Source: Chloroflexota bacterium
GTDB lineage: Bacteria; Chloroflexota; Dehalococcoidia; Lucifugimonadales; UBA826
Length of the DNA stretch: 55,126 nt
NCBI GenBank assembly: GCA_003228105.1
Contig: QGNN01000008.1
Span: 1 to 55,126, forward strand
Reading direction: 5' to 3'
Below are positions 1-55,126 of the stretch, in pieces. Below the pieces are notes generated by a model that saw only the letters and a list, made by a program, of their open reading frames with translations, was not told the DNA's origin and ran no database searches. Numbering within the stretch: position 1 is the first letter of the stretch; the number at the start of each line of letters is the position of its first letter. The position numbers and the translations under genes were made by a program.

Positions 1-1229
1 GCTTCGGTGGTGTGCTTTAGCCCCGTTACATTTTCCGCGCAAAATTCCTCGACTAGTGAGCTATTACGCACTCTTTAAAGGATGGCTGCTTCTAAGCCAA
101 CCTCCTAGCTGTTTTAGCAATTTAACTTCGTTTCACACTTAGCACACACTTGGGGACCTTAGCCTGCGGTCTGGGCTGTTTCCCTCTCGACAATGGAGCT
201 TATCCCCCACTGTCTCACTGCCCGGGACCATCTTGCGGCATTCGTGGTTTGGTTAAGTTTGGTAGGCTCACGCCCCCTTACCTATCCAGTGCCCTACCTC
301 CACAAGACTACCCGAACGCTGTACCTAAATACATTTCGGGGAGAACCAGCTATCTCCGTGTTCGATTGGCATTTTACCCCTACCCTCAGCTCATCCCAGC
401 CTTTTGTACCAGACACGGGTTCGGTCCTTCACCCAGAGACTATCTGGGCTTCAACCTGGCCAAGGGTAGATCACACGGTTTCGGGTCTAATCCATACAAC
501 TTAACGCCCTATTCAGACTCGCTTTCGCTATGGCTCCGGAATTCCAATTCCTTAACCGTGCTGCACAAATTAACTCGCCGGCTCATTCTTCAATAGGCAC
601 GCAGTTAGCCCGACGCATCGAGCCTTCTACGGCTTGTAAGATTACGGTTTCAGGTCTATTTCACTCCCCTCTCGGGGTACTTTTCACCTTTCCTTCACAG
701 TACTGGTTCACTATCGGTGTCCAAGAGTATTTAGCCTTGGAGAGTGGTCTCCCCAGATTCCCACAAGATTTCTCGTGTCTCGCGGTACTTAACAAATTCT
801 CAAGAGTTTCGTCACTTTCGCCTACAGGACTATCACCTTCTACGGTCGTCCTTTCCAGGTGCGTTTGGCTAGTTCAGAAATTTCTTACTCTTCGCCCTCA
901 TTTGAGGTTTAGGCGGAGAAATGTTGCAACACCAAACGGACATAGGACCTCACTCCACTAAGCCCGCCTGGTTTAGGCTATTCCCCTTTCGTTCGCCACT
1001 ACTAGGGGAATCTCGGTTGATTTATACTCCTCGCGTTAATTAGATGTTTCAGTTCACGCGGTTCCCTTTCCTTACGGAATGTCCTGGTATGACCCAGAAC
1101 GGGTTTCCCCATTCGGGTATCCCCGGTTAAGCTTGTTAGACAGCTAGCCGAGGCTTATCGCAGTCTTACTACGCCCTTCTTCGGCTCTTGGACCCAAGGC
1201 ATCCACCGTAATCCCTTAATAACTTGACC
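1..1229 (-). rRNA. rrl: 23S ribosomal RNA, 5' portion (runs off the window)
   Basis: Read on the minus strand, the sequence begins with a typical bacterial 23S 5' end (GGTCAAGTTATTAAGGGATT, then ACGGTGGATGCC) near 1229. It continues through recognisable 23S blocks such as GTGAAGGAAAGGTGAAAAGT, GAACACGGAGATAGCTGGTT and AGAGTGCGTAATAGCTCACT. The gene leaves the window at base 1, so roughly the first 40 percent is present. I see no intervening sequence in this part. Open reading frames on the plus strand here are antisense artefacts. No 16S gene, spacer tRNA or 5S lies upstream, because a protein gene in the opposite direction starts at 1551. The exact 5' end is estimated by eye. Confidence 0.97.
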
Positions 1230-1270
1230 CACATTAAGGCAATTCTATTGTTCTTATTTTGCCTGTTCCT

Positions 1271-1322
1271 GGCTTTTGGTGCATAAAATAAAACCAAAAG
1301 CCGTGACCTCATTTCTGAGGTC
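1271..1322 (-). other. 23S rRNA leader with two hairpins
   Basis: Between the probable promoter and the 23S 5' end lie two perfect inverted repeats. GGCTTTTGGT (1271-1280) pairs with ACCAAAAGCC (1293-1302), and GACCTC (1305-1310) pairs with GAGGTC (1317-1322). Neither is followed by a T-run in the transcribed direction, so they look like leader or processing structures rather than terminators. Their role is inferred. Confidence 0.5.
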
Positions 1323-1329
1323 GGGACTC

Positions 1330-1358
1330 GTTATAATTCGACAGAATTCAGTTGTTAA
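1330..1358 (-). promoter_or_regulatory. Probable promoter of the 23S rRNA gene
   Basis: On the minus strand there is a -35-like TTAACA (1358-1353), a 17-base spacer and a -10-like TATAAC (1335-1330). A start near 1323 would give a leader of about 95 bases before the mature 23S end. The spacing is ideal for a housekeeping sigma factor. The position fits an rRNA gene transcribed alone rather than from a 16S promoter. Confidence 0.55.
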
Positions 1359-1363
1359 GGTGC

Positions 1364-1390
1364 AAAAAAAAAGCCGGGGAAAATCCCCAG
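1364..1390 (-). terminator. Rho-independent terminator (minus strand)
   Basis: Read on the minus strand, a stem CTGGGGA / TCCCCGG with a three-base loop (one G-U pair) is followed after one base by nine Ts (1372-1364). This is a textbook intrinsic terminator. It lies directly upstream of the 23S promoter, yet no minus-strand gene precedes it, so it probably ends a short RNA or attenuates a longer rRNA leader (promoter candidate at 1459-1487). Confidence 0.6.
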
Positions 1391-1452
1391 ACCGAAGTCA
1401 GGATTCTATAGAATGTTTAAATCTCTGTAGTAACCCTATTCGAAAACTCTAA
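1364..1452 (-). ncRNA. Candidate short transcript upstream of the 23S gene
   Basis: A -35-like TTGACT (1487-1482) and a -10-like TAGACT (1464-1459), 17 bases apart, would start transcription near 1452. The terminator at 1364-1390 would end it after about 90 bases. Just before the terminator is a GAC-TTCG-GTC tetraloop hairpin whose flanks could compete with the terminator stem. The sequence shows the parts only. A small RNA or an attenuated 23S leader are both possible, and I recognise no known RNA family. Confidence 0.3.
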
Positions 1453-1534
1453 GCATGAAGTCTATACCTGACTGAGTGGCTAGTCAACATGGAATACCGA
1501 CCAATTTTTATCTATCAACATACGTAACCTGCAG

Positions 1535-1540
1535 TATAAT
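1535..1540 (+). promoter_or_regulatory. -10 box TATAAT, likely leaderless start
   Basis: A perfect TATAAT ends ten bases before the ATG at 1551, so transcription would begin at or just before the start codon and leave no room for a ribosome-binding site. No convincing -35 is present (TATCAA at 16 bases is the nearest). Confidence 0.5.
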
Positions 1541-1550
1541 CTGCTCCATA

Positions 1551-2066
1551 ATGAAAATAGAAAAACAAAACATCACAATAAACCTTTTTGACGGTGAAGG
1601 CATAATTCATGAAGGGGACACATTTATATTGACCAACCAACGATTGATGGTTTCAAGCAAACCAGGTCGAAATTCCAATGTGTGGGGTGAGGCCCAGTTG
1701 GAAGAATGTTTGGACCCAAAATTGAAAAATGCAGGAAAGTCACCCAGGAAGTGGTTGGGGTACAGATTATTAGCTATAGGATTTGCTATGGTCGGGCTTC
1801 AAATGATTCCGTACCTCTTTTTTGGAGCCAATATATTAGGTAAATTCCCCAGTTTAATAGAATCGTTTTATTTTTTGGCCTCTATGCTCACAACAACGGC
1901 CGGAACATATTTAACTTTAGGGAGCTATTTGAATAGACCGCCGCACACATCAATCTTATTTGGAGTTCCGGGTTCCAAGGACCTTTTGGCTGTTTTACCT
2001 GGTTGGGATAGCGAAGAAGCCGATGAACTTGTATCCAAATATAGAAGAGCTAAAAGAAATATGTAG
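1551..2066 (+). CDS. Small membrane protein of unknown function
   Basis: A 171-residue protein I do not recognise. The N-terminal ~45 residues (motif EGDTFILTNQRLMVSS) resemble the first strands of a bacterial PH-like or GRAM-like domain. Two hydrophobic segments follow around residues 68-92 and 102-125, and the C-terminus is short, charged and cytosolic in style. I chose ATG 1551 rather than the longer reading from 1476 because the similarity starts there and a TATAAT sits just upstream. It lies divergent from the 23S gene and 53 bases before a flavin monooxygenase gene, and could be cotranscribed with it. The PH-like assignment is a weak inference. Confidence 0.7.
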   Translation: MKIEKQNITINLFDGEGIIHEGDTFILTNQRLMVSSKPGRNSNVWGEAQLEECLDPKLKNAGKSPRKWLGYRLLAIGFAMVGLQMIPYLFFGANILGKFPSLIESFYFLASMLTTTAGTYLTLGSYLNRPPHTSILFGVPGSKDLLAVLPGWDSEEADELVSKYRRAKRNM

Positions 2067-2119
2067 GCTGGTCTTTCAATTACAAGGGACGTTTAGCTAC
2101 AAAGTTTTGGAGGCCAAAC

Positions 2120-3301
2120 ATGATAGAAAGCATTGGGACATTGTACGCAGGCCATATTGATCTTGAATCAGTTGGATTTGATTCGATTCCTGCCAATGAC
2201 CGGATTTATACAGAACAGGAACTGAACACCGTTTATTCCAAAGCTGAATCAATAGCCAAAGTGATGGACTCCAATGGGTATGATATTTTGTGGATAGCAG
2301 AACATCACTTTCAAAGAGAGGGGTACGAGTGCATTCCTAATGTGCTAATGCTAGCTATCCATTTAGCTCATTTAACAAAAAACATAAGGATCGGATGCGG
2401 GTTCAATGTGTCACCGATGTGGCACCCATTAAGAATGGCAGAAGATTATGCAACGGCTGAAATATTAACCAATCAACGGGTCGTTTTTGGGGTGGGTAGA
2501 GGTTATCACACGAGAGAAGTTGAATCTTTCGGTAATCCAATGGTGGACGGAGATGCCAACCGGGAGTTATTTGAGGAACAGGTAGATGTCATGTTTAAGG
2601 CATTTCATTCAGAATCCTTTTCCCATGTGGGTAAAAATTATGTCATTCCTCCTGAGATTCCATACCGGGGGTACGAACTAAAGGAAATAACCCTAGTGCC
2701 TAGGCCACTGCAACGTCCCGTAGAGTGCTGGCAACCCATAGTCAGCGCCAGCGAAAGGGGGTTATCTTTTATGGCCAAACATGGCATCAAAGGAGTCATT
2801 GGAGGGGGTGCTGCTCCTGGGGGAGCTAGCGAGAATGTTATCAAAGACTGGCAGAGAATACAGTCACAATATGGGATCGAAACAGATCTCGGCGGAAATT
2901 TGTGTATAGGCTTTTCATTCCACATAGCAGATAGCGAAAAACAAGCAATTGAGGAGGCCAGGCCGTTTTATGAAGAAAACATGAAAATGTTTGCTCCTTT
3001 AGGAATGGTAAAAGGCCTTACTGATGAACAAATCGGGCAATTGTCCAAAGGATCGCATTTTGCTAAAAATGCAAATTTACCCACTCTTGAACAAGCAATA
3101 GAATCAGGGAGCTGGTTGGTAGGTACCCCGGAATCGATCACGGAAAAATTATTAGAAATACAAGGCAGATACCTAGGTCTCAAAGCTATTAACGTTGGTC
3201 AAGTAATAGGAACGCCAGAAAAAATAATACTTGAGCAACTGGATCGGTTCGGTAAGGAAATCATGCCTAAGATAAAAAAACAACAATTTTCAAAGGCTTG
3301 A
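2120..3301 (+). CDS. LLM-class (luciferase-like) flavin-dependent monooxygenase
   Basis: A 393-residue TIM-barrel protein of the bacterial luciferase-like family. It shows WIAEHHFQ near residue 58, the conserved region IRIGCGFNVSPMWHPLRMAE, and FGVGRGYH in the middle, where phosphate or flavin is bound in relatives. Such enzymes use reduced FMN (or F420 in some branches) to oxygenate organic substrates. The substrate here cannot be told. A good ribosome-binding site (GGAGG, 2109-2113) precedes the ATG. Expansion of this family is a known feature of SAR202 genomes. There is a second, more distant member at 48353-49195. Confidence 0.85.
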   Translation: MIESIGTLYAGHIDLESVGFDSIPANDRIYTEQELNTVYSKAESIAKVMDSNGYDILWIAEHHFQREGYECIPNVLMLAIHLAHLTKNIRIGCGFNVSPMWHPLRMAEDYATAEILTNQRVVFGVGRGYHTREVESFGNPMVDGDANRELFEEQVDVMFKAFHSESFSHVGKNYVIPPEIPYRGYELKEITLVPRPLQRPVECWQPIVSASERGLSFMAKHGIKGVIGGGAAPGGASENVIKDWQRIQSQYGIETDLGGNLCIGFSFHIADSEKQAIEEARPFYEENMKMFAPLGMVKGLTDEQIGQLSKGSHFAKNANLPTLEQAIESGSWLVGTPESITEKLLEIQGRYLGLKAINVGQVIGTPEKIILEQLDRFGKEIMPKIKKQQFSKA

Positions 3302-3466
3302 TACCTTAGAGGTGAAATTCTGTGACCAGGCGGAAAGTAAGTCATTGCATGAACGCTTCGAAGTTTTCCTCCTAACCCAAAGTTCCCAGATCCAAACCCT
3401 GCCTCCACTGCCATTTTATTGTGACTAAAATCTCCTCTTTTGACCCTGTACTGCATTTCATTAAAT

Positions 3467-3519
3467 GAATAATTACCAGCAGGTTGTCGACAATTATTCA
3501 GCCTTCATTCCTGTATTAT
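3467..3519 (+). promoter_or_regulatory. Nested palindromes and -10 box upstream of the EamA gene
   Basis: GAATAATT (3467-3474) and AATTATTC (3492-3499) form an inverted repeat around a perfect 10-base palindrome TTGTCGACAA (3484-3493). A TATTAT (3514-3519) lies seven bases before the ATG, so the mRNA may be leaderless. The palindromes would overlap the -35 region, as an operator would. The rest of the 3302-3526 gap holds no gene I can support. Confidence 0.4.
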
Positions 3520-3526
3520 TCGCTCT

Positions 3527-4441
3527 ATGGATAAGTATTTAACAAGAGAAAATTACGGGTTTTTACTTGGACTGATCGGAGTTGTAGTTTTCTCATCAAC
3601 TTTACCAATTACTAGGCATTTGGCCCAAATCGGGTTTACGTCTCTTGAAATAGGCTTTGGAAGAGGTTTTATTGCAGGCCTCGCCTCCCTTCTAATTCTT
3701 TTGTTCAAGGGCCACCTTAAATTCGAAAAGCTGCCACATAGGTCAGATTTCACTAAATTGGTCATTACCGCTATAGGGGTGGTTTTTGGGTTTCCTATTT
3801 TCACTGCGGTTGCTATGCAGACGATTCCCGCTGGAAATGGAGGCATTGTGCTTGCAGCTGTTCCGCTTTCAACCGCGATTTTCGCTGGGTTTTTATCTGA
3901 AGAGAAACCAAGCGTTCGATTTTGGATAATAGCCATCTTGGGGTTTATAAGTGTAATCATTTTTCGATTACTTACCACGGATTCATCGATATGGGATATG
4001 GGATTGGGAGATTTGGCACTATTTCTTTGCGTTTTACTAGGAGGTATGGGCTATGCCCAGGGAGGTATCCTAGGAAAAAGAATGAGTGGCTGGAGGGTCA
4101 TATGCTGGTCATTAGTAATAAGCCTTCCCGTGGTTGTGCCGTTAACTTTAATAAATTTTGATTTTACTCATTTAGTACAGATTACCGGTGATTCTCCCAA
4201 ATCAATCATTTTATTTACATTTTTATGCCTATTCAATAATTTGATTGGATTCTTTTTCTTTTATGAAGGAATGGGGATGGGAGGAGTAGCAAGAGTTAGC
4301 CAAATAGATTTATTCAGGCCATTTCTAACGTTCTTTTTCTCGGTTGTATTTCTTGCAGAAAAAATGAGTGTTATATCCATATTTTTCTTATTGTTGATTA
4401 TAGTAATTGTTTATTCGAGCAAGAGAAGTAAAATTATCTGA
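3527..4441 (+). CDS. EamA/DMT-family transporter
   Basis: A 304-residue integral membrane protein with about ten hydrophobic segments arranged as two EamA repeats (roughly residues 12-140 and 160-298). The first repeat carries a typical ITRHLAQIGFTSLEIGFGR region and a QTIPAGNGGIVLAAVPL stretch; the second ends with FLAEKMS, as in drug/metabolite exporters. The substrate is unknown. No ribosome-binding site is seen before the ATG, but a -10 box lies directly upstream. Its 3' end overlaps the recombinase remnant on the other strand by a few bases. Confidence 0.85.
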   Translation: MDKYLTRENYGFLLGLIGVVVFSSTLPITRHLAQIGFTSLEIGFGRGFIAGLASLLILLFKGHLKFEKLPHRSDFTKLVITAIGVVFGFPIFTAVAMQTIPAGNGGIVLAAVPLSTAIFAGFLSEEKPSVRFWIIAILGFISVIIFRLLTTDSSIWDMGLGDLALFLCVLLGGMGYAQGGILGKRMSGWRVICWSLVISLPVVVPLTLINFDFTHLVQITGDSPKSIILFTFLCLFNNLIGFFFFYEGMGMGGVARVSQIDLFRPFLTFFFSVVFLAEKMSVISIFFLLLIIVIVYSSKRSKII

Positions 4442-4640
4442 ATGCTTTATCTTGGGTGACTTGTCCAATTCTCAGTTTTCCTAAGTTCTCGATATGCTGT
4501 TTCTGAATACTAGAGGCAACCTGGGTGTATAAATCAGCAGTAATGGCGATACTAGCATGACCCAAATTTCCTGGGGCTACTTTCAAAGGTTCGCTAGAAA
4601 ATAAAAACCCCGACGCACGTGAATTCCTCAACCTATGAAA
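4434..4640 (-). pseudogene. C-terminal remnant of a tyrosine recombinase (phage-type integrase)
   Basis: Read on the minus strand, about 67 codons encode the end of a tyrosine recombinase catalytic domain. They contain HRLRNS (the H-x-L-R box), LGHASIAITADLY with the nucleophile tyrosine, and the usual amphipathic C-terminus. The N-terminal DNA-binding domain and the first catalytic arginine are missing, and the upstream sequence in this frame does not look like protein. It is therefore a dead fragment of an integrated element. It partly overlaps the end of the transporter gene. Confidence 0.75.
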
Positions 4641-4668
4641 ATGGCATCCTCCCCTACCCAACTTTTGA

Positions 4669-4700
4669 GTTTTTGTTGATCCTAGTTTTTGTTGATCCTG
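4669..4700. repeat. 16-bp tandem direct repeat (two copies)
   Basis: GTTTTTGTTGATCCTA (4669-4684) is followed immediately by GTTTTTGTTGATCCTG (4685-4700). It lies in the non-coding scar between the recombinase remnant and the SEC-C gene. It may be a replication-slippage product or a relic of an insertion site. The surrounding 4641-4850 contains no intact gene. A 29-codon open stretch at 4714-4800 (plus strand) may be the tail of a lost gene. Confidence 0.7.
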
Positions 4701-4850
4701 GTTTGTCTCATAAGAAACGGATCTGTTTGAGATGGAAGAAGAGGGCAGCCGAAAGGCTATGCGTAAGATTGTAGAGGAAGGTATAAAGGAGTTTGTGTGA
4801 ATCAAAAAAGCTTCAATTACTGAATGGCAAAACCGCCCCATAGAGAAGCC

Positions 4851-5015
4851 TCAAGGGCCATGGCATTTTTTATATTTCCTGCCACTACCACAAGGACATT
4901 TTTCATTCCGGCCTATTTTGCCAGATGCATTTATCTTTATCCGGTTTGATTCTTGGCATTTTGCGCAAGTACAAGCCACGGGATGTTCTTTATGCCAGTT
5001 GGTACGTGATGTCAC
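4851..5015 (-). CDS. Short SEC-C motif zinc-binding protein
   Basis: A 54-residue protein read from a GTG at 5015 with AGGA nine bases upstream. The N-terminus has a compact cysteine cluster in [10 protein letters not shown]. The C-terminus is a perfect SEC-C zinc motif, [15 protein letters not shown], best known from the tail of SecA, where it binds zinc and SecB or ribosomes, and found in many small proteins. Two metal-binding knots in 54 residues suggest a protein- or nucleic-acid-binding adaptor. It could also be the surviving end of a longer gene, since it lies in a decayed region; the clear start signal argues for an intact microprotein. Its partner is unknown. Confidence 0.6.
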
Positions 5016-5141
5016 AATGTTTGTCCTGAGTATTTAAAAACAACACAGCCACACAATTTGGTTAAGTCATGGTTTTTCATAACATTATCACATACCATAG
5101 GGCGGTGATTTGTATGCAATAATCGGAGATTGGAGATTAAG

Positions 5142-6410
5142 GTGCCAGGTCCATTAGACGGTATAAAAATTGTTGAGTTCACCCAAATAATAGCTGCCCC
5201 ATTTGGAGGCATGTTACTGAGCGACATGGGTGCTGAGATAATTAAAATTGAACCCATCGAAGGTGAACCGTGGAGACTCCACACTGAATTTATACCCAAG
5301 GAAAGTAAAACATTCCTTTCGCTGAATCGTGGGAAAAAAAGCCTGCCTTTGGATCTTCAAAGTCGAGAAGGCCTTGAAATCGCTCAGAAACTTGTCGCAG
5401 ATGCAGATGTGGTAATCATAAACGCCCGACCCGATGTACCTAGGAACTTGGGAATTGACTATGAAACCCTCTCTCAGGTCAACCCAAAATTGATATATTG
5501 TGACAATACTGCCTTCGGCCGACAAGGTCCCCATGGGTATAGACCAGGTTATGATTTGATTATTCAAGCTATGAGTGGCCTTTTAGCTGCCGACAATAAG
5601 GTTGTTGATGGTGTCCCCCAACAGGTGACTGCAACGGCCGTTGCAGATTACACCACAGGTGTTGCGATTGCCTGGGGAGTCAGTGCCGCCTTGTTTTCGA
5701 GGGAACGCACGGGTAAAGGACAAAAGATCGACACGACTTTGCTTTCGACATCCTTACTCATCCAAGGTGGGTTTATGGAAGTGGAAGAACACGGAAAGGA
5801 AGAGAAAGATGAATTGGTTGAAACTTTGGGGGCCTTAAGGAAAGCCGGCTTACCATACCAAAGTCTATTGGACCAACAACAGCTTTTTTCGCCATTTAAT
5901 ACCGCATTTCGTATCTATTACACTACATACCAAACTGCCAACGACGTTATTGCCATCGCTTGCTTAAGCAACAGACTTCGGAAAAAAGCCGCCGATGCAA
6001 TTGGTGTAGTGGATCCAAGGTTTTCAAAAGGCTATGATCCTGAAGATCCATCCATAGTGCCAGCAATAGAATCGCTATCGGAAGAAATGAAATCCATAAT
6101 ACTTACCAAAACAGGTGAAGAATGGCTTTCAATTCTTGATGCAGCGGGAGTCCCGGCTGGTCCTGTGAGGTTTATACAAGAATTGATTAATGACGAACAA
6201 GTAATTGCAAATGACATGGTAGTAGAAGTAAACCACTCACTTGCAGGGAAAATTCGAATGGCTGGGCCTATGATACAAATGAGTGAAACGCCTTTGGCAG
6301 TGCAATCAGCATCACCTGCTTTGGGAGAACATACCGATGAAATCATGTTCGAATTGGGCTATTCTAAAAGTGAGATTGACGATTTAAAATTCCGAAACAT
6401 AACCCTCTAG
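5142..6410 (+). CDS. Class III CoA-transferase (CaiB/BaiF family)
   Basis: A 422-residue enzyme that moves CoA between carboxylic acids through an aspartyl-CoA thioester. The start is taken as GTG 5142 because GGAG (5132-5135) is well placed before it. With this start the catalytic aspartate of the family falls at residue 169 (VADYTTG), the same number as in formyl-CoA transferase and CaiB. The N-terminal GAPFGGMLLSDMGAEIIKIE-type Rossmann region (residues 18-37) and the RTGKGQKI segment after the active site are typical. The acid substrate cannot be told. It stands alone, followed after about 130 bases by a ferredoxin gene. Confidence 0.88.
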   Translation: MPGPLDGIKIVEFTQIIAAPFGGMLLSDMGAEIIKIEPIEGEPWRLHTEFIPKESKTFLSLNRGKKSLPLDLQSREGLEIAQKLVADADVVIINARPDVPRNLGIDYETLSQVNPKLIYCDNTAFGRQGPHGYRPGYDLIIQAMSGLLAADNKVVDGVPQQVTATAVADYTTGVAIAWGVSAALFSRERTGKGQKIDTTLLSTSLLIQGGFMEVEEHGKEEKDELVETLGALRKAGLPYQSLLDQQQLFSPFNTAFRIYYTTYQTANDVIAIACLSNRLRKKAADAIGVVDPRFSKGYDPEDPSIVPAIESLSEEMKSIILTKTGEEWLSILDAAGVPAGPVRFIQELINDEQVIANDMVVEVNHSLAGKIRMAGPMIQMSETPLAVQSASPALGEHTDEIMFELGYSKSEIDDLKFRNITL

Positions 6411-6539
6411 AATTCATTTTTCTCGGCAATATAACAATCCATAGCCATTTTCACGTTGAAGCACTCATGCCTAAGAGATATAATTATTTAGTCGTCCCAT
6501 AAGGAACTTTCATTTCGAAGAGGAGTACAAAAATAAGGT

Positions 6540-6788
6540 ATGACCTATATTATCGCTGAACCATGTATTGATTTGTTGGATAGAGCTTGCATAGATGTCT
6601 GCCCAGTTGACTGCATTTATGAGGCAGAAGAGCATAATATGCTACTGATAAACCCCGAAGAATGCATCGATTGTGCGGCCTGCGAGCCAGTTTGCCCCGT
6701 AACTGCCATATTTGCCGAAGACGACGTGCCTGCCGATTGGGATAAATTTACTAACCTGAATTACGAGTATTTCGGCCAGAAAAGATAA
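6540..6788 (+). CDS. fdxA: Seven-iron ferredoxin (3Fe-4S / 4Fe-4S)
   Basis: An 82-residue electron carrier. Cysteines at 9, 17 and 21 have the C-x7-C-x3-CP spacing that marks the [3Fe-4S] side of Azotobacter-type ferredoxins. CIDCAACEPVCP at 42-53 gives the [4Fe-4S] ligands. The acidic C-terminus ending in FGQKR also fits FdxA. It could supply electrons to monooxygenases or to central oxidoreductases. The gene lies 161 bases before aconitase, with only a weak hairpin between, so cotranscription is possible. Confidence 0.9.
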   Translation: MTYIIAEPCIDLLDRACIDVCPVDCIYEAEEHNMLLINPEECIDCAACEPVCPVTAIFAEDDVPADWDKFTNLNYEYFGQKR

Positions 6789-6949
6789 AAAGGTGGGCTT
6801 GTCTAGCCTTTCTTCAAAATGAAGTTGATTTTTACACAGACCAATCTCTGGATTGGATATTGACAGCTATCAGATTGACTTACTCAGGTGAGTAACCGTC
6901 TCAAAGTTGCCGATCACCTCATTCTTGAAAAATTCGGAGATACATTCTC

Positions 6950-9640
6950 ATGAATAAAAATGATAATTCCCCAGATCTAATATCAAAAAGGATTTTGCAG
7001 ACCCCCTCAGGTAGTTACACCTATTACCCTATCGACTCTGCCGAAAATGCTGGGCTAATAAACATCGATAAAACCCCTTACTCAATAAGAGTTTTATTAG
7101 AAAATGTGATACGTAACGCCGATGGAGGCCCTGCAACTGAGGATCATATAAAATTAGTGTCTTCTTGGCGTCCAAATAATAAACCGACTACTGAATTCCC
7201 CTACATGCCAGGAAGAGTCCTACTCCAAGACTTCACCGGGGTTCCCGTAGCAGTAGACATAGCAGCCATGAGGGATGCCGTGAGCGAGTTGGGAGCTGAT
7301 GCATCTATCATCAATCCAATTGTCCGATCAGATATGGTTATAGACCATTCAGTCCAAGTGGATAATTTCTCTGTGCCCAACGCACTCAGCCTGAACATTG
7401 AAATGGAATTCGAGAGAAACACTGAAAGGTACCAGTTACTAAAATGGGCTCAAAACGCTTTTGATAATTTTAAAATAATTCCTCCTGGCACCGGAATTGT
7501 TCATCAAGTTAACCTAGAGTACTTGGCAGAAGTTGTTTTGAGTGGAGACGATGTAATCAACCCTGTGGCCTTTCTGGATACATGTGTAGGAACTGACTCT
7601 CACACTACTATGGTTAATGGTTTAGGAGTATTAGGATGGGGAGTGGGTGGAATCGAGGCCGAAGCAGTCATGCTGGGGCAACCATACTATATGGTCGTAC
7701 CTGAGGTAGTTGGAGTAAGACTGACTGGGAACCTCCCAAATGGATCCACAGCAACTGATCTGGTTTTATCGATAGTGGAAATGCTACGTTCAGTGGGGGT
7801 AGTAGAGAAATTCGTTGAATTTTATGGCCCCGGTTTGAAAGAATTAAGCCTTGCTGACCGAGCCACAATAGCAAACATGGCCCCTGAATATGGGGCAACC
7901 TGTGGGTTTTTCCCTATAGATCATCAAACCCTAAAATATCTAAAAGATACTGGACGTGATACAGCAGTAATAGAACTGGTAGAACAGTACTCAAAAACGA
8001 ATAAATTTTATTATGATGACCAAATGGAACCCGATTACAGTGTAAATATTGATTTTGACATATCTACAGTGATCCCATCCATGGCAGGGCCCAAACGTCC
8101 ACAAGACAAAATTGCCCTAGAAAACATTCCAGAAAATTTTTTGAAATCTTTTGCTGATTCATCAGGTCGGAACCATAAAATACAAATCAATGAAGAAGAA
8201 GTGGAATTTGGCGATGCCGCAGTAGCAATTGCAGCTATAACAAGTTGTACCAACACCTCGAATCCATCTGTTATGGTGGGAGCCGGTTTATTGGCACGAA
8301 ACGCAAGAGAAAAAGGATTGCAAAGGAAACCATGGGTTAAGTCGAGTTTGGCACCAGGTTCCACTGTAGTGACTAGATATTTAGAAGCTGCAGGATTAAA
8401 TGAGGATCTTGATTACTTGGGTTTTAACACAGTGGGTTATGGTTGCACCACCTGCATTGGCAATTCAGGACCACTACCACAACCGGTCGCGGAGGCGGTT
8501 TCCAATAATGATCTAACTGTAGCAGCGGTTCTAAGTGGGAATAGGAATTTTGAAGGCAGGGTCCACCCCCAAGTTAAAGCTAATTATTTGGCCTCTCCAA
8601 TGCTGGTAGTGGCCTATGCTATCGCTGGTAGCGTGGATGTCAATCTGATAGAAGACCCAATCGGTCAGGATTCATCAGGAAATGCGGTTTTCCTGAAAGA
8701 CATTTGGCCCACGCAAGATGATATTTCAAAAACGATATCTTCATGTCTCACACCAGAAATGTTCCAAGAACAATACAGTAAGGTGGTCGATGGCCCTCAA
8801 GAGTGGCAAAACCTAGAAACGTCTTCTACTTTAAATTTCAACTGGAACAAAGAGTCTACATATATTCAAAAACCTCCGTATTTTGACAATTTTTCCAAAA
8901 ACCCTTCTGAAAGAACAGAAATCATCAATGCCCGGGTTCTAGTTTACTTGGAGGATTCAGTAACCACGGATCATATTTCGCCAGCAGGATCTATACCTCC
9001 GAGTAGTCCAGCAGGTCAATTTCTACTGGGGAATGACGTCCCTCGTCAGGAATACAACTCATTCGGATCTAGAAGAGGGAATCACGATGTAATGGTTAGA
9101 GGTACATTTGCAAATATTAGACTTAGAAATAAGTTAAACCCAAACATGGAAGGCGACTGGACTGTCCATCAGCCTTCCGAAGAAGTTATGCGTATTTACG
9201 AAGCTTCAGAAAAATATAAATTTGAAAAAGTTCCTTTAATCATTATTGCAGGTAAAGAATATGGTACCGGCAGTTCGAGAGATTGGGCTGCTAAAGGACC
9301 TATGCTCCTTGGGGTTAGAGCCGTAATAGCCGAAAGTTTTGAGAGAATCCACAGGTCAAACCTAATAGGTATGGGAGTTTTACCATTAGTTTTCACAAAC
9401 GGACAAACAGCTGTGTCGCTTGGCTTAGATGGAACAGAAACATATGATATACCTGGGGTTGCAAATAGTGTAACTCCTTCTTCCATCATTGAAATTACTG
9501 CCACCTCAAAAGCAGGTGAGGTGATTAAGTTTGAGCTTTTAACCCGTATAGACACTGAAATTGAAAACGAATATTACAGACACAACGGACTCCTGCCCTA
9601 TGTACTTCGTCAAATGATGTCTGAAAATTCAGTTTCATGA
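6950..9640 (+). CDS. acnA: Aconitate hydratase A
   Basis: An 896-residue aconitase that converts citrate to isocitrate in the TCA cycle. Full length for the AcnA/IRP1 type. The three iron-sulfur cysteines are at 433 (TSCTNTSNPSVM), 499 and 502 (GYGCTTCIGNSG). The C-terminal swivel domain has GKEYGTGSSRDWAAKG and the RIHRSNLIGMGVLP region. It lacks obvious deletions and could be active. It is convergent with recG, whose stop is only about 30 bases away, and no strong terminator is visible between them. Confidence 0.96.
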   Translation: MNKNDNSPDLISKRILQTPSGSYTYYPIDSAENAGLINIDKTPYSIRVLLENVIRNADGGPATEDHIKLVSSWRPNNKPTTEFPYMPGRVLLQDFTGVPVAVDIAAMRDAVSELGADASIINPIVRSDMVIDHSVQVDNFSVPNALSLNIEMEFERNTERYQLLKWAQNAFDNFKIIPPGTGIVHQVNLEYLAEVVLSGDDVINPVAFLDTCVGTDSHTTMVNGLGVLGWGVGGIEAEAVMLGQPYYMVVPEVVGVRLTGNLPNGSTATDLVLSIVEMLRSVGVVEKFVEFYGPGLKELSLADRATIANMAPEYGATCGFFPIDHQTLKYLKDTGRDTAVIELVEQYSKTNKFYYDDQMEPDYSVNIDFDISTVIPSMAGPKRPQDKIALENIPENFLKSFADSSGRNHKIQINEEEVEFGDAAVAIAAITSCTNTSNPSVMVGAGLLARNAREKGLQRKPWVKSSLAPGSTVVTRYLEAAGLNEDLDYLGFNTVGYGCTTCIGNSGPLPQPVAEAVSNNDLTVAAVLSGNRNFEGRVHPQVKANYLASPMLVVAYAIAGSVDVNLIEDPIGQDSSGNAVFLKDIWPTQDDISKTISSCLTPEMFQEQYSKVVDGPQEWQNLETSSTLNFNWNKESTYIQKPPYFDNFSKNPSERTEIINARVLVYLEDSVTTDHISPAGSIPPSSPAGQFLLGNDVPRQEYNSFGSRRGNHDVMVRGTFANIRLRNKLNPNMEGDWTVHQPSEEVMRIYEASEKYKFEKVPLIIIAGKEYGTGSSRDWAAKGPMLLGVRAVIAESFERIHRSNLIGMGVLPLVFTNGQTAVSLGLDGTETYDIPGVANSVTPSSIIEITATSKAGEVIKFELLTRIDTEIENEYYRHNGLLPYVLRQMMSENSVS

Positions 9641-9670
9641 GAACTGGATTTGAGTCCAAAGGTTTAGTTG

Positions 9671-12058
9671 TCACGTAATGCTAAGTTCCTTAAGCCGTTC
9701 GCCAAGTTGAATTTTCAAGGCCTGATGTTGTTCTGAAGATAATTCATAATCTAAATTCAAAACTTTGGCGGCTTCTATCCCGGCCAATGAAACAAGGTCT
9801 ATATCAGATGGATCTGCGACTCGAAAAAAGGGAGTCCCACTTTGTCTCCTACCTCCTATCAGATCTCCAGCACCTCGCATTCGCAAATCTTCATCTGCTA
9901 ACCTGAATCCATCATTTATTCTATGCAAAATATCCATGCGTTCTTTCGAGTCGCCACTTGGGCTGTCAGACATCAAAATGCAATAACTCTGATGTTCTCC
10001 CCTACCAACTCGACCCCTGAATTGATGCAATTGAGAGAGCCCAAATCTCTCCGCACCATCGATCAACATTACACTAGCGTTGGGAATATCTACCCCAACT
10101 TCGATTACGGATGTGGCCACCAAAATATGTAATTTCCCAGACCGGAAATCGTTCATTACTGACTCCTTTTCTGACAATTTCATTCTTCCATGCAGCAATC
10201 CCACTTTCATTTCAGGAAAAATATCCTTTGACAATTTTTCGTACTCTTCAACGGCAGCCCTTGATTGTAAGGATTCTGATTCCTCAATCAATGGGCAAAC
10301 AACGAATACTTGTCTACCTTTGAAAATCTCCTTTCGTATAAACCGATGTACTTCTTCGCGCTTATCCTGTTCATAGACATATGTTTGAATAGGTTTCCTT
10401 CCGACCGGCATCTGGTCTATCACAGACAAATCCAAATCTCCGATCATAGTAAAATATAAGGATCGGGGTATGGGGGTAGCTGACATAAGTAACAGGTGAG
10501 GGCGAGGTTCTATATGATCAAATACATTTTTCTGATTTATGCCAAATCGATGCTGTTCATCTACAACAAGTAAAGCCAAATTAGGTATGTCAATTGAATT
10601 CTGTATAAGAGCATGGGTTCCAACGATAATGTCGGCCTGACCAGAGCGAATAATTTCTTGGGTAAGGGCTTTTTCTCGGTTTCCCAAGCTCCCGTTTAGC
10701 AAAGCAATCGTCAATTTGTTATCGGAACCTTGTAGTTTGGTTTCAATAACGTTCGGCAAACCCTCCATCAAAGGAATTGAACTAGAATCAGAGAAAAAAT
10801 TCCGTAAAGTCATAAAATGCTGTTCGGACAAAACCTCAGTTGGTACCATCATTGCCGATTGATAACCATCCACTGCCGCCTGTATCATCCCTGTTAAGGC
10901 AACCAGTGTTTTTCCGCTTCCTACGTCTCCTTGGAGGACTCGGCGCATGGGGATACCACTATATAAATCCTCACCAATCTCATCCATGCATCTAGATTGA
11001 GCTAAGGTGAGTTTAAATGGTAATGTGGAAATAAATTGGTCAAGTACGTCACGGTTTTGATTTAGCGATATCCCGGAAACCTGATTCTTCCAATCAAGTT
11101 TTTTCTTACGCATGATCAGCTGTACTAAAAACAATTCGTCAAAAGCCATTCTTCTTCGTGCTCTACTGAAATCTTGAATATTTTTAGGATAATGATATCT
11201 AGCAATCGCTTTTTTTATGGGGTAAAGACCTGTCCGGCTGAGCAGAGTTTGTGGTAAATACTCATCTAATTGATCTAAGCTAGAAATAAGGGCCGCATAT
11301 ATTTCCTTTCTTAGCGATTTCATAGAAATACCTTGAGAAAGCCCATATACTGGCACTAATCGGCCTGTGTGCAACCTAGTAAGGCCTGGAATAATATGTT
11401 CGTACACCGCATTCTTATATATCGGTCTGCCTTTTTCATATTCCACCTTCCCACTCAGCATCACTTTATGTCCCGGTTTAAGATCTGTAGCTATCCACGG
11501 CTGACCATAGAAAATCGCTTTCATTGAGCCTGCAGGATCTAGAAAAACAACTTCCACTCGTTTTCGTTTTTGACTACCTTTCATCGCCAGGGATTTAACA
11601 GTCATTTCAGAGGACTGAGTTTCTCCCTCAATCAAATGAGGTATTTCCCGAACATTGCTGAAATCTTCGTGTCGTTCAGGAAAATATAAAATTAAATCCT
11701 TAACAGTATCTAGACCTAGGGTTTCCGATATTTTTTTTACTGGCCATCCCTTTCCGTTCTTTTTTAATGATTCAATAGAATCAGCTAAAAATATTTCTTT
11801 TCGCTTTCGGTTAGGAAGATTAGCTTTTACCTCAGGGTCTAAGACTTGAATTACTTCTGTCACTGCATGAGCCCGTTGTTGTTTATTCAGCATCGAATAA
11901 CCTTTCAAAGGCTCCAATATCTGATCAGGAAACATTTTTGTATTTAAAGACAAAAAAGCCTCTATCCCTCCTATCACAGTAGAATCATCGAATTCTGAAG
12001 CTATCTCCTGTTTCAGAATCTTTTTCAAGGTTTCCATTATCAAATTGCGACTGACCAT
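9671..12058 (-). CDS. recG: ATP-dependent DNA helicase RecG
   Basis: Branch-migration helicase that reverses stalled forks and processes Holliday junctions. It shows the OB-type wedge domain, Walker A GDVGSGKT, the DExH box DEQH, motif III SATPIPRS, and motif VI QFRGRVGRG. About 795 residues with an N-terminal extension, as in Dehalococcoidia and Cyanobacteria. The start is uncertain: ATG 12058 is used, while TTG 12076 or ATG 12037 are possible, and none has a clear ribosome-binding site. It follows fakA closely on the same strand (fakA stop at 12084), which is the gene order known from Firmicutes. Confidence 0.95.
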   Translation of the reverse strand: MVSRNLIMETLKKILKQEIASEFDDSTVIGGIEAFLSLNTKMFPDQILEPLKGYSMLNKQQRAHAVTEVIQVLDPEVKANLPNRKRKEIFLADSIESLKKNGKGWPVKKISETLGLDTVKDLILYFPERHEDFSNVREIPHLIEGETQSSEMTVKSLAMKGSQKRKRVEVVFLDPAGSMKAIFYGQPWIATDLKPGHKVMLSGKVEYEKGRPIYKNAVYEHIIPGLTRLHTGRLVPVYGLSQGISMKSLRKEIYAALISSLDQLDEYLPQTLLSRTGLYPIKKAIARYHYPKNIQDFSRARRRMAFDELFLVQLIMRKKKLDWKNQVSGISLNQNRDVLDQFISTLPFKLTLAQSRCMDEIGEDLYSGIPMRRVLQGDVGSGKTLVALTGMIQAAVDGYQSAMMVPTEVLSEQHFMTLRNFFSDSSSIPLMEGLPNVIETKLQGSDNKLTIALLNGSLGNREKALTQEIIRSGQADIIVGTHALIQNSIDIPNLALLVVDEQHRFGINQKNVFDHIEPRPHLLLMSATPIPRSLYFTMIGDLDLSVIDQMPVGRKPIQTYVYEQDKREEVHRFIRKEIFKGRQVFVVCPLIEESESLQSRAAVEEYEKLSKDIFPEMKVGLLHGRMKLSEKESVMNDFRSGKLHILVATSVIEVGVDIPNASVMLIDGAERFGLSQLHQFRGRVGRGEHQSYCILMSDSPSGDSKERMDILHRINDGFRLADEDLRMRGAGDLIGGRRQSGTPFFRVADPSDIDLVSLAGIEAAKVLNLDYELSSEQHQALKIQLGERLKELSIT

Positions 12059-12083
12059 AGTTTGCCGATATGCCAACTGATAA

Positions 12084-13745
12084 CTAATTACTTAAAACGG
12101 AGATCAGGTAATCATAATGAGGTTGTCCGCCTATATGCAGTTCAACGACATCTTCTTCGAAATTTTCCATATTATGATCCAAAAAATTATTGATCCGTTC
12201 GATATCACTGCTATTCATTCCGTTACCCAGAAGAACCGTGACATGTTCTACACTTTGCCTCAATTCCTCTCGAATTACTTCCAGAAATAACTCATCTAGG
12301 TTATTTCCAGATTTGTGAATCTCCCCTTCAACCATCACCATTGGTTGTTGTTGATCCACCTTCACCCCGTTTATTTTCACCGATCTAGAAGATCTAAATA
12401 TCGCGATTGTCTTGATATGAGGTATCAATCGACCCATTATTTCTTTGTTTTGCAAAGCCGATATGTCTGGATCAAAATTAAATAGACATTCTAGTCCTTG
12501 TACTTGGGTTTCCGTAGGCAATATCTCAATGGTAGAGGTGAGTAATTCAGCGGCTTGATTAGCCGCCGGAATGACATTTTTGTCATTGGTTAAAAGCAAA
12601 ATAGAATCTGCTTTAACTTGATTTACCGCCGAAACTATATCATCAACGCTGGGATTCATATCCAATCCCCCGTCAATCACCAGATCAACTCCTAGTTCAT
12701 TATTCATCCTTACAATTCCGTCCCCATTAACAATGGACAGGAGAGCCGTTTGGTCAGATAAATCAATCTGTAATCTAGGTTCTCTCTTTCTGGAAGAATT
12801 TAATATCTCCTGGGACTGAGTTTCCATATTCTCTATGGAAACTGACGCAATACTTCCCACTTTAACAGCTTTAGAAAGGGCATTTCCAGGATCGAGGGTA
12901 TGAATATGAATCCTGAATATCTTCTGCTCTCCCACAATAACAGTGGAATTACCTAGACCTTCAAAAAGTTTCTCCACAATTTGCAAGTTTTGACTAGTAT
13001 CCAAAAGAAATTGAGTGCAGTATCCAAAATCATCTTCAGATCCAAAATGATCTGATATAAGATTCTCAACCCCTGCACCACCCTCTTCTGGAAATCTCAG
13101 CGCAATAGGGAAGGTATTCGGGTCACTACCGTCAAGAAAAACTAACATGCCTTTCAACATAATCTCAAGCCCATAGCCTCCTGAATCGACCACACCACTT
13201 TCCTTCAATATGGGAAGCAATTCCGGTGTCCTATTTACCGATTTTTCTGCCTCCTTCACCAGAGATTGAAACAAATGTTTAACAGAAAGTTTTTTTCCTT
13301 TAAGAGAGTCCGCTTTGGTCGCAACGTCTGAAAGCACCGTGAGCATGGTCCCTTCAGAAGGGTTTTTCACAGATTTGAATGCCTTGAGTCGAGCGTTATT
13401 GATGGCACCAGCTATAATTTCAAAGTCGATTTTAGACCTATGGCAAGACAAATGCTCAACCAGCCCTTGAAATATTTGGGCCAAAATTATTCCGCTATTA
13501 CCTCTCCCCTCATAGAGAGCTGCCTCTGCTAGTTGATCCATAAGTTCGTAAAGATTATTGTATGAAGCCGATGACATCCGAGATTGAATTCCATTCAATG
13601 TACCGTACATATTGGTACCAGTATCCCCATCGGGAACCGGAAAGACATTTAGAGAATTTATAGCATCAACATGTCGCTTAAAAAAAACAACAGAGGAGCT
13701 AAACATTCCCAAAAAAGTATCTGCTGCTGTTAGATTGGAATCCAT
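12084..13745 (-). CDS. fakA: DAK2-domain fatty acid kinase (FakA/YloV family)
   Basis: A 553-residue protein matching the length of Bacillus YloV. FakA phosphorylates fatty acids bound to a FakB (DegV) partner, feeding them into phospholipid synthesis. Residues 33-46 carry NVFPVPDGDTGTNM, the Mg-ATP site of the DhaL-like domain. The middle and C-terminal domains (DegV-like part, DGDGI-type turn near VNGDGIVRM) are complete. No FakB gene is in the window. It heads a fakA-recG unit that diverges from rpmB. The Asp23-like gene that often sits here in Firmicutes is absent. Confidence 0.9.
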   Translation of the reverse strand: MDSNLTAADTFLGMFSSSVVFFKRHVDAINSLNVFPVPDGDTGTNMYGTLNGIQSRMSSASYNNLYELMDQLAEAALYEGRGNSGIILAQIFQGLVEHLSCHRSKIDFEIIAGAINNARLKAFKSVKNPSEGTMLTVLSDVATKADSLKGKKLSVKHLFQSLVKEAEKSVNRTPELLPILKESGVVDSGGYGLEIMLKGMLVFLDGSDPNTFPIALRFPEEGGAGVENLISDHFGSEDDFGYCTQFLLDTSQNLQIVEKLFEGLGNSTVIVGEQKIFRIHIHTLDPGNALSKAVKVGSIASVSIENMETQSQEILNSSRKREPRLQIDLSDQTALLSIVNGDGIVRMNNELGVDLVIDGGLDMNPSVDDIVSAVNQVKADSILLLTNDKNVIPAANQAAELLTSTIEILPTETQVQGLECLFNFDPDISALQNKEIMGRLIPHIKTIAIFRSSRSVKINGVKVDQQQPMVMVEGEIHKSGNNLDELFLEVIREELRQSVEHVTVLLGNGMNSSDIERINNFLDHNMENFEEDVVELHIGGQPHYDYLISVLSN

Positions 13746-13776
13746 TATAGGTACACCACAACGAAAATATGCTGGA

Positions 13777-13805
13777 AGTATAATAAAGGATATGGTATTT
13801 TTTAA
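13777..13805 (-). promoter_or_regulatory. Probable promoter of fakA-recG
   Basis: On the minus strand, TTAAAA (13805-13800) and TATACT (13782-13777) are separated by 17 bases. A start near 13770 would give a leader of about 25 bases before the fakA ATG at 13745. Confidence 0.5.
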
Positions 13806-13900
13806 CTTGGATTTCTTCCAATGCTAAGGCGATTTATGAACTGTAAACTGGTTCAACGGCCCATAAACATACACGTAATGAAATTACCGAAAGGCGAAAA

Positions 13901-14098
13901 ATGGCTACATGTGAAGCTCCAAATTGTAAAATTCAGGTACGGACAGGTAATAAAGTCAGCCATTCCAAAAGGCGAACACGAAGGACATGGAGTCCGAATA
14001 TTCACAAAGCCACCGTTGAAATTGATGGCCAGATGAAAAAAGTCAACATATGCACTCGTTGCTTGAGGACCCAATACAAAACAGCGATGAAAGGTTGA
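13901..14098 (+). CDS. rpmB: 50S ribosomal protein L28
   Basis: A 65-residue large-subunit ribosomal protein. It has the family core NKVSHSKRRTRRTWSPNI and a C-terminal NICTRCLRT. The cysteine pairs (4 and 9; 53 and 56) make it a zinc-binding (C+) form. AAAGG lies a few bases before ATG 13901. Divergent from fakA, a conserved neighbourhood in many bacteria. Confidence 0.95.
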   Translation: MATCEAPNCKIQVRTGNKVSHSKRRTRRTWSPNIHKATVEIDGQMKKVNICTRCLRTQYKTAMKG

Positions 14099-14254
14099 GT
14101 ATTTAATTAATAAAGCATTGTAGGCTTCTTTATACATCAACCGCTGCGTTGACACTCCTTGCCTTGCCTTACTATTATTAATTCCAATCATTTCTAGTCT
14201 TAGCTGCTTGTTTAGTAGCTATATGAATAAGTTCACATATTGAGGTTCACTTGT

Positions 14255-15226
14255 ATGGCTGAATACAGCAAACCCGAAGCAGTTGATTGGGCGAGAGAAA
14301 ATCTTCGTGGGCAATGGTCCACCCTAATGACCCCTTTTACGCCAGAAGATGAGATAGATGAGGAGGGACTTCGGAGGGATATACGGCATGTGAAATCTTT
14401 GGGTACTAAAGGTGCCGGTTGTACCTGGGGTATGGGAGAGTTCTGGACCCTAACCAAAGAGGAAAGGTTGCGAGTCTATGACATTGTGAGCGATGAAGCT
14501 GGGAATGGGTGGCCGATCGGAGCCCACGTGTCCCATACCTCTTTAAAAGAAATGCTAGATCTAGCCAGCTATGCAGAACATGTTGGGTTTGATTTATTAA
14601 TCGTGGCCGCTCCTTATTTTGCTACAAAAACTGAGGACCAGGTGATAGATTGGGTCAGAAAATTAGCTGACAACACAAATTTGGCGATTATGTATTACAA
14701 CTCCCCACAGTTTGGAACTGTTTTAGATGCAAACGGGTTAGATAGAATTTGCAATATTTCGAATGTAGTAGGAGTAAAAGAAGCTAGTTTCAATCCAGAA
14801 CTTTCAATTGACACTCACCTAAAAATAGGGAATAAAGCTATCATAAGTACCCCTGATGAATGGATATTCCAGAAAGGAAAAGAACTAGGTTTTGAACAAC
14901 AAGTTATGTTTGCCAACACCTCTGATTGGAGATTTGACACACCAGATTCCAACTACTACGTACAGTTTATTGACAAAGTGATGGAAGGGGATCTAGATAA
15001 CGATTTTTATGACACTAACATAAAACCGATTAAAGAGGTTTCAGACAAATGGTGGAAATACACTGTGCAAAAAATGGGAGGGGCTTTGCCTGCCTCCTTA
15101 TGTAAGTATTGGGGTGAAATTATGGGAATGTCAGGTGGCCACGTCAGAGCACCACTGACGGATCTTACAAATGATGAAAAGGACCAGTTGAAAAATGACA
15201 TAGCAGCCGCTAAAGGCATTCAGTAA
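14255..15226 (+). CDS. Dihydrodipicolinate synthase-like class I aldolase
   Basis: A 323-residue DapA-superfamily TIM barrel. Lys175 in VVGVKEASF should form the Schiff base, and Tyr147/148 (IMYYNSP) is the acid/base tyrosine. The usual GTTGE loop is altered to GCTWGMGEFWTLT, and the protein is longer than DapA at the C-terminus, so it is not the lysine-pathway enzyme; the true dapA is at 45968. Relatives cleave or condense pyruvate or keto-acid derivatives in sugar-acid and aromatic catabolism. ATG 14255 is preferred to TTG 14240 because GAGGT lies eight bases before it. The MfnB-TusA gene follows after about 50 bases and may share a transcript. Confidence 0.85.
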   Translation: MAEYSKPEAVDWARENLRGQWSTLMTPFTPEDEIDEEGLRRDIRHVKSLGTKGAGCTWGMGEFWTLTKEERLRVYDIVSDEAGNGWPIGAHVSHTSLKEMLDLASYAEHVGFDLLIVAAPYFATKTEDQVIDWVRKLADNTNLAIMYYNSPQFGTVLDANGLDRICNISNVVGVKEASFNPELSIDTHLKIGNKAIISTPDEWIFQKGKELGFEQQVMFANTSDWRFDTPDSNYYVQFIDKVMEGDLDNDFYDTNIKPIKEVSDKWWKYTVQKMGGALPASLCKYWGEIMGMSGGHVRAPLTDLTNDEKDQLKNDIAAAKGIQ

Positions 15227-15277
15227 ATAGGAACATAGAACAGAAATAGTCATGAATAGTCACGAGGAATACCCGAA

Positions 15278-16261
15278 ATGATTCTTATGGTAAGTGTCCA
15301 AGATTTATATGAAGCAAAGCAAGCTCTCAAGGGTGGAGCCGATATAGTCGACGTTAAAAACCTTCAAGAAGCCCTAGTTGGTTCAGCTCATCCGAACGTA
15401 GTAAAAGAAATCAGAGACGAAGTTCCAAGTGCCCATCATGCAAGCGTGACTCTGGGAGTGGTGCCTGACCAAATAGGGACAGTTTCTATGGCCGTTTATG
15501 CCGCAGGAATCCTTGATGCAACCTCGGTCAAAGTGGGCTTCATGGTGAGGGATTACGAAGTTGCATTAGAAACGTTATTAGCAGCAAAAGAAGCTTTAAA
15601 AGGAACGCAAACTAAACTCATCGGTTCACTTTTCGCAGACAACCTACTCCATGACGGTGGCATTGACCCAGACCTGATGGTGAAATTAGCGAAAGAAGGC
15701 CAATGTGACGGATTTCTAATAGATACTCTTGTCAAAGACGGTAGAAATTTATTCGATTTTATACCCGAAGAACGTCTCAAAGAAATGGTTTTGGAAGGAA
15801 AGGAGTTGGGCATGAGCACGGCTTTATCGGGCCATCTGAAAATGAGTGACCTTGACGAACTTTCAAGGGTTAATCCTGATATAGTAGGGGTCAGGGGAGC
15901 TGTGTGCCAAAAGGGCGATCGGGATTCCAGAGTTCATTGGGAATCTGTATCGGAGTTCAAAAAACAACTAGATCTCAGGCAAACCGGTGAAATCAATGTT
16001 CACAGTGAACAGGGAGCCCCTTCAGTAAACCAAGAATCGGAGGGATGGATAATAATAGATGGGACCGGAAAGACCTGTGCTGGAATAATAGCAGCTCTTA
16101 GTATGCAAATAGGTGAGGATTCTTCATCGTTTGTCGAAGTGATTATCCCTGATGTATTAAACACATATGACCTAATAGTCTGGGCAGAAAAAAATAACCA
16201 TGACATCGTCACCCAAAGAAAAGATGCAGAAGGCTCTGTAAGAATGCTCATTAAGCCATAA
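15278..16261 (+). CDS. mfnB: MfnB-like (5-formylfuran-3-yl)methyl phosphate synthase fused to a TusA-like domain
   Basis: A 327-residue two-domain protein. Residues 1-232 match MfnB, which makes the furan phosphate precursor of methanofuran from two triose phosphates. Lys27 (ADIVDVKN) and Lys85 fall exactly at the catalytic positions of the archaeal enzyme, with Asp149/Lys153 two residues before the expected Asp151/Lys155 (numbers from memory). After a linker, residues 256-327 have a TusA fold pattern: DGTGKTC, then a YDLIVWAEKNNHDI segment and an IKP end. The normal Cys-Pro is Cys267-Ala. TusA proteins carry persulfide sulfur. The fusion is unexpected, and no other furan-cofactor gene is in the window. 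A terminator follows. Confidence 0.82.
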   Translation: MILMVSVQDLYEAKQALKGGADIVDVKNLQEALVGSAHPNVVKEIRDEVPSAHHASVTLGVVPDQIGTVSMAVYAAGILDATSVKVGFMVRDYEVALETLLAAKEALKGTQTKLIGSLFADNLLHDGGIDPDLMVKLAKEGQCDGFLIDTLVKDGRNLFDFIPEERLKEMVLEGKELGMSTALSGHLKMSDLDELSRVNPDIVGVRGAVCQKGDRDSRVHWESVSEFKKQLDLRQTGEINVHSEQGAPSVNQESEGWIIIDGTGKTCAGIIAALSMQIGEDSSSFVEVIIPDVLNTYDLIVWAEKNNHDIVTQRKDAEGSVRMLIKP

Positions 16262-16288
16262 TTCTGACGCCATTCAACAATTAGAGAT

Positions 16289-16321
16289 GCACTCGGCAAT
16301 TAATTTTATCGAGTGTTTTTC
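16289..16321 (+). terminator. Rho-independent terminator after the MfnB-TusA gene
   Basis: CACTCG (16290-16295) pairs with CGAGTG (16310-16315), extended by one G-T pair, followed by TTTTTCT. The loop is 14 bases. It ends the DapA-like/MfnB-TusA unit and lies just ahead of the next promoter region. Confidence 0.6.
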
Positions 16322-16347
16322 TATTATGCTAGGATTAAAGAACTGTT

Positions 16348-16620
16348 ATGGACTCAAATATTTATGAAATAGTTGGATTAATACGGGATATCGCATTCAT
16401 CATTTGCCTCCTGTTGATTTGCATTTTTTTGTTTTTAACTATTAAAAAAATCAACCGGCTGCTGGAATCGCTTACTAGACACTCTCAAAATGTGGAAAAC
16501 ATCACCGATACCATCGCAGATAGGTTCTCGGGGAGTCTGGGGAGGTTCAGCCGCATTTTAAAATTGTTTAGCTTGATTGGAGGATTTTCCAGAAAAAAAC
16601 ACCGAAAAGGAGACAATTAA
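16348..16620 (+). CDS. Small single-pass membrane protein with a coiled-coil-like tail
   Basis: A 90-residue protein of unknown function. One hydrophobic helix spans roughly residues 13-32 and is followed by a basic-amphipathic region (KKINRLLESLTRHSQNVENI) and a lysine-rich end. Its stop codon overlaps the ATG of the next gene by one base, so the two are translationally coupled. Pairing of such a DUF948-like membrane protein with a YtxH protein is common in Firmicutes and suggests a shared envelope-stress role. That role is inference. Confidence 0.7.
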   Translation: MDSNIYEIVGLIRDIAFIICLLLICIFLFLTIKKINRLLESLTRHSQNVENITDTIADRFSGSLGRFSRILKLFSLIGGFSRKKHRKGDN

Positions 16621-16982
16621 TGGCTAAAGACAATGGTGGCGGCTTTTCCACTGGACTTATTCTGGGGGCAATTATAGGAACCGTTGCTGGAATACTGATG
16701 GCTCCTAAACCTGGGGCTGAAACCCGTTCTGAACTTTTAGAGAAAAGTGATTATTGGCGAGAAAAGGCTGAAAAATTTTCAGACATAATAGTTGAAAGAC
16801 TAGGTCCGACCCTTGAAACAGTTCGAGATAATGTACCCCCAACGATAGAAAATATAAAAGCCCGAATCGACCCTTTGATAGAGCAGGTGAATTCAAGGTT
16901 TGTAGGCCCAGACGCCAGCGCACCTGAGAAACATCAAACAGAGAGAGAGAGAACTAACGACAATTCAGAAAAATCCTTGTAA
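16620..16982 (+). CDS. YtxH-domain protein
   Basis: A 120-residue protein with the YtxH signature at the N-terminus: a glycine-rich hydrophobic helix GLILGAIIGTVAGILMAPKP followed by G-x-E-T-R. The rest is a charged helix with regularly placed valine and isoleucine, ending in a polar tail. YtxH proteins are small membrane-anchored proteins often linked to general stress in Bacillus; their molecular function is unknown. Coupled to the preceding gene. Convergent with pheA, only eight bases from its stop. Confidence 0.85.
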   Translation: MAKDNGGGFSTGLILGAIIGTVAGILMAPKPGAETRSELLEKSDYWREKAEKFSDIIVERLGPTLETVRDNVPPTIENIKARIDPLIEQVNSRFVGPDASAPEKHQTERERTNDNSEKSL

Positions 16983-16990
16983 CCTAAGAG

Positions 16991-17827
16991 CTACATCTCA
17001 CTTTTGGGGTAAGAGCCGAAGATTTTTAACATGGACACTTTTTTTTGAAGCGACTCCAGTGCCTGTTTTATTTTAGGCGTTTTTCTATGCCCGTCGATAT
17101 CTACCAGAAAAATATAACGGCCCAAACGTCTTTTATTAGGTCTTGACTCAATCTTTGCAAGATTGATATTTCTAGCTGCAAATTCTGCCAGAGACTCGCT
17201 AAGTATACCCGGTCCATCTCCATCAAATTCGAAGCAAAGAGAAGTTTTATCGTTTGAAGTTATTTCGTGATCTTCATGAGAGAGAATAACAAATCGTGTT
17301 TCATTGTAGGGGTTGTCTTCCACATTTTTTTTCAGAATTGTGGCTCCATACAAATTGGCGGATCTTTCGCTCGATATGGCGGCTGAATTCGGAGTTGAAT
17401 CTAACATTTCCTCAACAGCCTTGGCATTGCTTAATGAAGCCATCAGGGTGGCTCTCGGTATATTATTCAGAAGAAATTGCCTGCATTGACCCAATGATTG
17501 CGGATGAGAAAATACCGTAGTAATACTTTCAAGGTCGATTTCCTTCTGAGCCATCAAATAATGGTTTATTGGAACAATGACTTCACCACAAATCGATAAT
17601 GTTGAATCATGAATGAGTAAATCGAGTGTGAAAGTCACTCCCCCCTCAATACTGTTTTCTATCGGAACAACTCCTTGACAGGATTCTCCTTCTTCCACTG
17701 ATTTTGCAACAGCAGGGATTGATTCAACTGGCAAAAGTTCATCCACATCGTTCCAATGTTTAGCTGCTTGCTCACTGTAAGTTCCGGGAGGACCAAGATA
17801 AGCGATTTTACGAATAGTTTTATTCAC
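16991..17827 (-). CDS. pheA: Prephenate dehydratase
   Basis: A 278-residue enzyme that converts prephenate to phenylpyruvate in phenylalanine synthesis. It starts YLGPPGTYSEQAA, contains NETRFVILS with the catalytic Thr-Arg-Phe, and ends with an ACT domain (ESRPNKRRLGRYIFLVD) that senses phenylalanine. There is no chorismate mutase domain, so it is the monofunctional type. The GTG start overlaps the stop of the preceding TrkA-N gene by four bases (GTGA). It is thus the last gene of the K+ regulation operon, an odd partner functionally. Confidence 0.95.
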   Translation of the reverse strand: MNKTIRKIAYLGPPGTYSEQAAKHWNDVDELLPVESIPAVAKSVEEGESCQGVVPIENSIEGGVTFTLDLLIHDSTLSICGEVIVPINHYLMAQKEIDLESITTVFSHPQSLGQCRQFLLNNIPRATLMASLSNAKAVEEMLDSTPNSAAISSERSANLYGATILKKNVEDNPYNETRFVILSHEDHEITSNDKTSLCFEFDGDGPGILSESLAEFAARNINLAKIESRPNKRRLGRYIFLVDIDGHRKTPKIKQALESLQKKVSMLKIFGSYPKSEM

Positions 17828-18243
17828 AAATCCTCCACAAGCATGGGTGCGACAAAACTTTGAATTTTTTCGGTTATAAGCTCTGTCACATCAACGACGA
17901 TATTAATCCCTAGAAGTTTAAGCAGGTTCGCATTGTCTGGATTAGCACTTATCGCGATAATTCCGTCTACTTCAAAATGGTGCTTGGCTATTTGACATGC
18001 AAGCATATTGTCTTCATCAGAACTTAGGGTTGATATGAAAAGATCAGCTCTTTTTGTTCCGGCGGTATCTTGAGTATCGATCCTAGTGCCATCGCCTAGA
18101 ACCACTACTGAACCCAGTAAGTTGTCTGCAAATTTCTGCTTCTCAGCAATTTTCTCTATCAGTGTTACTTCGGCACCAGAGGCCATCAACCATTCCGATA
18201 CTTTAATGCCAATAGGACCACACCCTACAATGATTGCGTACAA
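17824..18243 (-). CDS. Half-size TrkA-N (RCK) NAD-binding protein
   Basis: A 139-residue Rossmann protein with the IVGCGPIGIKVSE nucleotide loop, an acidic end of strand 2 (VTLIEK) and GDGTRID, all typical of the RCK N-domain of K+ channel and transporter regulators. The RCK C-domain is absent. TTG 18243 is chosen because GAGAGG lies six bases ahead. The longer reading to 18330 runs into the neighbouring gene. It is 13 bases downstream of a second half-size TrkA-N gene, so the two may form a heterodimer. Confidence 0.8.
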   Translation of the reverse strand: MYAIIVGCGPIGIKVSEWLMASGAEVTLIEKIAEKQKFADNLLGSVVVLGDGTRIDTQDTAGTKRADLFISTLSSDEDNMLACQIAKHHFEVDGIIAISANPDNANLLKLLGINIVVDVTELITEKIQSFVAPMLVEDL

Positions 18244-18256
18244 GATATACCTCTCA

Positions 18257-18712
18257 TTAATCCAATCCGCCCTTAATAGTTTCCATGAGCAAGCCATCAG
18301 GATTAATAACTTTAATTCCAAGGTTCTCATACATTGGCGAAAGGTTGGAATCGTTAACTAAGCACATCACTACTGGTATTCGCATGACATGACGTGCTAA
18401 TTGACCACTCATTAAATTGACAGATGCTTTCGCAGTTACCGCTATCAGAAAGTCTACATCCTGTACTCCGGCCTGTCTCAATGATATTTCTTGGGTTCCG
18501 TCCCCAATCGCAGTCACAACTCTAGAGCTTTCTAGCAAGTGGGACGGCAGTGCTGAAAATGCTTCCGGGTCCTTATCAAGGACAATTACTATATTCCCGG
18601 AGGATGATAATTCAATTGTTATTTGGGTACCTAATGAACCGCAACCAATGACAGCAATCCTTTTCAATCTTTGTACACCAGAATTTGAGTTCCCGTCCGA
18701 ATTTCGAATCAT
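18257..18712 (-). CDS. Half-size TrkA-N (RCK) NAD-binding protein
   Basis: A 151-residue Rossmann protein: a polar N-terminal tail, AVIGCGSLGTQI, IVIVLDKDPEAF with the ribose-binding aspartate, and AIGDGTQE. Like its downstream neighbour it stops after one RCK N-domain and lacks the ligand-sensing C-domain. The start overlaps the end of the upstream USP gene by four bases. Likely binds NAD(H) or ATP and helps gate the TrkH channel, or another transporter, together with the other TrkA proteins of this operon. Confidence 0.85.
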   Translation of the reverse strand: MIRNSDGNSNSGVQRLKRIAVIGCGSLGTQITIELSSSGNIVIVLDKDPEAFSALPSHLLESSRVVTAIGDGTQEISLRQAGVQDVDFLIAVTAKASVNLMSGQLARHVMRIPVVMCLVNDSNLSPMYENLGIKVINPDGLLMETIKGGLD

Positions 18713-19134
18713 TTATTTCCTAAAGCCTGCTTACCCAAATTTGCACACATAATTACATCACATTTTGCATTGTCGGTAACATATTCACAAATATTGTCAT
18801 ATAAATTATTAGACTTCTGTTTCTTATGTGCTAAAACTATAAGTTTTGCTTGAATATTCTCTGACTGGCTAATGATTGCGCTCCCCGAGAATCTAGCTTG
18901 GAGAATTTCCCCTTTGGATTTGACTTTAAATTTACTTGTTATCTTTTCGATTTGGAAAAGAGCCTTTTCCCCTTTTTCGGTGTCCTCGGGTATTTCCATA
19001 TCGATCGGGTAGTTCCTGTCGACTTCTATCACGTAAAGTAAATTTATCGGGAGTTTCGTTTGTTTGGCCAAGCGTGAAGCAGTGGTTGCTACATACTCAT
19101 CACTAGTAGAGCCTGTTATTATTGCGAGGATCAT
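18709..19134 (-). CDS. Universal stress protein (UspA-like)
   Basis: A 141-residue protein with the alpha/beta USP pattern: ILAIITGSTSDEYVATTASR at the start, a LLYVIEVD strand, AKLIVLAHKKQ, and a short C-terminus ending CDVIMCANLG. The strict ATP-binding G-2x-G-9x-G(S/T) motif is not clear, so it may be a non-ATP type. It sits between trkA and the half-size TrkA-N genes. USP domains are fused to or neighbour K+ and Cl- transporters elsewhere, so a regulatory role in ion transport is reasonable. Confidence 0.7.
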   Translation of the reverse strand: MILAIITGSTSDEYVATTASRLAKQTKLPINLLYVIEVDRNYPIDMEIPEDTEKGEKALFQIEKITSKFKVKSKGEILQARFSGSAIISQSENIQAKLIVLAHKKQKSNNLYDNICEYVTDNAKCDVIMCANLGKQALGNK

Positions 19135-19175
19135 ATAGCCGTCTCTTCAATAAGAATTTCAACTTTACAAAAAAC

Positions 19176-19862
19176 TTAAATCTGTCCTTCCAAATCATCT
19201 GATGAATCATCCAAGGTTTCAAGATCACTATCCAAAGCCGCAACAATTACAAAATCCCCTGTCCCGACTTTAGAACTCACAGGCGGATTCAAGGTGACTT
19301 TCCTCCCTTTGCATAGAGCGACGGCAGTTATCCCATAACTGTCACGGCTATTGGTAAATCCTATTTCTTCAAGTGTTGTGCCCGCCAATTTTTCTGGAAC
19401 TCTATACCTGCTAACCCCGTAGTTATTCGTTATTTCTAAGTATTCTTCAACACTAGCATTAAACAGGCTATGGGCGAGTCTAGTCCCCATCTCTTCCTCG
19501 GGCTGAATAACCCTGTCGACTCCTATCCTCCTGAGAGTACTCGCATGTAATGAATCTCGAGCTCGAGCCACAATTGTTTTTACTCCAATGGTCTTCAGTA
19601 GAACGCATGCCATGACACTATCTGCTATGTTAGTCTCGATAGTGATTATAGCTACATCATAATCCTGAATTCCTAGATCTCTCAGTGCACTCTCATTGGT
19701 ACATTCTGCAGATACAGCGTAGGTGCACTGCCCTAGCACCGACTGAACCCTGGCCTCATCTTTATCAATAGCCAAAACATCGTGGCCAAGGTTATATAGG
19801 GTACGAGTTGTACTAACTCCAAATCTGCCAAGACCTATAACTGCAACTTGTTTGTTAGCCAT
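19176..19862 (-). CDS. trkA: TrkA/KtrA-family K+ uptake regulator
   Basis: A 228-residue cytosolic regulator with a full RCK N-domain (VIGLGRFGVSTTRTLYNLGH, residues 8-27; VLAIDKDEARVQ) and an RCK C-domain (about residues 140-220). It forms an octameric ring beneath the TrkH/KtrB channel and gates it with ATP/ADP or c-di-AMP. The gene follows trkH by 32 bases on the same strand. Confidence 0.92.
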   Translation of the reverse strand: MANKQVAVIGLGRFGVSTTRTLYNLGHDVLAIDKDEARVQSVLGQCTYAVSAECTNESALRDLGIQDYDVAIITIETNIADSVMACVLLKTIGVKTIVARARDSLHASTLRRIGVDRVIQPEEEMGTRLAHSLFNASVEEYLEITNNYGVSRYRVPEKLAGTTLEEIGFTNSRDSYGITAVALCKGRKVTLNPPVSSKVGTGDFVIVAALDSDLETLDDSSDDLEGQI

Positions 19863-19894
19863 AAAAAAATTACCTTCGGCGTACCTTTTATACG

Positions 19895-21325
19895 CTAGCC
19901 AATTGTAACTGGTTCTGTAGCATACCGATATGGGCTCGCTTCCCTATTAGGAACCATTCTGAGCCCTACTATAATAGGTCCTACCCGACCGATGAACATA
20001 GTAATTGCAACTATCATATGTCCTAAACCATTTAGCTCACCAGTAGCGCCAGTACTAAGGCCAACTGTACCGAAAGCTGAAACTGATTCGAATGCTAAAT
20101 CCCGAATGAGCACATGGCTGTTAGTAAGCGCAAGACATAAAGTACATAAGAATATAAAAGCCAAGCAAATTAATGTCACAGCGTAGGATCTTCGAACTGT
20201 GACGGGAGATATTTCTCTACCAAATGCTGTCACATGCGCTCTTTCTCTGATTATGGCTACAATGCTGAGAACGATAATAAAAAAGGTTGTTACCTTAATA
20301 CCGCCGGCGACTGATCCGGTAGCACCGCCGATAAACATCAGAAGAGACATAAACACATCCGTTGCAGGCCTAGCATACCCATAATCTATTGTTGAAAATC
20401 CAGCTGTACGACCGCTCACACCCTCAAAAATGGATACACCAATTTGAGCACTTAATGGCAAATCTCCTATTGTTTTGGGATTGTTACTTTCAGCAAAAAG
20501 GAAGAATAAAGTCCCAGTAATTATTAATACTATCGTTGTTGATAATACTATTTTGCTCACTAAAGAAAATTTTCTGATAGAGTCTTTAGAGACTAAGTCA
20601 ACGACTACCCAAAAACTTAAAGATCCCAGAATTATCAGCCATCCTATGATGCTCAAAACAACAAAATCTTCCCTGAATGCGTGCAAGCCATCAGAGTGGT
20701 TCAAAATAACAAACCCTGCATTATTGAATCCCGAAACCGAATGAAACAAGGCTTGCCAGGCGGCCTCACCTGGGGATTCCGAAAACAGGAACCTTGCGAA
20801 CAAAGCCAAAAAACCTATAACTTGAATTGATATTGCAGCTGCAACTATCGTAACGCTTAATCTCTGGATCCCTCCCATATTTTCGCTTCCCAGACTTTCC
20901 CTAATTAGCAACCTCTGAGCCATTGAAACTCTCTGACCGAGAACAGCCAATAGAAAAGCGGCTAGAGTCATAAATCCTAGTCCTCCCACAAACATAAGAA
21001 GCAAAATAATAACCTGACCATTTGAAGTCCAATACGTGGCGGTATCTACTACTATCAAGCCAGTAACTGTCACAGCAGAGGTGGCAGTAAATATTGATAA
21101 AATTGGATCTCCCCACCCTTGTTCATGATGAGCAAATGGAGCCGACAGCAAAAAGGCCCCCACTAATATCAAAGCCAAAAATACCCCGACCAATATAAGA
21201 GGAGAAGAAAAAGTACGGGCATTTATTCTCCTCTCATTTACATTAAAAGTGATAGGAGCTATTTCTGATCGCCGAGGTTTTGTTATAAAAATATCGCCAA
21301 GGCGTTTATTGAACCTAGTATCCAT
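19895..21325 (-). CDS. trkH: TrkH/KtrB-family K+ transporter
   Basis: A 476-residue membrane protein with four pore-loop repeats. Filter glycines can be seen in SAVTVTGLIV, SVSGFNNAGF, GVSGRTAGFST and SAFGTVGLSTG. Length and lack of long loops fit the KtrB branch. It works with the TrkA protein encoded directly downstream. The N-terminus has a hydrophilic tail of about 40 residues before the first helix. A TAGAAT box ends six bases before the ATG, and a stronger extended -10 lies further upstream. Confidence 0.94.
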   Translation of the reverse strand: MDTRFNKRLGDIFITKPRRSEIAPITFNVNERRINARTFSSPLILVGVFLALILVGAFLLSAPFAHHEQGWGDPILSIFTATSAVTVTGLIVVDTATYWTSNGQVIILLLMFVGGLGFMTLAAFLLAVLGQRVSMAQRLLIRESLGSENMGGIQRLSVTIVAAAISIQVIGFLALFARFLFSESPGEAAWQALFHSVSGFNNAGFVILNHSDGLHAFREDFVVLSIIGWLIILGSLSFWVVVDLVSKDSIRKFSLVSKIVLSTTIVLIITGTLFFLFAESNNPKTIGDLPLSAQIGVSIFEGVSGRTAGFSTIDYGYARPATDVFMSLLMFIGGATGSVAGGIKVTTFFIIVLSIVAIIRERAHVTAFGREISPVTVRRSYAVTLICLAFIFLCTLCLALTNSHVLIRDLAFESVSAFGTVGLSTGATGELNGLGHMIVAITMFIGRVGPIIVGLRMVPNREASPYRYATEPVTIG

Positions 21326-21412
21326 TTTGTGATTCTATGTCAGATAAGCCGTGAATAATTATAAAAGAGCTTTGATAATCTGCTAATAGTTTATATTTCA
21401 AAGTAGTCGCCA

Positions 21413-21421
21413 ATTATACCA
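21413..21421 (-). promoter_or_regulatory. Extended -10 promoter for the trk operon
   Basis: On the minus strand the sequence TGGTATAAT gives a TATAAT (21418-21413) with an upstream TG, the extended -10 type that needs little -35. A start near 21406 leaves a leader of about 80 bases. A second TATAAT (21363-21358) and a TAGAAT (21337-21332) are nearer the gene, so more than one start is possible. The rest of the 21326-21566 gap shows no gene or known riboswitch. Confidence 0.45.
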
Positions 21422-21566
21422 GTCAATTAAAACAAGGCTTTTAAAAGGATTATATATTCCTAAAATGAAGAGAAAGTAGTTCAGCTTTGGCTGGTCCAGC
21501 CCTAAAAACACCGATACCCTTAAGAGACAACTTCAAACAACTGGAAATATCGGGAGCCAAGAATAA

Positions 21567-22163
21567 TTGAGAGCACCAAAAGGCTTTCATCTACCACACC
21601 CTGACATTCACCTGCCTCACCTAACTTCACCTCACGGATTCCTACCACACGTATTAGACCAATACATTCATTCCCGCTGGAACCACTATTTTTTACAGTG
21701 CTGCCTTGCCACAATAGCACTGATACTAATATTAATTATTGGAGATACTTTAAAAACCGCAATAATTGTCGGAATTGCATCCTCTACGTTTACGATATTT
21801 GTAGTTCCAAACAGTGTGGCTGCAACGCCTCGCAAAGTGATTGGAGGACACCTCTTAGCAGCCTTTACAGGAACCCTAATCGCCCTGATCCTTCAATCCC
21901 CACCTTTGATCCAAGTGATAGTAGAAAACCGTTATTTACTGGATGCGGCCGCAGCGCTATCAGTTGGGGTTGGAATATTTTTGATGGTTGTTACCAACAC
22001 TGAACACCCGCCGGCCGCAGGAACCTCCCTAGGATTAGTCATCCAGTGCTGTGACCCAAATATAGGGGTTGATTGGCCCTCCATAATATTCATAATGATT
22101 AGTGCCACCTTACTTTCTGGAGTGAGAATCGCCCTCCGTGATAAAATGGTGAATCTCCTTTAA
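21567..22163 (+). CDS. HPP-family membrane protein
   Basis: A 198-residue protein with a histidine/proline-rich N-terminal tail (PHPDIHLPHLTSPHGFLPH) and about four or five membrane helices. The family signature is present as NTEHPPAAGTSLGL. HPP proteins in cyanobacteria and plastids have been linked to nitrite transport, but the function in other bacteria is not settled. The start is TTG 21567 because no ATG is available before the conserved part, with GGGAG ten bases upstream. The His-rich tail could bind metal. Divergent from the trk operon. Confidence 0.8.
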   Translation: MRAPKGFHLPHPDIHLPHLTSPHGFLPHVLDQYIHSRWNHYFLQCCLATIALILILIIGDTLKTAIIVGIASSTFTIFVVPNSVAATPRKVIGGHLLAAFTGTLIALILQSPPLIQVIVENRYLLDAAAALSVGVGIFLMVVTNTEHPPAAGTSLGLVIQCCDPNIGVDWPSIIFIMISATLLSGVRIALRDKMVNLL

Positions 22164-22300
22164 TAAACCATCTTGGGAGATCTCTTTATCCATATAAATA
22201 TGTCTGTGTTGCAAAACTTACGCTTCGCAAAGCAGTTTGTGCGATGGCAGCCATTTAATATCAGAACATGGGTGTCTGACAGGATAGGTGCTCTAGATAT

Positions 22301-23446
22301 ATGAATTCCAACCTAGAATATTCTATTACTCGAATACACAATTCTAAGACAAAACTAGTCATGTCTGTCTCTGGAGTAGGCTCCCAATCCATTAATTGGT
22401 TGTTGAGTATTCCTGGCGCATCAAAAACTTTGCTCGAAGCAACAATTCCATATTCCAATGAATCTCTCAATCGCTACATTGGAGAAGTCCCCAGCCAATA
22501 CGTGTCTAAAACAACCGCGTTGTCGATGGCAAAGGCTGCATATATTCAAGGAACTCAATATGGCAATAACGAGATGGACATTATTGGAGTTTCATGTACG
22601 GGGGCAATATCGACAAATCGAAAAAGAAGCGGTGAAAATCAGGCGTTTATTGGATTATGGGGCTCTAGGTTAAAGTATGTGGCTCACCTAATTCTCAAAA
22701 AAGAAACAAGAAGCAGGGTTGAAGAGGAAGAACTTGTGAGTACACTAATCGTTCAGTCCATAGAAGAGAAACTACTAGGTACCAGCGAAATAAGCTTGGA
22801 ATTAAATGAGTCGGAATCTGTTTCTATAGATGAGATGGAATACTCTTCCGATCTTGATTCCTTAGTGAATGGGCATATTAGTTCTATAACTTCCGCTGGG
22901 CCTGATTTAGTGGGATTAGATAAAAATTTCGAAGGTGGAATATTATCCGGGTCGTTTAATCCAATACACCGAGGGCACATAGAGCTATCAAAACTCGCAT
23001 CTGATATTTTAGAAGCTCCCGTAGCCTTCGAAATGTCTATCACTAATGTGGATAAGCCCCCACTTCGATCGGAGGAGATAAAAAAGAGGGTATCTCAATT
23101 TGAAAAGTCAGAAACGGTGATTCTAACTTGTGCTCCATTGTTTGCCGAAAAATCCAGTATATTCCCAAATTCGACTTTTATTATAGGTAACGATACTGCC
23201 CTACGATTGGTGGACCCCAAATATTATGCCAATAATGTTCAAAATATGTACACATCCTTGCAGAAGATAAAGGATGCCAAATGCAATTTTTTGGTGGCAG
23301 GGCGTCTCCAAAATAGTGAATTTAAAACTATATTTGACATGGCGATCCCTGAAGCATTTATTTCCATGTTTAAAGCAATCCCCGAATCACAATTCAGAAT
23401 GGATTTATCTTCAACAGAACTTCGCAATAACAGAACTAGGTTATAA
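22301..23446 (+). CDS. CinA-like domain fused to NMN/NaMN adenylyltransferase-like domain
   Basis: A 381-residue protein. Residues 1-160 resemble the CinA C-terminal (PncC, NMN deamidase) fold: LLSIPGASKTLLEATIPYSN, then the VSCTGAIST turn. The usual ESCTGG active-site motif is replaced (MSVSGVGSQS), so deamidase activity is doubtful. Residues 205-381 form a nucleotidyltransferase with GSFNPIHRGH (the HxGH ATP site) and SSTELR near the end (the ISSTxxR signature). The protein should act in NAD synthesis or salvage, adenylylating a pyridine mononucleotide, or in repair of damaged nucleotides. The ubiD gene starts five bases downstream. Confidence 0.8.
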   Translation: MNSNLEYSITRIHNSKTKLVMSVSGVGSQSINWLLSIPGASKTLLEATIPYSNESLNRYIGEVPSQYVSKTTALSMAKAAYIQGTQYGNNEMDIIGVSCTGAISTNRKRSGENQAFIGLWGSRLKYVAHLILKKETRSRVEEEELVSTLIVQSIEEKLLGTSEISLELNESESVSIDEMEYSSDLDSLVNGHISSITSAGPDLVGLDKNFEGGILSGSFNPIHRGHIELSKLASDILEAPVAFEMSITNVDKPPLRSEEIKKRVSQFEKSETVILTCAPLFAEKSSIFPNSTFIIGNDTALRLVDPKYYANNVQNMYTSLQKIKDAKCNFLVAGRLQNSEFKTIFDMAIPEAFISMFKAIPESQFRMDLSSTELRNNRTRL

Positions 23447-23450
23447 GGAA

Positions 23451-24905
23451 ATGAGCTACAAAGATCTGAGAGAATTCATCAGTTTTTTAGATTCTAAAAA
23501 TCAAGTTCAATATATTGACGCCCATGTGAGCCGGGATTTAGAAATAAGTGAAGTAACTGATAGGGCAGTTAAATCCGGAGGCCCTGTTCTGTACTTCCGT
23601 AATGTGGAAGGATTCACGGTCCCTGTTGTAACAAACCTATTTGGTACACATCAACGAATGGCTTGGGCTTTGGGTGTAGAAAATACTGACGATTTAACTC
23701 AAAAAGTACGTGATATTCTCGGAATCGTGAAAACACCTCCCGATTCATTGTTAGGCAAACTAAAAACCCTCAAAGACATGGCAAGCCTGGCTCGGACGCA
23801 GCCCAAAAGAATTTCATCCGCTCCCTGTCAGGAAATAATAAAGACGGGACAAGATGCTGATTTAAATTACTTGCCCCATCTAACCTGCTGGCCTATGGAC
23901 GGTGGCAGATATATAACCCTACCACTGGTTATTTCTAAAGACCCTAACTCAGGAAAAAGAAATATGGGTACTTACCGTATGCAAATTTATGATTCTCACA
24001 CTGCGGGAATGCATTGGCAGTCCCATAAAGTTGGAGCAAGCCACTATAGGTCGGGAGAGCTGCAGAAGTTACCAAAAATGGAGGTTGCCATTGCGTTGGG
24101 TTCGGACCCTGTCACCATGTGGACAGGGGCTCTACCGTTACCTCCTGACATGGACGAGATAGCAGTATCAGGGGTATTAAGAAACTCACCTGTCGAAATG
24201 GTCCAATGTAAAACAGTTGACCTCGAAGTGCCCGCCCATTCAGAAGCCGTGTTGGAAGGATACGTGATCCCTGGAGAATTGAAAGAAGAGGGCCCATTCG
24301 GTGATCACACTGGATACTATTCTCTGGAAGACGATTATCCGGTTTTCCACTTAACTGCTTTAACACACAGGAGGCAACCCATATACCCAGCCACTGTGGT
24401 AGGAAGGCCACCATCAGAAGATTTCTTTATGGGAAAAGCTGTGGAGAGATTGATGCTCCCTGCACTCCAATTAACTTTGCCTGAGGTGGTGGATATTAAT
24501 ATGCCAGCAGAAGGCGTTTTCCATAATTTAGTTATCGTTTCAATGAAAAAAGAATATCCCGGACACACGAGAAAGGTCATGAATGCGATTTGGGGGTTGG
24601 GATTGATGATGTTGGCAAAGGGGATAATAATTGTGGACGACACAGTTGATGTCCAAAATCTATCTGAAGTTGCGTGGCGGGTTACTAGCAATATTAATCC
24701 AGATACAGACATAGTTATCAGCGAAGGACCTGTTGATGACTTAGATCATGCAAGCCCAACCCCGAAATACGGGAGTAAGCTTGGAATTGATGCTACAAAA
24801 AAGACAGCTCTTGACGGAAGGAAAAGAATTTGGCCTCCGGACGTAATAATGTCAGAAGAGATAAAATTATTAGTCACCGATCGCTGGTCAGAATACGGTT
24901 TTTAA
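23451..24905 (+). CDS. ubiD: UbiD-family prenylated-FMN decarboxylase
   Basis: A 484-residue decarboxylase of the UbiD family. It uses prenylated FMN made by UbiX, whose gene is two downstream. NMGTYRMQIYDSHTAGMHWQ (residues about 172-191) forms the cofactor pocket, and EGPFGDHTGYYS is a well-conserved active-site stretch. ATG 23451 is the start; the reading frame upstream only overlaps the previous gene. Order ubiD-ubiA-ubiX recalls Streptomyces SCO4490-4492 of the futalosine menaquinone pathway, so the likely job is decarboxylation of a prenylated naphthoate. No mqnA-D gene is in this window, so the quinone is inferred. Confidence 0.9.
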   Translation: MSYKDLREFISFLDSKNQVQYIDAHVSRDLEISEVTDRAVKSGGPVLYFRNVEGFTVPVVTNLFGTHQRMAWALGVENTDDLTQKVRDILGIVKTPPDSLLGKLKTLKDMASLARTQPKRISSAPCQEIIKTGQDADLNYLPHLTCWPMDGGRYITLPLVISKDPNSGKRNMGTYRMQIYDSHTAGMHWQSHKVGASHYRSGELQKLPKMEVAIALGSDPVTMWTGALPLPPDMDEIAVSGVLRNSPVEMVQCKTVDLEVPAHSEAVLEGYVIPGELKEEGPFGDHTGYYSLEDDYPVFHLTALTHRRQPIYPATVVGRPPSEDFFMGKAVERLMLPALQLTLPEVVDINMPAEGVFHNLVIVSMKKEYPGHTRKVMNAIWGLGLMMLAKGIIIVDDTVDVQNLSEVAWRVTSNINPDTDIVISEGPVDDLDHASPTPKYGSKLGIDATKKTALDGRKRIWPPDVIMSEEIKLLVTDRWSEYGF

Positions 24906-24910
24906 CACTC

Positions 24911-25777
24911 ATGCCCTTTAATACTATTTGGCCGAAAATACCCAATTTCTTTGATGCAATAAAATTTCAAGAATCGATTTTTGCACTCCCTTTTGCCTAC
25001 ATAGGAATGCTCCTTGCGATTAAGGGCATACCAGATTTTGAAAGTTTTTTTTGGATAACTCTTGCAATGGTGTCAGCTAGAACCGTAGGTATGATTGCCA
25101 ACAGAATTATAGACAGACACATAGACTCAAAAAATCCACGGTCATCCCAAAGACATCTCCCACGAGGTGTTCTTTCTGTTACTGATTTGTTAGTCCCTGG
25201 GATAATTTCGTCATTCATTTTTATCCTATGTGCTTACATGCTCAACACCTTAGCACTGATTTTGGCACCACTTGCTCTCATATACCTTGTGGTATACCCA
25301 TTTACCAAGAGAGTTACTTGGTTGGCTAATATACTGCTTGGCTGGGCTCTCGCCATAGCCCCATCAGCAGCTTGGATCGGTATGGTGGGCAAACTAGAAT
25401 GGCAGCCTGTTTTGCTTTCTACTTCAGTAGCTCTTTGGGCTGGAAGTTTCGACATCATCTACCATACACAAGATGTTTCTTTTCAGGAAAAGGAAAAATT
25501 ACATTCCGTCGCATCTCGTTTTGGAATCACTAAAGCCTTTAAAATTGCACGGAGCATGGATATATTGGCTGTGTTGTGTCTAATAATACTAGGTGTATGG
25601 ATGGAGCTAGGGTTATTTTATTACAGTGGTTGCGGATTAAGCGCAATTTTTCTTGTCTACAAATATCGACTAGTAACACCTAGTGATTTATCAAGAATGG
25701 GAATGGGCTTCATGAGAATCAACGCTTTTGTATCTTGTTCAATGTTGTTAGGTACAATTACAGCACTAATGGTGTGA
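24911..25777 (+). CDS. ubiA: UbiA-family prenyltransferase
   Basis: A 288-residue membrane enzyme with about eight hydrophobic helices. It carries both aspartate-rich Mg-diphosphate motifs: NRIIDRHID (first, N-x3-D-x3-D) and DIIYHTQD (second, D-x2-Y-x3-D). It attaches a polyprenyl chain to an aromatic acid; in this context MqnP-like use on a naphthoate is likely. ATG 24911 is five bases after the ubiD stop. Confidence 0.9.
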   Translation: MPFNTIWPKIPNFFDAIKFQESIFALPFAYIGMLLAIKGIPDFESFFWITLAMVSARTVGMIANRIIDRHIDSKNPRSSQRHLPRGVLSVTDLLVPGIISSFIFILCAYMLNTLALILAPLALIYLVVYPFTKRVTWLANILLGWALAIAPSAAWIGMVGKLEWQPVLLSTSVALWAGSFDIIYHTQDVSFQEKEKLHSVASRFGITKAFKIARSMDILAVLCLIILGVWMELGLFYYSGCGLSAIFLVYKYRLVTPSDLSRMGMGFMRINAFVSCSMLLGTITALMV

Positions 25778-25779
25778 AA

Positions 25780-26379
25780 ATGGAAAAAACCCGGTCACGG
25801 ATTGTAGTAGGTATATCTGGCGCTAGTGGATCCCTTTTGGCTGCCAAAACAGTTGACGCCTTGCTAAACAAGAATGTAGGCGTATCGCTGATCGCCTCAA
25901 ACCCAGCAAGAATGGTATGGCAGCAAGAGATGAGTATGTCTTATGGAGAAAATGTAGAAGAATGGTCATACGATAATAATTTTGAACATTTCGCTATAGG
26001 GGATTTTAAAGCGCCTATAGCAAGTGGAACTTACCCAACTGCTGGAATGGCCATAGTTCCATCTAGTATGGCAACAATTTCTGCAGTGGCAAAAGGTCTA
26101 TCAGACAACTTAATAAGAAGAGCCGCCGACGTTTGTTTAAAAGAGAGGAGACCTTTAACAATGGTTCCACGAGAGTCTCCGCTTAATGCGATACATCTGG
26201 GTAACATGAAATACCTAGCCACTTTGGGTGTGACTATTCTACCTTCGGACCCTCCCTATTATCTGCCTATAACAACGCTTGAAGAAGTGGCAAATTTCAC
26301 AGCCCAGAGGATATTGGTCGCATTAGGTGTAACCGACCAGCTCCCTGAGGAGATGCAATATAGAGGCCCTATTGTTTAA
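25780..26379 (+). CDS. ubiX: UbiX flavin prenyltransferase
   Basis: A 199-residue flavoprotein that joins dimethylallyl phosphate to FMN to form the cofactor needed by UbiD. It shows VVGISGASGSLLAAK at the N-terminus, PSSMATISAVAKGLSDNL (FMN/DMAP site) and PRESPLNAIHLGNM. Start ATG 25780 is two bases after the ubiA stop. It completes a ubiD-ubiA-ubiX module. Confidence 0.95.
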   Translation: MEKTRSRIVVGISGASGSLLAAKTVDALLNKNVGVSLIASNPARMVWQQEMSMSYGENVEEWSYDNNFEHFAIGDFKAPIASGTYPTAGMAIVPSSMATISAVAKGLSDNLIRRAADVCLKERRPLTMVPRESPLNAIHLGNMKYLATLGVTILPSDPPYYLPITTLEEVANFTAQRILVALGVTDQLPEEMQYRGPIV

Positions 26380-26412
26380 TTCTATTGTGTTGACCTGACT
26401 CGCAACTATAAA

Positions 26413-26718
26413 ATGCCCATGATTAAAATTAAGAAAGGAAGTGACATGATTTCGGCAATTGAGGCTGTAAAGGCCATCAACGATGTCAGGAACAGTGAGG
26501 TTACGGTAGCTGCCATGGCAAGTGACGCTGGCTATAAAGGCGCTTATTCCTTTGAAGACCTAGAAACATTAGTGAGTGAACTACCCTATCTAATGAAACA
26601 AAACGGTCCAATGTTTGTCTCTATTAAAGTAATTCATACAGAACACGCAGGAGAACCTTTTATAGGTTCAACAAAGAACGCAATGGGAAAACTTTCAAAA
26701 TCTATATCAGGCGATTAA
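26413..26718 (+). CDS. Short ThDP-enzyme-like protein, apparently lacking its catalytic core
   Basis: A 101-residue ORF. Residues 10-32 (MISAIEAVKAINDVRNSEVT) look like the first helix of the ThDP-binding (PP) domain of phosphonopyruvate or sulfopyruvate decarboxylase-like enzymes. Residues 34-75 (MASDAGYKGAYSF, GPMFVSIKV) look like that domain's last third. The middle, which should carry the GDGS...N cofactor motif, is missing in frame. It is therefore either an internally deleted relic or a domain with a new role. It sits between ubiX and a PHP gene with three bases to the latter, and has no frameshifts, so it is probably still translated. Confidence 0.55.
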   Translation: MPMIKIKKGSDMISAIEAVKAINDVRNSEVTVAAMASDAGYKGAYSFEDLETLVSELPYLMKQNGPMFVSIKVIHTEHAGEPFIGSTKNAMGKLSKSISGD

Positions 26719-26721
26719 CCA

Positions 26722-27381
26722 ATGCATGATTTTCACACTCACACTTTTTTAAGTGACGGGGTACTTTCCCCAATCGAACTCATAAGGCGAGCTATTGCGA
26801 TTGGATACAAGACCATGGCGATAACTGATCATGTTGGTCCGGGCAACCTGGAATTTGTGCTGACTACTTTGAAAAAAGATTGTGCAATGGCAGAAAAAAG
26901 GTGGGACATAAAAGTTTACCCAGGTGTGGAAATTACCCATACCCCTATAGAGGATATCCATCTTTTGGCCAAAGAGGCACGATCAATAGGTGCCAAAATC
27001 GTTAACGTCCATGGGGAAACTATAATGGAACCCGTGATTGCTGGGACTAACATAGCGGCAGTGTCATCCAAATATGTAGATATATTGGCTCATCCTGGCC
27101 TAATAACCGTTGAGGAGGCGACAATGGCCGCCAAGAACGGCGTTTTGTTAGAAATATCAGGTAGAAAAGGTCATGGTTTGGCCAATGGACATGTTGTGAA
27201 AACAGCCAAAGAAAGTGGTGCTACATTGATATTGGACTCAGACGCCCACGCTCCCGAAGACTTGATGACTCAGGAATATGCTGAAAAAATAGCTCTGGGA
27301 TCAGGTCTAAATAAAATGGAATGCGACACATTACTGGAGCAAACACCCTTGAGTCTAATACATCGAGTCAGTTCACGTTAA
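26722..27381 (+). CDS. PHP-domain phosphoesterase
   Basis: A 219-residue metal-dependent hydrolase. The metal ligands are visible in HDFHTHTFLSDG, TDHVG, PGVEITH, HPG and SDAHAP. Relatives include histidinol phosphatase (HisK type) and small-molecule phosphatases; the substrate cannot be assigned. It starts three bases after the ThDP-like ORF and runs convergent to a 2-hydroxyacid dehydrogenase, with only one base between stops. Confidence 0.85.
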   Translation: MHDFHTHTFLSDGVLSPIELIRRAIAIGYKTMAITDHVGPGNLEFVLTTLKKDCAMAEKRWDIKVYPGVEITHTPIEDIHLLAKEARSIGAKIVNVHGETIMEPVIAGTNIAAVSSKYVDILAHPGLITVEEATMAAKNGVLLEISGRKGHGLANGHVVKTAKESGATLILDSDAHAPEDLMTQEYAEKIALGSGLNKMECDTLLEQTPLSLIHRVSSR

Positions 27382-27382
27382 T

Positions 27383-28363
27383 TTAGTCGTCTGGCAGAAC
27401 AACAGATTCCGGTTCTCCTCCATTAGCGACTTTGGCCGTGTTATAAGTGGCGAATGCTCTACTTTTTTCTGAAGCCTCTTGAGTAAAAGCAGCCAGGTGA
27501 GGGGTAATCAGAACGTTATCCATATCAATTAGGGGATTATCTTCAGGAGTAGGCTCTATTTCAAGGACATCTACTCCGGCACCCATGATTTTATCCTGCT
27601 CAAATGCACGGATTAAAGCATCTTCATCAACGACCGGGCCTCTACATGCATTTATTAGGACTGCGGTAGGTTTCATCAAATCAAATTCTCTATCACTTAT
27701 CATTCCTCTGGTCTTACGATTCAAAGGAACATGTAGGGTGATAATGTCAGATGTGGCTAATAATTCATCCAATTCTACTTTTTTCATACAGAGATCATTC
27801 ACCAATTCTGAATCTGGATCTACGATATCATGATAAATAAGTTCACACTCCCAGCCCTGTAACCTTTTGGCTACTCGAGATCCTATTCGACCGACCCCTA
27901 TTATGCCGACTGTTTTCCCAGTTAATTCGTGCGCCTGTGAGAACCAGTCAGCTCGAATGTTCGACATCCATTTACCCTCCTGTACACTTTTGAATTGCAA
28001 TTGTAGTTTTCTGTATACTCCTATCATTAAGGCGATGGTATGTTCAGCGACTGCCACGGCGTTACCGCCCCCATTATTTGACACTTTAATTCCAAGCTCT
28101 CCAAGCCCTACCTTATCAAGTTGATTGGTACCTGCACTGGTAGTTTGAATAAGACGTAATTCTGGACATTTAGCAGCTAATTCAAGGTCAAACACAAGAG
28201 CTCCTCCCAATATTATGGCCTTGGTATTTTGTAATGCTTCAGCAGATTCCTCCATGGAGGCCGAAGAGTTAAGCCAATCTATTTCAACTCCTTCTGGTAT
28301 AGCATCTTTCAACACTTGGAGGCCAGAATCATCCGGGGCCCAAAAAACAACTTGATCATTCAT
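27383..28363 (-). CDS. D-2-hydroxyacid dehydrogenase, NAD-dependent
   Basis: A 326-residue dehydrogenase of the D-isomer-specific family. The NAD loop is GIIGVGRIGSRVAKRL, and the catalytic residues appear in order as Arg (NACRGPVVDEDAL), Glu (DVLEIEPTPEDNPL) and His (ITPHLAAF). Relatives act on glycerate, phosphoglycerate, lactate or glyoxylate. There is no ACT domain, so it is not a full SerA. A TATGTT lies six bases before the ATG, consistent with a leaderless mRNA. The 134-base gap to the CoA-transferase pair would hold both divergent promoters. Confidence 0.9.
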   Translation of the reverse strand: MNDQVVFWAPDDSGLQVLKDAIPEGVEIDWLNSSASMEESAEALQNTKAIILGGALVFDLELAAKCPELRLIQTTSAGTNQLDKVGLGELGIKVSNNGGGNAVAVAEHTIALMIGVYRKLQLQFKSVQEGKWMSNIRADWFSQAHELTGKTVGIIGVGRIGSRVAKRLQGWECELIYHDIVDPDSELVNDLCMKKVELDELLATSDIITLHVPLNRKTRGMISDREFDLMKPTAVLINACRGPVVDEDALIRAFEQDKIMGAGVDVLEIEPTPEDNPLIDMDNVLITPHLAAFTQEASEKSRAFATYNTAKVANGGEPESVVLPDD

Positions 28364-28497
28364 ATTGATAACATACCCCCTAACGGTGAGATCATTTTAT
28401 GTTTGTGATTATATGTAGTTAATTCAATCCTCTCAACTAGAGGACCTAAATGTTTATAATTTCACAGGTTGAATACAAAAAACATTAGGACACTCCA

Positions 28498-29700
28498 TTG
28501 AAAACCCAAGCTTTAAAAAATGTGCGAGTTCTCGATTTGACTCACTATATATCTGGGCCATACTGCACAAAACTTTTAGGTGATTTCGGAGCTGATATTA
28601 TAAAAATTGAAAATCCGCTGATCGGTGACCCTTGCAGGAACATGCCCCCTTTTGATGAAGCCTCACCGGATAGAGATGACAGTCTTTTATTTCAATACCT
28701 CAACACCAACAAAAAAAGCGTTGAACTTAACTTAAAATCAGATTTCGGACATCTTGCTGTTGAAAAATTAGTAAAGGAGTCGGACATCTTAGTAGAGAGT
28801 TTTCGGCCCGGAACCCTAGCATCCTACGGGTTTACAGAAAGCAAACTGCATACCCTGAATCCAAATTTGGTTATTGTTTCTATTAGTAATTTTGGACAAA
28901 CCGGGCCATACAAATACTTTGAGGCAACTGACCTAATTTTTTATGCCCTGGGAGGACTGATGTTCATTTTTGGATCAACTAACAAACCCCCTCTCAAACA
29001 CGCCTTCCATCAAGCGCAATTCAAGGCAGGGACTAATGCAGCCTCGGCGGCCTTAATGGCTTACTATGAAATGATAAGTTCAGGTGATGGACAGAAAGTA
29101 GACATATCTATTCAAGAGAGCATGGCCGCATCTGTGCGTGACACAACCACAAATTACGCCGCCTCTGGGATAATTCATACGAGGCAACCATTAATGAATG
29201 GAGAACTTCCACGAGCGCCTATACAAGTCAAAGACGGATATATCGTTCCAATTACTTTCGGGTCTACCGACTGGAGTAAAACCGCCAATCTCCTCGAAGA
29301 TGAAGGTTTGTCCGATGCTAAATTTCAAACTCCTGATGGACGAAAACAACATGCCGAGGAATTTGAGAACTTGGTGAGGGCTGCATTCATTCGCAAAGGT
29401 AAACATGAATTATTTTACGGAGCCCACTCTCACCGTGAATTAATTTACGGATTAGTCCAAGACGCAGCAGACCTACTTGAAAACCCTCAGTATGCACATG
29501 ATCAATATTTTCAGGATATTGGTAATTCAAATTCAGGTAACCCAAAATTTCCGGGAAGACCTTTTAAATTATCTAAAACTCCCTGGGATATACAAAAAAC
29601 TGCACCTACATTGGGCCAACATACTGAGGAAATATTAATAGAAAAATTAAAATTATCTACCGGTGAATTTCAGGATACTAGGCGGCCAAATGAAAAATAA
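28498..29700 (+). CDS. Class III CoA-transferase-like subunit lacking the catalytic aspartate
   Basis: A 400-residue CaiB/BaiF-family protein starting at TTG 28498 with AGGA seven bases upstream. The fold signatures are present (GPYCTKLLGDFGADIIKIE, residues 20-38; NFGQTGPY; SGDGQKVDISIQ). At the place of the acyl-accepting aspartate the sequence reads HQAQFKAG, with Gln174 instead of Asp, so the thioester chemistry should fail in this subunit. It overlaps the next gene, another family member with an intact aspartate, by 11 bases. An obligate heteromer, as in SmtAB or BbsEF, is the natural reading. Confidence 0.85.
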   Translation: MKTQALKNVRVLDLTHYISGPYCTKLLGDFGADIIKIENPLIGDPCRNMPPFDEASPDRDDSLLFQYLNTNKKSVELNLKSDFGHLAVEKLVKESDILVESFRPGTLASYGFTESKLHTLNPNLVIVSISNFGQTGPYKYFEATDLIFYALGGLMFIFGSTNKPPLKHAFHQAQFKAGTNAASAALMAYYEMISSGDGQKVDISIQESMAASVRDTTTNYAASGIIHTRQPLMNGELPRAPIQVKDGYIVPITFGSTDWSKTANLLEDEGLSDAKFQTPDGRKQHAEEFENLVRAAFIRKGKHELFYGAHSHRELIYGLVQDAADLLENPQYAHDQYFQDIGNSNSGNPKFPGRPFKLSKTPWDIQKTAPTLGQHTEEILIEKLKLSTGEFQDTRRPNEK

Positions 29701-31039
29701 TGGGATTCTCAACGGTGTCCGGATAGTAGAACTGGGCCAACTGATAGCCGTACCATACGCCACAAAACTCCTATCCGACATGGGCGCAGAAATTATCAGA
29801 CTGGAATCGGCTAATCGACCGGATGCCTACAGGCTTTCTGATTTTTATGATGAAAGGCGGGATGGAAAATATTGGAATCGAGCCATTAATTTCAATGAGC
29901 AAAACAGAAATAAACTAAGCCTTGGACTGGAATTAGACCATAAAAACAGTCTCCAGTGTTTGTATGATTTGATTAGCATAAGCGATGTGTTTGCATGCAA
30001 TTTCACCCCTAGGGTCATGAAAAAATTCGGCCTAGAGTACGAGCATCTCCAAAAAATACGGCCAGATATAATCGTTGTTTCATCGACGGGCTATGGCCAC
30101 ACAGGACCATGGTCGAGTTTTGGAGCCATAGGGTTTGGTACTGAGGCCGCGTCAGGGCTTGCGGCTGCAACCGGCTATGAAAACGGCCCCCCGGCTCAAC
30201 CAGAAATACCCTATCCGGATTACACCGCTGCCGAGCACACAGTCTTTGCTGTGATGGCAGCGCTTATACATAGGCTAAAAGAAGGTGAAGGTCAGTTTAT
30301 TGAGGTCTCGCAAACAGAATGCGTTACATCAACTACTCCGGAAACTATACTCGAATACACAGCCAACAAAAGAATAGTTAAGCGAATAGGAAACTCGCAC
30401 CCCAACATATCTCCGCATGGTTGTTACCCTTGCAAAGGTCAAGATAAATGGATAACCATCACTGCTATTTCTCAGGATCAATGGAAGTCATTATCAAATT
30501 TGTTATTCCCAGAAACAGGCAGTGACAATCGATTTCAATCTAATGAGTCTCGCATACGCTACCGAACAGAATTAGACAAATTGATATCTTCGAAAACCCT
30601 GTTGTGGGACAATGTTGAATTGATGACTACTTTGCAAAAAAACAGGGTACCCGCAGGAGTGGTATTGAATGGTAAAGAACTGCTTTTTAATGAACATTTG
30701 AACCACAGAGATTTTTTTGAAATTGTCTCTCATCATCCAAACAGCGAAGTTCCTACACTCCCATATCCTGGTAAACCATGGAAAATGTCGAAGGGTTCAG
30801 ATCTCAAAATGAAAGGGGCGCCTTTATTTGGTCAGCATAACGAGTCCATATTGAAGAATTACCTAGGATTGAACGATGACTCCTACGATACACTCGTTAA
30901 TGAAGAAGCAGTAGTTGACGATATTAAATTAGCCGCCAGGGAAATTCTTGTATCAAGAGAGGCAAGAGAAAAGGAAGGATCTATATATTCTTACGATCCC
31001 AATTTCAAATCAACCATTAAATCCTATTTCAACATTTAG
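29690..31039 (+). CDS. Class III CoA-transferase (CaiB/BaiF family), catalytic partner
   Basis: A 449-residue enzyme. ATG 29690 is chosen over 29663 because the conserved start (GVRIVELGQLIAVPYATKL) follows directly and AGGCGG lies just before. The catalytic aspartate is Asp177 in PYPDYTAAEH. Overlap with the preceding gene by 11 bases means coupled translation. A C-terminal extension of about 45 residues goes beyond the usual family end. The substrate pair is unknown. The cmk-plsC-glmS operon begins 31 bases later. Confidence 0.87.
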   Translation: MKNNGILNGVRIVELGQLIAVPYATKLLSDMGAEIIRLESANRPDAYRLSDFYDERRDGKYWNRAINFNEQNRNKLSLGLELDHKNSLQCLYDLISISDVFACNFTPRVMKKFGLEYEHLQKIRPDIIVVSSTGYGHTGPWSSFGAIGFGTEAASGLAAATGYENGPPAQPEIPYPDYTAAEHTVFAVMAALIHRLKEGEGQFIEVSQTECVTSTTPETILEYTANKRIVKRIGNSHPNISPHGCYPCKGQDKWITITAISQDQWKSLSNLLFPETGSDNRFQSNESRIRYRTELDKLISSKTLLWDNVELMTTLQKNRVPAGVVLNGKELLFNEHLNHRDFFEIVSHHPNSEVPTLPYPGKPWKMSKGSDLKMKGAPLFGQHNESILKNYLGLNDDSYDTLVNEEAVVDDIKLAAREILVSREAREKEGSIYSYDPNFKSTIKSYFNI

Positions 31040-31070
31040 GGTTAAAGTTATTAAGGTGAGAGGCTGATTA

Positions 31071-31736
31071 ATGAAATTTCAAATAGCAATAGACGGTCCT
31101 GCTGCCTCGGGGAAAACCGCCGTAGGCAGAGGTGTTGGTAAGGCTTTAAAATGGAATTTCCTGGACACAGGGATAATGTACAGGGCTGCAACTAGATCTG
31201 TATTGGATTCCGGCATATCCTTTGAGGAGGATTCCAGCATCATTGAAACCGTCAAAATAACGTCCATTGAACTCGAAGACTTTTCTGGTTCTGAAAAAAT
31301 ACTGATAAACGGAATAGATAAAACTTCCACACTTAAAACCCCGGAGATCGATCGGACAGTATCAATCATTTCAAAAATACCCGAGGTTAGAAAAGAATTG
31401 GTAACGCAACAAAGAAATATTGCCAGTCAAGGGCCGATAGTTATGGTAGGAAGGGACATAGGAAGCGTAGTATTACCAGACGCAGAATTAAAATTGTACC
31501 TAGACGCCAGCGTTGAAGCTAGAGCCCAGCGACGATACGAAGAACAAGTAGATTTCGAGGACAAATTGTCATTAAACGAAGTAAAGGTTGATCTGGAAAG
31601 AAGAGACCTCTTAGACACTCAACGCCAAGATTCCCCTTTGCGCAAGAACGATTTCTATACCATCATTGACACCACAACGATGAGTCTGGAAGATGTAATA
31701 AATGAAATAACATCTATTTACAAATCTCAGTTTTAA
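31071..31736 (+). CDS. cmk: Cytidylate kinase
   Basis: A 221-residue nucleoside monophosphate kinase that phosphorylates CMP and dCMP. The P-loop is DGPAASGKTAVGRG, followed by FLDTGIMYRA (CMP site), VGRDIGSVV and RRDLLDTQRQDSPL (lid/core). Full length. GAGAGG precedes the ATG. It overlaps plsC by one base, the first link of a tight operon cmk-plsC-glmS; cmk-plsC adjacency is widespread in bacteria. Confidence 0.96.
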   Translation: MKFQIAIDGPAASGKTAVGRGVGKALKWNFLDTGIMYRAATRSVLDSGISFEEDSSIIETVKITSIELEDFSGSEKILINGIDKTSTLKTPEIDRTVSIISKIPEVRKELVTQQRNIASQGPIVMVGRDIGSVVLPDAELKLYLDASVEARAQRRYEEQVDFEDKLSLNEVKVDLERRDLLDTQRQDSPLRKNDFYTIIDTTTMSLEDVINEITSIYKSQF

Positions 31737-32386
31737 TGCTCTATCCAATTTGTAATTTTCTGCAAAAGATCACTTTAAAGTGGTTCGCCAATTTTGAGGT
31801 GTCCGGCCAGGAAAATGTCCCACCTGTAGGACCTTTAATCGTAGTTTCTAATCATTTAAGCAACATAGACCCATCAATTCTGGCGGTTTCTGTCTCAAGG
31901 AGACTGAAATTTCTTGCAAAGAGTAACTTATTTTCGGGACCTTTTATTAGCACTCTGCTACGTTGGTATGGTGCATATCCGCTTAATAGAGACAGAATTG
32001 ATGTAACGTCATTCAAATGGGCTTTAAATCAATTGCGCTATGACGGCGTCATTCTAATCTTCCCAGAGGGAACGAGGAGTAACGGGCCCATGATTAAAGC
32101 CAAACCCGGGGTAGCTAGGTTAGTCCAAATGTCTGATGCAACTATATTACCAGTAGCAATAACTGGAACTGAACACATCGGGAACGGAATGAGGGTAGTG
32201 AACCCAACAGGGAATATTAAAGTAAATATAGGAAGCCCATTCTCACTTCCTAAGATAGATGGAACAATTGACAGTGCTATCTTAAAATCAATGACTGACA
32301 TGATAATGGAAAGAATTTCTCTACTCCTGCCAGAAAACTATAGAGGCGTGTACAAGATCAACAAAAGGGAAAGACTAAATAACTGA
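31736..32386 (+). CDS. plsC: 1-acyl-sn-glycerol-3-phosphate acyltransferase (PlsC family)
   Basis: A 216-residue membrane-associated enzyme adding the second acyl chain in phosphatidic acid synthesis. The catalytic H-x4-D is NHLSNID and the glycerol-phosphate motif is FPEGTRS. A hydrophobic N-terminal segment would anchor it. It overlaps cmk and glmS by one base at either end (TAATG and TGATG junctions), so all three proteins are translated together. Confidence 0.92.
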   Translation: MLYPICNFLQKITLKWFANFEVSGQENVPPVGPLIVVSNHLSNIDPSILAVSVSRRLKFLAKSNLFSGPFISTLLRWYGAYPLNRDRIDVTSFKWALNQLRYDGVILIFPEGTRSNGPMIKAKPGVARLVQMSDATILPVAITGTEHIGNGMRVVNPTGNIKVNIGSPFSLPKIDGTIDSAILKSMTDMIMERISLLLPENYRGVYKINKRERLNN

Positions 32387-34230
32387 TGTGCGGAATTATC
32401 GGCTACACTGGGCGTTCACAGGCATTACCTATCCTTATAGATGGGCTAATAAAACTTGAATATAGAGGCTACGACAGTGCTGGGGTATCAGTCTTCAACC
32501 AAGACCAAACCCACACGACCTATAGATCCGCAGGAAAGCTTAGCGAACTTCAAAAGCTAACCGAAACTTCAAAGGCCGACGGGATGTCAGGTATTGGCCA
32601 TACCCGATGGGCAACCCATGGTGAAGCTAATACGGTAAATGCACACCCTCATAGCGACACTTATGGGAACCTATCTGTTGTTCATAATGGGATTGTAGAA
32701 AATTACCTGGAACTAAAAAAAGAGTTGGTCAAAAAAGGGCATATTTTTAATTCTGATACAGATTCGGAAACTATTCCTCATTTGATAGAACACTATATGA
32801 ATGACGGTGCCACTTTTGAAGAAGCAACCGGGATGAGTGTAGGCAGAATCAGAGGAGCGAATGCGGTAGTTGCTATGTGCAACGATCAACCTGAAAAGAT
32901 AGTAGCGTTTAAAACTGGCAACGCAGGGGGTCTTATAATTGGATATGGGAAGGATGAAATGTTAGTCGCTAGTGATATCCCGGCGATCCTTAGTCATACA
33001 AATACTATTTCGCATATGCGACCAGGGGAACTTGCGATATTGGAACATAACTCCATCAAATTCAGGGACAACAATGGAAATTCCATCGAAAAAGAAAAGA
33101 CTGTCGTTGCAAATAACCCTATCTCTATGGCCAAAGGTAATTACAGGCATTTTATGCTGAAAGAGATATGCGAACAGCCTGACGCCATAATCGCCTCATT
33201 AATGGGTCGACTGTCTTCTAATAAAGGCTTATTTAACCTTGCTGACTTTAACCTTAGGGTAGAAGAAATCAAACAAATTTCGAGAATAACTCTTACAGGC
33301 ATGGGGACGAGCTTGCATGCTGCCATGCTTGCCCGCCTCTGGATGGAACGAATCGCAGGAATACCGGCAGAATGGGATAACTCGTCAGAATTCCGTTATC
33401 GAGAACCGATTCTTGAAAAAGATTCCCTCTTTATATCCATAAGTCAATCTGGGGAGACAGCTGACACTCTCGCGGCGATGGAAGAGGTTCGAAGAAAAAA
33501 TATCACCCAAATAACACTTTCTAACTACTCAAATACACAAGCTTCCCACATAGCAGATCAAACGCTTCAAATCAGGGCTGGATTAGAAGTCGGGGTTGCA
33601 GCGACTAAAACCTTTACATGCTCCTTAGTAACTCTTTATACACTGGCAATATATTTTGGAGTGCAAAGAGAGCACATCTCCCCTAATCAGGCCGCCAGTC
33701 TTACAGAGGAACTTTCCCGGTTACCAGAAATGATAGGAAGCGTTTTGGTTGATCAAAAACAATACGAGGAACTGGCAAGTAAATATCATACTAGCTCAGA
33801 TTTTTTGTTTCTTGGGAGAGGGTACAACTATCCCGTTGCCCTAGAAGGTGCTCTTAAATTAAAAGAAGTCAGCTACATACATGCTGAAGGCTATCCTGCA
33901 GGAGAGATGAAACATGGGCCGATATCACTTATAGACGACAACATGCCGGTAGTCGCATTAATCCCCAAAGACTCTTTATATGAAAAAATGTTAAACACGG
34001 TGAATGAGGCAAAAAGTAGAGGGGCCAAAGTCATTGCAATCGCCTCAGAATCAGACATGGAAATCAGCGCTAAAGTAGACCACGTCATAAGAATTCCTGA
34101 CGTCTCTGATTCACTCTCCCCTATCGTTGCCACAGTGCCGCTGCAATTGATTGCTTATTATTTTGCTGTAAGAAGAGGGTGTGATGTGGACCAGCCGAGG
34201 AACTTGGCTAAATCAGTAACTGTGGAGTAA
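32386..34230 (+). CDS. glmS: Glutamine-fructose-6-phosphate aminotransferase (isomerizing)
   Basis: A 614-residue enzyme that makes glucosamine-6-phosphate for the cell envelope. It has an N-terminal Ntn glutaminase with Cys2 (MCGIIGYTGR), GHTRWATHGEA and the SDTDSE loop, and two SIS domains (SQSGETADT near residue 350; the second near 465). It ends with the canonical QPRNLAKSVTVE. No glmS ribozyme is possible, because the start overlaps plsC. Expression must be set at the operon promoter. Confidence 0.97.
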   Translation: MCGIIGYTGRSQALPILIDGLIKLEYRGYDSAGVSVFNQDQTHTTYRSAGKLSELQKLTETSKADGMSGIGHTRWATHGEANTVNAHPHSDTYGNLSVVHNGIVENYLELKKELVKKGHIFNSDTDSETIPHLIEHYMNDGATFEEATGMSVGRIRGANAVVAMCNDQPEKIVAFKTGNAGGLIIGYGKDEMLVASDIPAILSHTNTISHMRPGELAILEHNSIKFRDNNGNSIEKEKTVVANNPISMAKGNYRHFMLKEICEQPDAIIASLMGRLSSNKGLFNLADFNLRVEEIKQISRITLTGMGTSLHAAMLARLWMERIAGIPAEWDNSSEFRYREPILEKDSLFISISQSGETADTLAAMEEVRRKNITQITLSNYSNTQASHIADQTLQIRAGLEVGVAATKTFTCSLVTLYTLAIYFGVQREHISPNQAASLTEELSRLPEMIGSVLVDQKQYEELASKYHTSSDFLFLGRGYNYPVALEGALKLKEVSYIHAEGYPAGEMKHGPISLIDDNMPVVALIPKDSLYEKMLNTVNEAKSRGAKVIAIASESDMEISAKVDHVIRIPDVSDSLSPIVATVPLQLIAYYFAVRRGCDVDQPRNLAKSVTVE

Positions 34231-34234
34231 GTCG

Positions 34235-34768
34235 TTGAATAAATCGTTTTTTTTACCCTTATTATTTGTAATCATTACGCTAGCATGTACCACTGAAGAA
34301 AATATCGTGGTACCAAAGCAATTAACCAGTGTAATAGAAACGCCTTCTCCTTCTATTGAAAAATTGCCGTATTTTGAACTAACCACCGCTGATGGAAAAA
34401 TAACTTCGAATCATTTTTTAGTCGATAGCAAACCTGAATTCCTGCTTTTTATATCTCCTAATTGAGGAACGTGTATTTCCGAGTTACGGAAATTGGCTAA
34501 AACTGACCAAGAACTTTCAGCATTGGCAAATATTTACATTATAGGAATGAATCCCGGTTATACATTTGAGGGACTAAAAGGCATGGCAGCCGGGAACCCA
34601 AACTGGATTTATGCCCTGCCAGCTGATGCTAGCACATTAAATTCAATAAAAGGGTTGAGCCGATCCACAAAAATTCTAGTGGGTGAAGAAAATGTGATTC
34701 TCAAAAGGTACAAACTTGGTGACTGGAAACTTTCCGAATGGATTGAAATATTTCGGAAGGTAGGCTAG
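34235..34768 (+). CDS. Probable selenoprotein: thioredoxin-like lipoprotein with UxxC motif
   Basis: The frame begins at TTG 34235, four bases after glmS, with GGAG eight bases upstream. It gives a signal sequence with a lipobox-like end (ITLACTTEE). It meets TGA at 34463-34465 (codon 77) and continues in the same frame for 100 more codons to 34768. Around the TGA the protein reads FISPN-U-GTCISELRKL, so the TGA takes the first position of a thioredoxin-type CxxC. After it comes a 7-bp hairpin with AGTTA in the loop, fitting the bacterial SECIS rule. The C-terminal half is a coherent thioredoxin-fold tail (LSEWIEIFRK). A nonsense mutation is the alternative, but the position and hairpin make selenocysteine more likely. 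Likely an extracytoplasmic thiol/selenol oxidoreductase. Confidence 0.75.
34466..34493 (+). promoter_or_regulatory. Candidate bacterial SECIS element
   Basis: ATTTCCG (34475-34481) and CGGAAAT (34487-34493) form a perfect 7-bp stem with loop AGTTA. Sixteen bases separate the TGA from the loop, and G is the second loop base. Both match the published consensus for bSECIS (distance 16-37, G among the first two loop bases). It would recruit SelB at codon 77. Confidence 0.7.
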
Positions 34769-34828
34769 GAAATAACGACCTAAAGTAGCTTACCCATTCA
34801 ATTTTAAATCAATCCACGTGCCAAAAAA

Positions 34829-35122
34829 TCAGGAACATAATTGATCCTCCCTGCCCACGTGCCGAGCGGACCCATCGAACCGATATCTTTCTTCTTTACT
34901 TAAGGCTACATCACCTTCAATCGCTCTTAAATATATATGTGTGAACCCAAGGTCCGTGATCATGAAGGCAATCCACTGGACTATACCGCTGGTCAACTCG
35001 GTCCGGGTAACAACTAAAGAATCTTTATGCTGCTACCTTAGCTGTGATGCAAGGAAAACAGCAACGGCTAAGGTAGCTATCCCTGTCGCTATCTGATCTA
35101 CGATAATTATATAGTCAAGCAT
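34829..35122 (-). pseudogene. Decayed gene for a small membrane-anchored protein
   Basis: On the minus strand, ATG 35122 opens MLDYIIIVDQIATGIATLAV, a typical N-terminal helix. It is stopped by TAG after 29 codons and continues in frame with a soluble stretch (SGIVQWIAFMITDLGFTHIY, YLRAIEGDVALSKEERYRF) to a stop at 34829-34831. The stretch resembles a family of short bacterial proteins with one helix and an 'R-x-F' tail, but the end is missing. The in-frame stop and truncated C-terminus indicate a pseudogene. The rest of the 34769-35304 gap holds no gene. Confidence 0.6.
35032..35077. repeat. Perfect 11-bp inverted repeat inside the decayed gene
   Basis: GCTACCTTAGC (35032-35042) and GCTAAGGTAGC (35067-35077) are separated by 24 bases. 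The TAG that interrupts the pseudogene lies in one arm. No T-run follows on either strand, so it is not an intrinsic terminator. Confidence 0.7.
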
Positions 35123-35289
35123 TCTGGAGTGCCTCCATCAGCAGGTCAGTTATACGGCATAAATTACGTCCTTCCGGTGAGAATGGTGCGGGGGGTCATC
35201 TCTGATTAAAATATTAGACCTGATTTAAATTATTCTAAGGATTTAGCGCGCCAGGCACCTTAGACTAGAAAAATAGTTACACAATACGG

Positions 35290-35295
35290 TAATAT
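35290..35295 (+). promoter_or_regulatory. -10 box TAATAT, likely leaderless start of the coiled-coil gene
   Basis: TAATAT ends nine bases before ATG 35305 and no ribosome-binding site is visible between them. No clear -35 box is seen. Confidence 0.35.
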
Positions 35296-35304
35296 CAGCT
35301 CATT

Positions 35305-35970
35305 ATGGAGAAAGAATTCAATTTCGAAAACCTTTATGAAGAGCTCCGACAATCGCAAATGGATATACAACACCTAAGTGACAGTATCCAGGCTCTACGA
35401 GAAGAATTGGAATTTCAAAATTATGAGGAAGGCAGAAATATTCAATCTGCCCGGATGGAAGGGGTTGACGAGGTGACCCAACTGAAAGAAACCATCACTA
35501 GGTTAAGAGAAGAACTTCAGGATTTGCAGTTCAAAAACAACCAGGTAGTTGAAAGAATACACAGCGACTACGCAGAGGAAATGCAACAACTCAGAGATAC
35601 AGCTAGCGCCCTTCGTGCCGAGTTGGAAGAGCTAAAATTCCAGAAAGGCCAAGACGTTCAGAAAGCTATCTCTGATTCTGCAGTAGAAAGTGACCAGTTG
35701 AGGGCCACTGCTGGTGCGCTAAGACAAGAGCTTGAAGATCTTCGATTCAACAAGGATAACGAGGTCCAAAAAGCCATAACTGATGGAGCAGATGAAATTA
35801 CGCAGTTAAAAGAAACATCAGCGTCTTTGAGAGATAACATTGAAACTGTAAAGAGTGAGTATGACCAAAAACTTCATGACTTAGAAAGGGAAGCTCTCGA
35901 TGAAAACAATCATCTCACTCAAACAATATTGACTTTGAGAAATTCATTGGAAGCGGACTTCAAAAATTGA
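35305..35970 (+). CDS. Coiled-coil protein made of 36-residue repeats
   Basis: A 221-residue, highly charged helical protein with no membrane segment. From about residue 17 it consists of roughly six tandem units of exactly 36 residues, each built on a pattern like DQLRATAGALRQELEDLRF followed by a polar linker that ends in VQKAI-D. Units three and four are closest to each other. The repeat suggests a long rod or a platform binding several copies of a partner. It lies 61 bases upstream of the GAF-GAF-PAS cyclase gene on the same strand, so it may scaffold or localise that signalling enzyme. I know no named family. Confidence 0.75.
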   Translation: MEKEFNFENLYEELRQSQMDIQHLSDSIQALREELEFQNYEEGRNIQSARMEGVDEVTQLKETITRLREELQDLQFKNNQVVERIHSDYAEEMQQLRDTASALRAELEELKFQKGQDVQKAISDSAVESDQLRATAGALRQELEDLRFNKDNEVQKAITDGADEITQLKETSASLRDNIETVKSEYDQKLHDLEREALDENNHLTQTILTLRNSLEADFKN

Positions 35971-36031
35971 TATCCATCGTTTTTAGTTCTTCAATTACTT
36001 ATTATTAATCAAAGAAAGTACAGGTCGAAGT

Positions 36032-38272
36032 ATGGCAAATAAATTAGAAGCCTCAGATAGAGCCGAAATGTTATTGAATATCTCAAGACGGGTCGCCCGA
36101 GATGAATCAATCGAAGACATAATTGCTACCATAATTGAAGTCACTACTTGGGAATTAAATGCAGAAAGAGGGTCTTTATTTTTAAATGATTTAGCAACCA
36201 ATGAGCTGTACACCAGGTTTGCCCAAGGTACTAATTTGAGGGAAATAAGGATACACAACAAAAGTGGGATAGCGGGATCAGTTTTCCAATCAGGAGTTGG
36301 AGAGATCATTCACGACGCGTACAGTGACGATCGTTTTAATTCCGCAGTAGATCAGCAAACAGGATATACAACAAAAAATATCCTGTGCGCCCCTGTCAAA
36401 ACCCTAAATGGAGTAACTATCGGGAGCGCGGAGGTATTAAACAAAAAATCCGGTCGCTTTACCAAGAAAGATTTGGAACTTTTAGAAGCAATGACAGAAC
36501 AAGCAAGCATTGCCCTGCAAAGTGCTCAATTTGTGGAACAAATGCAGAAAAGTCGCAATGAGGAGAGAAAGCTTCTTGACGTGGTTTCGGAAGTAACCGC
36601 AGAAATAGACCTACCGACAATGCTAAGCAAGGTTATGGGAGAAGCGACCAAAATGCTTAACGCTGATAGGTCTTCGATATTCCTTAATGATCCAAAAACT
36701 AATGAGCTTTGGTTACAAATTGGTGACGGATTGGAAAGTACTCAAATAAGGTTTCCGAATCATCTGGGCATAGCAGGAACCGTTTTTTCTTCTGGTGAAA
36801 CTATCAACATCCCTCACGCTTATGCAGACCTCAGATTTAATCCAAATCTTGACAAACAAACCGGGTATTTTACTAGATCGATATTATGTGTCCCAATCAT
36901 AAATAAAGATAGGGTGATTTTAGGAGTTACACAAGTTCTTAACAAAAGAGGAGGGCCGTTTACCGAGGAGGACGAACAGAGATTAAAGGCCTTTACTGCG
37001 CAAATCTCTGTCGGCCTCGAGAATGCCCAGCTTTTTGCAGATGTACAGAACATGAAAAACTATAACGATAGTATTTTACAAAGCGCGGCCTCCGGCGTGA
37101 TCACCTTAGATGAAGACGAAAAAATAATAACCTGCAATGAAGCAGGCCTCAGGATACTAAACATTACGGAATCCGAAATATTACAAAAACCCGCCGTAGA
37201 TTTCTTCACTGGGGAAAATGAATGGTTAATGGACCGCATCAATAAGGTGCAGGATGAACAACAGACTGACACTTTCGTAGATGTATCCTATCAAACAAGT
37301 GATGAAACATTATCACTCAATGGAACTGTTGCACCCCTCATAAGCATGGATGAAAAAAAACTCGGCGTCATGGTAATGCTGGAAGACATCAGTACAGAAA
37401 AAAGAATGAAGTCCACTATGTCTAGATACATGGACCCAGGTTTGGCAGACCAGCTACTTAAAGGGGATGATAATTTAGGAGGTGAAGAAAAAAAAGCAAC
37501 GATTCTATTTTCAGATGTCAGAGGCTTTACTACCATCACCGAACAATTGGGAGCACAAGGGACCGTTCAACTATTAAATGACTACTTTACCATCATGGTG
37601 GATTCAATAACGAATCAAGGTGGTATGTTAGATAAATTTATTGGAGATGCCATAATGGCAGCCTTCGGACTCCCTTTCAGTACAGATGATGATGAAGATA
37701 GAGCATTAAGAGCCTCGATTGACATGATAACCAGTCTTTGGGAATGGAATCAGGTGCGAACTAAAAATGGGTTACCTCCAATTGACATGGGGATAGGATT
37801 AAACACGGACACAGTTGTATCTGGAAATATCGGTTCCCCTAAAAGAATGGATTACACAGTTATAGGAGACGGGGTGAATTTAGCTGCCAGATTAGAATCA
37901 GCCTGCAAACAGTATGCTGCACGCATATTGGTGAGTGAGTTTACGCACTCCAATCTAAAAGGAGTATATAGGACTAGAGAAATTGACAAGGTGATTGTAA
38001 AAGGTAAAACAAAGCCTGTAGGAATATATGAGGTACTAGATTTCCATACCGCTGACACATTCCCCAATGTAATGGAAGTATTGAATTACTTTAAAGACGG
38101 GCTGGGAAAATATAGGGTCGGTGACTGGGACCCTGCCATAAAATCATTTAAAGAAGGTCAGAAGTTAAATCCAAAAGATTATATTACTGAGATGTATATA
38201 GATCGTTGTCAAAGCTTAAAAGCAGATCCTCCGAAAAAATGGGATGGTGTTTGGGTGATGACATCAAAATAA
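36032..38272 (+). CDS. GAF-GAF-PAS class III adenylate/guanylate cyclase
   Basis: A 746-residue soluble signalling enzyme. It has GAF domains at about 20-165 and 190-335, a PAS-like domain at 345-455, a catalytic cyclase domain at 485-650 and a TPR-like helical tail. Metal aspartates are Asp495 (ILFSDVRGFT) and Asp539 (DKFIGDAIMAAFG). Lys535 and Asp607 (RMDYTVIGDG) are the adenine-type specificity residues, and Asn616/Arg620 stabilise the transition state. So it probably makes cAMP under control of small ligands or redox sensed by the GAF/PAS part. There is no transmembrane helix. It follows the repeat coiled-coil gene. Confidence 0.93.
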   Translation: MANKLEASDRAEMLLNISRRVARDESIEDIIATIIEVTTWELNAERGSLFLNDLATNELYTRFAQGTNLREIRIHNKSGIAGSVFQSGVGEIIHDAYSDDRFNSAVDQQTGYTTKNILCAPVKTLNGVTIGSAEVLNKKSGRFTKKDLELLEAMTEQASIALQSAQFVEQMQKSRNEERKLLDVVSEVTAEIDLPTMLSKVMGEATKMLNADRSSIFLNDPKTNELWLQIGDGLESTQIRFPNHLGIAGTVFSSGETINIPHAYADLRFNPNLDKQTGYFTRSILCVPIINKDRVILGVTQVLNKRGGPFTEEDEQRLKAFTAQISVGLENAQLFADVQNMKNYNDSILQSAASGVITLDEDEKIITCNEAGLRILNITESEILQKPAVDFFTGENEWLMDRINKVQDEQQTDTFVDVSYQTSDETLSLNGTVAPLISMDEKKLGVMVMLEDISTEKRMKSTMSRYMDPGLADQLLKGDDNLGGEEKKATILFSDVRGFTTITEQLGAQGTVQLLNDYFTIMVDSITNQGGMLDKFIGDAIMAAFGLPFSTDDDEDRALRASIDMITSLWEWNQVRTKNGLPPIDMGIGLNTDTVVSGNIGSPKRMDYTVIGDGVNLAARLESACKQYAARILVSEFTHSNLKGVYRTREIDKVIVKGKTKPVGIYEVLDFHTADTFPNVMEVLNYFKDGLGKYRVGDWDPAIKSFKEGQKLNPKDYITEMYIDRCQSLKADPPKKWDGVWVMTSK

Positions 38273-38350
38273 TTAATAAAATCATTCAGTCCAGTTGAAC
38301 GAAATTATGACCTATGCTAAGTTTAGCTGACTTTTAATGGGAGGTTTGCT

Positions 38351-38572
38351 GTGTTACCACATGTATCTAAATTTGGGATTTATTTTAATTCTTCAGAGGA
38401 AAAAGTCGTCAGAATTACTTCTCCATACTGGTTCCCCCCCAAACCTGAATGGGTATATGTAACCAAAGAAGTAAATGCCACCCTTTTGAGTATTCGGAAA
38501 ATGATAAAAGATCAAGGATTAGCTAGCCAAAGCGATTCTGTGATTTGGGGTCGCATACCTTTGCTAGATTAG
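38351..38572 (+). CDS. Hypothetical small protein
   Basis: A 73-residue protein that I do not recognise, read from GTG 38351 with GGGAGG seven bases before it. The strong ribosome-binding site makes translation likely. It is rich in aromatic residues (PYWFPPKPEWVYV) and has no membrane helix or cysteine. It follows the cyclase gene by 78 bases and precedes another small ORF. Confidence 0.55.
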   Translation: MLPHVSKFGIYFNSSEEKVVRITSPYWFPPKPEWVYVTKEVNATLLSIRKMIKDQGLASQSDSVIWGRIPLLD

Positions 38573-38602
38573 TTTCAGGAGACCATTAGCATCCACAGTA
38601 AA

Positions 38603-38791
38603 ATGTCACACGATAATGAGCCCAAACCAGATATACCCCCAGAATATATCTCTGAATTATCGATAGATGCCAAACAGTGGGTTATTCTAGAACCTTTGGC
38701 CAAGTCTGCCTCAAATTCTGTCAAAATGCTAGACCAATTTCTAACAGTAGAAACTGAGTCATCGGCTATTTTTGTCTTGGGAAAGGTTTAA
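38603..38791 (+). CDS. AtzG/GatC-like small amidase subunit (tentative)
   Basis: A 62-residue protein directly before an amidase gene (three bases between stop and next start). Short GatC- or AtzG-like proteins (DUF4089 type) wrap around their amidase partner. They share the pattern seen here: a helical middle (LAKSASNSVKMLDQFLTV) and a C-terminal extended piece (ESSAIFVLGKV) resembling 'EPAxVF'. The similarity is weak and the call rests largely on position. No good ribosome-binding site is visible. Confidence 0.45.
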   Translation: MSHDNEPKPDIPPEYISELSIDAKQWVILEPLAKSASNSVKMLDQFLTVETESSAIFVLGKV

Positions 38792-38794
38792 GTT

Positions 38795-40201
38795 TTGGAC
38801 AACTTGTGCCAACTTACAATTAGTGAGGCTTCAAGCTTGCTGAAAAGAAAAGAGATCTCCCCCGTGAATCTTGTAGCCTCACATCTTCTGCGCATTCAAG
38901 AGACCGATGGCCACCTGAATTCTTTTATAAAAGTTTTGAGTGACACTTCCAAAAAAAATGCGGCACAAGCGGAAAAAGAAATTTTAGCAGGCGAATGGAA
39001 AGGAAAGTTACACGGCATCCCTATCGGGCTCAAAGATTTATATTACACCAAAGGGATACCAACGACGGTGGGATCCAAAATATATAAAGACTTCATCCCA
39101 AATTTTAATGCTACAGTGGTGGACAAATTATCTGAAGCAGGGGCTATCATCATTGGCAAACTGCAAATGCATGAGTTTGCGCTGGGAACAACCAGCCATA
39201 ACCCTCATTATGGTCCCGCCAGAAATCCATGGAACACTGAATGCATTACTGGTGGTTCTAGCGGGGGATCAGCTTCCTCAGTCTCGGCTGGTCAATGCAT
39301 GGGGGCTTTAGGTAGTGATACAGGGGGATCAATACGCATACCCTCGGCTTTATGTGGAATCGTAGGGATGAAACCCACATTTGGTAGAGTCTCAAGACAT
39401 GGCGTGTTCCCCTTGAGTAGTTCTCTAGATACCGTGGGCCCTATGACAAGAACAGTGGAAGACAACGCTATAATACTCAACGCTATTTCCGGACACGATA
39501 TAAATGATTCTTTCTCTTCGGAACACCGGCTATCTGACTATACATCTGATATCGAAAAAGACATTAGTGGAATAAAAATAGCGCACCCTCAGACATATTT
39601 TTATGATGTTATCGATGAAGAGGTAGTCTGTTTAATGAAGAAGGCTTCTGAACATTTTGCGAGTTTGGGTGGCAAAGTAGAACCCATTGAAGTCCCCATA
39701 CTTGAGCATACCCTAGCGATATCGGGAACAATACTCCTTACCGAGGCAGCAGAGATACATTCTGAAAATATCAGAACTAAAGCGGAATTGATTGGCAATG
39801 ACGTTAAATCTCGCTTGCAGCAAGGCTCTCTAACATCAGGGGTAGATTATGTTAAAAGCCAAAGAGCAAGAACTATTTACAATCAGAAAATAAACAACTT
39901 ATTTGAAAATTACGACATTTTAATCGCCCCTACGGTGGCCACAGGAGCACCGCCGATAAACGATACATCTGTAGAGGTTAACGGGGTTCAGGAACTCATA
40001 GCACCATTAATGGCAAGATTGACCCGGCCCCAAAACATTACAGGACTCCCTACTATTTCACTTCCTATTGGTTTCACATCAAAGGGATTACCGGTGTCGA
40101 TGCAACTTACTGCACCTGCATTCCAAGAGGCTAGACTTTATAACGTAGCCAATCAGTACGAAAAAATATCAGTCTTCAAAAATATGCTTCCACCAATCTA
40201 A
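38795..40201 (+). CDS. Amidase-signature hydrolase (GatA/AtzE-like)
   Basis: A 468-residue amidase with a complete Ser-cisSer-Lys triad: Lys80 (IGLKDLYYT), Ser155 (GGSSGGSAS) and Ser179 (GSDTGGSIR). The spacing between the serines is 24, as in characterised members. The start is TTG 38795. The preceding small ORF may be its partner subunit. A GatA role is possible but no gatB or gatC lies nearby, so hydrolysis of a small amide or ureide is more likely. An alpha/beta hydrolase gene follows by 50 bases. Confidence 0.88.
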   Translation: MDNLCQLTISEASSLLKRKEISPVNLVASHLLRIQETDGHLNSFIKVLSDTSKKNAAQAEKEILAGEWKGKLHGIPIGLKDLYYTKGIPTTVGSKIYKDFIPNFNATVVDKLSEAGAIIIGKLQMHEFALGTTSHNPHYGPARNPWNTECITGGSSGGSASSVSAGQCMGALGSDTGGSIRIPSALCGIVGMKPTFGRVSRHGVFPLSSSLDTVGPMTRTVEDNAIILNAISGHDINDSFSSEHRLSDYTSDIEKDISGIKIAHPQTYFYDVIDEEVVCLMKKASEHFASLGGKVEPIEVPILEHTLAISGTILLTEAAEIHSENIRTKAELIGNDVKSRLQQGSLTSGVDYVKSQRARTIYNQKINNLFENYDILIAPTVATGAPPINDTSVEVNGVQELIAPLMARLTRPQNITGLPTISLPIGFTSKGLPVSMQLTAPAFQEARLYNVANQYEKISVFKNMLPPI

Positions 40202-40251
40202 AAACTTGTCACAATATCCTAATAAAATAATCGTCTGGAGAGGATAAATTT

Positions 40252-41172
40252 ATGACCATTGAAGAACATCAAGGATTATCTCTATATGATGCTGCAAGGG
40301 AAGTAGGAGTGACTTTTGAAAAAGAATGGAAACCTGAAAGTAAATCGATTGAAGTAAATGGAATGAAATTTCATTATCTCGAATGGGGTGACCCTACCAA
40401 TCCCCTCATGGTGTTACTTCATGGATTTGCCCAACAATCACATTCTTGGGACTTCGTTGCTCTGGCATTCGCAGACAGATATCGAATAATCGCATTAGAT
40501 CAAAGAGGGCATGGCGACAGTGATTGGGCATCAGATGGAGACTACACTCCAGAAACACATCAGAAGGATATAGAGGCAATAGTTGCTGAACTAGGCCTCG
40601 GTGAATTTGTTTTGATGGGACTATCAATGGGTGGAAGAAACTCATTCACCTACGCCTCCTCTAACCCTGACCAGGTAAAAGCCTTAATAATTGTGGATGC
40701 TGGTCCTGAAAATGTTAGGGCTGGGACCCAAAACATAAGAAATTTCGTGGAGCAGGAGGACGAACTTGATTCTATTGACGCCTTTGTTGACAGAGTAATT
40801 AAATATAATCCTCGGAGAGATCCAATACAGATCAAGGGAAGCATAGTTAACAATTTAAAACAACTACCTAACGGCAAATGGACGTGGAAATATGACAAGA
40901 CCTTAAGATCCCAAGGAAGAATGGGACGTCCCCAAGATCCAGAAATGACCAGCAGACTATGGGGTTACCTAGAGAATTTGCAGTGTCCGACCATGGTTGT
41001 TAGAGGAGACAAGAGTGACATGATAACTACTGGAACTGCTGACCAAATGATTGGCAGAATACCGGGTGGAAAATTAGCGATAGTAGAAAATGCAGGACAT
41101 CTTGTCATGGGTGATAATCCATCCGGGTTTGAAAAAGCTGTAACGGCGTTTATAGCATCCATTCAAAAATAA
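40252..41172 (+). CDS. Alpha/beta hydrolase
   Basis: A 306-residue hydrolase with an N-terminal extension of about 30 residues before the fold. The oxyanion HGF is in VLLHGFAQQSHSW, DQRGHGDSDW follows, the nucleophile is the serine of GLSMGG, and the histidine is in NAGHLVMGDNP. Esterase, lipase, or C-C hydrolase activity is possible. There is no signal peptide. A strong ribosome-binding site (GGAGAGGA) precedes ATG 40252. Confidence 0.88.
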   Translation: MTIEEHQGLSLYDAAREVGVTFEKEWKPESKSIEVNGMKFHYLEWGDPTNPLMVLLHGFAQQSHSWDFVALAFADRYRIIALDQRGHGDSDWASDGDYTPETHQKDIEAIVAELGLGEFVLMGLSMGGRNSFTYASSNPDQVKALIIVDAGPENVRAGTQNIRNFVEQEDELDSIDAFVDRVIKYNPRRDPIQIKGSIVNNLKQLPNGKWTWKYDKTLRSQGRMGRPQDPEMTSRLWGYLENLQCPTMVVRGDKSDMITTGTADQMIGRIPGGKLAIVENAGHLVMGDNPSGFEKAVTAFIASIQK

Positions 41173-41293
41173 TGTTTTCCTAATTTCGATCAGGGCTGAA
41201 TTATAAATTGCTACACTGAAGATTGGGTGTTACACTTTTGCCAACCTTAAATTAGTTAAATAACAAGTCAAGAGAGAAATCCAGGAGAACGGA

Positions 41294-41557
41294 TTGGACA
41301 GGGCTGACAAAGAAGCCGTAATTGCGGAATACCGCGTTCACGACAACGATACAGGATCGACTGAGTCGCAAGTAGCGATACTAACTTCGCGTATCAATGA
41401 ATTGACTCAGCACTTGAGAGAACATAATCACGACGAATCCACAAGAAGAGGTTTACTGAAACTTGTGGGAAGGCGTCGTCGGCTTTTACGCTATCTGAAT
41501 ACAGAAGATGTAAATAGGTACAGGTCGTTAATATCCCGATTGGGTCTTAGGCGATAG
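41294..41557 (+). CDS. rpsO: 30S ribosomal protein S15
   Basis: An 87-residue primary rRNA-binding protein. It has the family stretches [20 protein letters not shown] and the [20 protein letters not shown] core and ends LISRLGLRR. The start is TTG 41294 with AGGAG just upstream. It sits before pnp, the conserved rpsO-pnp pair, separated here by 80 bases. Confidence 0.96.
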
Positions 41558-41637
41558 TAACTCACGCATCTCCCCTTTCTCCGATTATTGCACATCTCCC
41601 ATTTGAACCTCTGGTATTACTCCAGGAGTAAATCAAC

Positions 41638-44004
41638 ATTTCACTACATACAATAACCCGTAATATACACGGACACGATTTGGAATTGGAAACGGGGCGT
41701 TTGGCTCAAAAGGCAGGCGGTTCTGTACTGATCACGCAAGGTGACAATGTGGTTCTAGCCACGGTCACAATGAGTAACCCTCGAGAAGGATTGGATTTTT
41801 TTCCTCTCACAGTAGATCTAGAAGAAAGACATTATGCTATTGGCCAAATACCCGGAAGTTTTTTTAGACGCGAGGCTAGGCCTACAACTCACGCCATACT
41901 CACTGACAGGCTAATAGACAGGCCAATAAGACCGTTATTCCCCAAGGGGTTTAAAAACGAGGTCCAAGTTATAGCAACAACACTGTCCAGTGACAGAGAA
42001 ATGCCCCTCGACATAATAGCCTTAAACGGGGTTTCTGCTGCACTAAGCATATCGAACATACCATTTAACGGGCCTATCGCCGCAACACGAATTGGGTATA
42101 TTGATGGCGAATTTGTAATTAACCCTACATATTCTCAACTTGAAGAAAGTCTTTTAGACCTTGTGGTTGCGGGTTCTACCGATGGAGTATCAATGATGGA
42201 GGCTGGAGCGAAGGAGGTAGATGAGGACCTTGTGTTTGAAGCTATTCAGCTAGCACAGTCAGTAAATTTAGAGATTATTTCCCTACAACAAGATTTCACT
42301 AATGAAAGTGGTATCCCAAAAGCGGATTTCGTACCAAAAGGACATGATCCTGAAGCTGTGAAACAAGCAAGGGAAATTTTGGGAGACCGTATATACAAGG
42401 CATTGTCAGATGCAGAAGATCAAGAAGACATGAGAAATCGTTTAAAATCTTTAGAAGATGAATTAGAGGAGTCCTTAGCAGAGGAATTTGACTCTAGTGT
42501 TTCATCTGGAGCTTTTGAGGAACTGCTAGATGAACAATTCAGGGTACGAATACTTAAGGACGGAGTTAGACCGGACGGAAGAGGTTTGAGAGAAATACGA
42601 CCGCTTTCAGCCGAGGTTTCGATTCTCCCTCGTACCCATGGCACAGGATTATTCAATAGAGGTGAAACACAAATACTGGGTATAACTACCCTCGGTTCTT
42701 CAGGTGATGCTCAAAAACTAGACAACCTGAGCCCGGAAGTATCCAAAAATTTTATGCTTCATTATAATTTTCCTCCTTATTCTGTCGGAGAAGCGAGAAG
42801 GGTTGGGTCAACTAGCCGTCGAGAGATTGGACATGGAGCTTTAGCTGAAAGAGCCTTGAGTGCTGTTTTACCTTCTCAAGAAGATTTCCCTTACACCATA
42901 AGGATTGTATGTGAGGCCCTTAGTTCAAATGGCAGTACCTCTATGGGTAGTGTTTGTGCAGGAACTCTAGCCTTAATGGATGCTGGGGTGCCGATAACAT
43001 CACCCGTAGCTGGAATATCCGTCGGTCTTATTACTGGTGAGGATGGGGAATATGTAACTCTCACTGACATACAAGGATTAGAAGACCATGTAGGAGATAT
43101 GGATTTTAAAGTTGCAGGTACTTCCGAAGGAGTTACTGCGATCCAGCTTGACATAAAAGTAAATAGCATCAGTTTCGATGTCATCAAAGATGCCCTATCT
43201 CAGGCAAAAGAAGCCAGGTCACAAGTATTGGACGTTATAACGTCTGCAATACCTGAAGTCAGATCTGATATCAGCCCTCACGCACCTAGGATACAAAAAA
43301 TCATGGTTCCTACAGATAAAATAGGTGCAGTGATTGGTCCAGGGGGTAAAACAATCAGAGGAATAGTTGAAGAAACCAATGCGACCGTCGACATACAAGA
43401 TGATGGAACGGTTCTTATAGGGTCCTCTAATGCAGAAGATGCCGCAAGAGCAATAAAGATGGTGGAAGACCTTACAAGAGTAATCACAGTAGGAGAAACT
43501 TTTACTGGTACTGTAGCCAAAATCGCCAGTTTTGGAGCGTTTGTTCAAATATTACCTGGTACAGACGGTATGGTTCACATAAGCGAACTCGCCAACTACA
43601 GAGTCGCAAATGTAGAGGATGAAGTGGCAGTCGGAGATCAAGTGGATGTGAAAGTTATAGGGGTAGACCACACAGGGAAAATTAAATTGTCCAGAAAAAT
43701 ACTTTTGGATGATGGTGATGGCTCTTCATCTGCTCGCCCAAGCCCTAGAGAAGAGGTTGAAAAAGTTAAAGTAAATGTTGGGGACATCATAACTGGAGCA
43801 GTAGTAAATATTACGAAGTTCGGGGCATTCGTTGAAATAGCACCTGGCACAGACGGAATGGTCCACATAAGCGAATTAGAAAATTACAGAGTCTCCAGAG
43901 TTGAAGACGTTGTAAATGTGGGAGAGGAAATTACAGTGGAAGTCATTGATGTAGACGATTCCGGTCGCATAAAGCTTTCTCGTAAGGCTCTTTTGACAGA
44001 CTAA
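41638..44004 (+). CDS. pnp: Polyribonucleotide nucleotidyltransferase (PNPase), probable AUU start
   Basis: Phosphorolytic 3'-5' exoribonuclease of the RNA degradosome. It has two RNase PH domains, the second with TSRREIGHGALAERAL, a KH domain near residue 557 (IGAVIGPGGKTIRGI), and two S1 domains (about 619-690 and 715-785) where most PNPases have one. The conserved N-terminus TRNIHGHDLELETGR extends upstream of the first ordinary start, TTG 41680. The frame has a stop at 41629, and no ATG, GTG or TTG lies between. ATT 41638 has AGGAG nine bases upstream and is the best start, giving 788 residues. Rare AUU starts are known for infC and pcnB. Confidence 0.93.
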   Translation: MSLHTITRNIHGHDLELETGRLAQKAGGSVLITQGDNVVLATVTMSNPREGLDFFPLTVDLEERHYAIGQIPGSFFRREARPTTHAILTDRLIDRPIRPLFPKGFKNEVQVIATTLSSDREMPLDIIALNGVSAALSISNIPFNGPIAATRIGYIDGEFVINPTYSQLEESLLDLVVAGSTDGVSMMEAGAKEVDEDLVFEAIQLAQSVNLEIISLQQDFTNESGIPKADFVPKGHDPEAVKQAREILGDRIYKALSDAEDQEDMRNRLKSLEDELEESLAEEFDSSVSSGAFEELLDEQFRVRILKDGVRPDGRGLREIRPLSAEVSILPRTHGTGLFNRGETQILGITTLGSSGDAQKLDNLSPEVSKNFMLHYNFPPYSVGEARRVGSTSRREIGHGALAERALSAVLPSQEDFPYTIRIVCEALSSNGSTSMGSVCAGTLALMDAGVPITSPVAGISVGLITGEDGEYVTLTDIQGLEDHVGDMDFKVAGTSEGVTAIQLDIKVNSISFDVIKDALSQAKEARSQVLDVITSAIPEVRSDISPHAPRIQKIMVPTDKIGAVIGPGGKTIRGIVEETNATVDIQDDGTVLIGSSNAEDAARAIKMVEDLTRVITVGETFTGTVAKIASFGAFVQILPGTDGMVHISELANYRVANVEDEVAVGDQVDVKVIGVDHTGKIKLSRKILLDDGDGSSSARPSPREEVEKVKVNVGDIITGAVVNITKFGAFVEIAPGTDGMVHISELENYRVSRVEDVVNVGEEITVEVIDVDDSGRIKLSRKALLTD

Positions 44005-44067
44005 AATTTCATAATAGCCAGTAGTTAGGTTTGATTCGGGAACTAAAACGGTAAAAGGAGTTCCACC

Positions 44068-44859
44068 ATGGCTGATATTAAAGTCGTTGTTAACGGAGTT
44101 CTAGGCAAGATGGGTCAGGAGGTTTTAAATGCCGTGGCTAAGACCCAGGGTATGAAACCTATTGGAGGTTCAGATATTGCCGCCGTCATTGATCAAATAC
44201 CATCTCCTACTGGAGAAGGATTCATACCGGTATTTCAAAATATAAAAGATGGGGTTAAAGGAGCTGACGTTGTGGTCGACTTCACGAATGCCTCCGGTGC
44301 GAAAAATGTTATGGAAGCGGCGTCTCCTGCTGGCGTAAACTGCGTAATTGGTTCAACTGGTTTATCTGAAGAGACTTTCGAAATTGCTAAAACTTTAGCC
44401 GATTCTAATAACACCAGCATAATAATTGCGCCAAATTTCGCTATGGGAGCAGTGTTGATGTCGCATTTGGTAAAAAAAGCTGCGAGATTTTTTGACTACG
44501 CTGATCTGACCGAAGTTCACCATGAAGCCAAAATAGATGCGCCGTCAGGCACAGCCATTGCCATAGCTCAAGCTGCGGCCGACGGTAAGACTAGCGATTT
44601 TAATGCACCAAATGCAGAAAAACAACTTATAGAAGGCACCCGGGGAGGATTGCATGGTGGTGTTGTCATTCATAGCGGTAGGATGCCTGGCAGAGTCGCT
44701 CATCATGAAATGGTTTTTGGATCATTAGGACAAACATTAACAATCCGTCACGATTCTATAAATAGAGAAAGTTTTATGCCTGGGGTAATCATGGCTATAA
44801 AAGCCTCCAGCGCATCAACTGGATTAACTGTAGGGTTAGACAAAATAATGGGGCTATAA
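44068..44859 (+). CDS. dapB: 4-hydroxy-tetrahydrodipicolinate reductase
   Basis: A 263-residue enzyme of lysine and diaminopimelate synthesis that reduces the DapA product with NAD(P)H. The N-terminal nucleotide loop is VNGVLGKMGQEV, and the active site is EVHHEAKIDAPSGTA with the conserved histidines and lysine. Preceded by AAGGAG. It is the first of three DAP-pathway genes in a row. Confidence 0.95.
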   Translation: MADIKVVVNGVLGKMGQEVLNAVAKTQGMKPIGGSDIAAVIDQIPSPTGEGFIPVFQNIKDGVKGADVVVDFTNASGAKNVMEAASPAGVNCVIGSTGLSEETFEIAKTLADSNNTSIIIAPNFAMGAVLMSHLVKKAARFFDYADLTEVHHEAKIDAPSGTAIAIAQAAADGKTSDFNAPNAEKQLIEGTRGGLHGGVVIHSGRMPGRVAHHEMVFGSLGQTLTIRHDSINRESFMPGVIMAIKASSASTGLTVGLDKIMGL

Positions 44860-44928
44860 CAACAAAATTTGCCCCGTTTAATATCCTAACTAATGAACAT
44901 TTAGTAGTTTCATCTATGGAGGGAAGGT

Positions 44929-45963
44929 TTGGATTCTTGCAAAATTGCCGTTGTCGGAGCAACAGGAGCGGTCGGACAAGTATTTTTGGAGATTGCCCAA
45001 CAACGAAATTTTCCTATGGATGAAATACGATTGTGTGCCTCAATCAGGTCTGTAGGTAAAAAAATAAAGTATAAATCCCAGGAAATAGAAGTGGAACTTT
45101 GTACCCCTGAACTTTTGCAAGAAGTCGACTTTGCATTTATTTCCGCAAGTGGTGATGTCAGTCGAGAATTTGCCCCTTTAGCAGCGAAGAGAGGAACCGT
45201 CGCCATAGACGACAGCTCGGAATTTAGAATGGATGCTGATGTACCGCTAGTTGTACCTGAAGTTAATGCAGAAGATTTAGAGAACCATAAAGGTATAGTT
45301 GCTATTCCCAACTGCTCCACCACCCCATTGGTTATGGTGCTAAACCCTTTGATGAAAAACTCTTCAGTGAAGCGAGTTGTTGTCGACACTTTCCAGTCTG
45401 TGACAGGTACTGGCGCAGCAGCCCTTAGTGAAATGAAAGATCAAAGCCAGGCAGTCTTAAACAATAGCCCTGTAATCGTGAAAGAATATCCTCACCAAAT
45501 CGCTTTCAATGTTCTACCTCATATAGAACCTTTTCAAGAAAATGGTTACACAAGAGAAGAAATGAAAATGCTGTATGAAACCCAAAAAATATTGCATGAC
45601 TCCAACATATTGGTCTCAGCCACATGCGTAAGAGTACCAGTTGCAGTCAGCCATAGCGAAGCGATACACATTGAATTTGAGCAGCCAGTATCGCCTCAAG
45701 AAATAAAAGAAATATTGGGAAAACAGGCTGGGATAAAAATTGTGGACGACCCTTTCTCTGGCGTGTATCCTATGCCTATTGACGCGGCAGGGGGTGACGA
45801 TGTGCTAGTGGGCAGAATCAGAAAGGATATCTCACACCCGAACGGAATAGCTTTGTGGGTTGTTTGTGACAATTTACGAAAGGGTGCGGCACTAAACGCT
45901 ATTCAGATAGCAGAAGAAATGATGAAACGTGAAGTGGTTTTAAAGAGCAATTGGAGGAAATAG
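44929..45963 (+). CDS. asd: Aspartate-semialdehyde dehydrogenase
   Basis: A 344-residue enzyme producing aspartate semialdehyde for lysine, threonine and methionine. The NADP loop is AVVGATGAVGQVFL and the nucleophile is Cys129 in IPNCSTTPLV. HIEF and the RIRKDISHPNGIALWV end are typical. The start is TTG 44929 with GGAAGG directly upstream. dapA follows five bases after the stop. Confidence 0.95.
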   Translation: MDSCKIAVVGATGAVGQVFLEIAQQRNFPMDEIRLCASIRSVGKKIKYKSQEIEVELCTPELLQEVDFAFISASGDVSREFAPLAAKRGTVAIDDSSEFRMDADVPLVVPEVNAEDLENHKGIVAIPNCSTTPLVMVLNPLMKNSSVKRVVVDTFQSVTGTGAAALSEMKDQSQAVLNNSPVIVKEYPHQIAFNVLPHIEPFQENGYTREEMKMLYETQKILHDSNILVSATCVRVPVAVSHSEAIHIEFEQPVSPQEIKEILGKQAGIKIVDDPFSGVYPMPIDAAGGDDVLVGRIRKDISHPNGIALWVVCDNLRKGAALNAIQIAEEMMKREVVLKSNWRK

Positions 45964-45967
45964 CAAA

Positions 45968-46861
45968 ATGGTAGATTTTGGAAGGCTTCTAACAGCTATG
46001 ATTACCCCGTTTGATTTAGACGGTAATATTGACTTTCATCAAGCCAGAAAACTCGCAAAGGGCTTAGTTGCGTCGGGAACCGACGGTCTAGTAATAGGTG
46101 GAACCACTGGTGAATCCCCGTCTATGTCAGACGATGAAAAGGTACAGTTATTTGCAGAAGTGAAAGAGGCTGTGGGAGACACCGCGACGGTAATTGCAGG
46201 AACTACCGATAATAACCATAGAAAATCAGTTGAATTATCAATTGAGGCGGAGAAAGTTGGAGCCGATGGATTGTTGCTGACCGTCCCTGCCTACAACAAA
46301 CCCACCCAAGAAGGCCTCTACCAGAATTTCAAGGCTATATCAGAAGCTACATCTCTTCCTGGATTACTTTACAACGTCCCATCTAGGACTGCCTTAAACA
46401 TGACAGCAGAAACTACTTTGAGATTAGCTGAAATAGATAATATTGTCGGTGTCAAAGAAGCCTCCAGTGATTATGTACAGATCACCAACATTATTGATAA
46501 AGCCCCAAAGGGATTTAGGGTGTGGTCTGGAAATGACGATGAAACATTTCCTATCATGTGTGTTGGGGGCCACGGGGTGGTTAGTGTTGCATCTAACCTA
46601 TATGGAAGCCAAATCAAAACCATGATGGGACTTATTCTTGAAGGCAACATTGAAAGTGCTGCCACTGAGCATAAGCGCTTACTCCCAATTTTCAAAGCTC
46701 TTTTTTGGGTAACCAACCCTATACCGGTTAAATATGCTGTAAATAGGGCTGGATTTAATGCTGGGAAAAATAGGCTCCCATTGTGCGATCCAGACGAAGA
46801 TTTTATATCAACATTTAATCCAGTAATGGCTGAATATGAGGTAGACTTACCACTGTCTTAG
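45968..46861 (+). CDS. dapA: 4-hydroxy-tetrahydrodipicolinate synthase
   Basis: A 297-residue class I aldolase condensing pyruvate with aspartate semialdehyde. All key residues are present: Thr46-Thr47 in IGGTTGESP, Tyr135 in LLYNVPSRT and the Schiff-base Lys163 in GVKEASSD. GGAGG lies upstream of ATG 45968. It closes the dapB-asd-dapA run and is convergent with purA (21 bases). It contrasts with the divergent DapA-like protein at 14255. Confidence 0.95.
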   Translation: MVDFGRLLTAMITPFDLDGNIDFHQARKLAKGLVASGTDGLVIGGTTGESPSMSDDEKVQLFAEVKEAVGDTATVIAGTTDNNHRKSVELSIEAEKVGADGLLLTVPAYNKPTQEGLYQNFKAISEATSLPGLLYNVPSRTALNMTAETTLRLAEIDNIVGVKEASSDYVQITNIIDKAPKGFRVWSGNDDETFPIMCVGGHGVVSVASNLYGSQIKTMMGLILEGNIESAATEHKRLLPIFKALFWVTNPIPVKYAVNRAGFNAGKNRLPLCDPDEDFISTFNPVMAEYEVDLPLS

Positions 46862-46882
46862 TTGTTTACTGAATGCAACACT

Positions 46883-48175
46883 CTAAGAAGCCAGTATATC
46901 TCTCACCATTATGGTGTGATCTCTATGGGGTCCAGTTGAGATAATATCCACCGAGCAACCGATGAGTTCCTCTAGTCGCTCCACGTAGGCTCTTGCGTTT
47001 TTTGGCAGGTCTGCTATTTCTGAAACTCCAGCCGTTGGAACATCCCATCCTGGTAGTGTTTCGTATTCTGGAATACACCTTTCTAAGGCGGCGACACCGC
47101 CGGGTGGTTCGTCAATAATTTCACCATCTAATTTATATCCAACACAAATGCTTACAGAATCTAAGTGATCTAATACATCCAATCTGGTGATTACAGCAGA
47201 AGTGTATCCATTTATTCTATTACTATATCTAGCAAGCACTCCATCAAACCAACCAATACGCCTAGGGCGTCCTGTTGTTGTGCCAAATTCTTTCGCAATC
47301 GTTCGAATACCTTCACCAATACCATCAAACAATTCAGTAGGAAAAGGCCCAGATCCAACCCTAGTATTGTATGCTTTAAAAATTCCAAGCACATTTGTAA
47401 TCTGATTCGGTTGAATTGCCAATCCTGTGCTGGCTCCTCCAATGGTAGGACTTGAAGATGTCACGAATGGATAAGTGCCATGATCTAAATCCAATAATAT
47501 CCCCTGGGCTCCCTCTAAGACCACAGTTCCTCCATTATCCAAGGTATCGTTTACAAAACGCCCTACAGGCTTTATGAAAGCACCGAGTCGCTTCTGCCAG
47601 TATTCACTCTTCTCAAGGATTAACTTTAACGAAATAGGTTGAACTCCATATATTTTTTCTAAAACAGCATTCGTAAATGGAAGTACTGTTTCCAGTCGGG
47701 TTTTCAGATTATCTAAATCCAAAATATCTGCAGCCCTTATGCCTGTCCTGGAAGTTTTGTCACTGTAAGCTGGTCCTATTCCCTTACCAGTGGTACCTAT
47801 AGCCGTTTCGCCCCTTTGGGCTTCTGCTAATGTATCCAATATGACATGATACGGCATAATCAAATGAGCTCTTTCGCTGATCATTAGGGATTGAGTGATA
47901 TCTATACCACTTTGTTGTAACGACTCAATTTCTTCAATTAAGACATCGGGGTCCACAACGACCCCATTTCCTATAACATTTATTACCCCGTCACTGAAAA
48001 CGCCACAAGGGACCAAATGAAGGCTGAAATCACCCAAATCATTTATAACTGTGTGCCCTGCGTTATTGCCACCAGAGAATCTAGCCACAATATCTGCTCG
48101 TTTCGACAGATAATCTATGATTTTACCCTTACCCTCATCACCCCATTGGGCACCGAGGATGGCGTAGGCGGGCAT
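46883..48175 (-). CDS. purA: Adenylosuccinate synthetase
   Basis: A 430-residue enzyme forming adenylosuccinate from IMP and aspartate. It starts PAYAILGAQWGDEGKGKIID, the GTP loop of the family. It contains GNNAGHTV, GIGPAYSDKTSRTGIR and the C-terminal STGPHRDHTI. ATG 48175 is preferred to TTG 48181 because GAGGAG sits eight bases before it. The 177-base leader up to the flavin oxidoreductase gene shows no known riboswitch. Confidence 0.96.
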   Translation of the reverse strand: MPAYAILGAQWGDEGKGKIIDYLSKRADIVARFSGGNNAGHTVINDLGDFSLHLVPCGVFSDGVINVIGNGVVVDPDVLIEEIESLQQSGIDITQSLMISERAHLIMPYHVILDTLAEAQRGETAIGTTGKGIGPAYSDKTSRTGIRAADILDLDNLKTRLETVLPFTNAVLEKIYGVQPISLKLILEKSEYWQKRLGAFIKPVGRFVNDTLDNGGTVVLEGAQGILLDLDHGTYPFVTSSSPTIGGASTGLAIQPNQITNVLGIFKAYNTRVGSGPFPTELFDGIGEGIRTIAKEFGTTTGRPRRIGWFDGVLARYSNRINGYTSAVITRLDVLDHLDSVSICVGYKLDGEIIDEPPGGVAALERCIPEYETLPGWDVPTAGVSEIADLPKNARAYVERLEELIGCSVDIISTGPHRDHTIMVRDILAS

Positions 48176-48352
48176 TAGCAAATCTCCTCAACTAATTTCA
48201 ATAAATGATTCAACCTGAGAAACTTAGATATTTCGGGCAAAAAAATTTCTCCTCAATGAGGGTCCAGGCCTCGAAACACGGACTCATCACAGGGAGATAG
48301 CCTCCGAAGTATAACAGAAGTCTGAGGATCAAATACTACGTTTCGCAAACCC

Positions 48353-49195
48353 CTATAAAAATTTATTAGCATGTTCGTTTAATTGGGCTAAAGCCTCCGA
48401 TTCCCCCACACTATCGATTGTCAAAACAACTCGTTCCGCACCAGCGGAGAAAAGCTCATCTACCACACTTGGGTCGGGTGTGGCACCATAAACTGTTATA
48501 CCTATTGATGACACGTCTCTACCTGATTCATTACAAAGTTCTTTTAGTTCTTTTTTACCTTTTTCAATTCCATCAGGCGTAATTCTATTAGGCATCCAAG
48601 CATCACCCCAACTTACAATTCTTTTGAACACATTTTTTGCATGACCACCTAGATATATTGGAGGGTGAGGCCTTTGTACAGGTCTGGGAAAGGAATAAAC
48701 AGGGGGGAAATCGTAATATTTCCCATGATACTCGCTTTCGACTGTGGTCCAAAGTTCTTTCATTACCATCACTGATTCTCTAGTTTGAGTCCAGCGGTGG
48801 GAAAAATCCCCTCCCATGATATCTGTTTCCTCTTTTAACCAGCCTGCTCCTATTCCAAATAAAAATCTTCCTTTGGTATACATATCTAAAGTAGCTACCT
48901 CTTTAGCTAACAAGAGAGGATTTCTTTCTGGAACCAGGCATATACCTGTCCCTAAAAGGAGGTTTTCCGTAACAGCGGATGCCCGTCCCAAGGCTACAAA
49001 GGGATCAACCACATCTGCATATTTTTTTGGTATTACGCCACCCGGTCCTGGCCATGGGGTCTCAGAATTCACGGGCAAAATGGGGTGTTCTGCAACCCAC
49101 AAAGAATCGAAACCTGTTTCTTCAGCTTTGGATGCCAAAACTGCAATATCAATTGAATAATCTGTCGGAAATGTAGTTATTCCGATATTTCCCAT
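48353..49195 (-). CDS. LLM-class flavin (possibly F420)-dependent oxidoreductase
   Basis: A 280-residue luciferase-like TIM barrel. It has SLWVAEHPILP, then LLGTGICLVPERNPLLLAKE and FLFGIGAGWLKEE, the signature of the TIGR03619-type F420 family, and RPHPPIYLGG before the last third. F420 use is suggested by this subfamily but not proven. GAGGT precedes ATG 49195. It is much shorter than, and distinct from, the monooxygenase at 2120. A small gene lies 24 bases upstream on the same strand. Confidence 0.85.
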   Translation of the reverse strand: MGNIGITTFPTDYSIDIAVLASKAEETGFDSLWVAEHPILPVNSETPWPGPGGVIPKKYADVVDPFVALGRASAVTENLLLGTGICLVPERNPLLLAKEVATLDMYTKGRFLFGIGAGWLKEETDIMGGDFSHRWTQTRESVMVMKELWTTVESEYHGKYYDFPPVYSFPRPVQRPHPPIYLGGHAKNVFKRIVSWGDAWMPNRITPDGIEKGKKELKELCNESGRDVSSIGITVYGATPDPSVVDELFSAGAERVVLTIDSVGESEALAQLNEHANKFL

Positions 49196-49218
49196 TTACA
49201 CGTACCTCTACCTAAGGT

Positions 49219-49584
49219 TTAGTTAGCATCGATCCATCCCACCAAAACATTGACGGCACGGTAAAGGTATATCGTTTCCTCGTCTGAAGGCAAATCTAAA
49301 TCTTTCAATTGTTCGGATTGTTCATAGCCTCCTAAAGTCGCTGCCCCCGGAAGTATAGAAAGTACCATTTCCTTTAAAAAACCTTCGGGAGTTACAACAA
49401 TACAACCTCTATCGGGAAATCCGACAATCGGCTCCAATTCTATTGCTTGTACAGTATCCATATCCAAAAAGCCAGGAAAGATTTTTATCGAGGCCGCTAA
49501 TTTTATAAGCAACTCCTGCAATTGAGTATTAGCTTTATTTAAAATGGCTTCAGCTTGGAAAATATGTCCTTCAATGGAATCCAT
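49219..49584 (-). CDS. Hypothetical protein
   Basis: A 121-residue soluble protein that I do not recognise. The first 30 residues form an amphipathic helix (AILNKANTQLQELLIKLA) and the centre holds short strands (GCIVVTPEGFLKEMVL). It has an excellent ribosome-binding site (AGGAGG, eight bases before the ATG) and TATAAT upstream, so it is surely expressed. It is cotranscribed with the flavin oxidoreductase gene (23-base gap). Confidence 0.65.
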   Translation of the reverse strand: MDSIEGHIFQAEAILNKANTQLQELLIKLAASIKIFPGFLDMDTVQAIELEPIVGFPDRGCIVVTPEGFLKEMVLSILPGAATLGGYEQSEQLKDLDLPSDEETIYLYRAVNVLVGWIDAN

Positions 49585-49639
49585 ATGTTTGACACCTCCT
49601 ATAGTGGATATTATATTTTATTAGTCTTCGGGACTACAT

Positions 49640-49712
49640 GGCTACGTAGCTCAGGGGTTAGAGCGGGCGCTTCATAAGCGCTAGGTCGCTGGTTCAATTC
49701 CAGCCGTAGCCA
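49640..49712 (+). tRNA. tRNA-Met (CAT), elongator type
   Basis: Acceptor stem GGCTACG / CGTAGCC, D-loop GTAGCTCAGGGGTTAGAGC, anticodon loop TTCATAA with CAT at 49673-49675, T-arm GGTTCAATTCC. The first seven bases equal those of elongator tRNA-Met of E. coli, and the C1-A72 mismatch of initiators is absent. An Ile2 (lysidine) tRNA cannot be fully excluded. The 3' CCA is not encoded. Confidence 0.92.
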
Positions 49713-49759
49713 GGGACCCAGTGGGCTCTTGTGCTTGAATTCACTGTGCCGGTATAGAA

Positions 49760-49836
49760 GGGCGGTTAGCTCAGTTGGTTAGAGCGCTACCTTCACACGG
49801 TAGAGGCCAGAGGTTCGAGACCTCTATCGCCCACCA
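49760..49836 (+). tRNA. tRNA-Val (CAC)
   Basis: Acceptor GGGCGGT / ATCGCCC, D-arm TAGCTCAGTTGGTTAGAGC, anticodon stem CTACC / GGTAG with loop TTCACAC (CAC), T-arm GGTTCGAGACC. Encoded CCA at 49834-49836. Confidence 0.95.
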
Positions 49837-49842
49837 GAAGAT

Positions 49843-49928
49843 GCCGAAGTGGCGGAACGGTAGACGCGCTACGTTCAGGACGTAGTATCCGCAAGGGTGT
49901 GTGGGTTCGAATCCCTCCTTCGGCACCA
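49843..49928 (+). tRNA. tRNA-Leu (CAG)
   Basis: Acceptor GCCGAAG / CTTCGGC, anticodon stem CTACG / CGTAG with loop TTCAGGA (CAG), and a long variable arm as in class II tRNAs. T-arm GGTTCGAATCC. CCA is encoded at 49926-49928. An integrase fragment lies just downstream, so the 3' end probably served as an attachment site. Confidence 0.95.
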
Positions 49929-50014
49929 GTCCCCTAAACTCGCCTTGTTTTGTTCCTAGAAAAGAGTTGTCCATCCACAAAAATGGAGTTTTTGCCGACA
50001 TTTTGCCGACATAA

Positions 50015-50326
50015 TTATGAAATCCTTCTCATCGCATTTGCAAAAGATTCAGCAGCTTCTCTTTGCCAACCTGGCATTAAATGACCATAAGTATCCAAGG
50101 TCATACTTGGACTCGAATGTCCCAGTCTTTGACTGATCATCACTGGACTACTTCCCTCCTGGATAAGTATCGAAGCATGAAAGTGCCTCAAATCATGAAG
50201 CCTAATTTTTGCGCTTCCTATTCCGTTATTGACTCTGTCTAAAGTACGGGTTAGGGCCATTGGGTTGAGAAATTCTCCAAATTCATTCGGAATATAGAAG
50301 ATCATTATCGTTATACGTTGGACCAA
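50015..50326 (-). pseudogene. C-terminal fragment of a tyrosine recombinase next to tRNA-Leu
   Basis: A 103-codon open stretch with the C-terminal half of a phage-type integrase catalytic domain: RLHDLRHFHASILIQEG (H-x-L-R box), QRLGHSSPSMTLDTYGHLMP with the tyrosine nucleophile, and the helical tail. The DNA-binding domain and first catalytic arginine are missing, about two thirds of a normal integrase. It points toward the tRNA-Leu gene 87 bases away. A typical leftover of an island or prophage that used the tRNA. It is not closely similar to the remnant at 4434. Confidence 0.8.
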
Positions 50327-50337
50327 GCATCAATTTA

Positions 50338-50598
50338 GATTCAGCCTGTGAAAGCCTGTGTGTATTCAATATTTCCACGGTCTGGCTATCTAAATCTATT
50401 TTAACTAATGCAGATTCTAGAGAGCACCCGACGTGGTCACCAGACGGAACCAAGATAGCCTATACGACTTATGAGTATGTGCCACCCTGGAATTTACGGT
50501 TTTCTTTTGAAGGTCATCCCTTGGCGGAAATATATGTGATGGACTCAGATGGGTCCAACAAGAGCCTTTATTCCAGGGTATTTTTGGACTTCCTTTGA
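50338..50598 (+). pseudogene. Fragment of a TolB-like beta-propeller protein
   Basis: Read in the plus frame ending at TGA 50596-50598, the sequence gives SILTNADSREHPTWSPDGTK followed by IAYTTYEY, then AEIYVMDSDGSN. These are the classic TolB/WD40-like blade motifs, with SPDG and EIYVMD. Only one to two blades remain and no start codon or signal peptide is found. It is therefore a relic of a larger gene cut by the insertion marked by the integrase fragment. 50599-50726 shows no gene. Confidence 0.6.
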
Positions 50599-50726
50599 AA
50601 GATTTGCGTTTCACTCTCCTCTTTTATGAGTAATTTAAGTCCGATAGAATTGGAAGGATATACATTTCCACGTCACAACAAAGTGATTGCAGCAAAAATA
50701 TAAATTTAAAACCGGGGTATACATTT

Positions 50727-51908
50727 GTGAGGAAGCCGATCCTTTTCATGGGCTTAGCTGACTTCTTAGTCAGATCTGCTTACCAAATGGGAAAGACACC
50801 CCTTCTACCTATCTTCGCAGCCTCGCTCGGAGCAAGTGATTCGTTCGTGGGGCTGATAATTTCTGTTTCTACCCTGACTGGCATGATTTTCAAGCCTGTA
50901 ATAGGTTTTCTATCTGATACGTGGGGACGAAAATCCTGGTTGCTTGTTGGTACTGCCTTTTTTACCTTCATGCCATTTGTTTATTCATTCGTTGATTCTA
51001 CTCAAACTCTCTTCGCGGTTAGGCTCATTCATGGTTTTGCGACAGCTGTATATGGGCCTGTTTCCCTAGCATATGTTGCTGAACGTGCAGGGGGGAAAAA
51101 AGGTGAGTTGCTCGGATGGTTTGGAATAGCCAAAACGTCCGGATATGTAATTGGCCCATTATCTGCTGGTTTGCTATTAATGTATTTGAATCCTAAAGAG
51201 GTGTTTACAATAATTGGAATTTTAAGCTCGGCAGCATTTCTTCCGGTTTTGCTTTTGCCTGAGAATAAACTTCCAGCACAAAAGCCTAAGGTTTTCTCGA
51301 TACCTAAGAAATTTCTATCAGCCATCCGATCTGGGGCTGCTAGCTCAGTTGTTTGGATATCAGGTAGTTTGGAAGGATGGGTGTATATGGCCCTCTACGC
51401 TGTTAAGGCATTTTTGCCAATTTATGGCATTGCAGAAGGGTTTAATGTTTTACAAGTGGGGATATTTTTTGCCGTGCAAGAACTAGTTCATGTAATGATG
51501 AACCCTTTAGGAGGCAGGCTAGGAGACAAGTTCGGATATCTATTGACCGTCGTAGCAGGGATGGTTGTTATTGCAGGTGCGATATCTTATATACCTTCAG
51601 CGAAGGACTTGGTTACCCTCTTGACGACGGCCTCAGTAATTGGCTTGGCCCAGGCTTTAATATTTCCTTCAACATTAGCCATGATAAGTATTCGCTTCAC
51701 TGGACAAGGCATCGCCACAGGAATGGCGATTAGCGGCTCTCTTAAGAATGGGGGAAAGGTAGCTGGCCCTATAATTGCCGGTCTGCTCATCACAATGTTT
51801 GATTACGAGGGGGCACTACGGGGAATGGGATTGCTCCTAGCCTCATCAGCGTTGGTTTTGTTGGCCTCACTTAGACTGGGATACGATCCAACCAGGATCC
51901 GGATGTAG
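50727..51908 (+). CDS. Major facilitator superfamily transporter
   Basis: A 393-residue membrane protein with about twelve helices. The loop 2-3 motif is GFLSDTWGRKSW (D-x3-GR), repeated in the second half as GGRLGDKFGY. FAVRLIHGFATAVYGPVSLA is helix 4 of the exporter type. The substrate is unknown. It starts at GTG 50727; no strong ribosome-binding site is seen. It is convergent with the Asp-box protein, and a symmetric hairpin spans its stop codon. Confidence 0.88.
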   Translation: MRKPILFMGLADFLVRSAYQMGKTPLLPIFAASLGASDSFVGLIISVSTLTGMIFKPVIGFLSDTWGRKSWLLVGTAFFTFMPFVYSFVDSTQTLFAVRLIHGFATAVYGPVSLAYVAERAGGKKGELLGWFGIAKTSGYVIGPLSAGLLLMYLNPKEVFTIIGILSSAAFLPVLLLPENKLPAQKPKVFSIPKKFLSAIRSGAASSVVWISGSLEGWVYMALYAVKAFLPIYGIAEGFNVLQVGIFFAVQELVHVMMNPLGGRLGDKFGYLLTVVAGMVVIAGAISYIPSAKDLVTLLTTASVIGLAQALIFPSTLAMISIRFTGQGIATGMAISGSLKNGGKVAGPIIAGLLITMFDYEGALRGMGLLLASSALVLLASLRLGYDPTRIRM

Positions 51909-51925
51909 TGTGAACCCGGATCCTG
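51893..51925. terminator. Hairpin between convergent genes
   Basis: CAGGATCCGG (51893-51902) and CCGGATCCTG (51916-51925) form a perfect 10-bp stem with a 13-base loop that includes the stop codon of the MFS gene. There is no U-run on either side, so it may act with Rho or as an mRNA 3' stabiliser for both convergent transcripts. Confidence 0.45.
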
Positions 51926-51936
51926 ATAACTGTGAT

Positions 51937-54900
51937 TTACTGAGGTGTCACCACTACTGCGGGTATTCCCAGTTCTTGTACGAGGTTATCAAAGTCCTTT
52001 ACATCTCCATCAATTGTGTTTTGCAAAATGAGAAGGTGAGGTTCTATTTCATCTGAAACTGCTTGAAATACTTCATAGGATTGTCTGGTTGGGGCAAAGT
52101 CCCCGGCCGAAACTACACTAGTAATTTCGGACAGTTTGCTATTCAATCTTGTAGGCAGGTTTAAGCGATCTCTCTGACCTTGGTATTCAGTTTGGATCAA
52201 TTCGCTCTCTATCGCAGATAATTTCCCCATTATGTTTTTTGCAGCTTCAGTTACCAATGTTTCCGATGAATGGCCGATTGCTCGCTGTGTCCACTCATTT
52301 ACCTGAGAACAAACGCTCCTAATCCGATTAATCGAATCGTGTGTTTCAGATAACCTGTCTCTGATTGACAAAAGTAAGTTGAATTGGTCCTCAAGTTCCT
52401 TTTGGCTAGCTTCTACTCTCGGGTCCTTTATTATCTCAAACGTCTTTGACTTCTCAGTACCGGAACACTTCAACACGACTGTATATCGCCCTGGAGGCGC
52501 TATGGGACCAGAAACAACCCGGTCTGCCGTGGTTTTATCGCCCGGTACTTTATTTGCTGGTGGATATCTCATGTCCCAAACGAATCGGTTCATACCAATA
52601 TTTGAAGCAACAGAAAGTTGGTCACCTTCCTCTTCTGAACTACTGTCAGCTGCAACTTTATTAGAGTATGTGGCTATCATATCTCCAGACTGGTCAAGGA
52701 AGCTTAACGACAGTTGTTCGTGTATTTCTTTGGGCAGAAAATAGTTGATAAGAACCCCCGTCGGTGGATTCTGTCCCGCGTCAAGGAAAGAGCGTTCCAC
52801 CTCACCATAGGTATTCTTATTCTCTGTGTATGTGACTGCGGCTCCGAGTGAGAGCTGGTAATTTTTTCCATCAACTGCTTTAGGATTCCTGAGAGGCGCA
52901 GCTATTCGTATGGTGTCCCTTGGTTGAAGGATATGTGGAGAATTAACCCCTTCTATTTCAGGGACCTGCCTGAGTTGTGTAAGATCATCGAGTATCCAGA
53001 ATGACCTTCCGTGGGTTGCCACGATCATGTCGTCTTCTTTTATTGCTATGTCGTAGATGGGAACGACGGGCAAAGAGCTCTTACCGACACCCCCGTTACC
53101 CTTCAATTCCCTCCAACGGATTCCGTCGTTAAATGAGACGTAAAGTGTGGTTTCAGTCCCTGCATATAACATTCCAGGCTTGACTGGATCCTCCCGAATA
53201 CATCTAGTGAAATCATCTCCCTGTAGGTTTCCGTTAATGGCCTTCCATTGCTCACCATAATCTTCTGTCTTAAAGAGCATCGGCGAATTATCACCTAGTT
53301 TGTATCTGGTTGCAGCCATATATGCTGTGCCAGCTGAATGTGGTGACGGTTCTATCATGCTGATCAGGGACCACTCAGGCAATTCTCCAGGGGTAATGTC
53401 CTGCCATGAATCCCCTTCGTCTTTGGATACGTGAACCAACCCATCATCTGAACCTGCCCAAAAAACTCCTTTTTCAACAGGCGATTCGGCGAATGAGAAT
53501 ATGGTTGAATAAGTTTCTGCCCCTGAAGTGTCGAGTGTTACAGGCCCTCCCGATGGCCTTAATTTTTCCTTATCGTGTCGTGTGAGATCAGGGCTAATTG
53601 GAGTCCAATTACTTCCTTGATCCAGAGACCTAAATACAAGGTTACCGGCTGTGTACAGCACAGTTGAGTCGTGAGGGGAAAATGAAATCGGATAGGTCCA
53701 TTGAAACCTGTACTTCATATTCTCAGCACCGTATCCAATATTTACTTCCGGCCAGACAGTTATTATTCTCATCTGACCGGTGTTGTGATCATATCGGAGC
53801 ATATTTCCACCACCGCCCGGGGAACTACCAACTGCTCCTGATATGACAATATCCGGGTTGTTGGGATCGACAGCGATATACCCGCTTTCAGAGCTACCTA
53901 CGAAATAACAGTCTCCCCATGGTATAGCTCCTTTGCCAGTTTGTGAGGGGACGCTAATAGCAGAATTGTCTTGCTGAGTACCATAGACTCTATAGGGATG
54001 TCTATTATCTGTAGTGAGATGATAAAACTGAGAGGTAAGCTGATTGTAGATGCTTGAAAACGATTCTCCGCCGTTGAAAGAAACGCAGGCACCCCCGTCA
54101 TTTCCTTGGATCAGTCGATCCGAATTGTTAGGATCAATCCAGAGATCATGATTGTCGGCGTGTGGGGTCCCAACCACTGAGAAACTTTTACCTCCGTCAA
54201 TAGATTTGTGGCACTGGTAGTTCATAACCCAAACTATTTCAGGGTCCTGAGGATCGGGCACGATATGTTGGTAATACCAAGGACGACCTTGAAGATCTCT
54301 ATCATCATTCACCAATTCCCATGTTTCCCCGTAATCGTCCGAACGGTAAATGCCACAATCCTCGGATTCCACTGTTGCCCATACCCGTCCCGCCTTTGCG
54401 GGAGAAGCCGCCACTCCAATGCGACCTTTGATGCCCCCCGGGAACCCTTGATTGGAAGAGACTTCAGTCCACGTATCACCTCCGTCCGTTGATCGGTAGA
54501 GACCGCTTTCGTTGCCTCCGCTGCTCATATTCCAAAAACTTCTTCTAGCCTCCCAAATCGCAGCGTAAAGAATTCTTGGATTCGATGTATCCAACGAAAG
54601 GTCTGCGGCTCCCGCGTCTTGACCTTTGTGTAGGATATGTTTCCAATGCTCTCCCCCATCTGTCGATCGAAATATCCCGCGCTCTTCGTTTGGCTTAAAT
54701 GCATTTCCAAGGGCTGCGATGTACACAAGATCTGGATTAGCTGGATGTATTCTCACGCGAGAAATGTGTCGAGTATCTTTTAACCCCAAATGTTTCCAAG
54801 TATGCCCAGCGTCAGTGCTTTTATAGACACCATCACCGTGGGTTACGTCCGACCTTATGCAAGCCTCACCGGTGCCTGCATATATCACATTACTGTCCGA

Positions 54901-55126
54901 TTGAGCGACGGCTAGAGCACCTACTGAGGCGGTGTTAAAAAATCCATCTGAAACATTTTCCCAATAGGTACCGGCATCGGTGGTCTTCCAGACCCCACCA
55001 GCACAGGCTCCAAAATAGAAGACCGCGTCAGAAGAGGGATCTCCCGCTACAGCAACAACGCGTCCGCCTCTTGGCGGACCAATACATCGCCAGGTAACCG
55101 CGGACAACTCTTGGTGCGTTGTTTCA
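51937..55126 (-). CDS. Large Asp-box (VPS10/sortilin-like) beta-propeller protein, 5' end beyond the window
   Basis: At least 1056 residues from a possible TTG at 55107; the frame stays open to the window edge, so the true start may lie outside. At least ten Asp-box blades (S-x-D-x-G-x-x-W) are visible, for example STDAGHTWKHLG, STDGGDTWTEV, SDDYGETWELV, SLDQGSNWTPI and SKDEGDSWQDI. This gives two propellers over about residues 1-680. The last 350 residues hold a beta-sandwich-like region (IAPPGRYTVVLKCSG) and a helical end. No signal peptide is seen in the part available. Relatives are often annotated as glycosyl hydrolase or sortilin, but catalytic function is unproven; binding of extracellular polymers is plausible. 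Confidence 0.85.
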   Translation of the reverse strand, partial: ETTHQELSAVTWRCIGPPRGGRVVAVAGDPSSDAVFYFGACAGGVWKTTDAGTYWENVSDGFFNTASVGALAVAQSDSNVIYAGTGEACIRSDVTHGDGVYKSTDAGHTWKHLGLKDTRHISRVRIHPANPDLVYIAALGNAFKPNEERGIFRSTDGGEHWKHILHKGQDAGAADLSLDTSNPRILYAAIWEARRSFWNMSSGGNESGLYRSTDGGDTWTEVSSNQGFPGGIKGRIGVAASPAKAGRVWATVESEDCGIYRSDDYGETWELVNDDRDLQGRPWYYQHIVPDPQDPEIVWVMNYQCHKSIDGGKSFSVVGTPHADNHDLWIDPNNSDRLIQGNDGGACVSFNGGESFSSIYNQLTSQFYHLTTDNRHPYRVYGTQQDNSAISVPSQTGKGAIPWGDCYFVGSSESGYIAVDPNNPDIVISGAVGSSPGGGGNMLRYDHNTGQMRIITVWPEVNIGYGAENMKYRFQWTYPISFSPHDSTVLYTAGNLVFRSLDQGSNWTPISPDLTRHDKEKLRPSGGPVTLDTSGAETYSTIFSFAESPVEKGVFWAGSDDGLVHVSKDEGDSWQDITPGELPEWSLISMIEPSPHSAGTAYMAATRYKLGDNSPMLFKTEDYGEQWKAINGNLQGDDFTRCIREDPVKPGMLYAGTETTLYVSFNDGIRWRELKGNGGVGKSSLPVVPIYDIAIKEDDMIVATHGRSFWILDDLTQLRQVPEIEGVNSPHILQPRDTIRIAAPLRNPKAVDGKNYQLSLGAAVTYTENKNTYGEVERSFLDAGQNPPTGVLINYFLPKEIHEQLSLSFLDQSGDMIATYSNKVAADSSSEEEGDQLSVASNIGMNRFVWDMRYPPANKVPGDKTTADRVVSGPIAPPGRYTVVLKCSGTEKSKTFEIIKDPRVEASQKELEDQFNLLLSIRDRLSETHDSINRIRSVCSQVNEWTQRAIGHSSETLVTEAAKNIMGKLSAIESELIQTEYQGQRDRLNLPTRLNSKLSEITSVVSAGDFAPTRQSYEVFQAVSDEIEPHLLILQNTIDGDVKDFDNLVQELGIPAVVVTPQ

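Follow-up and report, generated by a model that had tools for sequence, protein, structure and literature searches.

More than 110 prokaryotic selenoprotein families have been catalogued, including Prx-like proteins (PF00578, UxxC), Redoxin (PF08534, UxxC), TlpA (UGC), and thiol-disulfide isomerase-like proteins (cd02966, UxxC) (PMC13188914; PMC1088965; PMC2398784). The published bSECIS model describes a loop of 3-9 nt, a stem of 4-16 bp, a G in the first two loop positions, a spacing of 16-37 nt between UGA and loop, and a minimum free energy of -7.5 kcal/mol or lower (PMC13188914). SelA and SelB were reported in most sponge-symbiont bins, in a set that includes SAR202 bins (PMC5649159), while a full-text literature search returned no paper describing SAR202 selenoproteins.

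The DNA analysed here, called the window, is a stretch of 55,126 nucleotides from a Chloroflexota bacterium (contig QGNN01000008.1), whose genome assembly comprises 1.62 Mb in 52 contigs and is 88.7% complete. The frame at 34235-34768 contains a single in-frame TGA (34463-34465); read-through from 34235 to 34765 yields 177 residues with U at position 77, flanked as F-I-S-P-N-U-G-T-C-I-S-E-L-R-K-L, and a TAG stop follows at 34766-34768. The TTG start, replaced by ATG at the same position in some relatives, lies 4 bases past the glmS stop. Standard gene calling splits this gene into two fragments, so that the active site is missing from the annotation. A first-pass annotation, made from the sequence alone, had reported one frame continuing through the TGA in the context ISPN-U-GTC, together with a perfect 7-bp hairpin with loop AGTTA, a G at loop position two, and 16 bases between TGA and loop; both are present as it described them. 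With a probability of about 0.93, UGA77 would be decoded as selenocysteine, under the direction of SelB and the hairpin, in a U-x-x-C membrane-anchored lipoprotein of the thioredoxin superfamily (ResA/TlpA/CcmG-like, Pfam AhpC-TSA clan). The mapped parts of the locus are as follows.

34235-34768, plus strand: putative selenoprotein gene, 177 codons from a TTG start to a TAG stop, with Sec at codon 77; predicted lipoprotein with a ResA/TlpA-like thioredoxin domain
34224-34227, plus strand: GGAG, likely ribosome-binding site overlapping the end of glmS, as read from the sequence
34286-34288, plus strand: codon of Cys18, the probable lipid-modified Cys closing the signal peptide, unchanged in 13 of 13 close homologues
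34463-34465, plus strand: TGA read as selenocysteine (Sec77), conserved, with Cys in six homologues
34472-34474, plus strand: TGT codon of Cys80, the putative resolving cysteine of UxxC, Cys in 122 of 122 domains
34475-34493, plus strand: bSECIS hairpin, 7-bp stem (34475-34481 / 34487-34493) and loop AGUUA (34482-34486)
34664-34672, plus strand: Ser144-Thr145-Lys146 motif at the place of the ResA cis-proline, aligned to ResA Pro-Thr; S in 103 and K in 109 of 122
32386-34230, plus strand: glmS, the upstream neighbour in the genus, with stop TAA at 34228-34230

The protein was found in 14 of the 16 family genomes searched, each with exactly one internal TGA, and the TGA occupies the identical codon in all 13 close homologues, counting the one in the window. 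In public records these relatives go under the names SAR202 cluster bacteria, Dehalococcoidia, or Chloroflexi; some of the records are MAGs and others are not labelled as such, and the latter, for example SAR202 AC-647-P02 and AG-426-M11, which are probably single-cell genomes, carry the TGA too. At the level of the order, an enriched profile had matches in 177 of 250 genomes, and 122 homologous domains were read out, of which 115 have TGA at the Sec column, six have TGT or TGC (Cys), and one has TGG (Trp); these 122 come from the better-scoring matches, the part to which the TGA fraction applies. Tandem copies of the Sec lipoprotein, two or three at a time and each with its own TGA and hairpin, are present at L115, L184 (G543), L113, L127, L143, L144, and L181.

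It could be argued that the TGA is a true stop in a pseudogene, or a sequencing or assembly error in what should be a Cys (TGT/TGC) or Trp (TGG) codon, and the one homologue with TGG at this place (L146) would suit such an account. Against it, 115 domains share the TGA at this codon, the records are independent MAGs and others without the MAG label, the protein downstream of it is conserved while synonymous sites vary, and the hairpin is both frozen and covarying, which leaves this account scarcely credible. A true stop or pseudogene was rejected on the conservation of the TGA across genera and families.

The hairpin at 34475-34493 agrees with all five rules of the published model, having a loop of 5 nt, a stem of 7 bp with all seven pairs perfect, G at position 2, a spacing of 16 nt (34466-34481) that barely reaches the lower limit of the range, and a free energy of -8.4 kcal/mol. 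As the fold of a single sequence it is modest, at -8.4 kcal/mol against the cut-off of -7.5, with z = -1.5 and 14 of 200 shuffles equally good; the hairpin of one sequence alone exceeds chance by little, and the comparative evidence decides. Not one of the hairpin codons for Ser-Glu-Leu-Arg, of which three are six-fold degenerate, varies synonymously in the 13 close homologues, whereas all 32 of the other invariant residues tested do vary synonymously, and none of 100,000 random sets was as low as the hairpin set. Among 109 distinct Sec sequences from across the order, 80.9% of stem cells are paired, versus 63.6% in shuffles and 32-55% with slid partners, and changes on both sides occur at all seven pairs, with 136 double-changed cells versus 48 in shuffles. 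The outermost pair is mostly unpaired outside the window's family, being paired in 14.7% overall. Position 2 of the loop is G in all 109 sequences, and the loop of 108 of them reads N-G-U-U. The amino acids track the pairing of the stem, such that IS-ELR-K, RS-ELR-S, RA-ELR-R, NA-EFR-H, and VS-ELQ-E are solutions of the same pairing, and in the Cys forms the hairpin has decayed, with 14-57% of the pairs left. Rfam scans returned no family at the hairpin, a result that says little because, to our knowledge, Rfam holds no general bSECIS family.

The machinery for selenocysteine is encoded in the window's genome, where SelA (448 bits), SelB (349 bits), and SelD (384 bits) all score over curated cut-offs. 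The SelD gene (G000 contig C3:23206-24129, L017) has its own in-frame TGA, in the context CAG-U-ASK at the usual Sec/Cys position, which makes SelD the organism's second selenoprotein. Searches of this genome assembly recovered no complete tRNA-Sec; contig C32 matches the selC region of a relative at 94% and breaks off 36 nt into selC. The partial selC (G000 contig C32:23377-23412, L073) adjoins a thioredoxin gene and ends after GGACTTC of the anticodon arm, and since the contig end cuts the gene, annotation would report the genome as one without tRNA-Sec. A tRNA-Sec pattern with CTTCARA missed selC as well, because the lineage has CTTCAAC and the genome's own copy is cut. In the family, tRNA-Sec is whole in 13 of 16 genomes (62-70 bits), and ARAGORN gave the anticodon TCA in all 11 of the family tRNA-Sec checked.

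These findings bear on a second explanation, in which a suppressor tRNA decodes UGA as Cys or Trp instead of Sec. The six Cys homologues and the single Trp homologue would be in keeping with it, yet the presence of the Sec machinery, with a SelD whose gene itself carries an in-frame TGA, the anticodon TCA of the tRNA-Sec in relatives, and a SECIS-type hairpin that would serve no purpose in such a system make suppression very improbable. SelB together with Sec-tRNA(Sec) would instead decode UGA77 as Sec, directed by the hairpin just downstream, as the gene-level evidence suggests. SelB-dependent insertion had been proposed in the first-pass annotation and gains support from the conservation of the TGA, the covarying hairpin, and SelA, SelB, and SelD. 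The same annotation had regarded Trp or another residue at codon 77, a genome without selABCD, or a sequencing error as arguments against its proposal, and had pointed to a bSECIS analysis as a check: the homologues have TGA (115 of 122) or Cys (6 of 122) with a single Trp; selA, selB, and selD are present, with the first 36 nt of selC at a contig end and the gene whole in close relatives; the same TGA appears in many independent MAGs and in non-MAG-labelled records; and the hairpin follows the rules of the published model with covariation across 109 sequences.

The forms without Sec are few. On a tree of 121 domains, whose resolution is limited by few columns, three changes are needed for the Cys rows. 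Among 32 genomes of the order, SelB is present in 22 of the 26 with Sec forms and was not found in G172 (97% complete) and G523 (91% complete), the two isolated Cys-form genomes. Family f124 retains SelB in its four Cys-form genomes; in these, G534, G535, G536, and G538 (L116, L131-L133), the gene has a Cys form and no hairpin, and Sec has been lost from this gene, not from the genome. At L146 (G595:C282), a tandem copy carries TGG (Trp) beside an intact hairpin, in contrast to the TGA of two sister genomes; G595 is a fragmented MAG that yielded no SelB, and the TGG is either an error or a recent loss of Sec use.

At the protein level, the hydrophobic signal spans residues 1-18, the last of them a Cys invariant in 13 of 13 close homologues; a variable linker follows, and distant members have a similar hydrophobic stretch and Cys. 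The signal, the invariant Cys, and the variable linker point to a lipoprotein. The predicted model has a mean pLDDT of 77, with the domain mostly at 85-92, and a Foldseek search of it against the PDB returned ResA and DsbE/CcmG, at E about 3e-8, and a Thermus thiol-disulfide isomerase; peroxiredoxins were also returned, below the best matches ResA, DsbE, and CcmG. The conserved lipidation Cys and the predicted fold thus speak for the lipoprotein with a thioredoxin fold that had been suggested at the outset. The best domain matches are Pfam AhpC-TSA and Redoxin; the window protein, at 17.7 bits, is below the Pfam cut-off, and distant members are over that of AhpC-TSA (50-63 bits vs 26). A Cys lies at +3 from Sec in 122 of 122 domains, and 121 of 122 have no other Cys, so the redox centre is the Sec-Cys pair. 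Before the following beta strand, where a cis-proline would stand, there is Ser in 103 of the 122 domains, Ala in 12, and Pro in 1.

From this anatomy, a mechanism may be outlined in which the selenol of Sec77 would attack a disulfide or oxidised substrate outside the membrane, and Cys80 would resolve the intermediate via a Sec-Cys selenenylsulfide, the two residues forming a redox centre in a domain with no other cysteine. The protein most likely reduces or isomerises the disulfides of exported proteins, with the reduction of peroxide or another oxidised thiol as the main alternative. The AhpC-TSA and Redoxin matches, the peroxiredoxins among the Foldseek results, and the Ser in place of the thioredoxin cis-proline would all accord with a peroxiredoxin-type peroxidase rather than a thiol-disulfide oxidoreductase. 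Such a peroxidase is nevertheless unlikely, given that Sec leads the UxxC motif and Cys closes it in all Sec rows, that catalogued Sec peroxiredoxins have TxxU, whose reactive residue corresponds to the invariant Cys80 of this family, and that ResA, DsbE, and CcmG match best in structure.

No consistent clue to function emerges from the neighbourhood of the Sec gene. Within the genus, the gene comes after glmS, and the GGAG at 34224-34227, inside the end of glmS, is an apparent Shine-Dalgarno sequence; the translational coupling to glmS first proposed is plausible here, but it does not carry over to other genera, where the gene lies elsewhere, next to genes for NAD synthase, a helicase, or other unrelated products, and in one congener another gene lies between glmS and the Sec gene. 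A general functional link to glmS was rejected, as the neighbours differ between genera. A dedicated factor for cytochrome c maturation, in the role of CcmG, in place of a general reductase, would match the CcmG/ResA-like fold and the two copies near ccmC and ccmE in one genome (G531). This role is improbable, as the other neighbourhoods examined contain no ccm genes, the copies standing beside glmS, NAD synthase, helicase genes, and others, and several genomes have 2-3 tandem copies.

Several other features of these neighbourhoods were recorded. At L185 (G531), positions 330-1845, a ccmC-like gene and ccmE lie near tandem Sec thioredoxins, the only such neighbourhood among those examined. Downstream of the Sec gene in the window, 35305-38272 encodes a coiled-coil protein without a Pfam match and then a GAF-GAF-PAS-adenylate cyclase gene, an arrangement kept in the genus. 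The window also holds a partial bacterial 23S rRNA, cut by the window edge (1-1229, minus strand), and a tRNA Met-Val-Leu cluster at 49639-49928.

SAR202 bacteria are abundant in the deep ocean. The near-universal Sec in the order (115 of the 122 domains read out), often in tandem copies, offers a natural series in which a recoding hairpin constrains an active site; it would also make it possible to test whether selenium supply is linked to the redox chemistry of the envelope in SAR202. The odds are about even that this is a distinct, ancestrally Sec-containing SAR202 lipoprotein family without the cis-proline, whose active-site peptide would be shaped by the SECIS as much as by function, and through which these marine bacteria would depend on selenium for extracytoplasmic redox.

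Compared with known systems, no NCBIfam model matched the family over its cut-off. The best NCBIfam match of the window protein, NF053656 (redoxin_TUGYCR thioredoxin-fold (seleno)protein), also has UxxC, but the match reaches 15.2 bits against a cut-off of 100, and distant members have no match to it at E 0.01; to the NCBIfam ResA/DsbE models, distant members match only far below cut-off. The Sec form of the Prx-like thiol:disulfide oxidoreductase (PF00578; PMC13188914, PMC1088965) shares the AhpC-TSA domain, a Sec first in UxxC replacing TxxU, and a marine distribution, whereas the window protein, compared with it by description only, is below the Pfam cut-off, is a predicted lipoprotein, and has STK for the cis-Pro. 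The thiol-disulfide isomerase-like or Trx-like 1 proteins (cd02966 / COG0526; PMC1088965, PMC2398784) share the TlpA/ResA superfamily, UxxC, and an occurrence in marine metagenomes; in this comparison, likewise by description only, the difference is that Chloroflexi are unmentioned in PMC1088965 and PMC2398784. The family may overlap the metagenomic selenoprotein clusters of 2005 or 2008. ResA, TlpA, and CcmG (DsbE) share the predicted fold, the membrane-anchored extracytoplasmic location, and a CxxC at the same place, from which the SAR202 family differs by Sec for the first Cys and Ser for the cis-Pro. UxxC selenoproteins of the thioredoxin-fold or peroxiredoxin-like kind are already known, and what is new is an order-wide, often tandemly duplicated member of that kind.
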